Positions 1 through 64,000 of a stretch of 64,000 nt of DNA are shown piece after piece. Where the stretch lies: NCBI GenBank assembly GCA_000827205.1, contig KN832555.1, positions 1,104,893-1,168,892 of the forward strand, given 5' to 3'. The stretch's first letter is position 1, and every line of letters starts with the position of its first letter. The position numbers and the translations under genes were made by a program. This stretch comes from Plicaturopsis crispa FD-325 SS-3 (lineage: Eukaryota > Basidiomycota > Agaricomycetes > Amylocorticiales > Amylocorticiaceae). The notes under the pieces are model-generated. The model was not told the DNA's origin and did not search any database. It saw nothing but the letters and a program-made list of their open reading frames with translations.

Positions 1-354
1 AGGTAGGATTTTGTGCGCAGGACGGTGAATAGTGTATCGATGAAGGCGTTCGTCTCTGTGTGCAGCCGGGGGATGGATTAGTACCGAGGAAGGGGGCGAG
101 CGGAATGTGACGCACCCTTTTCCAAAAACTCTTCGAGCTGCTCTACGAACTCTCTCCGCATGTCGCTTTCGGGTGTGTCATGCGTGAGCAGCGCTAGGAT
201 GTACTCTGCGAGCGCTCCGGGCTCGGCGTCGCATCTGTGGGATCGACGATGAGCGTTTAAGGTGGGATATTGGAAATTTGAAAACTTGCATAGGTTCGAG
301 AGCCCTGACGAGCCATGGCTTGAGGTGTGTCACTGTGGACCGGTCAAAGACCAT
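1..354 (-). CDS. RBM26/RBM27-like RNA-binding protein, N-terminal part (runs off the left edge)
   Basis: Three exons are visible on the minus strand: 354-290, 234-116 and 55-1. The start MVFDRSTVTHLKPWLVRALE is followed by ICDAEPGALAEYILALLTHD, then by residues ending EQLEEFLEKE and TNAFIDTLFTVLR. This is the PWI-like N-terminal module of RBM26/RBM27 (fission yeast Rmn1), where the family reads 'EPICDADPSALAKYVLALV'. Members belong to nuclear complexes (MTREC/PAXT type) that hand polyadenylated RNA to the exosome; that role is family knowledge. Intron 1 (289-235) starts with GC (AT|GCAAGT), and only that splice restores the ICDAEP junction. Intron 2 (115-56) is an ordinary GTGCGT-CAG intron with a TACTAAT-like branch site. 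The zinc-finger and RRM portions lie outside the window. The fold and frame are clear; the specific complex is inferred. Confidence 0.82.
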
Positions 355-2334
355 TTTACTGGGAGAAAGCGCCGACGAAATCTATGCCAAACAGCAGACG
401 GCGAAACGAGGAAAAAGCGCAGAGATGAGAGCGGAGAGCAAGAGCGATGGACGCACAGTCGACGAACTCGGAAGACTGCACTGTCAGTCTTTTACAAGAA
501 TCTCGGGTTCTCGGGATTCATTGCGTTTCGAGCTTTTCGTCTAAATAAATCACTCGAACGTACTTTGCTCAAACCTGCTCAAACTCGCGAATGGTACATT
601 GCCGTTTCAGTGATTGCATTTCATTGAGCATGCTATGGACGAGAATTTACATGGAGGGGAATTGCAAGTAAAGCCCTCTATTAGTGGGAAGAACGACAAA
701 TCGTGAAACCCTCCACAGCCCTTCAAACTTCAGGAGTCGCATATCTGCGATACTGAGACGCGCGATGCCTCTGCAATATACAACTTGCAGATACGCCTTG
801 GTGAATTTGAAGATACGCCCACAAAGAATTGGTCCACGACGGTCGGAGAACAGCCGAGAGCCAGCGCCATCGTAGTAACGAAATTAACATATGCTGAAAG
901 TGCATTGCGTTCGGGTGTTCACCGTTGTCCACTACCGAGTCGAGTCTCCAATTGCGAGATGAGCGGCCCCTTCAGAGTCGAACGCGTCCATCCAATCCAG
1001 TCAAGCACAGTTCACCAGCTCGCCACCGCACAGTCCGGCGCCAAAGTCACCCCTCTCGACCCTGAGAGAACAACGCAGCCCATCAGTCACGCACCAGGCC
1101 CAGCATTCCAGAAGTTCCTGAGTCAGCCCTGATTTTCCCCGAGTAAAGATGATCAGGGTGATGGTTCCCCGAGTAAACACGATCGTGCCTGCGGTGAGGA
1201 CGATCGAAGGCAACGGACGACGAGAACGGAGCAACCGGGAGGCGGCGATAGGAGTGCCGGCGGCGCTAATCGGCCGACGTGGGAGGGTTGTGTGATGGGC
1301 GCGACGTGGTGGCGACGGAGGGGCGACAGCAGACGAGGAGGCAATCGAGGGAGGGGGAATTGCGAGCGTGTCGGTGAGGCAAGTCGGCATGAGGTGAACC
1401 GCCAAGGAGGGACTGGCAGCTGTGCGATGTAGGGGGTACAACGGAAAGACGACTACCTGAAGATCGCAGGTGACAGCGGCGACAGATAATGTCAAGCATC
1501 GATTTTTGTTGGGAACGACGATTGCCCAGAAGGCGTCTTGAGCCACAAAGTCTGGATACCACAGACCCAAATAACCTAGCAGGCAGTAAATCAGCAGAAC
1601 ATAGGCAAAAACGCAGCTACCAGACGGCGGATTCAAGGACACGAGATCGCAGTGCAGGGAAAGCAACGGGGAGAAAGCAAGATGCGAAAGTGCGAGATAA
1701 AAGCGAGAACGAGGTTTATATAGGGCCGAGCCGGAGCCGTGAGGCATTTGAGCGGCGAGCCATTTTGCTATTGGCTCGCATGTTGCCGCAAAGTCAACGG
1801 ACCCCGAGGACCACATCCTCGACATAACAAATTAAAGTCGATATGAACTAGCAAAAACTTGCTACTAAAATGCTCTGGTTAATAACAGGATAGAGCGTAT
1901 GTGACCTCGAGTACTTCATGCAAGGACTTTTTAGCAGCTGGACAATTTAAGTAGACGGTAAATGTTTGAAGGACTTCTATCAGAGCACTTCAGGGAACTG
2001 TCGTGCTCCCGGAATACTACTCCTATGGCAGCGCTATACCAGCCCTTACCACCTGCTTCTGATTGTCGTGGGCCATTTTTCCGTATCCCTCGACGCTCTC
2101 GCAGTCGAATAAGTACACCGCTCAGCGACCCTCTGCGAGATACCGCGACGCGACGCGCGCTTATCCGAACACCGACGTAAAAGCGAGCAGGGGCTGATAT
2201 CGGCCGACGAATTTGACTCGACAAGACTCCTTCAGACACACTCCTCCACTTATCAACAACTTGAACTTCAACAAGTACACCAGTACTGACCGCTCCCATA
2301 CCTGTCCTTGCCACTGCATAGGATAGCCGTCAAA
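355..2334. other. Intergenic, no gene recognised
   Basis: This stretch separates the divergent RBM-like gene and the aminotransferase. The longest open frame (minus, 1825-1001, 274 codons) encodes a Ser/Pro/Arg-rich product with a few hydrophobic stretches but no domain I recognise. A TATA-like CCCTATATAAACC lies inside it on the minus strand near 1715-1727, so a short transcript starting below that point is possible. TGACTC at 2214-2219, about 120 bp before the aminotransferase ATG, resembles a partial Gcn4/Cpc1 site; this is weak evidence. Confidence 0.4.
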
Positions 2335-4004
2335 ATGTCGCTCGCCCGCTTCCGAGTCCAACTACCGTCCAGACGTTTAGCTGCACGGAGCGGCGCCTCA
2401 CTCGTACACAGATGTGGGATGTCTGGAGATGCCGTGCGTGATCCCATGACGGGCGAGTTCACGTCGTTGCCGGATATCGAGGTGCGTCCGCTCTTGCCTG
2501 TTAGCCAGTGCATAGACCTAACTGCGCTGGAACACTCCGTTAGCCCGGGCGGTTAGAGGTGACACGGACCAAAACCCCACGCCAGCCACCTCCGTCTTCC
2601 AGTCTCGTGTTCGGGCATACATTCGTGAGCATACTGCACCGTCCACCTGCTCACCGCGTATTCACTTCCGCTGCTACCAGACTGACCACATGCTGACCAT
2701 CCCGTGGAACTCGAGCAAGGGCTGGGGCGTTCCGCAAATAGGGCCTTGTAAGCCGTCCGTTGCTAGCACCTTGCCATATGCTCATGACACGTCCCAGATG
2801 CACCGTTAACGCTGGACCCGGCCTCCACTGTACTGCACTATGCGCAGTGCCTGTTCGAGGGCTTGAAGGCATACCGCGACGCGAACGGGAAAGTCACGCT
2901 CTTCCGTCCCGATATGAACATGAAGCGAATGAACAGAAGTGCCCAGCGCATTGCATTGCCGGTAGGCGCTTCGTTCTACCTGTGGTATCCGTAACGCGAC
3001 GCTCATTTGTTATTTTGTGTACAAGACTTTCAACGGAGATGCGCTCGTGGAGCTGATCAAGGAATTGGTGCGGATTGACAAAGACTGGATACCAAGAGAT
3101 CCGGGACACTCCCTTTACGTGCGGCCTGCCATGAGTAAGCATCAGCATTCTCAATCGTCCTCAACCGACTGACAATCCCGCGCACAGTCGGCACCCAAAC
3201 CACCATCGGCATCAGTCCTCCAAACGACGCGCTCCTATTTGTGATCGCGTCGCCCGTTGGACCGTACTACCCCAAGGGCTTTAAGCCCGTTGCGTTATAC
3301 GGCACAACAGAGTACACTCGTGCAGCGCCAGGTGGGACTGGTGCATACAAGCTTGGTGCGAATTACGCGCCAGCCGTGGTAGCGCAGAAAGATGCCGCGA
3401 AATTGGGGTATGTGCAGAATCTGTGGCTGCACGGACCGGAACACTACTTGACAGAGGCGAGTGCGCTCCTCCCTCTCTTCCGCCGTCTCGTATAAAAACA
3501 AATCTCATTGCCTGTAGGTGGGGACCATGAACATGTTCATCGCTTTCAAGCGTGATGATGGCGGTACGCTCTAATCACCCCTACACTCACAACGCATTCT
3601 GACACTCCAAATCACCCACAGCACTCGAGCTCGTAACACCGCCTTTAGACGGGATGATCCTCCCCGGCGTGACGCGCGACTCCGTGCTCGCGCTCGCGCG
3701 CAGCCACGTCGACGGCACGAAGCGCCTGCCGAACCTGCCCGAGAACCTCGTCGTGTCCGAGCGGCCGGTGACCATGGCGGAGGTCAAGCAGGCCGCGGCG
3801 AAGGGTCAGCTCGTCGAGCTCTTCGGCGCGGGCACGGCGGCTGTGATCAGCCCGGTGGACAGGATCGGGTACATGGGCGAGGACGTGCTGATCCCCACTG
3901 GCCCGGATGGGATGGGCCCGATCTCGAGGCCGATATGGGAGGAGCTTGTAGGGATCCAGATGGGCTCTATCCCGAGTCCTTGGAGTGTTGTCGTTACGGA
4001 GTAG
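2335..4004 (+). CDS. Branched-chain amino acid aminotransferase, mitochondrial type
   Basis: Transfers the amino group between Leu, Ile or Val and 2-oxoglutarate, using PLP. Eight exons (2335-2481, 2544-2624, 2681-2747, 2798-2961, 3026-3134, 3188-3456, 3518-3563, 3622-4004) give 421 residues in one frame, the usual length of fungal Bat1/Bat2. Family blocks are visible in order: VTRTKTP, the [10 protein letters not shown] segment, [40 protein letters not shown] with its active-site lysine, then [18 protein letters not shown]. The start [20 protein letters not shown] is rich in Arg and Ser with no acids, fitting a mitochondrial presequence, and the ATG context CAAAATG is good. The intron at 3457-3517 begins GCGAGT (a GC-AG intron) and is needed to join ..LTE to VGTMNMF. 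Identity is secure; organelle location is inferred. Confidence 0.95.
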
Positions 4005-4161
4005 AGTGTGTATCCTAGATAGTGATCTCTGAAAAAACCTAGGTACCGGAATTGTTGAGTACGATCGGAAGCTAGTCGAGATTATTTAGCGTTTTAGCCT
4101 TTAGAAATCAGCAGCCGACGATACCCGGTATACATGCGCTCATGTAACTTCGTTCCCTCCC

Positions 4162-5483
4162 ATGTACACTTGGTCTTTCGTGCAGTCGGTGATGTTTTCG
4201 CGGTCGCCAATCCTTGCGCTGAGCCGCCGCGTTCCAAAACGTGTCCAGAGTCTGACTGCTCGTAGGAATTATGCTACAGTCGACTCCCTGGCGCCCCTTG
4301 AAGCGCGCGGTCCACCCGAGTCCCCGGCCCCCTCACAGACACCAGCCCCTAGTCTTCATGTACCGCCTCTGGATGCCCGTCTCCTCGCAGCGCTGTCCTC
4401 TGGAAAGGCTTCGCCATCCCAGGCGCCGCTTCAATCCATAATAAAGCAGTACCTCGACCACTCGGGGCGCGTTCTTCCGGCTTCACTCCCGTACGAGTCG
4501 CGCCCGGGGGTGGATAGACGTATATCCTTTGACGGAGAGAGGGGATCAGATGGGCTAGCTCTAGTTGCGCACTGTGTTAAAGACAATTCCCTGATGTCCA
4601 AGTCGGACAGCTACAAGATAACGCTGTGCAGTGGGTTTGCAGTCGATGCGCCCAGCTCTGCTACCGGCCATGTCTTCGTGACTTGTGCCCATACCCTTGA
4701 AGAAGTACGTATGCCTATCCTCTGAAGTAACGCCTCAAGTGCTGAATGCTTTCCCTTCTTGAATAGATACGGTGGTCCCCTCTCCTACGCTCCGAAACGG
4801 GCGACATCGCCTCGGGGACATACATAGTCACCTCCTCGTCCTCCGACCTCTCTTCACCAATTCTCCACCCCGTCTCCGCAGTACCCTCCGCCCTCCATCG
4901 ATCTGACCTCCTTCTCCTCTCCCACCCGCCCACCGGATCCGCCCCGCGGCGCACCCTCCCCGTATCCCCGTACCCCGTCATGCCGCACACCCCCGTGCGC
5001 GCGCACTTCGTGACGGAGCAGCAGCCCGCGGAGCCGGGGTGGACGCCGTGGACGGGTGGGACGTGGAGGAAGTGGGTGCGCGGGGAGGTCCTGGGGTACC
5101 GCGATTTTGCCGGGCGGGAGGCGCAGGTGCGTATCACCCTACCTAGCTGCATACCATTGAGGTTCATGATCTAATCTACCGTGGCTGTTGATAGCCCGGG
5201 ACATACGATGCGCTGTCGCACATGCTATTCAAGCCGCTGCCGCTAGCGGGCTCCAGTGGCGGGCCGATCGTGGACGAGCAGAGCGGCGCCGTCGTGGGTG
5301 TGATGCTAGGTACGCGAATGGACAATCGTGTGGAGGGCACGCGGGGGTGGGGCGTTCCCGCTGAAACGATATTCGAGGTATGTGCTGCTATCACTGCCCC
5401 GTCGACCGCACCTAGTTCGTTGGACTCATCGCATTCTGTTTGCCCAGATGTTTAGCTTGCCTGGGCTGGAGGGGAAGCACTGA
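4162..5483 (+). CDS. Trypsin-like serine protease with probable mitochondrial presequence
   Basis: Four exons with phase-0 introns (4162-4704, 4767-5126, 5195-5377, 5448-5483) give 373 residues, or 363 from the second ATG at 4192. A full chymotrypsin-fold triad can be read: His in VTCAHTLEE, Asp in LHRSDLLLLSH, and Ser in LAGSSGGPIVDEQSGAVVGV, the last being the classic GxSGGP loop. The order H-D-S and the spacing match S1/HtrA-type proteases. The N-terminus (from MFSRSPILALSRRVPKRVQS) is Arg-rich and acid-free with RNYATV a plausible processing site, so a mitochondrial matrix or inner-membrane location is likely. No PDZ domain is visible, unlike HtrA. It lies 157 bp downstream of the aminotransferase in the same direction. 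The substrate is unknown. Confidence 0.8.
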
Positions 5484-5889
5484 GGTGGTATTCAATTGTA
5501 TAACATATAACAGCTGTACATATTGCATATTGACACGAAGAAGATTCATGAATTGCGTCGAGCAAGAGCTATACACATCTTCAGATCCAGAGCGAGCGGA
5601 TTGTTGACCTTGTAACGCGGCGCCATTGTAGTTGTACACAGCATGTTCAGTGTGCCAGAAAGCTTCTATATCCTATGTACAAGTCGAGTAGGAGACTCAG
5701 AGTGAGCCAAGACCAATGAGTGACATGTTTCGCGAATCTCGACCCCGGCGATCCCTTCTCGTACCAAGACTCGTTCAATCCAAGAGCATCATTAACTAGT
5801 TTTAACACAGTAGGCTCATATACCATATACCCCGGGATAAATATTGAGATGCGGGAGAAATGTGCGTCCGTAGTCGGCGTCGCGATGCG
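5484..5889. other. Convergent 3' intergenic region
   Basis: AT-richer sequence between the stop codons of two convergent genes. I see nothing in it beyond presumptive 3' UTRs. Confidence 0.4.
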
Positions 5890-7065
5890 CTATGTTTGTG
5901 GAAGATGAGGGTCTTTCCGCTTCGATGGCATTGCCGCGGGGTTCGAGAGACTGAGGGATGTCGAGTGGCCATGTGTTCGTCCGCGCTCTTCCATCTCGCC
6001 CTCCGCGATGTATCTGCTCGGGATGCGGGGCACAGGGGGTGGCTCCTTGGAAGAAGAGGTTTTCGAAGACGCTGAGTTAGAGTGTGGGAGGGGCGGCGCA
6101 TTGTGGAGGCTCTGAGAGGCGGCTAGGGTAGATCGACGTCGGGAGTGGGAAGACGAAGTGGACGGCGTGCGATCCATGTTGTGAAGGCTGCTAGATCGGG
6201 AGCTGTTAGACCTCCGTGAGAGGGCTTGTGGCGGAACGTAAAATTAGCATGGGTCCGGAATATTGGGTATAAAAGACGTACCAGGTGTGCTCGTCGACCG
6301 TCTCCGCCTTTCCCTGCCTTCCCGCTCTTCTGGAATAACGACAGACTGTACGCGCGTTGAAGCCCATGCATCGACTACGCTCGTCCGATATGTTGACGTC
6401 GCGCTTGCACTCCGAGTGTAAGGATTGAGTTGCGGGGCAAGAGGGGCAGGCAGAATGATGTTGACGGATGAATGTGGGCCATGCGGTGCACCGCTGATGG
6501 TGTTTCGTCCAGTGCTCACGGAAGACATCGAAGGGCGGCGCAAATGCGATGGCATCCGCCGCGAATGACGCGGGCTGTTCATGAGCGGTTGAGTAGACGA
6601 CGTCGCGCTTCCGAGGGAAGACGGTGTATCAGCGCCGTAGCCTTCTGCCGAGGAGCCGAGCGAGCTGGAGCTGGGGCTCCGAGACGGATGGGGGGTGTGC
6701 GAGTGAAATGAGGGTGACGGCGGGAAGAGCTGGTGGGGTTTCTCGCAGGTGCCGTTGCTCGGCGGGAAGAGGGACGAGTTGCTAGCCGTAGTCGGGGCGA
6801 CCGTGTTCGCAGAGACGTGCGCAGCGTCGTACCATGAACTCGCCCTACTTCCGCTCAGGCTGACGCCAACTGTGGGTCGCTGATCTAGGTAATTAGAGAC
6901 CTGGCGTTCGCGATGGTGTGCGAGCGGCTGGGGCGGGGGGAGTGGGCGCTGATGAGCACGACGCGAGCGACGCCGGGCGACGTAGATGGCAACGGAAAGA
7001 ACCACAATGCCGACTACGCCAGCGCACACGGCGACTATGATTGTTGTTGTTGTAGTGAAGGCCAT
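5890..7065 (-). CDS. Single-pass membrane protein with long Ser/Pro-rich tail, unknown function
   Basis: Two exons (7065-6282, 6224-5890) encode 372 residues. The N-terminus has one strong hydrophobic segment (about residues 5-30: TTTIIVAVCAGVVGIVVLSV then AIYVARRRSRR) followed by a basic stop-transfer cluster. The rest is low-complexity Ser/Pro/Thr/Arg sequence with proline-rich stretches such as RPLPPPQPLAHH and EPPPVPR that could bind SH3 domains. There is no cleavable signal peptide ahead of the segment, so it probably acts as a signal anchor. The intron 6281-6225 (GTACGT to AAG) joins TSTP to ALSRRSNSS in frame. I do not recognise the family. Such proteins in fungi are often plasma-membrane sensors or scaffolds, but that is a guess. 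Confidence 0.6.
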
Positions 7066-7449
7066 CGGGCGGGGAACAAGCGAATGTGGGTGACTGAAGG
7101 AAAGAAAGACTAGGGTCGGAGGGATGAAGAGGCTGAGGTTGGTTATATCATTCGAGGATGATCAGCTTTTCTACAAGCCTTATACCGAGCTAAATACATC
7201 AATGGTTTCATCAGTAAATGCGCATGCTCGCTGTCTTGTAGCTTGAATGAAAGCGCTGCTCACCGTCGACGACAGCGATCAGGCTGTCAAGCTCGTCAAG
7301 GTCCAGTGCAGAAGGTCATGTCCGCAAAAGCTGCCGCATAGATTCAGATTTTTCGCCTATGCAACCCGTGAGAAAAACATGTCATAGATAACTTGCTCTG
7401 CTCATCGTCCGCAACGGCGACGAACGGTGCCTCGTCGTCGTCGTCGGCA
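7066..7449. other. Divergent promoter region
   Basis: About 380 bp between the minus-strand membrane protein and the plus-strand PXA gene. The PXA frame is open upstream of its ATG, but the extra codons (CSSSATATNGASSSSS) look like untranslated leader. No clear TATA element is seen. Confidence 0.35.
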
Positions 7450-9149
7450 ATGGCGACGAGATCAATGGCGTCCGTCAGGTCTGCGGCATCGACGACAGCA
7501 ACAAAGCAAACGCAGCTTGTTCCCTTGGCCCGTCGTCTGCTCTTCCCCGCACTTCCCGCCTCGACTGCGTCTCTACCGCCGCTCCTGGCGTCTTCCGGTC
7601 TTCCCGCAGAGCTCGACATCGAGCTATATGACTTTACCGCATTAGCGCTGCGTGCTTTCGTCGTGCCATGGTGGTCCAAAATCTCGCGTTATGACAAGGA
7701 TTTCCTCCCCTCCATCACATCCGTGCTCACGTCCGTTATACGCTCTCTCGAGTCGCGTGTCCTCGCAGCCGATCTCACCCCGTTACTGCTACAAACGCTC
7801 CCCCTTCTCCTCACTCAGCACTACAGTGACTTCCGTAACGCGCAGGCCAAGGTCGCGTCTGCATATGCATCCGGTGGTGCAGCTAGCCTCCCGCAGCTGT
7901 TCCACCAACTGCAGCCACACATCGCGGTTGACGCGAACGGTGTGATCGACGACGTGTATGTCCGGACGGCGGTGGACCATATACTGAAGGCGTGTCTTCC
8001 CGAGGAGGATTATGCCCCCGAGGCGGAGCGGTTCATTGTACGCGAGATTGTGTTGAAGGTGGTGTTGCAGGATGTCGTGCCGCGCGTTACGCAACCGTGG
8101 TTTATCCACCGCACTATCCTTAATCTCCTCGGTCCGTCGAAAGAGGTCAAGGAGAAGGTATATTCGCACCTCGTTTTTTGCATTGATTATAGCTAACGCG
8201 TGATTACAGCCGCCATCTCCTCCCAATGCAACTCCTTTCTCTTTCCATACCGTTATAATCTTCTTCCTGTCGGCCATACAATCAATCTCTGGGGCATTCC
8301 TCGCGCTTGCCCATGCGTACAAGCACGCTCGGAGCACCATCGAACTGGCCAACCATTCCCCGCACACCCAGCCGGCGCCCCCCTCGTTACCCACTGACCC
8401 CGGCCCACCTGCAGCCTCTACAGCTGCAGAAGCCACACCGCCAGGGTCTCTGCTCTCACCGCCCATATCCCGCTCGTCCTCAGCTTCGTCTTCCCGTTCC
8501 ACCGCTACGCCTCCTTCCTCACGAGATCACGACCACGACTACGCACGTGCTCCGCTCGAGCTCGCTGCTACTATACTCACGCTATCTGACCGATTCGCAT
8601 CTAATGCGCTATATAGCACCGCGTCGGTGCTTGCGGCTGCTTTCAGCCCTTTTCTCGATCGGCACGTTATTCTTTTCTATTGCTACATTTGTCGCTGATG
8701 GTTCTCGGTCAGGCTTCTTCCATACCTCGTCCACACCCATGTGTTATCTCCTAGAGCGCTTCTTATTGGTGTCGGTGCTGCCAAGGGAGCACTTTTCCCA
8801 CTCAATGGGTACCCTGCGCCGTCACCTCCCGACCCGGATATGAAAGAACAAGCGGAGCTACGTGCAGCACTGGAGAGACGATTGCTGGAACTTATTCCCG
8901 GTGAGTCTAATTTTTTTCGTACTTCCAGAAACGCGAGGAATATTTACGAAGGTATATTAAGGCTACGCGTCCCCAGCCATTCTCGGTCCAGAGCCGACGA
9001 GGACGATCGATGCAGCTCTACAGCCGTTAGGGAGTGCTGCATGCAACGCGCATCTTGTGGTTCTTGTGCTGGACGCGTTCCTTTTAGCGCTGTTCCCAGA
9101 ACTAGGAGTCGATGGAGGTGGTGATGCGAAGGGGCCGTCGTATCATTGA
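7450..9149 (+). CDS. PXA-domain (sorting-nexin-associated) membrane protein
   Basis: Exons 7450-8157, 8210-8661, 8713-8900 and 8977-9149 give 506 residues. The N-terminal 230 residues match the PXA domain: LYDFTALALRAFVVPWWSKI, RYDKDFLPSITSVL, LLTQHYSDFRNAQAKV, then a cluster around DHILKACLPEEDY, ERFIVREIVLKVVLQDVVPR and TQPWFIHRTILNLLG. A hydrophobic stretch around VIIFFLSAIQSISGAFLALA follows, then a Ser/Pro-rich linker. The end (NAHLVVLVLDAFLLALFPEL) resembles a nexin-C type tail. PXA proteins link organelle membranes and lipid traffic. The second intron must start with GC (CG|GCACGT at 8662) to keep the frame into LLPYLVHTHV; this donor is weak, so that junction is the least certain. After the stop, a shifted frame (LRIFILNAIVALRKMLGHIR) is also open, so the 3' end may differ. 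Confidence 0.8.
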
Positions 9150-9874
9150 GAATCTTTATCCTGAATGCCATTGTGGCTCTGCGGAAGATGCTTGGGCACA
9201 TTCGCGCTGTCCGACGACGTGCGTACTTTCTTTGTGATTTTCTGCATCCTCGCTGAGAATTGTAGCGCAGCGTGAATGTGAACTTTGCGAATACCATCCA
9301 TCGCGTTATACAAGTCATGGCCGATATCGTCAGTCAACTTGCTTTCTTACTTTGGCAGCGTTTAACATTGTTTTAGATCGACTTGGTCGGTTTGTACTTT
9401 CTCCGGGCTTTGGAACATCGGCAAGAGTGTCCAAGTCATGCCGAGGGCACCGATACGCGCTGTAAGCTTATGCCCACGATAGTCCACTGCCCTTTCGAAT
9501 CTCATGGATTTGTCTCTCTGCTGGATAAGACGAGATATCTCAGGCTGACCCACGACCTTCTACCTGTTAGAGGGCTACCTGTCGCACGTTTTTCACATAT
9601 GATACTCGACTGTGGCAAACCTTTGCTCACGGTTGCCGTGCGCTGCTCTCGCATGCTGTGGCTGGCTTTTTGTTGCCGCGATTACTAGTACGATGACGTC
9701 CCGTGATACCGGCTACATCACAATCGCAGACTCCAAATTCAATCGAGCTCAAATCCTCTCTCTTTGCCTTACACCGTCATCTCTGCCGTCTTTTTCCTTG
9801 GGAAAAGGACGTTGCCTTTTCTTTCGCAGTACTTTTCAACATTCGCATCGTAAACCTCGAGTTTTACCACCGAA
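9150..9874. other. Intergenic between PXA gene and 6-phosphogluconolactonase
   Basis: No recognisable gene. The first 100 bp contain an open frame out of phase with the PXA stop, noted in that entry. The segment near 9690-9870 is presumably the lactonase promoter and leader. Confidence 0.4.
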
Positions 9875-10704
9875 ATGGCTTCACACCACCCCCCAAGCGC
9901 ACCCATCCTCTCGACATTCCCTTCTCCCCCCGACCTCATCGATGCACTCGCACACTTCATCATCAAAGCGCAGAAAGACGCTATCGAGAAGAAGGGTCGC
10001 TTTGCTATCGCGCTCTCAGGAGGAACTCTACCAAAGTTGCTCCAGGGCCTCATCGGAAACCCGGCCGTCAAATGGGATAAATGGTGCGTATTGACGCTCG
10101 TTAGTTGCCCGACGGAACTAACAACAGAAACAGGCAAGTGTTCTACGCGGATGAGCGCTGTGTAGAGCTCGACCACCCCGACTCCAATCACTTCCTCGTC
10201 ACCACCGAGCTATTCTCCAAAGTCCCCATCCCAGCCGCCAACATCCACACCATCGACACCACCCTGCTAGATGACCTCGAAGAGCTCTCGGACTCGTACG
10301 AGAAAGCCCTCATCGCCGAGTTCGCGCAGAAGGACGCCGCGCGCTACCCCGTCTTCGACCTCATCTTCCTCGGCGTCGGCCCGGACGGGCACACCGCATC
10401 GCTGTTCCCCGGGCACGAGCTGCTCGCGGAGGAGGATCGGTGGGTCGCGTACATCGAGGACAGCCCCAAGCCGCCTCCGCGCCGCATCACGCTCACGTAC
10501 CCCGTCCTCAACCACGCCGCGCGCGTCGCGTTCGTTGTCATCGGCGGCGCGAAGTCCGCGACTATAGCTACGGCGTTGGATAGGCCGGAGGAGGGCTTGC
10601 CGGCGAGTCGGGTGCGGCCTGCGTACCCTGGGCAGCTGTACTGGTTCTTGGATGAGGATGCGGCGGCGGAAGTCAAGTACCCGCGTACCCCGTTCAAGCT
10701 GTAG
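9875..10704 (+). CDS. 6-phosphogluconolactonase
   Basis: Hydrolyses 6-phosphogluconolactone to 6-phosphogluconate, the second step of the oxidative pentose phosphate pathway, in the cytosol. Two exons (9875-10083, 10134-10704) give 259 residues, the normal size for Sol-type enzymes. Family signatures are present in order: IALSGGTLPKLLQGL, VFYADERCVELDHPDSN, the NIHTID segment, and LIFLGVGPDGHTASLFPGH, which carries the conserved GPDGHTASLFPG catalytic loop. Near the C-terminus are RITLTYPVLNHA and VVIGGAKS. The intron (10084-10133) joins KW to QVFYADE. The gene stands alone, without pathway neighbours here. Confidence 0.95.
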
Positions 10705-11489
10705 TGGGGCTGCAGAAAGAAGAAATAGAGAAGCTGACAGGATAACCACTTTATCGATGTAATGTATGCTCGTGCCCCCTTAGATTATTATGCCACGTCG
10801 TTCGTCATGTTTGTATTCCTGTGTACTTTCCTCAACGAGCTGGAATGCTTGCGGTAGCCAAATTGGACCCGATTTTGTTGCACTGAATGTCAACGTCGCA
10901 GAAGGGCATTGCATTACTGATTACACTGCTACATATTGGTCTCCTGACCACAGGTACCACCCAACTTTGGCCAGCAGCCTAAGATGATAAGAAGGACGTG
11001 TCCCGGCTGTCCAAGTCCTCAGGCGTATGCGGCCGCCGAGGCGGTAGTGTATGAGTCCGACGGATTCGTTCCTCGTAGACAACATCATAAGGATAGGCAG
11101 TCCGACGGTCAGCGCTCATCGACCTGATACGAATTGAAGGGGCTGCCAGTGTGAGGTGAAACCTGAAAACCTGGAGCAGATGGCAGATGCGCATATGCAG
11201 GTCCTGGAAGAAGCAAAGTTGAAACGAATTGGACAAAGGCTACTCAGCGAAATTAGCCGAGCAAGAGCAAGGGGCCAAGGCAACGGTCTCATCTTCTGAG
11301 TTCTCCAGCGCGCACGACTCTCTCCGTTTCTTGCCCTTACTTTCGACGCGTACGTGCCCTGTCCTAGCTCTCCTTCAAAACATTTAACTTATCAATCCGC
11401 GAAAAAAACGCGTACTCACTGAAATTCGGTTTCGCGCGTCGCTAGTAGACGGCGTTTACGGCGATAGCCATAGGAGACGCGTAGCGGAC
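10705..11489. other. Intergenic between lactonase and helical-domain gene
   Basis: No supported gene. A minus-strand open stretch ending at 10979 (MSADRRTAYPYDVVYEERI and following) has a protein-like composition but no recognised domain and no clear upstream splice partner, so it is left uncalled. Confidence 0.35.
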
Positions 11490-12960
11490 ATGCCTGCAAC
11501 GCGTAGCTCGCGTCGGCGCAGTGAAGGCGCGGGCGCGTTGCTCAGTGAACTTCTCGGTGTGGCAGAACCATCACATGCGGATGGCACTCTGCCTGCCGCA
11601 CGCCGGTCCACTGGCAGGAAATCCACTACTAGTACAGCTGGTGGTTGGGATGGTTCAGTGGTGATAAATGGGACCAAGATCCAGACGACCAAGGTATTTG
11701 ATACTTTCTGGTGGTTTGCCGCTGAAAGGCATCGGGTGAACATACACCGCCAAAAAGGGTTGCCTGAGGACGAGTGAGTGGGGTCTACTTACTTCTTGAT
11801 GTTCCCAGCCTCTGAGCATGGTCCATTTTACCCATAGGTGGACGGACGACACCATTCTGAAGAAATATCACTTCTGTGGGTGTCCTGTGAAGACAGTGGT
11901 CCTACGGTGTACTGACCTGGTTGGCACAGGCAATCCGTTCCGCGTTGCTGACCGAGTCAGTCAATACATCATCAGCGATGTGGTTGAAAAGGGTTCCCAG
12001 GATCCCGACGAGATCGTTTTCCGCGTAACGCTTTTCAATATGTTCACCAAAATTGACACATGGGAACTCCTCGAAGAGGAGCTTGGGCCGCTCACCTGGG
12101 CGTCCTTCGACCGGAACCAGTACGGACGCGTCCTTCGTCGGGCCAAAGACAGTGGCATCAGCCTCTATACCGGCGCGTTCCAGAAGCCAGGACCCAAGCT
12201 CGGGAACCACGACACTTTCATGGACCATCTCGAGCTCCTCCAGATGCTCATGGAGCACGACCTCCGCGGTATATGCCAGCGCGCAGCGTACATCGTCGAC
12301 GTCTTCGAATTCCTCATGTCCTGGCCGAGCTTGGCCGACTTCACAGCCTACCAGCTCCTAATCAACCTCTCCTACACCCCCGTGCTCAACTTCTGCGAGT
12401 CCGACTTCGTCGTCCTCGGCCTCGGCGCCATCTCCGGCCTCAAGAAGTGCTTCCGCGTGTCTGACGGGACGCACGGCGTCGAGATCGTGCAGTGGATGCA
12501 GCGCACGCAGCACGAGCACTTCGCGCGCCTCGGGCTCGCGCTCCCCGAGCTCGGGCCCGAGCGTCGCGTGATGCAGCTCGTGGACTTTGAGCACACGCTG
12601 TGCGAGGTGGACAAGTACGCGCGCGTCAAGCACCGCGATGTGCACGGCGCGCGCTCGCAGCTCAAGAAGTGCTACACGCCCTCTTCGAAGCCGTACCCGC
12701 GGGAACTTCGCCTGCCGCGGGCGTGGTCGCACCCCGCCCGGCAGCGTCCTCGGGTCAGGCCCACGCCGGTTCAGAAGGTCGAGAAACGATACATTATCAG
12801 CAGGCTTGTGGATGAGCGGCAGGTCGATGGGAAAACCGAGTACCAGGTGTACTGGTTGGGCTATCCGCCATCGGACGCGACATGGGAGCCGGAGTGGTCA
12901 CTACTCGAGGATGCGCCGTCTGCCCTGGAGGAGTATCGCAAGTCCAAGCGTAAGCGCTAG
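11490..12960 (+). CDS. 5-hmdU DNA kinase helical-domain protein fused to a C-terminal chromodomain
   Basis: Exons 11490-11773, 11838-11875 and 11930-12960 give 450 residues. From about residue 70 to 335 the sequence follows the helical domain that I recall as named for 5-hydroxymethyl-dU DNA kinases: FWWFAAERHRVNIHRQ, LKKYHFCNPFRVADRVSQYI, EIVFRVTLFNMFTKIDTWEL, GISLYTGAFQKPGPKLG, then FTAYQLLINLSYTP and HEHFARLGLALPELGPERR. No kinase P-loop (GxxxxGK) is seen, so catalysis is doubtful. The last 59 residues are a chromodomain: KRYIISRLVDERQVDGKTEY, then QVYWLGYPPSDATWEPEW, with Tyr, Trp and Tyr at the three aromatic-cage positions that bind methyl-lysine. A basic linker (RQRPRVRPTPVQKVEKR) joins them. 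The intron 11876-11929 splits Cys of HFC|NPF. A nuclear chromatin role is inferred. The chromodomain resembles those on chromovirus integrases, a possible source. Confidence 0.85.
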
Positions 12961-13337
12961 TAGAGCCTTCTTACTTTACTTACCAATACTACGGAATTTA
13001 TCTGTAATATATCATAACAGCTTCATGTACTTAGCAGCTTGGACGCGCATTTTGTTCATAATCACCCTGGAGTATCATGGATCATATGTTGTTGCTCGCT
13101 CGACCATAATGGCAGTAAGGGTCTACAGCTGGTGATGCACACTCTGGCATTGAACACGGTCCAAAATGACATCCGGAATAAAAACTATCGCATAGGAAAA
13201 TGTATGATCATGAGCATCGTGAAGAAGTGAAGGAGAGTTGTATATTACTGTTGAACATTCAGAAGGACGGGAGGAGCAAGATATTGTATTGAAAGGGGAA
13301 TATAGGTCCGTCCTAGCGACGACGTGCTAACCACAGC
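12961..13337. other. Convergent 3' intergenic region
   Basis: AT-rich sequence between convergent stop codons; only UTRs are expected and nothing else is seen. Confidence 0.4.
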
Positions 13338-14327
<990 letters not shown>

Positions 14328-14524
14328 GTCTGATAGCCTATGGCGATATGTGCAAGCTAGAGGATGGTGGCGAAGGAAGTCCTAGCAGTGGTCGCAGTGA
14401 CTTGCGACGCCGCCGAGGCGTCAAACGGTTGCGCGTGATCGGAGTTCATTTCGAGCGCCGTCTGAAACCGCGCTGTGCCGCCGAGCTCGCCTGTGACCCA
14501 AAGTGTTCACATTGGATTGGCGCA
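14328..14524. promoter_or_regulatory. Shared divergent promoter of YPT7 and ATG16
   Basis: The 197 bp between two start codons on opposite strands must hold both promoters and both leaders. Both genes act in autophagy, so co-regulation is plausible. No clear TATA element or known factor site stands out. Confidence 0.55.
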
Positions 14525-15531
14525 ATGGCCGAGCCTTCATGGCAGGAGCTCCTCCGCACACGCTTATCGGAAAGAAATGCGAGGGAGGGTGCGTTCGCGC
14601 CATTTATCGAGCAATGTAAGCCATGTCTATTATCTATCGCGAAATGCGCTGACTTCCGTTGGGACGATCGTTTCTGAAGACCGACGGCTGGCGCAGGAGA
14701 CAAAACTATTGAAGGAGCGTAATGCATCGCTGTTGGGAGCAGTGGGGTCAGTGCGGGCCAATCCTAGTAGCTCGACAGTTTATGTCCCGGGGAGCACAGA
14801 AGAGTGCGTACAGTTATTCGGATCGTATCTTCGTTAATATTGCTCACCGTGTTCGCTTCATCTAGCAATCCTGTGCGTCAAGCATACCTGGCATCACTAG
14901 AGTCCCAAATATCGGCACTAAGGGATGAACGAGCGGCGATGTACAAAGCGAAGGACCAGAATACGCAACGATTGCTGTCTATGACACAAACACTGTTGGA
15001 GAAGGAGGAGCAATCACGGACGGACTCGGACAGTCTCAGAAAGACACGAGACGAGGTCGCGTCGTTACGTCGGAAAGTGGAACAGCATAATGAGTTGATG
15101 GCAGAGAAGGACCGCACGGCACAGGTGAGTTTGCATATCACCTGTGTCATTGTACAATTTACCCACATTACCTCTAGATCCTACACGACGAGATCTCGAC
15201 GCTGCAGCTTGAGCTGGGTCAGATCGAGGAGCGAAATCAGACCCTGACGAAGGACAACGCGAAACTCCTCCAACGATGGCTCGATGCGAAGCAAGCCGAC
15301 GCCAACAAGATGAACGAGGCAAACGAGTTCTACGAGACCATGCGATCGCGACATCAAAATGTTCTTAGCTGGCGGGATGGGTCCGAAAACGGCAACGGTC
15401 ACAGCACCGCAGACAGTGCAGTGAGCTCGGTGTCGGGAAAAGGGGAGGGGAAGCCGGAGGGAGCGAAAGCGGCGAAGGATGGGACGCCATCTCAACAGGA
15501 GAAGGGCGTGGATCTGACGCCGAATGGTTAA
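14525..15531 (+). CDS. ATG16: Autophagy protein Atg16
   Basis: Scaffold that dimerises and holds the Atg12-Atg5 conjugate on the phagophore, directing lipidation of Atg8. Four exons (14525-14615, 14680-14803, 14866-15124, 15178-15531) give 275 residues. The N-terminal Atg5-binding helix is recognisable: MAEPSWQELLRTRLSERNAR then EGAFAPFIEQ, with the W..LL..RL..RN spacing of the family. Residues about 70-210 are a heptad-like coiled coil (YLASLESQISALRDERAAMY, LRKTRDEVASLRRKVEQHNE, ILHDEISTLQLELGQIEERN). A family-typical NAKLLQRWLDAKQADANKMN segment follows, then a disordered Gly/Ser/Lys tail. No WD40 repeats are present, as usual for fungal Atg16. Confidence 0.9.
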
Positions 15532-16389
15532 TGGTGGACGAAGATTAGAGCCCTCTAATGTTCATCGCTTTTCGGCTTCCCACATACCCTAGTCGTCTCT
15601 TTCGATATCCAGCTCTCCTTTTTCTTTTTATATCTATGGGTCAGTACGGCGTTAGGTCCTAATCTGCATGTAATGGGTTGCTGCACCTATAAAACTGTAA
15701 TTTTTTATTCAACTATGTGTGTATAGCCGATAACCAATAGGGACCACCTCCGAAGCAAAGATCTTGAAGCTTGAAGAGGATTCGGTGAGAAAGACTGCGG
15801 TGCTATCGTGTTCCGCTGTCCTCAGTACTGCTAAGCGATATGGTCCAAAAAACTGCGTGTACGCGCGATGACTTCTTTCATCGCAGTAGTGATGGCGCAG
15901 CGCTAGGAACCACTACTGCATGCAATCTCCCGCTGCGCCCGCAGACGTGATTAATCATTTAGATATCGATGACCGAAGCAAGAGGAACGGCTGCGCACTT
16001 CCACACCGCTCGCGATGTCGGGGGCGTCCAAAAAAGGAAGGCGTAGTCGTCGTGGCTGAACTTCGACTTTATGACAGCGGACAGCAGCCGCGGATCGCAC
16101 AACGCCATTGTTGTAGTCGCTAGTGGTCTCCTAATGCTTAGTACGCATCATCAAGGCCACGGGAAAATACTAGGAGCTGCAGGTAATCACCTATTTACAC
16201 GCCACGGTCGCGCGTCAATCAGAGCTGTAATCCATAGCGGCTTGGGTTGTATTATCCGCGACATTGAGCGGGTAATGCTGAAGTGATATCTGGGACGGTG
16301 AATCCGATAAACCTGTTCTTACGGGTGACACAGTGGTTGCAACACATTCGTACGCCGGGCATACATAAGCTCAATTTGTGGCGTTGCTC
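15532..16389. other. Intergenic downstream of ATG16
   Basis: No gene recognised. The first 200 bp, T-rich, are probably ATG16 3' UTR. The remainder may hold the 3' end of the candidate gene to the right, but I could not identify its stop. Confidence 0.35.
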
Positions 16390-17903
16390 TTCAATTTATC
16401 AGTAGAGGATGCAGTGTTCCCCATGACGATTTCGATGCGATAGAGACAGCATGATGCCTAGGCCTCAGCGGTGAATACAGCCTGTAATCTGAATTAGGTG
16501 AAACAAGAAGTACTTGTAGCCAACGTGAGCTGACTTGGGTCATGCCTCGATATGCACGTCTCACAGATCCAACGACTCCCAGACGACGCCCGGCATCCAT
16601 GATCCATTGTCGAGTCATAGGATATTCAATGTTGATGATGTATGCACCGCCATTGAGCGGATATATGTGTACCTCTTGAATACAGTCGGTCATCGTGCAT
16701 TGCTAAAGCATAATTCCACGCACGTCCGAATCGAAACGGCACTGAACGGAGAGACACCAGCCGTGACGCCGTCAAGCCGAGCGGAGGATATGCGGCACTC
16801 ACAGGGAGGTGGGTACAGGGTTCGTCGTAAACGAAGTCATTGCCGCGACGTATCGATTCGGACGAGCTACAAATTATGTTTCGAAACGGGTCCGATCGGG
16901 ACGCCGTTACTAGCTGTATTTATCATGACTTTGTGAGGGGTCTCAGTGTACTGTATACTAGGGCTAGGGTACTCACTGGTGCCTGATACTCGATACGGGG
17001 CCGTCCGTTGCTCCCTAGACTGGATGCATGATTTGCAGGGAGAATAAGTGTGTAGCGGGGAACTCGAGGGAGCTTTTTGCCGGCGAGTGTCATCACGCGT
17101 GCAATTGTTATTTTTGCCTGGGCCACTTACGGGTGCTGGAAGGGGTGAGGCAGAGTTTGCGTTTGGTATATCCAAAGCTCCACTTATGCACCCAGGTAAT
17201 GAAGGGTTCATCTTGTTTCACCCTGTCCTCGTACTAGGTGTGCACCCAGAGACCGTCGGACGGCTCATGGAGGTGATGCATCTGGCCCATATATGGCGTG
17301 CTGTGATTTCCTCGAGCTGTGGACCGTGTGGACGAATATGATGACTCACCTACCGGAAGCATCATGCCACCAACCAGCGGCGTCTTGGGCATTCCCCGGA
17401 GGGTTGGATGATTTCATGATGATGCTGACCGATAAGACCGGCAACGCAATGTCAATAGGTTGTGGTGGTGGTGAATAATGCAAAGGGTCTACAAGTCAAA
17501 TTGTTCCTGTCACTGTGCGGACAAACGCTGGGATACACAAGGTCCACGCCGGTTGGGAGCCTGTGGAAGATGGAGGATCCGTATCCTCATGCCGGGGGCA
17601 TGGCCTAGATGATTCACTCAGCATGCACAGAGCGTGCTACTCACCACCGGGGAAGCTTGGACGCGAACTGAACGGTGGAGGCTTTTCACACCCGCAGGCA
17701 CAACCGAGCATGCTGTTTTCCGCGGGCGCACGCGAGGCGCAGCACAGCGCATGTTGACCACGAAGCAGACCAGGTTGAACGGACGGGGACTCGAGAGGCT
17801 GGTGAACGGATCTGAGCTGATGTCCGACGGATTTCCGTTGGAACTTGGCACCCGGAGGTGAGAGGGTGAGTGAGGACGTGATAAATGTGCTCAAATTAGC
17901 CAC
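16390..17903 (-). CDS. Candidate multi-exon gene of unknown function (model incomplete)
   Basis: The minus strand carries a series of consensus donors (GTGAGT or GTAAGT at about 17644, 17346, 17130, 16976 and 16801), each preceded by short protein-like open stretches. Readable segments in order include DISSDPFTSLSSPRPFNLVC, FASKLPRW joined to PCPRHEDTDPPSSTGSQPAW, HPTLRGMPKTPLVGGMMLPV, YTLILPANHASSLGSNGRPR, SRSDPFRNIICSSSESIRRG leading into NDFVYDEPCTHLP, and VHIYPLNGGAYIINIEYP. Several junctions are phase-compatible (for example ..EYQAP to LVTASRSDPF), but others are not settled, and no complete frame was built. I do not recognise the family. It could be an intact intron-rich gene or a decayed one; expression data would decide. 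Confidence 0.35.
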
Positions 17904-18390
17904 GCAAGAATTGATTCCTTATCAGACAGCAGGGACAGGGTCCATAGCATGAGGCGTCTCGGTCTCGCCGTTATGCGAAGACCCCTACAAATACACCCTG
18001 GGCGCTGCACAGCCCTAGGGCCGAAGAACACGAAGAGAGATGTGACCACGTACGCGTATACTGTCGCATTAGGAGGTCAACGTGTCTATCCATGAAACGA
18101 TGCCTGGTATAGGCAAGGCTATCGATATACATTGCGACAGTCGGACTACATTTCGCCTTAAGAGGACAGTGACTTGACAGGATGAAATGCGAACGAACAT
18201 GAAATGAACAAAGAATATTTCGGCAAAGGGTATGCCGCCGCTGACGTAAGCGAAATGCGCAGCAGGAGTCGAGTGAACGCTCGCCTCCGCTTTCAAGTTC
18301 AAAATTGCCCCTCTGACTTTGTTCTGACTCTTGTCTTTCTACTCTCATCATCCCCCTTATATACACCCCGTCCGCCGCAGCGCTCACAAG
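17904..18390. other. Promoter region of the zinc-finger gene
   Basis: About 490 bp with no coding signal. TTATATACA at 18357-18365 looks like a TATA box but lies only 26 bp before the ATG, which would leave almost no leader, so it is probably not the functional one. Confidence 0.35.
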
Positions 18391-19538
18391 ATGAATGATC
18401 CTTTCGCAGCACCGTTTCCGGCTGTATACCCATACGCAGACGACCCCACAAAGTCGCTCCTACCGCAGGTGCAGCAGCAACAAGAGCAGGAGAATCTGGA
18501 CTTTCTTTCATTTAACTCGACAGACATCACCCTTCCTGACCCGGAGCTGTTCGAGTCTGAACTTGACTTGAGCCTCGCGGGCTTCGACGACACCCAGCTG
18601 CAGCTCTTCGAATTCGACACGAACGAAGCCTTCAATTACTACAGAACAGACACACCCACGCGTGGCCCCCCATCGGCCATAACAGCCTCGTCGGAGTCTA
18701 CGCACGACTCTGTGTCCTCTCGTTCCGAGTCCTATTACAACTTCCCCAACTCTTACGACGATACGCACACGAATTACAGCTTCCCTATCGAGCTCGAGAT
18801 GGACTTTCAGCGTATCCACGTCGACCCCTCCAGCATAAGGGACTACTCCGCGACGGCACAGGCTAACAACGCCGGCACAATTGACCCCGCGTCGTTCGCC
18901 GCAATATCGCCTGTGCCCGCACGTAGCCCCGTAGTCTCCCGTGCTGCGGCCTCGTACGAGCGCCGCGGTACCTACTCCGACTACGGCCCCAGCACTCGTG
19001 CGAGCGGCAACAATGCGACCCCGGACTACTACTCGCAGTTCGGTGGCGCTCTTGTGCAGCCCTCGGATTCACCTTCGAGCGTCACCTCGCAGCTGCCGGC
19101 CGTGCCTACGGTCCCCTCTGCGCGCCGCACGCATGAATCAGAGGATTCGCTGAGAGGGGACTCGAAAAAGAGGTATAAATGTGACCACTGTCCCCGAGGT
19201 AAATTTCCTTTCTTTTTAGTTTCCCGTATTATATACTGATGCTGTTTGCAGCCTTCGCCCGAGCTTACAATCTGAAGACGCATTTGGCGACGCACGACCC
19301 GCACCGCCCAAAGCCCCACGTCTGCCCGCATCGCTCGTGTGGACGCTCCTTCAGCAGGAAGCACGATCTCGGGCGGCATCTGGTGAGCATCCACCAGGAT
19401 GACTCCGTCACGTCGTCCCATAACTCGAACGCCTCGACGCGCTCAATCGGTGTTGCGAGTGCCACCCGTGGGTGGTGCGAGACATGCGGCAAGGGCTGGG
19501 TCGGTGCCAACCGTGACTGCACTTGCGCTGTCAAGTAA
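18391..19538 (+). CDS. C2H2 zinc-finger transcription factor
   Basis: Exons 18391-19198 and 19252-19538 give 364 residues. The first 240 are acidic, Ser/Tyr/Gln-rich and aromatic, typical of an activation region (QVQQQQEQENLDFLSF, ELDLSLAGFDDTQLQLFEFD). Two adjacent C2H2 fingers follow. Finger 1 is C-x2-C-x12-H-x3-H (CDHCPRAFARAYNLKTHLAT plus the last His). Finger 2 is C-x4-C-x12-H-x4-H (CPHRSCGRSFSRKHDLGRHL, then VSIH). The intron splits finger 1 after CPR. The tail GWCETCGKGWVGANRDCTC has four further cysteines that could bind a third zinc. Paired fingers with a C-x4-C second finger occur in several fungal regulators, including Crz1-like ones, but I cannot assign an orthologue. It presumably acts in the nucleus; targets are unknown. 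Confidence 0.85.
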
Positions 19539-20348
19539 TCCGGGACACGCACGTCTTTTTGAATGATTTATTTGCAGCGTATGTTATCCCACTATTTTTC
19601 ATCCGCCACTCGCTCATGTTCCTTCAGGCTGTCAAATTCAGCGCTGTAGGCCTGCCCGTGCAGTGATGGACGGTCGAACGATATATGTCCACCACCGTTT
19701 CGAACTCAACCATATGCTTTTCCGAACGCTCGTCCGTCGCGCACGCTCGCCGCTGCCGCCGACTGTGTTCCGTGTCGTACCGTCTAGTTATTGTGTAACT
19801 AGACCCAGTGACGAACGGGACCTCGGTATGCACACCCCTTACTACCGTTAATCCTTCTTTTATCCCTTACATCTTCTTTCGCCATGGCAAACGGTCTAGT
19901 GTTTCTTATTTATTCTTGCTTTTCTCTGCCTGTTGCTGTGCCATCATCTTTCCCTTGTTTCTTTTATCCGATACACAACGATGCTTGCAAACGTTTTGTG
20001 GGTTCGTCCCGTCGCGCAGGGTGTTCATACGTATTTATTTCGTCGCGCTCGTTGGGGGGTGTTGTATGGCTGCTCCGATCTCGTGTTACATGTCTGTTTT
20101 CACACACTTATTCTTGTTTTACACTCTCAAAAATACTGTCTGACTGGATGCTTCAATTTCGAAACTTTGAAGTTGCATGCTCATGCGAAAGAAATTCCCA
20201 TCGCGCTCGAGCATATGTACGGGATGCAGGTACAGGCTGAGACAGCTAGCGAGCGTTTGAAGATTCAAACAATCCTCCTGTGATAGATGTTGCACCGTAT
20301 AACTTAGCGGGTGTCCCGCGAGGTATATCAAACGTCCTGCGGCGTAGG
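19539..20348. other. Convergent intergenic region
   Basis: About 810 bp between the zinc-finger gene and the first ABC transporter stop. It is T-rich on the plus strand with no supported frame; it probably holds both 3' UTRs. Confidence 0.4.
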
Positions 20349-23300
20349 CTAGATACCCTTGCCGGCTGCCATCGCGTAGAGCGTGTCCTTGTCGCCGCTC
20401 TCGTCGACGAGCGAGCGCAGCATGCCCTTCTCGTTCTGCAACAGCGTCGCGGGGCTGTCATATTCGACCTATGAAAAACGCGTGCATTAGAAGGACGTGC
20501 AGTCGTCGGGAATGAGTGGGGACGTACAATACGGCCGGCGTCGAGGACCATCTGGTTTGCAGGACGAAGGTGAGTAACTAATCGACGGCGCATACAATAG
20601 GAAACTCACGATTTTATCGGCGTCCATGATGGTCTGCAGACGATGCGCCACGGTCAGCAGGGTGACGTCGCCTTTCAGCTCGTGCCTCAGCGACGACTGT
20701 ATGACAGAGTCCGTCTTGTAATCTATCGCAGATGTCGCTATTCGATGACAATGCATTAGTGGTGCGAAGATATAAAAAGAAATAAGCAGGGACCTTCATC
20801 TAGAATAAGGAGCTTGCTTCCCCGCACAATAGCTCTCGCAAGGGCAATGATCTGCCGCTGGCCGACGGACAGATTGCCGCCACCGCTAGCGATGGAGCTG
20901 TCCAGTGTGATACGGCCCCCTTCATCATTCTGTAGGGAGTGGAGGCCCGCGGCTCGCAAAGCGTCGTTCAGAGTCGCGTCATCATACTGTGAAAAAGGAT
21001 CCAAATTCTGGCGCAGGCTGCCGCTGAGAAGCTCAGGCTAATGAGCGCGACGCCGTTAGCATACGTGGAGTTGGCGGAAAAGTTCACGGGACAGCACTCA
21101 CAATTTGAGGGATGATCGTGATGTTTGAACGCAAGGCATCTAGGTTGATCGCACTCGTAGGAATTCCGTCATAGTACACAGAGCCCTCAGTGAAAATGCA
21201 GCGCAGAAGCGAGAGAGTAAGAGAACTCTTCCCACTTCCAGTGCGACCGACTTGTATTCACCGTCAGTGGACACCTTGCAGAGAAACATGACGGTACATA
21301 CCAACGCCAACACGCTCGCCTGACTTGATGTGGAAGGAGAGGTCGTGCAGTACTTCGGGGCCATCTGGTGAATATTTCGCGGATAGATGTTCCACACGGA
21401 TGTCGCCGCTAGCAGGCCAATACGCGGGCGGCGCCCCGCCCTCTGTCGGCTTTGGTTCCTGCTCGATCTTAATATAACCTTGAATGCGCTCGAGACTATC
21501 GCGTTGTGGGGCGGTTTAGTGGTGCCTCACCATAAGCGGGAGACAACCTCACCTATTGCCCTGAACCTCAAAGTTGTTCAAGATTCTCACCCACCCCAAG
21601 ATCATCGAACTGAATCCGATTGCCATGGTCAGTGAGAAACCTGTGTTAGAAGCCGATGCCGATTTAGGCCCATAGGCGAGATAGGCCGCAAGTGAGGCAG
21701 CGAATAAACCACCGAGGGCGTCGACCCGCACTGAGACCCAACGGTTAAGATTGAAGAGTACTCTTGCCGCACGAGAGTATCGGTCTATGCGGTACAGCGA
21801 CTCAATTTTAAATTTGGTCTGGGCACCATATGCGCGGATCGACGTGAGACCAGCGATGGCGGCCCCGAAGTGTCCTAAGACGGGGGCTTTGGCATTGGAC
21901 ATCTCGCGTTTGACCGATAATTGGGCTTTGATGTAGATCTGTCCGCACCTGAAGCGACATTAGAACAAGCTCAAACCTTCACCAGAATCGACCACTCTTA
22001 CCATCCACCAAGAGCAGCGATGAGAACACTCGGGATGAAAAATAGCGGCGTCAACCCCACCACAGCAAAGACCTTGATCAACAACGCTATAGTCTAAGAC
22101 AGCATGTGGTCAGTAATGTCGTCTGAAAGATTGTGAATTGGGATGTCTTGTACCATTGATAGCAAAGCCCCCAACTGCTGCGATATAGGACCGTCAACAG
22201 AACTAATGTCCTCGGTACAGCGAGCGATGATGCGGGAAACGGGTGTAACATCCAACCATCTAGAATGCCGTTGGTATGATGAAGTGGAAGGAGGAAAGGG
22301 TATGTCGTACCTCAATGTTGTTCCTAGTATAGACCCAATCAATTTACGATGTATATCCCTGGAAGCCCGGAGGGAACCATATATAAAGAGTGAATAGCTG
22401 GCAGAATAGAGGACGACCATTCCCAGTACGATTAGCACGAAAACGATTAAATAGCTATAACACCGTCGTCAGTCAAAGTGATCCAAGACAATCGTCCTTC
22501 CACTCACTATGCCACCGCTACATAGGCAGAGGGGTCGAGGTACTGCCTGGCCCAGTATCCCAACCACCAGACTTGCGCGGTGTTGGCGATCTCGGTAATA
22601 GCCAGTCCTCCGAGGACAGCGAGCCAGAATAAGTATGGGTGCTTTCCGCCTACTGCGCTCGTGTAAAGCTTGACTACCAACGTCGACTCGGTAAATAGCT
22701 ACCTTCAGCGTTTCAAAAGATAAAGGAAACTTACACGCGTCTACGCCAACATGGCCTTCCGCAACTTCCTCAGCGACCGTCAACTTTCCATCGGCTTCCT
22801 TTTTGGTCTCTTCAGGTCCTATTGGGTCAATCTCTAGTTCCGCCCCTTCAATTTCCGCTTCGTTCTTGGCGATTTCGAGGGAAAATGCGGTATCCTCAAC
22901 GAGCACATCGTTGACTGACCCATGGCTTACAATTTTACCATCATTTCCCAGGGAAAGAACAAACTGTGCAATAGGAGTGACCATTGCGACATTGTGCGTC
23001 TGGCGGCGGAGGATAATCAGTCTCGTACATACTCACAGTGAACAATCCACCTACCACTAGCAGAACGGTGCGTCCACGGATGAGATCGCCTTTGAAACAT
23101 TTCTCGACAATCCACTTGGATGTGTGGACGTCGAGCGCTGCTAGAACCTAACAGCAATTTTGAGCACGTTGATTTTTTTACGAGAGGTGACTGCCACAAA
23201 CATCGTCAAGAAGGATGATTTCGGCAGACGAGTAGACTGCGCGCGCGAGCGTAATGCGAGCCTTTTGGCCACCACTGGACGAGTGCTCGATCAGTATACG

Positions 23301-26300
23301 TATGACGAACTCTTTGTGCAGGCAGGCTTACCTGAGCGTCAGTCCTTTCTCGCCCACTTCTGTCCGATCGCCGGCATCGAACAACGTCAAGTCTCTTTCA
23401 AGTCCGCATTGGTGCAAGACTGCTCAGATCATGAGTTCCTGCGGGGAAGGGCTCGCGAAATATTCTAACCTTTTTTATAGCGGGTCTCATCGTATGTACT
23501 GCCAAAGAGAATGTTTTCCTACATCAACGCTGGTCAGTGCACCGTATGTGGATCGCGAGTTCGATGTAAATACCTTAATGGTCTCGTTCTGTACCCAGGA
23601 TTCCTGAGCAGCATAAGCCACACCCCCGGAGCGTGGTAAGTGGTACCAGGACGTGGGGCCCGACGGGATGAAATGCAATTCGCCTGATAACATAGTCCGT
23701 ATTAGTATGGATAGCGAGCGGAAACCGTTTAAACACCACCTAACAATGCCATCAGCATAGTCGTCTTGCCGCTTCCTGTAGGTCCAGTGATAAGGTTGAT
23801 GCAGCCTGGTTTGAACAGAACTTCGTCTTCCACACGAAGGCAAAAGGTTCGCCGTGACGGGGTCTGAGCGCCCGTACTGTCGTTTGACCACGAGAAAGCG
23901 GCATCGCGGAAGCCAATTTTGTCCTCGTTCTCCTTAGAGGGTTCGACGAGCAGCTCTGCAGCAGCTTCGTTCGGTATCGTGAATTTGTCAAGCAGTTCGG
24001 TCTGCATAGGTGTCAGGGAATGCGTGGAAGATAGATCCAAAAACGCGTACCTCGACCAAGAATTCTTGTAATCGATCTAAAGAGACTTTCCCTGCATGTA
24101 TCGATGATGAGAGCAGGATCACAATAACGGGCATTCACCGTCACCTTGTATAATCATGGGAATCATGAAGAAGACGATTTGTAGTTGTTCGCGAATGGTA
24201 TCGAACACTGTCCGAGGACGTCAGCGACGGAGAAGATGCTGTGGAAGTCGACTAACCGGCCATCGACGAGAATACAATCGACGCTTACGAAAGACTCATG
24301 AGTATGCGTTCAGAAAATCAGCGCACGCAGACCTACCACTCAAATCCTGCTTCATTATGACCGTCTAGAAGACACGTGAGAAGCGGACGGAGGGATCAAG
24401 GATGGAGAAACGCACAAACGTAGTGTAGCACGCGACCATAGTCACTACCGGAATAAGGAAACTGGGGGATACTCGTTAGGTACCGATGAGGGCGTCATAT
24501 CTTGGCCACGAACTTCAGTGTCCCATTGATCATCTCCAAGACCTGTCGTTTCCACAGCCAGACAAACTCGTCCTTGCGCGCCTCGTCCATCTTGGTTGCC
24601 ATTTTAGACTCCCAGCCGAACATCTTGACCATGCGAATGACATTCATGGACTCCGTCACAATCTGAACTCGGGCATCCGTCTATGCAAAATAGGGTCAGA
24701 CCCCTCATAGCCTGGATGTTGATATCTCCTCACCCTCTTCATGCGCGAGGTTTGGACGCTGTGGATAGATTTTGCGACATACCCCGGCAGAGGGAACATA
24801 AGAAGCATTGCGGCAATGCCGACAAACGCACTGTTATGTCACTTGTTGGTTTTCGTGCATGATGTGAGGAGGTGATGCATATTGGTATGCGACGCACCTC
24901 CACCCAAGAATTTTGTATAAGAACCAGGTGCAAAGGCTGATTTGGAGGGGCATATACAATACTGGAAAACTGCGTTTATATGCGGCGGGCAATATTGCGC
25001 GAGTAGGCACGAACCTGGGAATAAGAAATCCCGAGCCTCGATGATGTTCCGGAGGTCCGTTGACACCAGATTGTTGATTTTACCGACGAGATTATCCGTG
25101 CTGACGGACTCTTTCACCTTAGTACCGGCAGCAGCAGGGGACGCCTCGACAGTCTTCTGCTTTCCTTTATTCACCGCTGAGGCATCACTGGCCGAACTTG
25201 CCCTCGAATTTATATCGCCGCTGCGTGCTCCATCTTCAGCGCTGCCGTCAGCGACCGAAGAGGTGTCTGGGGTGCTCGCTACGGGTGTGGTAGGCGTACT
25301 AGAGGACAGGTCGGGCGTGTTGGCTTTCATGCGAATGCGGAGGGCATGCTCGAATACTAGTTCGGTGAGGATGGCTTGGGCACGGACAACCGTTCTCGTC
25401 TACACTCGATTAGACATTGGGCGTAACGCGCAGTACGTGAAAGGCATACCGTGATGTATATGTACCATTGTAAGGCCAAAGAACTGAGTACTGGACCAAA
25501 GAATAACCAGGAAACCCACAGCCATGGACGAACCACAACATCATCGTGGTCTTCGGTTTCAAGGTAGCTGGAACGAAAATGGCGTTTGATAGCGTGGATA
25601 GAATTGATTGAAGTAGGACTTACTGAAGAAGTCTGTTGATACCTATCGGACTTAATAAGCCAGCCACAACCTTTACCACTGACGCTATCGCAAGAGTTAT
25701 ATACTCGGTGCCTAGATGTTGTCGTTAGCTAGTCCGTCCGCCAATAAACAGAAAGTACTGACGAAAAACCCTGAGAAGGCTCCAGAACAAGTACTCCCGT
25801 TTATGGCCCGATTGGAAAGGATCTAGGTGCTGAGTTCGTAGTCAGAACCAGGGAATTATAGCATAAAAACGGGTTTACCGGGAAGCTTGCTGAGACCAAG
25901 TTCTTTGCAAAGTCCGTATCCGAAAGAGGCGGAAACATGTCATGGGCGAGGTGAGGGATGCGGTACGCAAGAAAGATGACCGGGTCAAGGTAAGTGTACA
26001 GTGCTAGCGACAGCAGGGATGCCGTTTGTTCGGGATTGGGAGTAGCGGGCTCCTACAAGCGAACGCGTCAGTACCATAAAGGCAGAGTAAATGGGGTAGA
26101 TTACCTTTGCATTATAAGGAATATACTGGGTAGGGCAGAAAAGAGGTACCACGACGGCTATAATAGTCAATATGATCGACTTCGCCCACAGCAGACGGCC
26201 CTCGGCGATGTCCACCGGGGTCTGCGTGAAAGTCGCTAGCGGCCATATGTCCCGATAAAAGTATACGCCCCATGTTACGAGAAGGAGCGTAACAAGATGG

Positions 26301-26992
26301 TTCGAGATAACCCGACTCCATCTCGTTTTGACTGAAACGGACATGAGCCCTAGCAAAGACGCGTACATCTAGCAGAACGATGTTATATACACTGTGCGTG
26401 AGCGTAGGAGATACTGGGTACCCACATAGGTTATGCATGTAAGGACCTGCAACCATTCGGTTCTGCTAAACCCATGCTCTCTGCGGCTCTGTTTGATATG
26501 ATGCTTCCCCCAATGTTTCCCGTGTTTCGTCAACCAGAACTCGGAGCCTGTGGCGTTCCCGTCCTTTTCTAGTATCAAGGTCGCAATAGATAAACCAAGC
26601 AAGGCAAGCGATCCAAGGAAGCGCACGAGCTTGAAGGCGAAGATGGTAGGACCTCCGTGGTCAGCGACGTGTCCTTTGGCATCTACGAAGAGCCCAGCTG
26701 GTCGTATGCTCGGGCTGGTACCGTCGACGTCCTCTTCGAGCGGCGATGACTTGGGCGGGGATATGGCGGTGAACAGCTTTCGGACCGGCTTCGACGCGAG
26801 GACGAGGTGCAGGAGCACAAGTATAGCAGACGCTCCTGCGGTGTATGCTGGCAACGCCAAGGAGTCTGACCAGATCCTGATGCGAAATGTGAGCACACAA
26901 TCTCGTCAACCGGTACATACAACATACGGATGCACATGGGTCTTGGATGAGCTGGACGAAAAGCCGTTTAGCACGACCTGAGAGCTGTCCAT
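20349..26992 (-). CDS. ABCC-family (MRP-type) ABC transporter, copy A
   Basis: Full-length MRP-type exporter with many short introns, roughly 1,450 residues, starting [19 protein letters not shown] (a further in-frame ATG lies at 27004). The N-terminus has about five hydrophobic segments (for example [20 protein letters not shown] and [20 protein letters not shown]), matching a TMD0 as in Ycf1/MRP1. A first membrane domain follows, interrupted by a long Ser/Thr/Ala-rich cytoplasmic insert at 25327-25100. NBD1 has Walker [18 protein letters not shown] (near 23740-23790), Q-loop [13 protein letters not shown], signature [14 protein letters not shown] and Walker B IILLDD, with Asp where the catalytic Glu normally sits. 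NBD2 has [12 protein letters not shown], signature [15 protein letters not shown] (near 20860) and a normal LLILDEATSAID. Such transporters move glutathione conjugates or drugs across vacuolar or plasma membranes. All exons I read were open. The substrate is unknown. Confidence 0.92.
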
Positions 26993-28535
26993 TATCGTCT
27001 TCATGCTACAGCACCCCGAGCCTGTCCTCCTCCTTGTATCGGAGCGAGCACCAGAAATCGATAGAGACTTGCCATAGTATGTTCTTCGAGTTATTTATCA
27101 TGAACCGTTACTGACTCGAATGCTGACTGAATGTTATGGCGAATTCAATCAAAGTGCTCCAAGGCCTGCAGGGTCGCGCCTCGGGCTTCACATGTTCCTC
27201 ACCGACGTTCAACGTTCCAGTCAACTTCGTCGCATCCTTGTTTCTTTCCACCTTTCTTAGCTGGCAGCCTGAGAAAAGACATCTGTTGCACAGGATGCCC
27301 GTCTCGACCATCGATGCCAGCCATCTCTGAGTCCCGAGAACACAATCCCAGGGCAATCCTCCGAGGTGCATACAGCACGAGTGGCCGAACGACGGGCACG
27401 GTTTGGGCATGGTAGCTGATCTTCATCATTGGAGGCCTGGATTGTATATAGTGCGTGTCCCGCACTTCTTGTGGTATCTGTACCTAGGTGCGTCCTTCCA
27501 CCGTTCCACGTCCGGAGATGCCGCCATTGACGCGACACAGTCTGACTCTCATCGTTTTGGCATCCCACGGGCGGACGCGACCAGGACGCGACGTCGTCGA
27601 CGCGGTCGCGGCAACACTCTACGGTACTACGGACACGAATCGACGCGTCGCATTTAGTCGCGTCTGAAGGCCGCGAGCCTTCTGGTTCTAGCGACGAGGT
27701 CAGTGGCTTACTCGTCGCCAGTAGGGTGGGTCACAGTAGAAGTTTTGACGTCGATTCGAGGTCGATTCGCCGAAGATTTTCGAAAAGATTCGACGCGGAT
27801 TTTAGACCTTCAAACGCTCAAATCGACGCGAATCCGATTTCAACTTTGACGCAGCGAGATTTTGCACCTCAACGGACTTTCAATTTTGTGATGGGGGATG
27901 CACATGCCGCGCGTCATGCCGGACAGGTGTAAGGACTTATACGGCACGTTTCTTTGATGTTCTGCTTCGATATTGGCCGTAAGTAGATTTTTCGCCCATG
28001 CCGGAGCGGCATTAACTCAAAATAAAATAAAAAATGGCAATAAACAGTATGCGACACTCGTTCGGCAGTGCTTCGGCAGTGATATTTGCAAGCCCTTCCG
28101 ACATTGCCGGCCCTGCCGAGCGCGCGTGGGCTCAAAATCTTTCATTCGATTTTGCCATGAAGGCCTTGAATCTTTCCTTGAATCTTTCCTCGAATCGACG
28201 TCAAATCGACGTCGAATCTTTTACTGTGACCCACCCTATTGACGCGCGACGGGGCTCAGTCGTAGACGGATACATGGCAGGTGATTGACTTTGACCTCAG
28301 TCTGACTGATAGATACGAGTAATTCGAGCTCGCAGCGCAAGATGACGCTACGTGCAAAGGGCATATATACTTGATAGATATATAGATACGATAATCCCGC
28401 CTATCAACCATCGCCGCGTCCTCCACCCAGCCCGGCATCTAAGTAGGAATGTGTATACATACTCTAGGGTGTAGCAATGCGAAGTGTCCGTGACATCACA
28501 TCTCGAGAAGTAGAGTGAATGTCCTGCAAGATGTG
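26993..28535. other. Intergenic between the tandem ABC transporters
   Basis: Promoter of copy A and 3' region of copy B, plus a MITE (separate entry). The segment 27530-27660 is dense in GACGCG and CGCGTC words forming short palindromes. No supported gene was found in either strand. Confidence 0.4.
27724..28236. mobile_element. Non-autonomous DNA transposon (MITE) with terminal inverted repeats
   Basis: The left end GGGTGGGTCACAGTA at 27724 is repeated in inverse orientation at 28236, and similarity continues inward for about 45 bp with mismatches (shared GACGTCGATT and GTCGATTCG blocks). Both ends are flanked by TA (27722-27723 and 28237-28238), the target duplication typical of Tc1/mariner-like elements. 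The 513 bp body is free of a long frame, so it would depend on a transposase elsewhere. The two inverted repeats differ at several inner positions, suggesting it is not brand new. It sits between the two ABC genes, about 730 bp upstream of the copy A start. Confidence 0.8.
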
Positions 28536-31500
28536 TCAAGCCTCCTGAGGCGTGGATGAAGTGGCCTTGCCAGCCGCCATCGCGTAGAGCGTGTCCTTGT
28601 CGCCGCTCTCGTCGACGAGCGAGCGCAGCATGCCCTTCTCGTTCTGCAATAGCACAGCAGGGCTGTCGTATTCAACCTATAGGTACGCGCACGTTAGAGA
28701 ATGTGGAATTAGTGGGGATGTGGGGGACGTACAATGTGGCCAGCGTCAAGGACCATCTGTTTAGTAGGACGAATATTTAGTGATTTATTGGCGGCGTTTG
28801 CAAGGAGGAGACTCACGATTTTATCGGCGTCCATGATGGTCTGTAGACGATGAGCTACGGTCAGCAGGGTGACGTCGCCTTTCAGCTCGTGCCTCAGCGA
28901 CGACTGTATGACGGAATCCGTCTTGTAATCTATGGCAGACGTAGCTAATCGAGAACTTACATTAGTAGTGCGAAGTTATAACAGGAATGACCACAAACCT
29001 TCATCTAGAATAAGAAGCTTGCTTCCCCGCACAATAGCTCTTGCAAGGGCAATGATCTGACGCTGGCCGACGGACAGATTGCTGCCACCGCTGGAGACGG
29101 CGCTGTCAAGTGTGATGCGGCCTTCCTCGTCATCCTGGAGCGAGTTGAGGCCCGCAGCGCGCAAAGTGTCATTCAAAGTCGCGTCATCATACTGCGAGAA
29201 TGGATCTAAGTTCTGACGCAGGGTACCGCTCAATAGCTCGGGCTGTTATGAGAGAGGACGTCAGCATGCATGACTAGGGGTTCGCGAGAGAGGACGCACG
29301 ATCTGGGGGATGATTGTGATGTTTGATCGCAAGGCGTCTAAGTTGATGGAGCTCGTAGGGATTCCATCGTAGTAGACGGTACCCTCAGTGAAGATACAGC
29401 GTAGAAGGGAGAGAGTGAGAGAACTCTTCCCACTGCCTGTGCGACCAACTTAAAGCGAAACATTGTCAGCGGCTACGTCGCTCACAATCATCATGGCACA
29501 TACCGACACCAACACGCTCCCCTGACTTAATGTGGAATGAGAGATCGTGCAGTACTTCGGGGCCATCTGTCGAGTATTTCGCGGATAAATGCTCAACGCG
29601 GATGTCGCCACTAGCAGGCCAATACGCGGGGGGCGCCCCGCCCTCCACCGGCTTTGGTTCCTGCTCGATCTTGATATAATTTTGGATACGCTCGAGACTA
29701 TCATAGAGAGTGGGATTAGCATCCTCGCGACACAAAATGGAATCTAAAAATCCTTACCTATTGCCCTGAACCTCGAAGTCATTCAAGATTCTCACCCACC
29801 ACAGGATAAGCGAACTGAATCCGATCGCCATGGTCAACGAGAAACCAGTGTTAGAGGCCGACACCAGTTTGGGTCCATAAACGAGATATGCCGCAAGTGA
29901 GGCAGCGAATAAACCACCGAGGGCATCGACCCGTACGGAAACCCAACGGTTGAGGTTATAGAGCATCCTCGCCGCACGAGAGAATCGGTCGATGCGGTAG
30001 AGTGATTCGGATTTGAATTTACTCTGTGCACCATATGCGCGGATCGACGTCAGACCAGCGATAGCGGCCCCGAAGTGTCCCAAGACGGGGGCTTTGGCAT
30101 TGGACATCTCGCGTTTGACTGATAGTTGGGCTTTGATGTATACCTGTCCGCACCTGTAGAAAGATTAGAACAGGTCTTGAGCGTTCTACGGAACCAAAAA
30201 CTCCTACCATCCACCAACAGCCGTTATGACGAAACTAGGAATAACGAATATGGGCGTCAACGTCACTACGGCACAAAACTTGACCAAAAGTGTTATGGTC
30301 TAGCAGGAAAATCAATTAATAATGCTTTCGGCAAAGGTCGTGGATGTATATACCATGTGTATCAGGGCCCCCAACTGCTGTGAAATGGGACCATCGATGG
30401 AACGAATGTCCTGGGTACACCGAGTGATGATGCGCGAGGCAGGTGTGATATCCAGCCATCTGGAATGCGGTCAACGTCGTCGAAATGGAAACAATGGATG
30501 AATGCAGTACCTCAACGTCGTGCCCATTATTGAATCGATCAACTTGCGATGTATATCCCTGGATGCTCGGAGGGAGCCATATATGAACAAGGAGTTGCTA
30601 ATGGTGTAGAAGATGCTCATTCCGAGCACGATTAGAACGAAGACGGTCAGGTAGCTATGAAATTGTCAATTAGGTAAGTCGACTGCGTGGGCTAGAGATC
30701 AACTCACTATGCCACCGCAACGTAGGCGTAAGGATCGAGGTACTGCCGGGCCCAGTATCCCAGCCACCAGATTTGAGCAGTGTCCGCGGCCTCAGTGATA
30801 CCTAATCCTCCGAGAACAACAAGCCAGAAGAAGTACGGGTGCTTTCCGCCTACTGCGTTGGTGAAGAGCTTGACTGTTAAGGGCTCAGAGTCAGTACTCG
30901 TCGTCTGCGTGAAATAGTGAAAGGTATCTTACACGCATCCAGACCAACATGCCCTTCCGCAATTTCCTCGGCAACCGTCAGTTTCCCATCGGCTTCCTTT
31001 TTGACCTCTTCCGGTCCTGAAGAGTCGATCTCTTGCTCTGCCTCTTCCATCTCCGCTTTATTTTCTTCGATTTCTTTCAAGAATGCCTTGTTCTCTACAA
31101 GCACATCGTTGACGGAGCCATGGCTTACGATGGCACCGTCCTTCCCGAGAGACACTACGAACTGTGCGATAGGGCTAACCATGGCGACGTTGTGCGTCTA
31201 TTGGAGTAGGATAATCAGCCTCGCGCAAGGACAAATTGAGCAGTTCACTTACCACTAGCAAAACGGTACGGCCCTGGATGAGATCGCCTTTGAAACACTT
31301 GTCGACAATCCACTTAGATGTGTGAACATCGAGCGCCGCTAGCACCTAAGCAATTGTTTTAGTACTCAAGTCAGTTTATAAAAAAAATCCACGAACATCA
31401 TCGAGGAGAAGTATCTCGGCTGGGGAGTAAACAGCCCGCGCAAGCGTGACACGAGCCTTTTGGCCACCACTGGAATGAGTCTTCGTCAGAAAACGGACAA

Positions 31501-34500
31501 GTTGATGTCGCCGCACAAAGAGCGTACCTAAGCGTAAGCCCTTTCTCGCCTACTTCCGTCCGATCGCCAGCGTCAAAGAGCGTTAGATCTCTTTCCAGGC
31601 CACATTGGTGCAACACTACCCAGTGCGTCAGTTAATGCATTGCAGAATATAGGCTATTTGCTGACCTTTCTTGTAGCGGGTCTCGTCGAATGGGTTGCCA
31701 AAAATAATGTTTTCCTAGTTTAGTATACTCATGAGCACGCTCTGAAAATCGTGAGATCGGCGCAGCTACCTTGATGGTCTCATTTTGTACCCACGACTCT
31801 TGAGCGGCATAAGCTACACCGCCTGAGCGGGGTAGGCCGTACCAGGAGGTGGGAGCGGATGGGATAAAATGAAGTTCGCCTAAACAGGGCGATATTAGCA
31901 TGCGAAAGTGAGCGGATACTGCCATATTTACCCACCTAGTAATGCCATCAACATAGTTGTCTTACCACTGCCCGTAGGTCCGGTGATAAGGTTGATGCAG
32001 CCGCGTCTGAACAGGACCTCATCCTCGACCCGAAGGAGGAATTTTCGCTTCGACGGTGTTTGAGCGCCTGTGCTATCATTTGACCAGGAAAACACGGCAT
32101 CGCGGAAACCGATTTTATCCTCGTTCTCCTCCAAGTCCTCGCCAAACAGTTGTACCGCAGTTTCGTTTGTCTTTGTGAAGTTATCGAGAAGCTCGGTCTG
32201 TGTGTGCGTGTCAGCGAATGTGCGGGGGTTGGTTGTCAAAAGCGTACATCGACCAAAAACTCCTCTAGCCGATCCAAAGAGACTTTTCCTGCAATAAATG
32301 ATAATGAGAGCAGGACAAAAAAAAGAGCAGTCATTCACCGTTACCTTGTATGATGTTGGGAACCATGAAGAAGACCATGTGTAATTGGTCACGAAGAATA
32401 TCGAACACTATTGAAAATGTAAGCGACGGAAAGCCTGCTTTAAAATGCATCTTACCAGCCATCGACGAGAACACAATTGAAGCTAGCATAAGTAGATCGT
32501 CAGCAGTCCTTTTTGAGGTAGTCGTGTGCAAACCTACCGGTGAGATCCTGCTTCATTATGATAGTCTAGAGCAATCATGAGAAGATGACGGAGGGAGCGA
32601 GAGAGAGAGAACAACATACAAATGTACCATAGGATGCAACCATGGTCACCACCGGGATCAGGAAGCTATAAAACTATAAGGCGCCGCCGATAAGTATAAT
32701 ATCTTTGAGCACCTACTTCAGTGTGCTGTTGAACATTTCCAACACCTGGCGCTTCCACAGCCAGACAAGCTCGTCCTTGCGCGCCTCGTCCATTTTAAGG
32801 GACATTTTGGACTCCCAGCCAAACAGCTTGACCATACGGATGACGTTCATTGCCTCAGTCACGATTTGGACTCGGGCATCCGTCTATACAGGTTGAGGTT
32901 AGACATGTCATGGCTTTAAAGTCATATTTTCTTACCTTCTTCATTCGCGTGCTTTGAACGGTGTGAATATATTTGGCAACATACCCAGGTAGAGGGAACA
33001 GAAGAATCATCGCAGCGATGCCCACGAACGTACTGCAATAACGTGTTAGCTAGGTTTCGTGCATGAAGTACTCCGTAGTTGTCGACACACCTCCATCCAA
33101 GGATGTTATACAAGAACCAAGTGCAGAGACCGATCTGCAGGGGCATATATAGGACTAGAATGTTTGTCAATATCTGACTCGCAAGACTGTCCAGAGGGGC
33201 TACGAACCAACAAATAAGAAGTCTCGAGCATCGACAATATTGTCAAGGTCCGTTGACACCAAATTGTTGATTTTACCGACGAGATTATCCGTGTTGGCTG
33301 GCTTGGCGTCGGCAGCAGGAGTGGGGGCCTCGATAGACTTCTGTTTTCCCTTGTTAACTGCGGACGCGTCACTCGACGAGCTTGCCCTCAACGTGTCATC
33401 GGCGCTGCCAGTTCCGTCCTCAGTGCTACCTTCAGCGATCGAAGAGCTGTCTGGGGTGGTAGCCACAGGGGTATTTGGCGAGCTTGAAGACGACTCGGGC
33501 GTTTCGGCTTTCATACGAATGCGGAGAGCATGCTCGAAGACCAATTGGGTGATGATGGCTTCGGCGCGGACGAGCGTCCTGGTCTACACCCGAGAGTAAG
33601 AATTGAACATGACGTGCGAAGCGTGATGAAACATACCGTCAGATAGATGTACCATTGGAATGCGAGGGAGCTGATCAGTGGACCGAGGAACAACCATATG
33701 ATCCAAACCCATGGACGAACAACGACATCGCTATCGTGACCCTGTGTTTCGAGATAGCTAGAAGGGGTTGGCGCATTACTACACGGCTGGAATCGGACAA
33801 CAAAGTGGGACTCACTATAGGAGACGGTTGATCCCTAGCGGACTGACTAAGCCAGCCACAACTTTGATGACTAGCATTATCGAGAGAGTGATATACTCGG
33901 TGCCTGGGTGTCTGCTTCAGCAGTGAACTAGGTGCCAATGGAAACTCACATACGGAAGACTCTGAGAAGGCCCCAGAACAGATATACTCGTTTATGGCCC
34001 GAGTGGAAAGGATCCAGGTGCTAAACTTGGGGTCAGCACTCGAAATCGTCCAAAGAGGAAACACAATATACCGGAAAACTCGCTGAGACCAAGTTTTTGG
34101 CCCAGTCAGTATCCGAAAGGGGAGGCAGCATGTCGTGGGCGAGATGAGGGATACGGTACGCAAGAAAAATGACCGGGTCAAGATAACTGTATAGTAAGAA
34201 GGACATGAGTGATGCCGTTTGTTCGGGATTGGGAGTAGCGGGTTCCTGCAAGCGAGCGTGTCAGTATTATAAAGGCATAGTGAGCGGGGCGTACTGACCT
34301 TTGCATTATAAGGGATATACTGCGTAGGGCAGAAAAGAGGTACCACGACGGCTATGATGGTTAAGATAATCGACTTTGCCCAAAGCAGACGGCCTTCGGC
34401 GATGTCCACTGGGGTTTGCGTATATGTCGCTAATGGCCATATGTCCCGATAAAAATACACGCCCCACGCTACGAGAAGGAGCGTCACGAGGTGGGAGGAG

Positions 34501-35188
34501 ATAACCCGACTCCATCTCGGTTTGACCGAAACTGAGATGAGGGCCAGCAAGGAGGCGTAGGTCTACGAAGCTCTTATTGAGTACTAGTATCCAGAGCCAT
34601 GAGAGGTTACAATACTCACAAAGGTTATGCACGTAGCGACCTGCAGCCACTCGTTTTTGCTGAACCCATATTTCCGGCCGCTCTTTTTGGGATGGTGCTT
34701 GCCCCAATGTTTCCCGTGCTTAGTCAACCAAGACTCGTCGCCCGTGGTGCTACCCTCTTCCTCCAGTATCAGGGTCGCAATAGATAAACCAAGCAAGGCG
34801 AGTGATCCAAGGAAGCGTACGAGCTTGAAGGTGAAGATAGTAGCGCCTCCGTGGTCAGCGACGTGCTCCTTGGCATCTGCGAAGAGCCCAGCCGGCCGTA
34901 TCCTCGGGCTGGTACCGTCGACGTCCTCTTCGGGCGGGGCTGACTTGGGCGGGGATATGGCGGCGAACAGTTTTCGAACCGGCTTCGACGCGAGGACGAG
35001 GTGCAAGAGCACAAGTATAGCAGACGCGCCTGCGGCGTAGGCTGGAAACACCAAAGAGTCTGACCAGATACTGGTCCAAAATGTGAGCAAATAATCTCGT
35101 GCATTGAGTATACGCAAGCTTACGAGTGCGCATGGCTCTTGGATGAGCTGGACGAAAAGCCGTTCAGCACGACCTGAGAGCTGTCCAT
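28536..35188 (-). CDS. ABCC-family (MRP-type) ABC transporter, copy B
   Basis: Tandem paralogue of copy A with the same domain plan and, wherever compared, the same intron positions. It starts [20 protein letters not shown]; the codons upstream lack a second ATG, which supports the MDSSQ start in both copies. NBD1 carries [17 protein letters not shown] (near 31930-31980) and SGG-type signature; NBD2 carries [27 protein letters not shown] (near 29070) and LLILDEGLW just before a splice. In a 117-residue block of TMD2 (30107-29757) 106 residues match copy A by eye. The Ser/Thr-rich insert in the first membrane domain and the acidic linker after NBD1 ([20 protein letters not shown]) differ far more. 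The C-terminus is longer ([13 protein letters not shown] versus AAGKGI). It diverges from the RhoGAP gene across 336 bp. Probably functional; the substrate is unknown. Confidence 0.92.
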
Positions 35189-35524
35189 GATCGTCTTGTG
35201 AGTTCCCGGCGCCCCAAGCAAATTCCCTGCGTATGCGTGTGCAGAGAAATGTAGAGAAAGATGGGACAGCTTCAAGACGACTCTGTCAAAACATATGGCT
35301 CTATAAGACGAACTGACCGTACTCTATAGAGTCTGCGTGAATCATCTGCATCAAATTTCCGGCTGCGAAAAGGGTGATGCCGCGTCAGGGGCTATTTCTC
35401 AGTTTTGGGACTGCTGCCTCGAGGATCGCAACTCACCTTCGTCCGTTCGCTCTCCAAGTAGCGGCCGTTGCTCGCGCCGCAGTCCTATTCCTACACACAA
35501 CTCTCTGCACTGGCGACCGCGGAA
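35189..35524. promoter_or_regulatory. Divergent promoter, ABC copy B and F-BAR RhoGAP
   Basis: The 336 bp between opposite-strand start codons hold both promoters. No clear core element was identified. Confidence 0.4.
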
Positions 35525-38474
35525 ATGGCGTATGCTGCGCAGGAAAACCCACCTCCGTCTCGGCCTTCGATGTCAGACAACTCCCAGCAAGGCCCCATAC
35601 CTCTGTTCGATATCCAGCTCAAAATACTGTCGAACTCGTACCTCAGTTTCTTTGAAGAGAGGTTCGCGTTTCTTCACTTTCTTGTTATGTGGTCTCTCAA
35701 GATTCATCTTCTTACAGGAGGAAGATCGAGGAAACCTAGTGGGTGTCTTGAACCTCGAAGCTGCGCGCTTTACTGACCGAATGTTCAGTGTGGACTCCCT
35801 CTTGAGATTGCATCAGAAAGTAAAGTCGATCGACGCGTTTCTCGACGACCGTACGGAAAAGAGTACCGCTCGGAGGGCATGGAATGAGGTCAGGGATAAT
35901 GTAGAGAGAGGTAGCGCAGTTATTATCCGCAGTCAACTTGTCAAATTTCTAACCCGGATCACGTCGTTCACAGAAGCGCAAGCGAGGCAGGCTTTCCTGG
36001 CAACACTGATAGCTGATGTCGTCAATCCTCTCGCCACGATGAAGGTGCGTTATCAGGAGTTATCTGTAACTGGATTCGCTATTAACGCGTGTGTTTAATA
36101 GGATACACAAGACCGCACTCGAAAGCGCATCAAAGAGGAACTCAAAGAATCAAGCGTCACATACAACGATTTCGCTGAAAATCAGCTGCCGAAACTGAAG
36201 CGGACGTATCTGAAGAAGTGTCAAGACGTCGAAGTACGTCATGTGCCATTGGACACGCGTGTCAGTCTAATTTTCTACTTAAGGAACATAAAGCTGCAGC
36301 ACATGCTGCTCCCGCCTCTCCAACCCACCCAGAGTTTCATAATACCCCTTTGACCAATACCAAATCAAATCCGAATGTACCGTCGAAACCTATAGTAACA
36401 TCTCCTCAGCCTCTTCGACCACTGGATAGACGGCCGTCTGGGAGCGCACCTCCCGCGCGCAACCGTTCTCCGTCCTCGAATACTGCCTTTTCCGATTTGG
36501 CACACCAAGGTACACATCTCCCGTGTAGTGTCGCGTAATCTAACTGTTGCGGATGCAGGGAAGAGACAACTCAACCAATTGATTGGTTTCTTGGATAAGA
36601 GTGGGACGATCAAAGACGGTCGCGGTGAGAGCAATGCATTGCGTGCTGTCCGCGCCAAGAGAGAAGCCGATGAAGCAGGTATGCCACTAATATCCGATAG
36701 TTTATGGTATACTGAGTTGTTTCGTAGATAAGGAGTACCGAAAGGGCGTGCACTGGCTTGAAACACTCCGACTTCGCCGTGCAAAGACCCTGGAAGGCGC
36801 CTACAAGGTAACCGCTGCATTGCCGCTCAATACACTCATACTCATTCTTTTAAAGAGCTTGGAGCTCTTCATACACGAATCGGCTTCTGTGATCAAGTCG
36901 GTACTAGAGAGGTATACAGATAATTTAATGTGTGTCTCGTCCATCCAGTACAATGCCCGCCATCCGAGGCTAAATCCTCGGTCAACAGTGCCACTACCAC
37001 CACACAGACGCAATTGTCCGGACATGCACGGGCGGCCGTTGACATGATCTCTCCCGAGAAAGATGTCTCTGTTGTCGCATCCCAATTTCCGCGCTCGCTT
37101 GCGTCTGCGATTCCAAAGCCCATTCTATATTACAACTACCACGTCGGACCGTGCTCTGACTTGATATTCGGCGTCGGCTTGGTTGACTATGCAACTGCGA
37201 GGGGACTCCGAGATGGCGAGATACCTAAAATTGTACGCATTTGCATCAAAGAGATAGATGACCACGGTTTGGACGCGGAGGGCATCTATCGGGTATGTCT
37301 TCTTTCTTCTTAATCACTTACTGTGTCTAATCGTAGAACAGGTATCCGGTAGGCATTCCGTAGTTCAGGAGGTAAGCACGTCAAACACACTTTCATGCTT
37401 TAGCCGTGTGATCCTTAATGCCCTTCTTCGATGAAACAGTTGCAGCACAAGATAGAGCGGGACGAGAATGCATTTGAGTTCAATCCTCTCACGGACGACG
37501 TATATGCTGCATCTTCTTTGTTGAAGGTTGGCTTCTCTCCCTCGTGTATACCATCTGGTACTGACCTTTGAGATAGTTATACCTCCGCGAACTGCCGGAG
37601 CCGCTTTTCCGGTATCACCTCCAAGATCGCCTGCAGCATACAGAAGACCGGGGTATGCAAGTTCCGTTCAATCCGTCACACTATGAGCTGACTTGGGTTG
37701 TAGCGGATCACGTCTCGAACAACTTCGTGCTGCTGCGAGCTAAGATGCGGCGCCTTCCCCCCGTGCACCAGGCGACGCTGAAAGCCCTTGTCGAGCACCT
37801 AGCACGAGTATGTGCACACACCGAGAAGAACAAGATGGACGCGAAGAACCTCGCCATCGTCTTCGGGAGCGTCATCTTTGGCGAAGACGACATGCCCAAA
37901 CCCGGTGACCTGCTCAGCGTGCAGGCCTGGAAGGTAAGCACCCACTCGCAACCGTGTAGCCATGCTGCTGTCTAACTCAATACGTGTTTCACAGGACTCG
38001 TTGATGGAGGACTTGATCATACACGCCAACATCCTGTTCGACGACCGTGCCCTGCCAGCTGCACCCGCGGGCGAACCCACCCCCGTCTACGCCTACGGCT
38101 CCGCCCACACGAGAGTCGCCAGCGTCCCCAACAACCCCCCGCACCGGCCACAGACACCCCGGTCGCCCGATGACTTTACGCCCAAGCTCCCGCCGCGGCC
38201 GACGAACAGCATACACCCGTCGCTCCGCGCGAACCCCACGTCGCCCACGCGGGAGGAGTTCCCCGCGATGCCGCCCATACCGCAGGAGAACAGTGCGGCG
38301 GACACTATCAGGGTGGACACGGAGAACGACGCGCGCCGGGACCTCCACTTCAACCCAGCCGTATCGACTTCGTCGTCGTCATCGTCTCCGCGAACACCGC
38401 CATCGGCAGCGGGGTCGCTGCCCGACTCGTCCACGAGCGATGCAGCGCGCCACGCCGCCATGGGTTCTTCGTGA
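35525..38474 (+). CDS. F-BAR and RhoGAP domain protein (Rgd1-like)
   Basis: Stimulates GTP hydrolysis by a Rho-type GTPase at curved membranes, usually in polarity or wall integrity. About a dozen exons from 35525 to 38474. The N-terminal F-BAR/coiled part runs through LKILSNSYLSFFEERRKIEE, TYVDSLLRLHQKVKS, QAFLATLIADVVNPLATMK, KRIKEELKESSVTYNDF and YRKGVHWLETLRLRRAKTLE. A Ser/Pro-rich linker follows, then the GAP domain: IPKIVRICIKEIDDHGLDAE with GIYRVSG carrying the catalytic arginine finger, LYLRELPEPLFRYHLQDRLQ, and KNLAIVFGSVIFGEDD. The C-terminal tail is long, Pro/Ser-rich and disordered. Exon 2 (35718-35738) is just 21 nt. The start ATG at 35525 was chosen because the upstream frame looks like leader; an upstream ATG at 35468 is in frame. 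The target GTPase is not determinable. Confidence 0.88.
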
Positions 38475-38729
38475 CCTTGACCACCAGTAACGTGTTTAAT
38501 TGTATGTTACGTCGTTCCTCTCTTGTCTTGCGCAGATACCCTAGGTCCCTAGTCACATGTTGGTGTTGAGGTTTTCCTGTATTGTATAATACCACGTACT
38601 AATACACATCCATGCAATAAGTATACTAGATGAGGGAAATGTTCACAGAGATGGGATGTAGATAGCGTATAGCGAGGACGTTGAAGTGAGAAAGTACAAG
38701 ATATGGCAATGCGCGATATGGGCGGCGCG
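38475..38729. other. Convergent 3' spacer
   Basis: 255 bp between convergent stop codons; nothing seen beyond UTR sequence. Confidence 0.4.
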
Positions 38730-41365
38730 TCAACCGTAGTAGGCCTCAATAGCGCCCTCCTCGTCCATCTCGTCCTCCCGATCCATACGCGCATGCCACG
38801 CTAAAACGCGTGGATGAGCCATGACCCTGGCGTGCAACGTTAGCGCATATGTACAATTTCTGGCGCAGCGACACTCACTTGTCAGGGTGGAAATTGAGGA
38901 CCTGCAGAGTCTGCATGCTCGTAGCACGCGACAGAGCGACGTATGCTGCACACGTATACATCGCGTCAGTATCTGTTGGGTCTACCACCGCGAGGCTCAC
39001 TAACCTTGGCCCTTCTCGAACGTACTCCCGAGGTCGACTTTGACGCGCTCCAGCGTCTGGCCCTGCGACTTATGCACGCTCAGCGCCCACGCAAGTATCA
39101 GCGGAATCTTACATCCGCGTCAGCATCTAACCATACACACACCTAGGGGGGAGGGGGGGGACGCTGGCACATACCTGACTCCGCCCGGCCTCGACGGTGC
39201 CCTTCGAGTTGTTCACCGTAAAGTCCGTCGGGATGCACAGCCGCTTCATGCCGTTCGTGAACAGCACGACGGGCCAGAGGCCGGTGCTCTGCGATTTCGG
39301 CAGCGCGGGCGGTTGTTTGGGAGGAGCGCCAGGGACGGGGACGGGTGCGCCTTTGGGGAGTTCGACTTGGGCGATTTCGGTGTGCTCGTTGGCGGCGTCG
39401 ATAGGCGTGCTGAAGGCGATCACGCGCCCGACGGAGCCGTTTACCAGTTCTCCTTGCACTAGGTTCTGGGGGCACACTCGGATCAGCATGATAAGGGGCT
39501 TGACGAGGTGGTGTACGCACCTTGATCAGCATAACCTGCGCCCCGACCTGCCCGCTCCCGGGGTGAGTACATACATACGTCAAATCAAAAGCCAGGGGAC
39601 ACGCCGACGCACCTTCAGCACAATCGACTTCGGCGCGACCAGCCTCTCGAGCATGCGCGGGACTTTATCATCCAGCGTTGGGTTCCCCTCCGCATCCCAC
39701 CCGGGGTAGTCGTGCGCGGCGTACACCTGGCCCGCGCCCTCGAGCTTCTGCAGCCGCGAGTTGTTCGCATAATCCACCTCGCGGCGCATCGGGAACCTGT
39801 GCCCTTCCACATCAGCAACATAGCAAGCGCGAGGGGGTAAAGGGGGGGATGGGGGGATGGTGGGACGCACAGCTCGGTGGGCTCGATACTGTCGGTGTAG
39901 TGTACGGCGCGGGTTAAGCCTTGGAAGGCAAGGACAGTGGGCATGTCCAGTTCGCCGAACCGCATGGCGTTGAGCATGTCCACGAACCCTGCGCCCTAGA
40001 AATTAGTACAAGTCGACAAGGGCAGCACGAAGAACGCGCACTCTGCTCTTTTTGACGGAAGACCTTGCGCAGTGTCACTGGCTGCCCTACACACCGATCC
40101 CAGCTCTTCGCTTCGAATGCGAATGCAACAGCGCTCCCGTCGCGATCGGGGACGGGTGGGAGTTGACAGAAATCGCCCGAGAGGACAAGCTACCGTGTGA
40201 TGGTTTTCAGTACGTGGGTGTGATACAGAAATCGCAAAGAATGTACCTGTATCCCGCCGAAAGGATCGCTACTGAACCGAGTTGCCCGCGCAATGTACTC
40301 CTACGAAAGTCAATGTTCGCGCGAAGTATCATGCGATAAAGGAACGAGCGTACCAATTTATCAAACAACCTACCGTCGATCATGGAGACTATCCAATAGT
40401 CAGCCATATGCGCGATAATGGTTTACATCCACTCACTCTCGTCGATAATCAGAGTGCGAACATTCTGCCACCGCCTAAGGACCTTCCTGAACTTCGGCTG
40501 CCCGAGGAATTTACCCGCGAGCTTTTTTGCATCCTCCTGCCCTAAGCCAATACCAGCCCATGAGTGCAGCGTGGTGCCACCAATGTTGACAGACGCGATG
40601 CCTGTGGATGCCGTGATGGCGAGGTTGTTGGTGAAGGAAACGTGCCCGATGATTTCACGCAGGAGCACCGATTTTCCGGTTCCTGTCGAGTGGATGCGCG
40701 TAAGAGGGATAGTGAAAGGTGTACTTGACCAGACGACGCACCTGCTGAGCCCGTGAAGAAGACGCTCTTCCCTTTCTTGACCATTTCTAGCACTTTGTGC
40801 TGTTCGGGTGATAATTGTATGGATGGTGCAGCAGGATCTAGCGGAAGGAAGTCGGGTTGGTCCTCGAATGACAGCTGGGGATCTGGGACACTTTTCGAAC
40901 GGGAGTTGGGTTTGGTGCTTGGAGCAGGAGGTGGTGGGGGGAGGAATGCGGGGTGGCTCGACGTCGATGGTTCTCCAAGTGGGCGTACGGTCGGGCCTGC
41001 ATGGTAGGTACTAAGAAGTAGAAGCAACGCGGTGAAAAAAGCGCGACGCACCTGACTGTGCTCCTGCAGCTAACCATCTTTGAGCCTCGTCGAGCGTGTT
41101 GAAACTCTTGTGAATTGCGCCAGGATAGCGAGCGACCTGTTGTTTTTTCGCGTTCAAGCTGATAATTCCGATGCCATGGAAGGCTCATTTCATGAATCTT
41201 TTGAAACTCACGTTCTCTTTGCACTAAAAACACAAATCAGTTCGCTGGCCCACAATGTACATGAAGACGTGTCAGACTTACACTGTCCCATGTTTCGTAT
41301 ATCCAAGGACCTTGACGGCCGTTCCTTACGGCGTAGTACTTTTGTTTAGCAGCCTTGGGCATCAT
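38730..41365 (-). CDS. PIF1: PIF1-family DNA helicase with N-terminal RNase H1-type hybrid-binding domain
   Basis: 5'-3' DNA helicase, SF1B. The C-terminal two thirds carry the motifs: [15 protein letters not shown] (motif I, split by an intron near 40742-40682), [19 protein letters not shown] (II), [14 protein letters not shown] (III), [44 protein letters not shown] (V) and [19 protein letters not shown] (VI). The first 60 residues are a different module: [20 protein letters not shown], then [20 protein letters not shown]. This is the small RNA/DNA-hybrid-binding domain of RNase H1 (also called viroplasmin-type). Exons at the start are 41365-41282, 41223-41212 (only 12 nt, CKEN), 41136-41052 and 40996-40742. 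A Pro-rich linker joins the parts. PIF1 enzymes act on G4 DNA, R-loops and telomeres in nucleus and mitochondria; the extra domain suggests R-loop targeting. Confidence 0.9.
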
Positions 41366-41633
41366 CGAGGCAGACTGCGGTTTCGACGTCGTGGTTCAGT
41401 TCTAAGAAACTTGAAACCTTCAAAACTCGACGCGCCATTGTCACGACGCTCACGTGCTTCGTGTCACCGCGGTGCGTCGCGTTGAAATATCGAACGGCTT
41501 TCAGTTTCATTCACATTAATTGCAATATTAATGGTAGTATTTGCATCAATATCTCCTCGTAGTAAGAGTGCTCAAATTAAAGTCGTTTGAGTCGCATATC
41601 GTACAGCCCGCGAAGTAGCGTTGCATATTGCAA
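41366..41633. other. Spacer between helicase start and epoxide hydrolase stop
   Basis: 268 bp on the minus strand's promoter side of the helicase. AT-rich from 41500; no feature recognised. Confidence 0.35.
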
Positions 41634-43247
41634 TCAAGGCACCCAAACCTGCTTGACAAAGTCCTCGATATCCTTCACGAACTGATCTGTCCTCTCCAGT
41701 GCAGCAAAGTGTCCGCCCTATATAGAAGAGATCCGTCAGTGACGCACGGCGCCCAGTGTAGACGCCACTCACTTTATCATGCTCGCGGTAAAACACGAGA
41801 TTCCCCGTCTTCTCCACCCAGCTCTTGGGCGGAATGGCAATCTCCTCCGGGTACGACGAGAATCCAAGGGGCTTGGCCACGAACCAGTCGGGGTGCTCGT
41901 GTGAACCAGGGTGTCCGGGTTGGAAGTACTAAGAGATGCATTCAGAGGGATGTCCATGGTGACTAGACGAAGCGGCTCACCTCGCGGTACGTATATATAC
42001 TCGTAGCCATACTATCCGTCACCCAGTAGAGGGTGACCGCTTCGAGGATCGTGTCCAGCGGCAGAGGCTCATCGACCCATGCCAAGAATTTCTCGCCGAA
42101 CCTTCCATACACACCGTCAGATGCACCGTACAACACAGGCCCGAGAGATAGTATCGACTGACCATGCGAGCAGCGCCACCGGACTGCTAGAGAGCACGAT
42201 GCCGATAGTGCTGGGCTTGTAGGCTTGCTCGAGGGCGTAGGCGTTCTCGCTCGTCATGAACTTCTGAGATTGGGCGAGGCCTCTGCGATCCCAGTCGGTC
42301 AGGGAAGACTGATCTACCCCCGCGGGCTCGGTGGGGATGATGCAGTAATTGACTGTGCCACTGTTAGCTATCGGACTGTGGTACCAAGGGGAGGCACTCA
42401 CGATGCAAGGCTACAGGAGGGCGGCACGAGGCTCAGTATGATCCCTGTGCGCAAAGTGATATGCAGCGGTACCTTTGCAAGTCGGGTAATGCGCAGCCAA
42501 ATTCCTGCCGACAGAAGCACCTATATCCCCGCCCTGAGCGACGTAGCCTGCACCAAAGCCCAAGCCGATCAGGAGTCGGTCGAAGAGACGAGCGACATCC
42601 TGACTAGTGAAGTCCTTGTCCACCGGAGGCTTCGAGGAGAGCGTCCAGCCCGGCAGAGTGGGAACGATAATATGATAGGGAAGGGTAGCAGGGGTGTGCT
42701 GCTCAGTCAAGAGCGTAATGGCGGGGAGGAACTCGAGGAAGCTTCCTGTACATTGTGTGATATTATTGTCAGACGACGGTTTGTTCACGGAGTGATCGGA
42801 GCATAATTACCGGGCCAGCCATGGAGAAAGACGACAGGGACCGCATCGACCTTCTCGGAGAAGATGCCCACAAAATGGATCGTATACACCCTGCCATCGT
42901 CGTCCACAACGGGAGCCGTGAACTGCGGGAACGAGTTTATGCGCTCTTCATGCGCGCGCCTGCCGTCAGACGTGAGCACCTTTACCACACGGATCGAAGG
43001 AAAGTTTCAACCAGTCAAACTCGTTCAGCCACTTGTCTTTCGCCTTCCGGACCCATTCGATAGTCACACCAAACTTGCGTATATCTTGCTGGGAGCTTTC
43101 GTATGTGGGACCCGCTACGGGGGAGAGCCGGAGGAGCGTCTTGAGGTCTGCGAGCTTGGAGTCTTGCACGGCCAGCTTGAATGGCGTTGCTTGGATTGTC
43201 TTGGTGGCGGATTCAGGGATTTTACTGAATGCGGACGGGGGCGACAT
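41634..43247 (-). CDS. Epoxide hydrolase, EHN plus alpha/beta-hydrolase fold
   Basis: Opens epoxides to diols; in fungi used for detoxification or secondary metabolism. The start MSPPSAFSKIPESATKTIQA leads into the N-terminal EHN domain (PFKLAVQDSKLADLKTLLRL, WLNEFDWRAHEERINSFPQF). The hydrolase core shows VPVVFLHGWPG (oxyanion hole), VAQGGDIGASVGRNLAAHYP with Asp as nucleophile, a cap region, and GGHFAALERTDQFVKDIEDF with the catalytic His. The exon between 42410 and 42402 is only 9 nt; it encodes the ALH of CKALHLNYCIIP, and both flanking introns keep the frame. The stop is at 41634-41636. The length of about 400 residues matches juvenile-hormone/microsomal-type epoxide hydrolases. No membrane anchor is visible. 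The substrate is unknown. Confidence 0.9.
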
Positions 43248-43925
43248 ATTTTTTGGTGTATTGAAAAGTATACTTTCTGAAGTGACCTCGACGTCGACGA
43301 GGGATGGTGCGCCGTAAACGCGATACAGTGCGTTTTTAAGGGTTTCTGCGGACGAGTTTATTCAGCATATGCATCTCTTCGTCCCCATGATGTGCAGAAG
43401 ATCGACAAGAGCACTTACTTACTTTACAATATTGGTCTGAGTCATGTCCAAGGCTCCAAGCCAAGAGAAAGCTGACAGAACAAGTCAGATGGTACGCGGA
43501 TATCAGCTCAAGATACGGGTCCCCGTGCAAAGTACGCGTCGCGCGAGATGCTTGGCACGAAATCTACGGCTCCATCTGAGGGTACGCTCCAATGCATGGG
43601 CGCGTGTCCGCCGTCGAGTCATATCTCACAAACCCCGAGGACTGAATAAGATACCTGCGAATAAATCCCTGGGAGGATGCTGGGCACTTCTGTAGGCTGT
43701 AGCGCTGCTACTGCAAGTCATAGGGTCAAACGAGGCACTTATCACACGACACCACTCACCGCGCCGGGCAGCCGCCGCGCGTTCGCAAAATCCATCTCAA
43801 CGACAGAACAACGACACGTAGGGCAAAGCAATATCCATCCCATAGATGCAAGCACTATATGTCTAGCTCTAACATTAACCGACGCGATCGACTATAATCT
43901 TAACGCCCCGTGCATCTCAAAAAAC
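43248..43925. other. Intergenic between epoxide hydrolase and cytochrome b5 reductase
   Basis: About 680 bp. It includes the hydrolase promoter and the reductase 3' region. No supported gene; short open frames here lack recognisable content. Confidence 0.4.
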
Positions 43926-45267
<1,342 letters not shown>

Positions 45268-47052
45268 TTGACTGGGGGTTGGGGACAGACCTACGCGGCG
45301 CTTCTCTACAACTTCTCTGGCGTCTTTCCTAGCCCTGGATGCGTTCCCGAACGGACTCGACCGTTGTGTGCGGCGAGCAGAACGATTTTTTGCAAGACGA
45401 AACTGCCAATAGCGGCAGAATTTAGAGATATTGGGTTTGGGCTCAATTCGTTTTTATCAGCAATTCAGGCCCAATACACGACAATGACTGCTATTTATGG
45501 TAGATATTGTACCAAATTCTACCGCCGGCATTGCGAATCCGGGGCGAAAAGTAGTGGGTGACTTTTTGAGCCTGTGGTTAATGGTGAGCGGGTGGGCGCC
45601 ATTTCCTGATGCACCGAGCGTCATGCTCGTAAGGTGTAAGTTGAATGCTGTAGGCGGAAAGGCCCGTGGCCAGCAATTTACACCCGAGACTAAGATGCGG
45701 CCGTCGAGGATGGCAGTGTGTGGTCGACATTTGAAGGCCGAGGCTTGTGCAAGAAACGGACGCTGGGTTGAAGTCTTCATGACGAGAGTTATCCTCGGGA
45801 TGGCCATACTGTAAGTACGTTGGAGGCAGGTTGGAGGTCCGGTAGGATGCCCTTCGGAAATTACGACAAGACACTGTCCGAGCCGTTAGGCAGGAAGGAG
45901 CGTGGCGGCTATAAGTACGACGTCAACGCAGACACGCGAGACTTGTGCGGTCCTCATGCGGGCAGATGTTGTTCACGAGGCGTTGAAACAAGGACATGCC
46001 ACGGATCTTCCATCCCGCTATGGCTGAAATAGTCCTAGTCGCGTTGCCCTCAAAATAGCAACACCGAGGGTCGATGAGCCCATACCGATCCGTCAAAAAC
46101 AGTGTGTGGGCACCAGTTCAGATGTGGCAAGTAAGCGTCTTAAACGTCGTCGAGCGAAGCGAAGAGACATGCAGGTGGATGTGCTCCCCCTCCCTTTGGT
46201 CTCTCCGGACCCATCAAATCGTTGAAGACGTCGTGAGCACAGAGTGTCGTAAATGCGAGCCGTTCGTGTGTCCTCAGATGAAAACAAGACTACAGATGCT
46301 GCTGTCGCGTGGTATGGAATATGTTGATCCTAGGTGCGCACATCAAACATCGGACAGCCTAGCGCAGCATGGACGGTTACGAATTAGCTACGCACCTTCT
46401 CACGATAGGCCAAGCCTCCAAGGTATGCCATCGAAACCTCGAAGCCTAGCAGAGCTTTCCGGGGCTCTCCATCCTCCTCGCGCGCAGAGACTATGATACA
46501 AGTACATGGAACCTGCGCACGAGCGGGGGATCGACAGAGGCGTCGGGCATCAAGCCATAGACGTCAGGTCTTCAGGGTCCAGGGGGATCGCCATAGTACA
46601 TTGTACAGCCATGCGCTTCAGAGATAGCCGACGCCGTGCGACCTATTGCGACGCGAGCTCGACGGGTCGCGCGGAGCTGCGCACCATGAAACCCGCCGTT
46701 CTACCAAATTGACAGGATGATTGAACGGTCGCATGCAAGTCGCATGAGAGAACAGAGCAAGTCTGGAACAAGTGCACAGGAGAAAAAGAAAAGGAAAAAG
46801 GCACGGTCTTGGTAAACTCAGCCAAATAGTTCGAGTTTGCGAAATTGCACCTTGACCTTGACCGTCGCCGCCAACGATCTCCACCGCCAAACACAAGTGG
46901 AGCACTCGGGCCACCCTACAATCCTCCCTTTTCTACCCGTTTTCTTTCCAGTTCTCTCTTGTTCAAAACCTTCACCGTCTTTCGTTGACTATATTTTTTA
47001 TTTCTCTCATATCTAGCCTGTAGACGCCAGGCGTGTCGCACTATCTCTCAAC
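45268..47052. other. Long intergenic region, no gene recognised
   Basis: About 1.8 kb between divergent genes. Scattered frames of 100-140 codons occur on both strands near 45500-45800 and 46070-46500, but none shows a domain, consistent codon bias or a convincing splice chain. The CT-rich tract at 46920-47050 just before the phosphatase ATG is typical of a fungal promoter and leader. Confidence 0.4.
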
Positions 47053-49238
47053 ATGCAATATGCGCAAGGTCCTCCTCGCACGCAGCTCCCGGCGCCTCGC
47101 AAAAGAGGTCCGCCCACAGCCCTCCGCATCGACACTCCAGTACAGAACCCCCATATAGCCCTCGCTTTGAGCGAGAATCCTGCCTCCACTTCAACTCTCT
47201 CGCCCACCACTTCCGAGTCCGATTTTCCATTCCACAACAGGCCCCCTCGGTCCCTGCGAAACATGAAGAAACTGTCCCTGACCCTGCCTTCTGCGCAGTC
47301 CTCGACGAACTCTCTCCTGGTCACACCGCCCGAAGCACCGGTCAGCGCAACTTCTACCCATCCCGAGGAAGCGGCCATCGTCGGGCGTCCCAGACGTCCT
47401 TCCGTCATCTCGCTCCCGAATCCCAGCATCAACCCTCTACTGCACAGAAAAGAAGAGGACGGTGGCGGCTCGCCTTCCGTCCCCTACGCAGACGGCCCCC
47501 TCCAGATCATCCCAGGCATATGGCTGGGGTCCGAGGACAACGCGCGGGACTGGAACGGGCTGATGGAGCGTGGGATCAAGGCGATCCTGAACGTCGCGAA
47601 GGAGGTCATCACGGTGTTCGACTCGGCAGCACCGCAGCCTCGCCGGCGCTTCGCCTCGACGCCGAATCTCGCGACGACGGCCACGGACGCGGCGTCGACG
47701 TTCTACCCGGCGCATCGCGCGAGCGGGCGGCCCGGGATGCACTACATGAAGCTGCAGTGGTCGCACGGCCAGCAGGACCTCGTTGACCAGGGCTTCCCCG
47801 CGGCTATCTCGTTCGTGGACGCCGCGCTGCAGCGGGAAGAGGGTGTCCTCATCCAGTGCGTATCTCGCATGATCGTAGCTAATTTCCCGTTAACGTGTGT
47901 GTGTAGCTGCCAGTGTGGCATCTCGCGCTCGGCGACGATGGTCATCGCTCTCGTGATGAGAGCTGCTGCGACCGCGTCGCCTTCCGTGCCTCCTGAAATA
48001 TGGGCGCTCAAAGGCATGCAGCAAGCTTATGCGTATGTTAAAGAAAAAAGCAAATGGGTTGGACCCAATATGTCGTACGTACTCATTCTGTCCTCTTCAT
48101 GTCGACGCATGCTCACACAATGAGCAGTCTTATTTATCAATTACTCGAGTATGAACGAAAACTGAAAGGCGCTTCCTCGCCCGCGTCCTCCGACAGGTCC
48201 TCGGGCCTCGCGGAAGAGGAGGAGGAGTGGGGACGCAGGCGCCAGATGCTGGACGAGAGCTCGTCGGACACCAACACCGACGACGACGATCGGGAGAGCA
48301 TCGAGGTCATGCAGGAAGCCCGTGCGCTCGACAAGGCGATGGAAGATCGCATCCTCGCCCGCAAGTCCTCTGGATCTTCGATCAGCTCGTCCTCCGGGGT
48401 TGGCATGGGCCCCGCGTGGCGAAACCGCTATGGTGGCAGCCGCAAGCGTGCCGGCTCCGTTGCCAGTAACCTTACGAACGGCAGCATCCTCAGCGAGGAA
48501 CTGGTCGAGGAGGAAGAGGAGCAGGAGCTGCTTGGTGTGGGCGGAGGATTCGACGGCACGAGCGAGGGCCGACGCTCGAGCTGGGAACTGGACGAGTCGT
48601 CCTCTACCGATTCGAGCGGCGACAAGGACCAGGTGTTGGAGCGCTCGACACCCTTCACCCCGCTTACCGCCCGACCGCTGCGGACTCCACGACCCCCGCC
48701 ATCCGCACCCGTATTCCGCACCTCATTCGGCAGTGTGGGCCAAGTGCCCGCGACGGCCACAAAGTCCTCATTCGATCTCCCGCCGATCCCGCCGTCCAAG
48801 GCGAAGCGCCGACCGCCACCCCTCGGCATCCTCCCGCCCGTCCCGGCCTCCCCCCTCCAAGCCGTCAACGCACCGCCTCGGCCTCCCCGCGCCCGCACGC
48901 TCTCGCGCAAGCCCGCGCCGCCCCCGCTCCACCTCAGGAGCACCGAAAACCTCCTCCTCCCCCCTTCCACCTCCACCTCAACGAAATCGCACTCCGTCGC
49001 AGCCACGCCCTCGCAGACGCTGTTCGTGTTCCCGCCGTCCCCGACGCTCTCGACGCGCACGCCGTCCACGATGACGCTCACCTCGAACGTTGGGCGCGTG
49101 CCGTTCCCGGTGGCGGTGGGCACGCCGCGCGTGACGACGTTTGGGCGCCCGCGGTCGTATATCGCGCTGGGCGTCCCACCGACGCCGACGACGGCGTGCT
49201 CGCGCGTGGACGCGCGCGGGTGGATCGGCCAGGAATAG
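47053..49238 (+). CDS. Dual-specificity phosphatase, Msg5/Pmp1-type MAP-kinase phosphatase
   Basis: Removes phosphates from MAP kinases in wall-integrity or mating pathways (family role). Exons 47053-47855, 47907-48074 and 48128-49238 give 693 residues. A disordered N-terminus of about 130 residues precedes the catalytic domain: LQIIPGIWLGSEDNARDWNG, ERGIKAILNVAKEV, MHYMKLQWSHGQQDLVDQGF, then the active site IHCQCGISRSATMVIALVMR. The HC(x5)R loop is assembled by splicing: CA at the exon 1 end plus C from exon 2 makes the His of HCQCGISRS. Next come QAYAYVKEKSKWVGPNMSLI and QLLEYE. The long C-terminal tail (about 370 residues) is acidic then Pro-rich (RPLRTPRPPPSAP, PPIPPSKAKRRPPPLGILPP), likely for docking. 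The catalytic residues are intact. Confidence 0.9.
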
Positions 49239-49821
49239 GCGGTGCGCGCGCGGCCCCCGTATGCGTATGCTTTCTTGCTATGCCAGCTTCACCTTCCACT
49301 CATATTTGGGCGCGGGCCCGAGCTCGTCGGGGTTCCTTTGCACAGTGGACAAGCCATGATCCTATTCATGCATGTATAGATGCCCATCTCTTTTTTCTTG
49401 CCCTTGGACTAATTCCGCACGGAAACTTCACCTTATTATCTTTTTCTGCGGCATTTTTATCGAATCTCGTTTCCGCTTCTATCTTCTATCCCCCCTTGAC
49501 GCTCCAGTTCTGCTTCCAGTGTTTATCGGACCCGCAATTTCATCGTGTATTATCTATCCTCTGTGCTCCCCATTCCCCCCAAGTGCTAAGTGATCCTGTT
49601 TGTTTCTGCGTGTTCATTTGTACATATGCATCTTGGCCCGTTCGTTCTTCGCAGCAGCATCGTTGTCCCGGCGTCATTGTGTACATAGCATACATACCTT
49701 GTCTCGCTCACACATTCCCCAGTCCACAGACCGGTTCCTGGATCAAATTGTTGAATATATAAAGCCGTGCAATCCCGGTGCAGAATGACTGAAGTTGTTG
49801 CATTAACTGAGTACATGCTCA
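49239..49821. other. Convergent 3' intergenic region
   Basis: CT-rich 580 bp between the phosphatase and TVP23 stops. Presumptive 3' UTRs; no further feature. Confidence 0.4.
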
Positions 49822-51093
49822 TCAGCTGAACACCCGCCCGACGCTGTTCTTGACGACGCCAGTCAATATCGTGCCGCCGAGCCCACCGAGGCCCATGTTC
49901 CACCCTGCGGACGCGACGCCGTTCGCCCATCGCTGTTTTGCGTCTCGGTCGCTGCGTCGCGTCAGTAAGTGAGGGCAGCGACTAGTAAGAATATACGGAT
50001 ACTGACGCGTATGTGAAGCCTATGACGTTCGCCATGTTGAACACCAGAGCCAATATCACGATTGGGATAAAGCTTGCGCAAAATAGAGTCAATACGTTGG
50101 GTGTGCAGTTGCGGGAACACAGAAACTCACGGGACATTCAGTTTGACGAGGGAGACGATGAACAGAACTGCCCAGAGGATGGGGAACACGTAGATAGCTA
50201 TCCAAAACATTCTTGAGACTGACAGTCAGCTACGTGTCGCATTTGGAGTGGTATATGGAACGCTTACTTGGAGTCTATCGGGTTGGCTGGCCGTGATGGC
50301 TGCGAAAGCATTAGTCTGCTATACCTCAAGATCTTAGAGATAGCACGTAGGCTCACGTCGCGGCTCTCGAACACCCAGTAGCTCTCCCCATCGTCGTCGA
50401 CCTGATTTATTGACCGTTAGGCTTCCATGTAGGTGACGGGCCAAGACGGTATTACCTGGTTCCAAAATCGCAAGCCCACCAAGGTTCTGCCGGCCACATT
50501 CTAAACGACCAGGTAAGTGATATGCTAATGGGAGTCTGCGGTATACCAGCGAAGCTACGCGTACCCGGCAGTTCCAGAAGTCCATCGCCAGTAGCACTAC
50601 CACCGCAACAGTCTACATAGTGCATGCAGGTTAGTGCTTTACTTTAAGCACGGCAATTGTAGGGCGTACCGACAGAACGTAGTTGTCGGTGAAGAGTCCA
50701 CATAGGATGTATACGGTGATGGCAGTTATGCGGAAGAGGAAGAGGAAGAATAGGGCCAGCGGGTGTGCAGACTGGAAGCAAACAGACGTCAGACCCGCAA
50801 GGGCGACCGGTGACCACCGACTGCACGCGCACCTGTCTGAATATCCCTGCTATGCCTACCGAAACGCGTCGCCGTTAGAGCTTGGAACGCGTCCTGACGA
50901 TGCACTAGTCCTCACCAGCTTCTGCGTCACTGGGATTCGATGCCATTTGCTCCGCGGCGCGATTTGTGGGCTGCAGGACCACCTGTGGCCTTGCATTTGG
51001 GGCATTGGATCTTATGTTCCCCGACGGCGGCGGCGCTGGTGCAGAGGGCTCGTCTGGTTCAATTGTGTCGAATAGCGGCGTGGACACGCTCAT
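49822..51093 (-). CDS. TVP23: Golgi membrane protein TVP23
   Basis: Polytopic late-Golgi protein involved in vesicle traffic. It starts [20 protein letters not shown] at 51093. The core reads [119 protein letters not shown], and ends [20 protein letters not shown]. RNVAGRxLVGLRWWN and DRDAKQKWA are TVP23 signatures. Four membrane segments are visible. One exon (50849-50833) is only 17 nt and encodes most of AGIFRQ. The start codon lies 57 bp from that of the divergent neighbour. Confidence 0.9.
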
Positions 51094-51150
51094 GGCGGCA
51101 GGAGGAAGAGTTCGTGGCGCGACCGATCTGAAACGCGCCGCAGCTCTCAC
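51094..51150. promoter_or_regulatory. 57 bp divergent start-to-start interval
   Basis: Only 57 bp separate the TVP23 ATG (51093) from the ATG at 51151, so promoters or leaders must overlap the coding regions or be extremely compact. Confidence 0.6.
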
Positions 51151-52774
51151 ATGAACGCCCACAACGCACAGCAAACCTCCGATGAATCTACACCTCTCCT
51201 CGCAGCATCCAGCACCAGCTCCTCGACGGCGCGGACGGACAGGGTACTGTATATCCGCCCCATTGTAGACCGTTTGCAGACTACAGATATCGATGCTATC
51301 GACCATGCCACCATCTATCCTAACCGCGACGACCTGGATACCCCGCTCGCGGCGAAAACGGCCTACACCTTGATTGTTCTCCTTTCTTTGACGACTATTC
51401 CGCATCCATCCTCAGAAGATGCTTGGGAGGAGTACTCGACATTGAATCCTCGTTCCCAGCGGCCCGTCAAGTTGGGACGTATGATCCTCGTCGTGTGGGC
51501 CAGGTTTCTTAGCGAATGCAAAGGCACGGAAGATATCGAGACGGCACTATGGTACTCCTACCCACTGCAACCTGGCTTGCTTCACCGCGCCGTGAGAGGT
51601 ACGTTCAGCTGTGGGTATCCCGTTATAAAATATTGACGATAGCATGTCATTAGTGGTAGATTTGCTGGGCCATCCCGATGTGCCCGAGTCGCTCATATCA
51701 CATCCCGTGGTCTATGCTAGCCTTATACATACGTGGAAGAATGGTCGTCTGCTTCATTCTTCGGAGTCCACCTCCATCAGCGAGCGAGTCCTCCGGCGGT
51801 ATGATGCAGTATGCTCGCCGCGGTGAGCCCACTTGTACGCATTCAGTATTGCTTAGACTGCTTAACCTGCTTCTAGCGTACTGCATAGTCTAGAGCTCGT
51901 GATACAGCTTGTGTATACGGGTACCTTGGCACATTATGTGCTATACCCACCTGCGAGACCAATTATCACCAACGGTCTGACAAGCAACAGCCCGCGCGAA
52001 ATTCTGATAATTATCTACTCTTTTACCCTCGTGATGCAACGGTGGTCGGTGTCTACTATTCCTTTCCTCCTCGTTCTGGTGTCATTTCTCGTGTGCCTGC
52101 CGTTCTCGCCGTTTCCGGAGGACAACTCGTTTGGGGCGCTGCTCCTTGCCCTGGCACTGCTTATCCTGCAATTTCACCTGCCCCATCCACCCAGCCCGTT
52201 ATTCCTATTCTCGCTCGATCGGACGCTCCCTCTATCTACCCTTCTTCACCAAGGTCTCTCTGCTACCCTCGCACCAGTGCTAGGATTTTTCCTCCCGGTT
52301 GTGATCGCCACGTTCTTCCTGCTGTCAATCTCCCTCCGTGACTTGATCGTACCGGTCACCCAGGCGTTGACTGTGGATGTGGCGCCTATGGAGACTCGAA
52401 CGGCGCTCCTCACGATGTTAGCCGTAGAGGCTCTGCTTTCACTATGGTGTCTATTCATCCTGGCAGCAGCTTTCGCATCGCTGCTTCCGGGAAGCCGTCC
52501 GTCGAATGCATGGGATCGATACTCAACCTCGATCGGCCTGGACGCTCGCAGAGCCTTTGTGCGCGCCCTGGCATTATATGGGGATGGATGTTATTTCCCC
52601 CCACCATTCAACGTTGTACGACTTGTTTTTATTTCGCTTCCTTCGACATTCCTACACGTCGCTGGGTCTCCGCGGCCTCTAGATGCTGCTAAAAAGCTGG
52701 CATGGAGGATCATAGTGGGACCATTTGCTTTCCTCGCTGCGGGTATCTGGCTGTGGGGGTTACGCCGGCCCTGA
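51151..52774 (+). CDS. Polytopic membrane protein, unknown function
   Basis: Exons 51151-51598, 51654-51822 and 51877-52774 give 504 residues. The N-terminal half is soluble, Ser/Thr-rich at first (STPLLAASSTSSSTARTDRV), and the C-terminal half holds at least five hydrophobic segments: VIQLVYTGTLAHYVLY, FLLVLVSFLVCLPFSPF, LLLALALLILQFHLP, VLGFFLPVVIATFFLLSI, LLSLWCLFILAAAFASLL and IIVGPFAFLAAGIWLWGL. The donor at 51823 (CG|GTGAGC) rather than the earlier GTATGC keeps the frame into VLHSLELVIQL. I do not recognise a named family; it looks like a conserved fungal membrane protein. Divergent pairing with TVP23 could mean shared expression. No signal peptide is present. Confidence 0.75.
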
Positions 52775-53124
52775 TAATTACGCAGAAGGCCGTCTCGTCA
52801 CAATGTAGTTGAGTAAGTATCATCCTGCTACTCGGCCATAACTTGCTCATGACTTACTCCGAATAGACTAGCTCACACCAACAAAAACGTGTACTATAGT
52901 ATATCTATCCGCATACCATATACAGGGAAATACGTTTGTTGCTTGCCTCTCTATTATTGGCATCCTTGGCGCGCGAACACAGAAGCCCTACGAAACTCTT
53001 CCCCGTGCCGCAAGCGCTGGCAAGTGCATGTTAGCCACGAGGTCAATCACCAGGCTCACGATCCTCAGTCGATATTGTGGCATTGTCGTTTCCTTGTTGC
53101 ACGACTGTTATATGCTAAACTGTC
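52775..53124. other. Intergenic
   Basis: 350 bp with no coding signal; promoter of the first tandem paralogue. Confidence 0.35.
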
Positions 53125-54388
53125 ATGGCGACAACAATCTCCCCCTCCGCGGCTATATTGCAGGATATCGTGCAAAATCAAGGGCAGGAGCTTTTGCGTG
53201 CTCGTAGGGAGCTTGAAGAAGCAGAGGTGCGTGCGATTCCCTTGAGTACATGAAGGGGGTACACTGATTTTGTAGACGTCAAAAGCTAGCCTAGGACAGA
53301 AGCTTGCTGTAGCGCAGGAAGAGCTTCGTCGTTTGTACGAGACGGCACCGACAGAGACTTCAACGCTAGCAGACAAGAATGCACCGGATATCGTCTATGC
53401 TGCCACGCATGCACAGCTTATATTGTCTGTGAGTGTCCGCGTCTGTAATGGCGAATTCGTTCATGATACCGCCTTACCAGGCAAACCCGACGAATTCTTT
53501 GACACTCTCAGACATTCACCTCCAAGATGTGATTTCTACAACAGTGCCCACGCAGTCCTCGGCATCTGTAAGCGGTAACCCGCATCTGCAGTTAAGAGAA
53601 GACTCGTTGACCTGGATGTGTATGGAGATGAACACCACAGAAGAAACAGATCATGAAAGCAGTGCCCCACAAACTCGCTCCACAAGCCCAGAATCCTCCC
53701 TACAGCCTTTCTGCCGTAGACAATCCCCGTTTAAAATCACAACGATGGCAAAAAAGGTGAGTGCATAGGCTCTACCGATCGCTCCAATGGCTGACGCTTG
53801 TGTAGCTGCTGGGAAAGGGGTAAGAGACGATAATACCTGGGTTCCATCAGTCTTAATGATTTACCCAGGACGAGTTTATTAATCACTACAGAAAGCGACT
53901 TTATTTTCGACCATACCGTCGAGGACATTGGCAGTCGAGGTTTCCTCATGAAGGCGACACAACAATACGACCGCAGTGGACAACTGGCCTCGAATGACAG
54001 ATGGCTGAAGCTGAAACATCAGCCACAAAACTTGATTTCGTGCAACAGGGGAGATTGGTACTACCTCGGGACTTACATGGAGGTCTCGTCGGTACTGCTG
54101 GACGCGGTTGCTTTTGAGCAACTGCCCGGTAATGCGAGTATACTTATGCAAAGTTGCATCATTGCACTGCGCTGATCGCCTCGTATTATCCAGGCAAAGA
54201 AATCCGTGTATACGCAGACTGTAGGGGGCGCGAGCGTCGATAAATCACGGGTAGCCGCACTGTATGCAGCCGGGGAGATACATGTAGCTCGCATCGATTT
54301 CGAGCGCACCGGTTTCCGTCCCGAGGTAGAGGAAGCTCTATTCGACGCTGCTGCTAGGTTAGGTGCAAGGGAAACTGCATCCAATTAA
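53125..54388 (+). CDS. Coiled-coil plus WYYLGTY-domain protein, tandem copy 1
   Basis: Exons 53125-53226, 53276-53428, 53481-53756, 53806-53819, 53869-54133 and 54194-54388 sum to 1005 nt, 334 residues. The N-terminus is a short coiled coil (LQDIVQNQGQELLRARRELE, QKLAVAQEELRRLYE). A Ser/Thr-rich middle is followed by a C-terminal domain built around SCNRGDWYYLGTYMEVSSVL and LPGNAKKSVYTQTVGG, ending FRPEVEEALFDAAARLG. The W-Y-Y-x-G-x-Y core recalls a basidiomycete domain of unknown function (DUF6697-like, from memory). Exon 4 is a 14 nt micro-exon. The last intron begins GCGAGT (GC-AG), at the position where copy 2 has a normal GT donor. Function unknown. Copy 2 lies 360 bp downstream in the same direction. 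Confidence 0.65.
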
Positions 54389-54747
54389 GGAGACTACAAA
54401 GGTCAATATTTTGTATATATTCTGACTCGCGCTAATAAGCAATTTTTGTGGCCAGTTCAGTGATCGACGATGATGAATTCTATGGTAGACTTCCGATCCA
54501 ACCACCCTTGTTTTGTCTACCATGCATAGCTCCGATATATGTTTTCGGTTTGATTGTGGTAATTGGTCCTGTACCGTATGTTACCTATGCTAATACATTC
54601 GAAATTCGAGTTCTAGTGCTAACCATGGTTTTGTGCTAAGCGCCCATATGCACGTTGCGACTCGACGTGAGACTCTTCGAAGGTCTCGAGCACCTCTTAT
54701 CTCTGCAATCAATTGCATCTTCACTACAGCGCCCCTCACCGTTCCGC

Positions 54748-55844
54748 ATGGCAAGCACTTTATCGATATCGACTGATATTCTCCAGGATATCATCAGGCT
54801 CCAAGCACAGGAGTTAGTGCTTGTACGCCAACAGTTACGGGATGCCTCGGTACGCATCATATCATGGCATCTTATGACGCTCTTACACGGCCTATAGGAA
54901 TACTCGAAAGGTTTATCTGTGAAACTTGACGACACAAATGCCAAAATCCGGCAACTTGGAGGGAAACCTGTCAGGGGAAACGACGAGGGGACTGAGGTTC
55001 GGGGTTCGGAGCTATCTGAAGTCGAGGCACCGCGAACCATATATCCGGAGTCATCGCAGTCCACTCCCAATAGCGCTCTTTCTACGCGGCCTTTCAGCAT
55101 GGAGGCTAGTGTGCCCAGGACGATTATAAAATCGGCCAAAACGGTGCGCCGACCATCTGCTGGCTCATTGAGCTAACTGTGGCTGAGAATGAAAACACTC
55201 ACTTCCAGCGACTTGCTGAGTGAGTTTTGCTACCGCTTCCATATAGCAGACGGCATTGACATTATGCTGGTGAGAAGGGATTGCAAGATGCAGGTAGTCG
55301 GAGACGCCTATATACTTGACCCAACATACATCGAGACATGCTTCTTTGTGCAGCCCTGCTTTTGGTACTCCGGTGGGGAGCGGTACTCTAAGCAACCTTT
55401 TCAGCGCTGGAAAAACATGCAAAAACACAAGCACGAGCTTGTTGCTCGGCTCTCAAACAAGTGGTACTACTTGGGAACATATTCGATAACCTCAACTACG
55501 GTCCTAGCACCGGCCACGTTTGACGCATTGCCCTCCAAGGTGAGTAGCAATTCACCGCGCGAGAGACTTCTCAGAACCATCATCCTATATAGGTACGACA
55601 GGAGGTCTATCATGAAACTACCAGTAATACAACGAGGAAGATAGTCAAAGCGGAGTTGTTAGAACAAAGCTATTCGCTAGGAGAGCTTACGTCTGTGCGC
55701 ATTGATATGCACAGGGTAGGATTTGATTCTAATATATACCAGGCGCTGGTGAGTGGATTTTGGCCACGAGCTTCTTGATTGTTCAAGAGGCCTCACCCAG
55801 ACGCTTTTGACTATTAGCTAGGCCTACCAATCAATGCCGTCTGA
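54748..55844 (+). CDS. Coiled-coil plus WYYLGTY-domain protein, tandem copy 2
   Basis: Exons 54748-54849, 54898-55143, 55209-55219, 55278-55539, 55593-55748 and 55818-55844 sum to 804 nt, 267 residues. The architecture matches copy 1: MASTLSISTDILQDIIRLQA and QELVLVRQQLRDASEYSKGL, a shorter disordered middle, then CFFVQPCFWYSGGERYSKQP, LSNKWYYLGTYSITSTTVLA, LPSKVRQEVYHETTSNTTRK and SVRIDMHRVGFDSNIYQALL. The third exon is 11 nt and sits at the same place and phase as the 14 nt micro-exon of copy 1. Residue identity to copy 1 is low outside the W-Y-Y core, so the pair is old or fast-evolving. The short last exon (9 codons) is the least certain part. Function unknown. Confidence 0.6.
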
Positions 55845-56135
55845 GCTCTGGAGTCCTGTAGAATGTACTATATCCGAGTCGGCATTAAACCGACAGCCAT
55901 TCCTTCGCCAACGTGTATTTTTTTGGACTACTTACCTATCTCTTGACAGAGAAGAAAAAGGAACCGCCTTTCGTTTGACTTCTCCAGAACTTCTTCCCTT
56001 CGCAAAGCGTTGTTTGGTTCATGTAGACGATGACAAACAAAGATCTTCCGATCTCCGATCTTTACTGCCTCTGCATAATTTCGTTGTGCTCTCTTTGTGC
56101 TCTTCCGTTCAAAACGCGTCTCAGACTACCACAAA
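55845..56135. other. Spacer upstream of RPB8
   Basis: 290 bp containing the RPB8 promoter. An open frame through it lacks coding character. Confidence 0.35.
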
Positions 56136-56791
56136 ATGACAACTAACGTGTCAAACATCGTCTTTGACGATATATTCACAATTAGCGCCATTGATAAGGA
56201 GGGCAAAAAGTTTGAAAGAGGTATGTACCGAGACGACGAGCTAACCGGTTCGCAGACTTATGAATGCCCTAGTATCGCGCTTGTATGCGCACTCGAAAAA
56301 CTACGACATGGATCTCACATTGGACTACAACATTGAGCTATTCCCCCTACAAAAAGACCAAAGCTTCGCGCTTGCACTAGCGTCGTCGCTTGCGCGGGGA
56401 GGCGCGACTGCAGGGGGCGCGGCCGGGGCAGATGGTACGGCTGAGGAGGGCGACGACAAGGACCGCGATGTATGGAGACCAGATGGCAAAGGTAGACGAG
56501 GGCTGGAGGAGGACTACGACTATGTGATGTATGGAAAGGTGTGTATTCAAATACATTCGGAGTAGCCTGTTTGCTGAATCTCGTGATAGGTGTACAAATT
56601 TGACGGCGGAACGGCAGAAATTGTGTGCGTTTAGAATATTTCTATACTCGTTGGCCTTGACTAACCCTCTGTGCACTTACAGGACTGCATACGCATCGTT
56701 TGGAGGGCTTCTCATGGCGCTGACAGGGTCATTTCGACATATGACCAACATAGTGCTTGGAGACCCAGTGTATATATTAATGCGCAAGTAG
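56136..56791 (+). CDS. RPB8: RNA polymerase I, II and III shared subunit Rpb8 (RPABC3)
   Basis: Small OB-fold-like subunit common to all three nuclear RNA polymerases. Exons 56136-56220, 56273-56538, 56590-56624 and 56683-56791 sum to 495 nt, 164 residues, slightly longer than yeast Rpb8 because of a Gly/Ala-rich insert (ARGGATAGGAAGADGTAEEG). Conserved blocks: VFDDIFTISAIDKEGKKFER, MDLTLDYNIELFPLQKDQSF, DVWRPDGKGRRGLEEDYDYV with MYGKVYKFD, TAYASFGGLLMALTGSFRHM, and the invariant end NIVLGDPVYILMRK. The third exon (35 nt) and the V formed across intron 3 keep the frame. A housekeeping gene; identity is certain. Confidence 0.97.
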
Positions 56792-57813
56792 GTTTATTGT
56801 CGCACATGAACACGGCATCGACTTGCACTCGGAAATCAGTGTCAAGGTGTTTTCGGCCACGCAAGGTGCGTGTTCACCCTTAACCTAAGCTCGCGCGACT
56901 ACTTGTCACCGAATGCATACCCATCAGCCGTAGCTTACGGGTGGTTGTTTGATTGTACAGTGTGTCCGGGTTGGAAAGACGCGGTATTTCTTCTCGGATT
57001 CCAATCTCCATGCATTAACGTCCGTTCTCGACTGGTTCTCGCATCGGTTACCTTAGCATGCGAAGAACGTGTCGTGGGACGAGTCCCTCCGAGGTCAATG
57101 TTAACAGCTCAGCATATGGCCGCCAATGTTATCTACGGCCTTGACGGTCTCGTGCATATTGGGCTACTCTTCAAAGGCAATGGTCATTCAAGAGCCTTCA
57201 TCAGTGGCATACAAATTGGCAATGCCGCCTCGAACCACCCCTTTGCCTCCGCGAGGTGGTAGCGCATAGTTATGTGTGTGAGCTAGAGTCTCAAGGCTGT
57301 AGAGGATACAGTAGCGCTGACCACCATAAAATGTAACGTAACGACGACGTTGCAGCAAGCGACTTAAAGTTTGAAGTGAAGGTGCAAACAACTGTTTGAA
57401 CGGCAGGAGGACACAGTCAATATTAATGTTATTCGACGTCGTTAGCCCAAGGAATTAATTGTAGCGACGGGAGTGAACAAAAGACAGGCTAGTAGTTAAA
57501 TGTAACCCACAAACTATACATCGAAATCGTCGTGAAAGGTCGTCAATAGGAAAGGACGGAAAGCCGCTAATGAGACAGGAACTGGTAGACACAAAACGAA
57601 GCCAAGCCAGTAATAAACGGATGATAACAGACCGGAAAACCCATTAACATCGAGAGATATGTAGCGAGATGCGGGGAAAGTATACATTGGGGACGAGATG
57701 GAAAGCAGGGAATGAGAGAGCGTGGGCACGCATTGGAAATGCACAGAAGATAAATAGAACGGACTTTGGTTGAACCAGCACCTTGTCAGATAAAAATCAT
57801 GTAAGCACCCCCT
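56792..57813. other. Convergent intergenic region
   Basis: About 1 kb between RPB8 and the next minus-strand stop. A 130-codon plus-strand frame at 56870-57262 has no recognised domain or partner exons and was not called. Confidence 0.4.
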
Positions 57814-59768
57814 CTATAACGCCCTCAAGCGTCGCATAACATCCTGCGGGTCGGCCTCCTTCATCTGATGCCGACCATCGACGAAGCCCCAGAATCCCGA
57901 TGGTCCATTGATCTTGACGTCCACCTCTGCTGGAGAGGGAGGCGGCCTCATACGCGGAACTTCCTCGACGGGGCTGGGGTAAAAGGCGGAGTCAGGACTG
58001 AGCGCGCGCTCGGGCACGTCGACGTCGATGGCGGATAAGTCCTGATAACCGACACCGAAGAAACGAGACAGCTTTTGTGCACGCCGGCGCCGCGCATGGA
58101 AATCTGCGGGCGTCTCTGTACTCGCGAGAGCCATCAAGATGGGGGAATGAGACGAAGACGGCTGTGATGACACTGATGGTCGCGCTGAATGTGCCAGCGA
58201 GGATTGCGACGGGGCGGAGCGATGCGAGTATGTGGAGGGTCGACCACTTGCCTCAGACTGTGGCTCAATGGCGATACTTGTCGAGAAAGGCGCTGGACTA
58301 TCGGGAACATCCTGGGTTTCTGTGGAGTCCTCGGCAGCGGGTATTGTAGCAATCGAAGCACTATCTGAAGCATTTGGCTGCTGTCCATCTGGGCTTGCCG
58401 GTCTCCAATCCAGCGCGGACACCGACAAAAGCGTAGAAAGGGAACGCCGCTCGACAGGTGTCAATGAATGCTCGTCGAACTCGTCGTTGATATCCGAGAT
58501 GTTCATGTTTGTAATTTGGAAAAGCGCGGGTGGTGGCTCTGTACCAAACATCTGCAGCAGCGTTAATGTTGTGAATTCGAACGGGAGAATAGAGTGCAAC
58601 ATACTTGCATCATCTTCCTCGCCCGCCTCACATTCCTGTACCGCTGTCGCTCACTTATCGGCTCTTCCGGGCGTTCATCGGCTAGATTCTGCCACTCACG
58701 CGACTCCTCATCACGCATTTCATCTGCCGCACTGTCATTCCTGCTGTTCCAGAGGGATCGACTTCGCTTCAGGTCTTTGCTTGGATCCTTCTCTAAAAAT
58801 GAGAGCCCCGGCGAGGAGGAGGGGGACCGCAAGGAGCCTGAAAATGCGGACAAGTCGAGGCTTTTTCTGCGCCGTTCCTTGCCTTTGCTTCCAAGTGTCG
58901 CCCTGTCTTTAGGCATAGCATGCTGGGTGCCTAAAGTGTGGGATGTATGGATGGCATCGGCGATTGGTCTGGGGATAAGCTCGGACGGAACGCGTTCACC
59001 AAGATGACGGGTAAGCTTGGTGATACGGTTTCTCCGCTGTTCCGTCAAGTCAGGGACATACTCGCTATCCGCTGTCAATGTCGAAACCGCGGAGATCGGA
59101 GATTGCGTAGGCACGTCCGCAGACACTGAAGGAGGATAGGTGGACTGGGTGCGAATACTGGCTGCGTCCCGAGGAGAAAGTGTCGAATGTTCCGGCGAGA
59201 GCAACGGAGTCTTGGGAGTCTCAGCAAGGACCTCGGAGATGTTCTTGGTAAAACTTTGTTCCGAGTTTTTTCGAGAGGGGGACGCAATGGATGGGCGCGG
59301 CGAAAGAATAGACTTCAGCCGGGTCAAGTCGACGCTAGGAGGTGACGATTTCGATGGCTCGCGCGTTAACTTCCTTCGCTTTGTCTGGCTACTGGAGCGC
59401 GACGCAGCGGCGGAAGGGACGGGCGATTTCTGTTGTGAGGACCCAGAGTCGGCTTCATGGACACATGGTATCCCTTCATCCTGCTTCGAGTGGGATACCG
59501 AACCACCAAGAGCTCTACTGAGTTTGCGAGCTTTCCGCAACAACTTCATCGTGTCCCCCGATTCTGCGTCACCACCGGCAGCAGGGGCTCTGCTGTGAGA
59601 TGGGACGGCATTTGTCCTCATCCGCGGTGATGGATATGAAGGAGAGACTGGCTGCGGAGACGTGGCGTGCGCGATGGGCGTGCCATCAGGTTTTCCTGAC
59701 GAGGCGAGCTGCAGTATGAGCGAGAACCTATTGCGATTGGTAGGTCTAGGTGCTGGGTTGGGTGTCAT
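57814..59768 (-). CDS. Disordered basic protein with four KLxRxLG-like motifs, unknown function
   Basis: Exons 59768-58605 and 58551-57814 give 633 residues from MTPNPAPRPTNRNRFSLILQ; the frame stays open up to an ATG at 60038, adding 90 codons of less protein-like sequence. Almost all of the protein is Ser/Pro/Arg-rich and predicted disordered. Four short ordered-looking motifs recur: RKARKLSRALGG, RNRITKLTRHLGE, RRARKMMQMFGT and RRAQKLSRFFGV. They share K-[LM]-x-[RQ]-x-[LF]-G in a basic helix-like setting. Other patches are ERVPSELIPRPI, ALFQITNMNISDINDEFDEH and GPSGFWGFVDGRHQMKEADP. No enzymatic domain is seen. It may be a scaffold binding one partner through repeated motifs. I do not recognise the family by name. 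Confidence 0.7.
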
Positions 59769-60513
59769 CTTACCGTCAAACGCATCAACAACCACAGACG
59801 GGAGAGCAAACGGTTCGAACTCACTGGTGGTGGTCCAAAGCCATCCAAGATATCGGTGGCAACGAGACGACGTGCTTGAGACTTGAGCACTTCCTGAGTA
59901 CTTCGAAGTCGGTAGAAATAGATGTCTGTATAGAGTTCGCAGGAAAATATGCGATGACCGGGGAAATGGAGTAACTTCGCGCGTTGCGGGATAGCGTCTC
60001 GCAGTCCGGGTGACCTGGGGAAGCACAAGACGCGTCAAAAGGGTGTCTCAAGGACAGTCGCAGGCTGTAGACAGTGCTCGATAAGTATCAAGAGTCAAAA
60101 TCTGGACGTGACAGCAAGCAAAAAATGGAAAACATTGCCGACGCATGCCATGTGTAAGATCAATTATGATATGATACCCGGCAAGTCAAAAACAGCCCTG
60201 ACAACGCGATAAACTTGGCCCTTAGCGACCGGTGCAAAGACTTAAACCACGTCACCTGCCTTTTTCGTCCAGATTAGTCTTCTTTCTCGCTCCCGCCCTC
60301 AACTCGCTCCTTCTCTCCTGCCCCGATTGTCGCAACGCATCGGACCTTTGTAACATTTATTCGTCTCTAATAAGTACACCGTTATACACATTAGAATTCC
60401 AGTATGTGGTATGTATAGACACCATTCTAGCGTACTTAAATAGAGTGAACGAGCGACGGAACCAAGCAGAATATACACCAAACCCACTGGCCCTTGCACA
60501 GGACAGCGAACCA
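59769..60513. other. Intergenic and leader region
   Basis: Contains the possible 90-codon N-terminal extension of the previous gene (to 60038), its promoter, and the 3' region of the Arf exchange factor. No other feature. Confidence 0.35.
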
Positions 60514-63500
60514 TCAACTGGACCCGTTCTCATCCAGTGGGGAGACAGACAATTCTCCATTTCCATACCGTGACGGCCGGCCCGTCAATCGCAAGTCGGA
60601 CGGCATCCTGACCAAAGACACGCGCTTCGCAGCACGGGTCTTATTCCATTCTTCGGCTTGTTCATCAGGTATGACCGGTGCTGTGTAGAATCGCTCGTGG
60701 TGGACAGAGGAGTCCTCGCCATCTGGTGAGAAAGTGCCTGAGGATGATCGGGCCACGGGTTCCAACGAGGATCGCGAGACCCGCTGAGGAGACGGGTTCG
60801 CATCTGGGAAAGGGAAGGAGCCTCGTGAGCTGTTCGTGCCTCCTTCCGATAGAGGTGTTGCTGTCGCCGACGAGTCCAATACCCCAAAGGTATTCAACAA
60901 GTCAGCTGGCGTTAAGTCGTCCGCAGAAGTCAACCACTCGGGTCCGAAGTCCAGCGCAGTGTGGAAAGAATCGTGAATCGAAGGCTCCGGTAGATGTTCC
61001 ATATCAGGCGGAACTTCCAACAAAGAGCTGTCGCTGGTATCCTCTGGGCGCGACACAACCATGTGAGGGAGATGACCATTACTCCGGCTTTGTAAGCTTT
61101 CTGTCGCCGCTTTCAACGCCATTGACTTCGCACGGAACCAGTCATGCCTCTCTGCCTCCAAATCGTTCGAGAGGACGTCGCGATGGCAGACCATTTTCGC
61201 CATGTCCAGGCGCACCTGCGTGATCCGTTTGGCTACATTCTGCACCGCGACCTGGAGCCGATCCCGAGTAGAACGTTGAAACGGTGTCAAGGTCCCTATA
61301 TTGCGCACGAATCGCAAGTCGGAGTCAAGCTGGGACTGAGATGTCGTTATCTTAGACTGCAAGTCTTCAACTTTGGTTTGAATGATTCGAGAACGTGAGG
61401 GAAGCTGCGAAGAATCAGCGAAATCCGACGAGGACGCTGGATGGCGTATGCTAGCGTTCGAGGGTTTCTCGCGAATGGATGACCTTAATGACGATTCCTC
61501 CGACGACCAGTGGCCCGTCGCAAGTTCGGCTTTGACCTGATCAAAAGTAGCCTTGAATTGCTGCGCCCCATCGACTTCAGGGGCAGCCGGGGTGTCCGCC
61601 TCCAGATCGTTGCGTCCGCTCATTAGAGTGACTCTGCGAGTTAGACTCTTTCGTCCAGTCGCTGCCTCGCTCGAAGAGTTGAGCGGAGTAGTTAACATAT
61701 CCATGAGGTCGTGTGGGCCGGGTCCGTTCCAAGATCTGATCTTTGAGGAAGCTGAGAGTCGTTTGTGTTGCTTGTCGTGCAGGTGTGAGGTAGCAGCCGC
61801 AACTCCAGTCAACTCTAGGTCTTTCCAAGTCATACCCAGCGCACGCATCCGCACGCCAGCAGTTTTGAATGCACTAGAATAGTTGATCCGCGATATCCAT
61901 TCGTTGAGGTCGTTCTCTCCGTCAGCCTGGAACAGAATTTGACGGCCGTCCGGCAATGCTAGGCGAAAGGTATGCCGATACTAGGACTGACAGTCAATTA
62001 TGGATCAAGCAAGACGCCGCCAATAAATGTACCTTGGTGCACGATTTGTCGTATACAGCAACTGCATCCTTGACCGACAACAGTTCATCTGGCTTAAACA
62101 CAGAGCTCTGTGGAAAGACGACTTGCTCATCAGAGGACCGCGAGTGTGCGAGCAGCGCCGTTGCCCATCCGGAATCACGGAAGAGCAGTAATTGCGATCC
62201 GGTGAGGATCATGCTCCAATATTTCCACTTGCGATTCGACGCCTTTTTGCCACCCTTAAGCACGTCATCCTTGCGGTTGAGCAGCCCCACTTTGGTGACC
62301 TTGAGCGTCCAAACTTCACCGGTGGACGCTGGGACATCCTGGAAGCTGCCCATATTGGCCATGAGCGGGCTCTGCGCACCACCGACACTGAGCCCGAAGA
62401 AAGGCGCCGTCATGCGCTCGGTGTCCGCGGCACCTACTTCGATGGTGCTCGCCGTGGCGAATGACCGCCGTATCCCTTCCTCGTTCCATGGGCCTGCAGT
62501 TCCCTCAGGCAGGTACGGGTTTTCCAGGGGAACGTACGACTCCACGTCAACACGGAGAGGCCCAAGTAGGTTCTGTGATGCCGATCAGCGACTGACTATT
62601 GAAACAAGAGCGATGCAGAACATACGTTGGTAATCAGGTAATACGGATCGATTTTACTCGATTTTCCCAACAGCGATCCTGATGTCGTCACACTCGGGCT
62701 CGATCCGCCAGTACCAAACGTGGAGAGCTTGCGTGCAGTCTTCTCGGGTATGACACCTCGTTGCCCATTCACATCCAGCGGGTCCTCAATGAAGATAAAA
62801 GGAGCGAATACGATATTATCGTAATAGCACTATGCATCCGAGGTCAGAGCTGAGCGGACATTCGAAGCAAGTATTCGCTTACATCCAACACTTCGGAAGG
62901 AACTCCTGGCAGCCTAGTATTCTTGACGTAGTCCGGTTTGGTCATCTTCCGTTTATTGGATTTGTTGAAGGCGTCAGTGTGCAACATTATCAAGCTGAAA
63001 GCGAGGATATACGGATGGTCTAAGATTGTGTTTTGGCGTTAATAAGGTCATCGCGATAGAGATGACAATATCCATACCTTCTGACGTGAAAAGTTTGGGG
63101 TTGCACTGTAAGTACCGTTTGGCAAATGCTTCAATGACCCTGTCGATCTGCTGTGTTTCTCGAGGAAGTCCAACATCCATGAGCAGTTTTCGAAGTGCCA
63201 CGTCGAGGGGATCCTCGACAAAATTGAACCGATCGATATACGCTTGCAGTGCACGGGCATAGAAATCATCTCCACTGGAAACAGGGTGAGGAGGCGAGCG
63301 ATATCATTCCTAAAATGCACTTGCCTAGATGCAAGAATTCCACCTACTTCCGCCTTTGTAACTACAGCCAACAGCCTTTCAAGATAGGTTTCCGGAGACT
63401 CTGTATCTGTTCGAGGTTTAGGTGGATCTACGGGATGCTTTTGGAGCGACGGTCGCGGTGAATTCACGGCGCTTCCACCCACAGGTGAATTCGTCAAGCT

Positions 63501-64000
63501 ATTTCCAAATATAGCACTATTCGCACTGGTAGATGTCGGCGGTGAAGGAGAGAAGATATTAATGGACAAACGATGTAGCAGCGGGGGATTTGTTTGCGAG
63601 CGGGGCCGGGATGGTGGTCTTGGTATTCCAGAAGATGTGGACGGTCGTGAGGGCGGAACACTAAGCAGAGTAGGGGGCGGAGTGGTCGGTGAAGGAGGAG
63701 TAGGGCGCGAAGAACCGGGGAAAGAGAGATTTTGACTGCGAGAATTGGACGAATCTGCTGTGGCTGGCCGTCGGGGTTTATGTGGTTTTCGTTTGGGATT
63801 GATTGGAGCGTCATCTAGTGCGCGCGCAGATGAAAAGGAATTGGCGCGTTCAGAACGACTTCGTGATATTCCGGGTGTTTGGTGCTGAGTAGAAGACGTC
63901 ATGTCAACGTTGAATGGGGACACCGGGGGGAATGACAGCAGAGAAGGCTCGCCGAGTTTGGAAGGGGAAGGAGACACACGGGGAGAAGGAGTTTCGGTGG
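60514..64000 (-). CDS. Sec7-PH domain Arf guanine-nucleotide exchange factor (5' end outside window)
   Basis: Activates Arf GTPases on Golgi or plasma membranes; yeast Syt1 and fission yeast Sec74 have this layout. The visible N-terminal part is disordered and Ser/Pro-rich. The Sec7 domain runs from SPETYLERLLAVVTKAEVGG through ALQAYIDRFNFVEDPLDVAL, RKLLMDVGLPRETQQIDRVI, EAFAKRYLQCNPKLF and DHPYILAFSLIMLHTDAFNK; GLPRETQQIDRV contains the catalytic glutamate finger region. A PH domain follows (VWTLKVTKVGLLNRKDDVLK, WKYWSMILTGSQLLLFRDSG, FRLALPDGRQILFQADGEND, LNEWISRINYSSAF). A coiled segment (RITQVRLDMAKMVCHRDVLS) and a Ser-rich tail end it. The intron near 63331 starts AG|GCAAGT, a consensus GC-AG donor, needed to make ASSGDDFYARAL. 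Domains are intact in the visible part. Confidence 0.9.

Follow-up and report, generated by a model that had tools for sequence, protein, structure and literature searches.

A single-copy gene of Plicaturopsis crispa joins a HMUDK_hel domain of likely bacterial origin to a chromodomain

One gene in the window, the 64,000-nucleotide stretch of the Plicaturopsis crispa genome analysed here, raises the question of what a domain named after 5-hydroxymethyl-dU (5-hmdU) kinases is doing in the same fungal protein as a chromodomain, and where that domain came from. The first-pass annotation had proposed a 450-residue fusion of the two, an architecture that is borne out by Pfam profiles and by a single open exon, as described below.

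Gene structure and domain architecture

The gene lies on the + strand, as do all of its features, and runs from ATG to TAG at 11490..12960, with a spliced translation of 450 aa. Exon 1 (11490..11773) encodes a basic N-terminus and the start of the helical domain, the PF18723 match beginning at residue 67. It is followed by intron 1 (11774..11837; 64 nt, GTGAGT..TAG), by exon 2 (11838..11875), placed by the spliced translation, and by intron 2 (11876..11929; 54 nt, GTGGGT..CTGAC..CAG), which is in frame and easily missed. Exon 3 (11930..12960, stop included) is a single open frame that takes in most of the helical domain, then the linker, then the chromodomain. Both introns are GT..AG and of the spliceosome type by sequence. 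With intron 2 kept, PF18723 matches at 337.7 bits in two stretches, while its removal gives 358.5 bits in one stretch covering profile positions 1-280 of 281. Retention of this intron was rejected, given the lower score and an insertion that is absent from six aligned phage relatives.

Profile searches, which had been suggested as a check on the architecture, recovered both domains. The HMUDK_hel domain (PF18723, aGPT-Pplase clade 1) spans residues 67-346 (11688..12645, introns inside) at 358.5 bits against a cut-off of 25 (E 3.2e-107), so the domain previously placed at residues 70-335 is present but its limits are wider. The same domain matches phrog_2396 at 137.1 bits in the reading with intron 2 retained. 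A basic linker (residues 347-394; 12646..12789) leads to the chromodomain (residues 395-445; 12790..12942), which matches PF00385 at 49.3 bits against a cut-off of 25.1 (E 4.6e-13). With these E values, a chance match to either domain is excluded. The frame from 11800 to 12960 is free of stops and holds PF18723 profile positions 41-280 as well as the chromodomain. A gene-fusion artefact was rejected, as a single open exon spans the chromodomain and most of HMUDK_hel; the fusion is genuine and its architecture firm.

The gene sits more than 1.1 Mb into its contig, flanked by a 6-phosphogluconolactonase/isomerase-family gene and, on the other strand, a Ras-family GTPase gene. A profile search of the whole assembly (33.2 Mb, 49 contigs) returned one PF18723 match, so the family, described earlier as expanded in basidiomycetes, is single-copy in this one genome. 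Searching the genome with the whole protein gave no further match covering the helical domain, all other matches being to the tail only. PF18723 is also rare more widely: among 395 genomes of one phylum 7 have it, and in a second phylum it occurs in 5 of 398, with the centre genome counted each time. Our literature search found no report of a HMUDK_hel-chromodomain fusion, and an earlier mention in print may exist. Iyer et al. 2013 reportedly treats basidiomycete members of related families.

Family name, fold and relatives of the helical domain

The Pfam scan of the 450-aa protein found no P-loop family match, in agreement with the first-pass annotation. The conclusion drawn there, that the protein is not an obvious kinase, says little, because in phage SN1 and in a Vibrio phage the PF18748 kinase is a separate gene. 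In the SN1 cluster, PF18748 (the P-loop 5-hmdU kinase) and PF18724 (the amino acid:DNA transferase) are encoded apart from the PF18723 protein (SN1_020), which is itself annotated as alpha-glutamyl/putrescinyl thymine pyrophosphorylase clade 1 (aGPT-Pplase clade 1). Kinase-like ORFs were detected in at least 36 of 105 phage/MAG loci, and a PF18748-like ORF in at least 1 of the 27 loci of the clade to which the fungal protein belongs (L060), both counts being lower bounds from short flanks. In six phage records PF18748 matched three (two over the cut-off) and left three without a match. The "kinase" label for HMUDK_hel is thus misleading, as the kinase, where found, is nearly always a separate gene, and fungal proteins should not be assigned a function from the Pfam name "kinase, helical domain".

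Kinase and helical domain share an ORF in one case only, a viral ORF (L073, 5185-6933) in which residues 22-184 are a P-loop 5-hmdU kinase and residues 273-560 are HMUDK_hel. ORFs of this type may explain the Pfam name. In addition, the Brevibacterium phage LuckyBarnes (L003, 3717-7732) encodes a thymidylate synthase (TS) and two TET-associated glycosyltransferases followed by HMUDK_hel, with no PF18748 match in the whole record, making it a candidate for a phage with glycosylated hydroxymethyluracil.

The helical domain likely adopts a glycosylase-like (HhH) DNA-binding fold, judging from predicted structures. The Hymenobacter relative, modelled by AF2 with a pLDDT of 88 and a pTM of 0.87, was compared with solved structures by Foldseek, and its top two matches were the 5-PmdU glycinyltransferase PUGT (8z2n, probability 1.00, E 0.021, TM 0.40/0.48; 8z2m, probability 0.93). 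Later matches were to an unrelated nucleoporin (probability 0.08) and then, among others, to AlkA-like and OGG1 DNA glycosylases. For the model of the fungal protein (pLDDT 76), built from its own frame lacking exon 1 and keeping intron 2, the first match was endonuclease III-3 (probability 0.90, E 0.31), the rest of the best 50 rows having a probability of at most 0.05. No Foldseek match of either model reaches E 0.001. By profile comparison (hhalign), HMUDK_hel aligned with the transferase family PF18724 at E 5.8e-4 and a probability of only 29. A search of PDB sequences with the HMUDK_hel profile gave one match only (E 0.9), an NCBIfam scan of three proteins gave none, and Pfam detected no DNA glycosylase in the fungal protein by sequence.

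The fungal protein was compared with bacterial, plasmid, phage, viral-contig and MAG sequences and is the sole fungal row. In a 48-row tree it groups with eight bacterial sequences, seven from plasmids and one from a chromosome, and with a sequence from a viral contig, at an SH-aLRT of 86. A 44-row tree, to which 17 more rows of this bacterial clade were added (L157, a split gene, being left out), places it inside the clade as sister to four actinobacterial plasmid proteins (one Mycobacterium, three Streptomyces; 91/86 ufboot/SH-aLRT); it forms a long branch there, and the long-branch Nodularia phage row is placed in the same clade. Holding the clade with the fungal protein together (27 clade rows, without Nodularia) is not rejected (p-AU 0.361), which by itself is no proof of the clade. 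Identity to the fungal protein reaches 41% (129/313) for the Mycobacterium plasmid protein (L145) and is 32-41% for Hymenobacter and six of the seven plasmid rows, 28% for Parabacteroides and 33% for the viral contig L060; it is 21-29% for phage/MAG rows outside the clade and 23% for phage SN1. The PF18723 scores are 280-383 bits for five bacterial clade proteins and L060, 358.5 for the fungal protein, and 138-257 for five phage proteins, with SN1 at 189. The link to base-hypermodifying phages made initially therefore gives way to a bacterial one, since the nearest relatives found are in the bacterial clade. A phage origin was rejected on the trees and identities, and the helical domain looks bacterial in origin, with transfer probably running from bacterium to fungus.

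The 27 clade loci are L060 and 26 bacterial ones: Hymenobacter, 15 out of 22 matching plasmid records and another 10 from genomes. Neighbours at all 27 were sought by phmmer with queries taken from the clade loci, a design that favours the clade: MazG_C was found in 15/27, a CapP-like/ImmA protease in 14/27, Nmad2 in 7/27, TIR in 6/27, dCTP deaminase in 6/27 and a dTMP-kinase-like protein in 4/27. A divergent TS homologue occurs in 14/27 and a true TS in 7/27 (18/27 with either). Among the 105 other (phage/MAG) loci, which include some duplicate records (e.g., L061/L003 and L141/L039) and leave out L165-L176 as shorter copies of others, 80 have a true TS and none was matched by the remaining clade-derived queries. 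The two kinds of TS were counted apart, the "thymidylate synthase" annotation of the cassette having been rejected at face value: the L142 protein so annotated has no Pfam TS match, and profile comparison supports its being a divergent TS homologue (E 1.6e-8).

Several loci share a gene order. On cyanobacterial and rhizobial plasmids (L142, 3232-6980; L143, 2108-6058; L152, 2154-6137; L147, 3097-7029), a CapP-like protease, the divergent TS homologue, HMUDK_hel and a MazG-type pyrophosphohydrolase follow one another, a candidate cassette for defence or base modification that has not been catalogued. PADLOC capP is matched by the L142 protease at 1.1e-13. TIR, Nmad2, HMUDK_hel and radical SAM genes stand in a row on a Parabacteroides plasmid (L146, 3913-7003). 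On a cyanobacterial plasmid (L151, 114-2175), the gene for a CBASS cGAMP-activated phospholipase effector overlaps the start of the HMUDK_hel gene by 11 nt. None of the listed neighbours was found at L145, the closest in sequence to the fungal protein, or at L148 and L156, and PADLOC 2023 has no model matching the two clade HMUDK_hel proteins scanned. The CapP-like protease, TS-homologue and MazG_C neighbours suggest that the bacterial clade may serve anti-phage defence. A passage of PMC13092281 names 5-hydroxymethyluracil kinase and thymidylate synthase among domains reported as validated in predicted anti-phage systems; its "5hmdUk" may be PF18723 or PF18748. No cassette neighbour lies beside the fungal gene, as its two flanking genes are of other families.

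Changed residues, chromodomain and host genome

The fungal helical domain departs from its relatives at positions that are otherwise nearly fixed. At N253 (codon AAC, 12364..12366) the bacterial and phage relatives examined have Asp, in 115/115 distinct strings of the hmmalign set (146 HMUDK_hel ORFs) and in 47/47 relatives of the MAFFT set. At T203 (codon 12214..12216) they mostly have Lys, in 110/111 lettered rows (hmmalign) and 45/47 (MAFFT). In a leave-one-out comparison of 24 columns in which conservation is at least 90%, the fungal protein departs in six, the highest of 48 rows and tied with the Nodularia phage; in the Asp column it is the sole departing row of the 48. It keeps 14 of 20 tabulated conserved positions, among them R80, N109, R112, D115, C332, E333 and K336. 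In the hhalign comparison with the transferase family, the Asp column falls on a Met that is next to an Asp, at the probability of 29. The protein is a PF18723 member by descent and atypical by its residues. We infer that the Asp is catalytic in the relatives; the simplest reading is then that activity was lost and the fold kept, and that the domain would recognise rather than act, because the invariant Asp is lost.

The chromodomain has a complete aromatic cage, Y395 (12790-12792), W416 (12853-12855) and Y419 (12862-12864), just as the first-pass annotation had seen, and it plausibly reads a methylated histone lysine. Among solved structures, its nearest are CBX1 (38.5 bits) and CBX3. The first-pass annotation had likened it to the chromodomains of chromovirus integrases. 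The tail with its linker (residues 350-445) has its best own-genome matches in retroelement-like ORFs, at about 25 bits; against it, human CBX1 has a pairwise score of 120, and none of the genome's 24 other chromodomain matches exceeds 91; two of these 24 were checked with Pfam and belong to retroelement integrases. No HP1 gene was identified in the genome. As HP1 evolves slowly and the 25-row chromodomain tree is not resolved, an HP1-type origin is no more than slightly favoured over capture from a chromovirus.

In the P. crispa genome, Tet_JBP gave five matches over the cut-off, one of which contains an internal stop, plus a sixth that is weak. All six are on contigs 1, 3, 5, 28 and 31 and the window is on contig 2, so no TET/JBP gene was found in the window, as had been remarked. 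Three of the matches (C28:22529, C31:73867 and C1:3185061) lie at distances of 2.0, 4.3 and 7.7 kb, respectively, from a KDZ transposase match, in line with the transposon-encoded TET/JBP enzymes of basidiomycetes mentioned in a passage of PMC13297926, which calls them functionally uncharacterised so far and also describes one characterised basidiomycete TET acting on 5mC and 6mA. Moreover, there are four DNA methylase matches over the cut-off. Given the Tet_JBP matches, oxidised bases can probably be made in P. crispa, but not by genes found near the fusion gene. PF18748 had no match in the genome, nor in 14 controls, with a tool that matched 3/6 phage records; PF18724 likewise had none, in a search in which the 14 controls were also silent and which had no positive control.

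Candidate roles and known systems

We tentatively favour, at somewhat less than even confidence, the reading that a bacterial base-modification or defence domain was captured by a fungus, tethered to chromatin with methylated histones, and works as a degenerate sensor of altered bases. A fungal ancestor would have acquired a HMUDK_hel gene from the bacterial clade that has it next to genes for CapP-like proteins, MazG_C and TS homologues, and the gene would have become joined to an HP1-like chromodomain. The HhH glycosylase-like domain would bind DNA and handle a base, while the chromodomain would dock on a histone lysine in its methylated form, with H3K9me as the likeliest mark. So tethered, the protein could sense, within silent chromatin, DNA with an altered base made by TET/JBP or the thymidine pathway and recruit others, making no base modification of its own. 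A sensor is more likely than an enzyme, since the Asp and the near-invariant Lys have both been replaced and the searches detected neither a kinase nor a transferase gene as partner. This is weakened by the 14/20 conserved positions kept, which leave enzyme activity possible, and by the substrates of the characterised basidiomycete TET, 5mC and 6mA and not T in that passage of PMC13297926. A narrower version of this reading is a little less probable than either of the first two alternatives below: a fungus would have captured a component of a bacterial anti-phage cassette working on thymidine-derived bases and made of it a heterochromatin protein that senses jointly a histone methyl mark and a DNA base that is oxidised or otherwise non-standard, the loss of the Asp having turned a writer into a reader.

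An active enzyme, still modifying or removing a base and delivered by its chromodomain to methylated-histone chromatin as in DNMT5, is unlikely. The near-complete domain (358.5 bits), its retained positions and the precedent of fungal DNMT5, described in a passage of PMC13297926 as a DNA-modifying enzyme with a chromodomain, speak for it, but the invariant Asp is Asn, the near-invariant Lys is Thr, 6/24 of the most conserved columns are changed (no row of the 48 has more, and one long-branch phage row has as many), and the partners are not detected. We give the same low probability to a bacterial anti-phage module that has been turned to a new use at heterochromatin, against transposons or against foreign DNA, for which recognition of a modified base would be optional. 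The clade loci with a CapP-like protease (14/27), MazG_C (15/27), TIR (6/27) or, once, a CBASS phospholipase, as counted by phmmer, fit such a factor, as do the patchy distribution (7/395 and 5/398 genomes) and the validated anti-phage domains in the passage of PMC13092281; however, "5hmdUk" there could be either family, PADLOC 2023 lacks a model for the two clade proteins scanned, and the fungal gene stands between a 6-phosphogluconolactonase/isomerase-family and a Ras-family GTPase gene.

Less probable again is a domesticated structural chromatin protein, whose helical domain would add only sequence-independent DNA or protein binding: the changed residues and the basic N-terminus and linker would suit it, but the conserved charged residues R80, R112, D115, E333 and K336 are kept. 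As for a mis-joined model, contamination or a pseudogene, the changed conserved residues are the sole point in favour, and two spliceosome-type introns, a frame open throughout and a place more than 1.1 Mb into the contig between ordinary genes make it highly improbable. The pairing of a histone-mark reader with a domain from the world of thymidine hypermodification and defence makes the protein a concrete candidate reader of TET/JBP products, and the fusion points to a way in which eukaryotic epigenetics could take up a bacterial conflict system.

Several known systems resemble parts of this protein. Among amino acid:DNA transferases, PUGT (PF18724; 8z2n) is the first fold match of the Hymenobacter model, and the C-terminal LC motif region aligned in the profile comparison, but they belong to a separate Pfam family and the scores are weak (E 0.021; profile E 5.8e-4, probability 29). 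The HhH DNA glycosylases (endonuclease III-3, 8a5g; AlkA-like, 2h56; OGG1) weakly resemble it in overall helical fold by Foldseek, at E above 0.3 and with no Pfam sequence match. With HMUDK_hel/aGPT-Pplase clade 1 proteins such as SN1_020, the fungal protein has in common a near-complete domain match and 14/20 tabulated conserved positions; it differs in its fused chromodomain, the Asp to Asn and Lys to Thr changes, and the lack of a detected kinase or transferase. The closest sequences found, among which it nests, are those of the bacterial clade annotated as "nucleotide kinase domain-containing protein" (Allocoleopsis, Rhizobium, Streptomyces and Mycobacterium plasmids; Hymenobacter), all of which keep the Asp, with no chromodomain in the five scanned with Pfam. 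The HP1/CBX chromodomains are similar in their full cage and in 21/54 residues identical to CBX1, whereas the fungal protein has no chromoshadow domain match and carries two additional residues following the WEPE motif region. Finally, fungal DNMT5, as presented in a passage of PMC13297926, shares the idea of a chromodomain steering a DNA-base domain, with a different catalytic domain.
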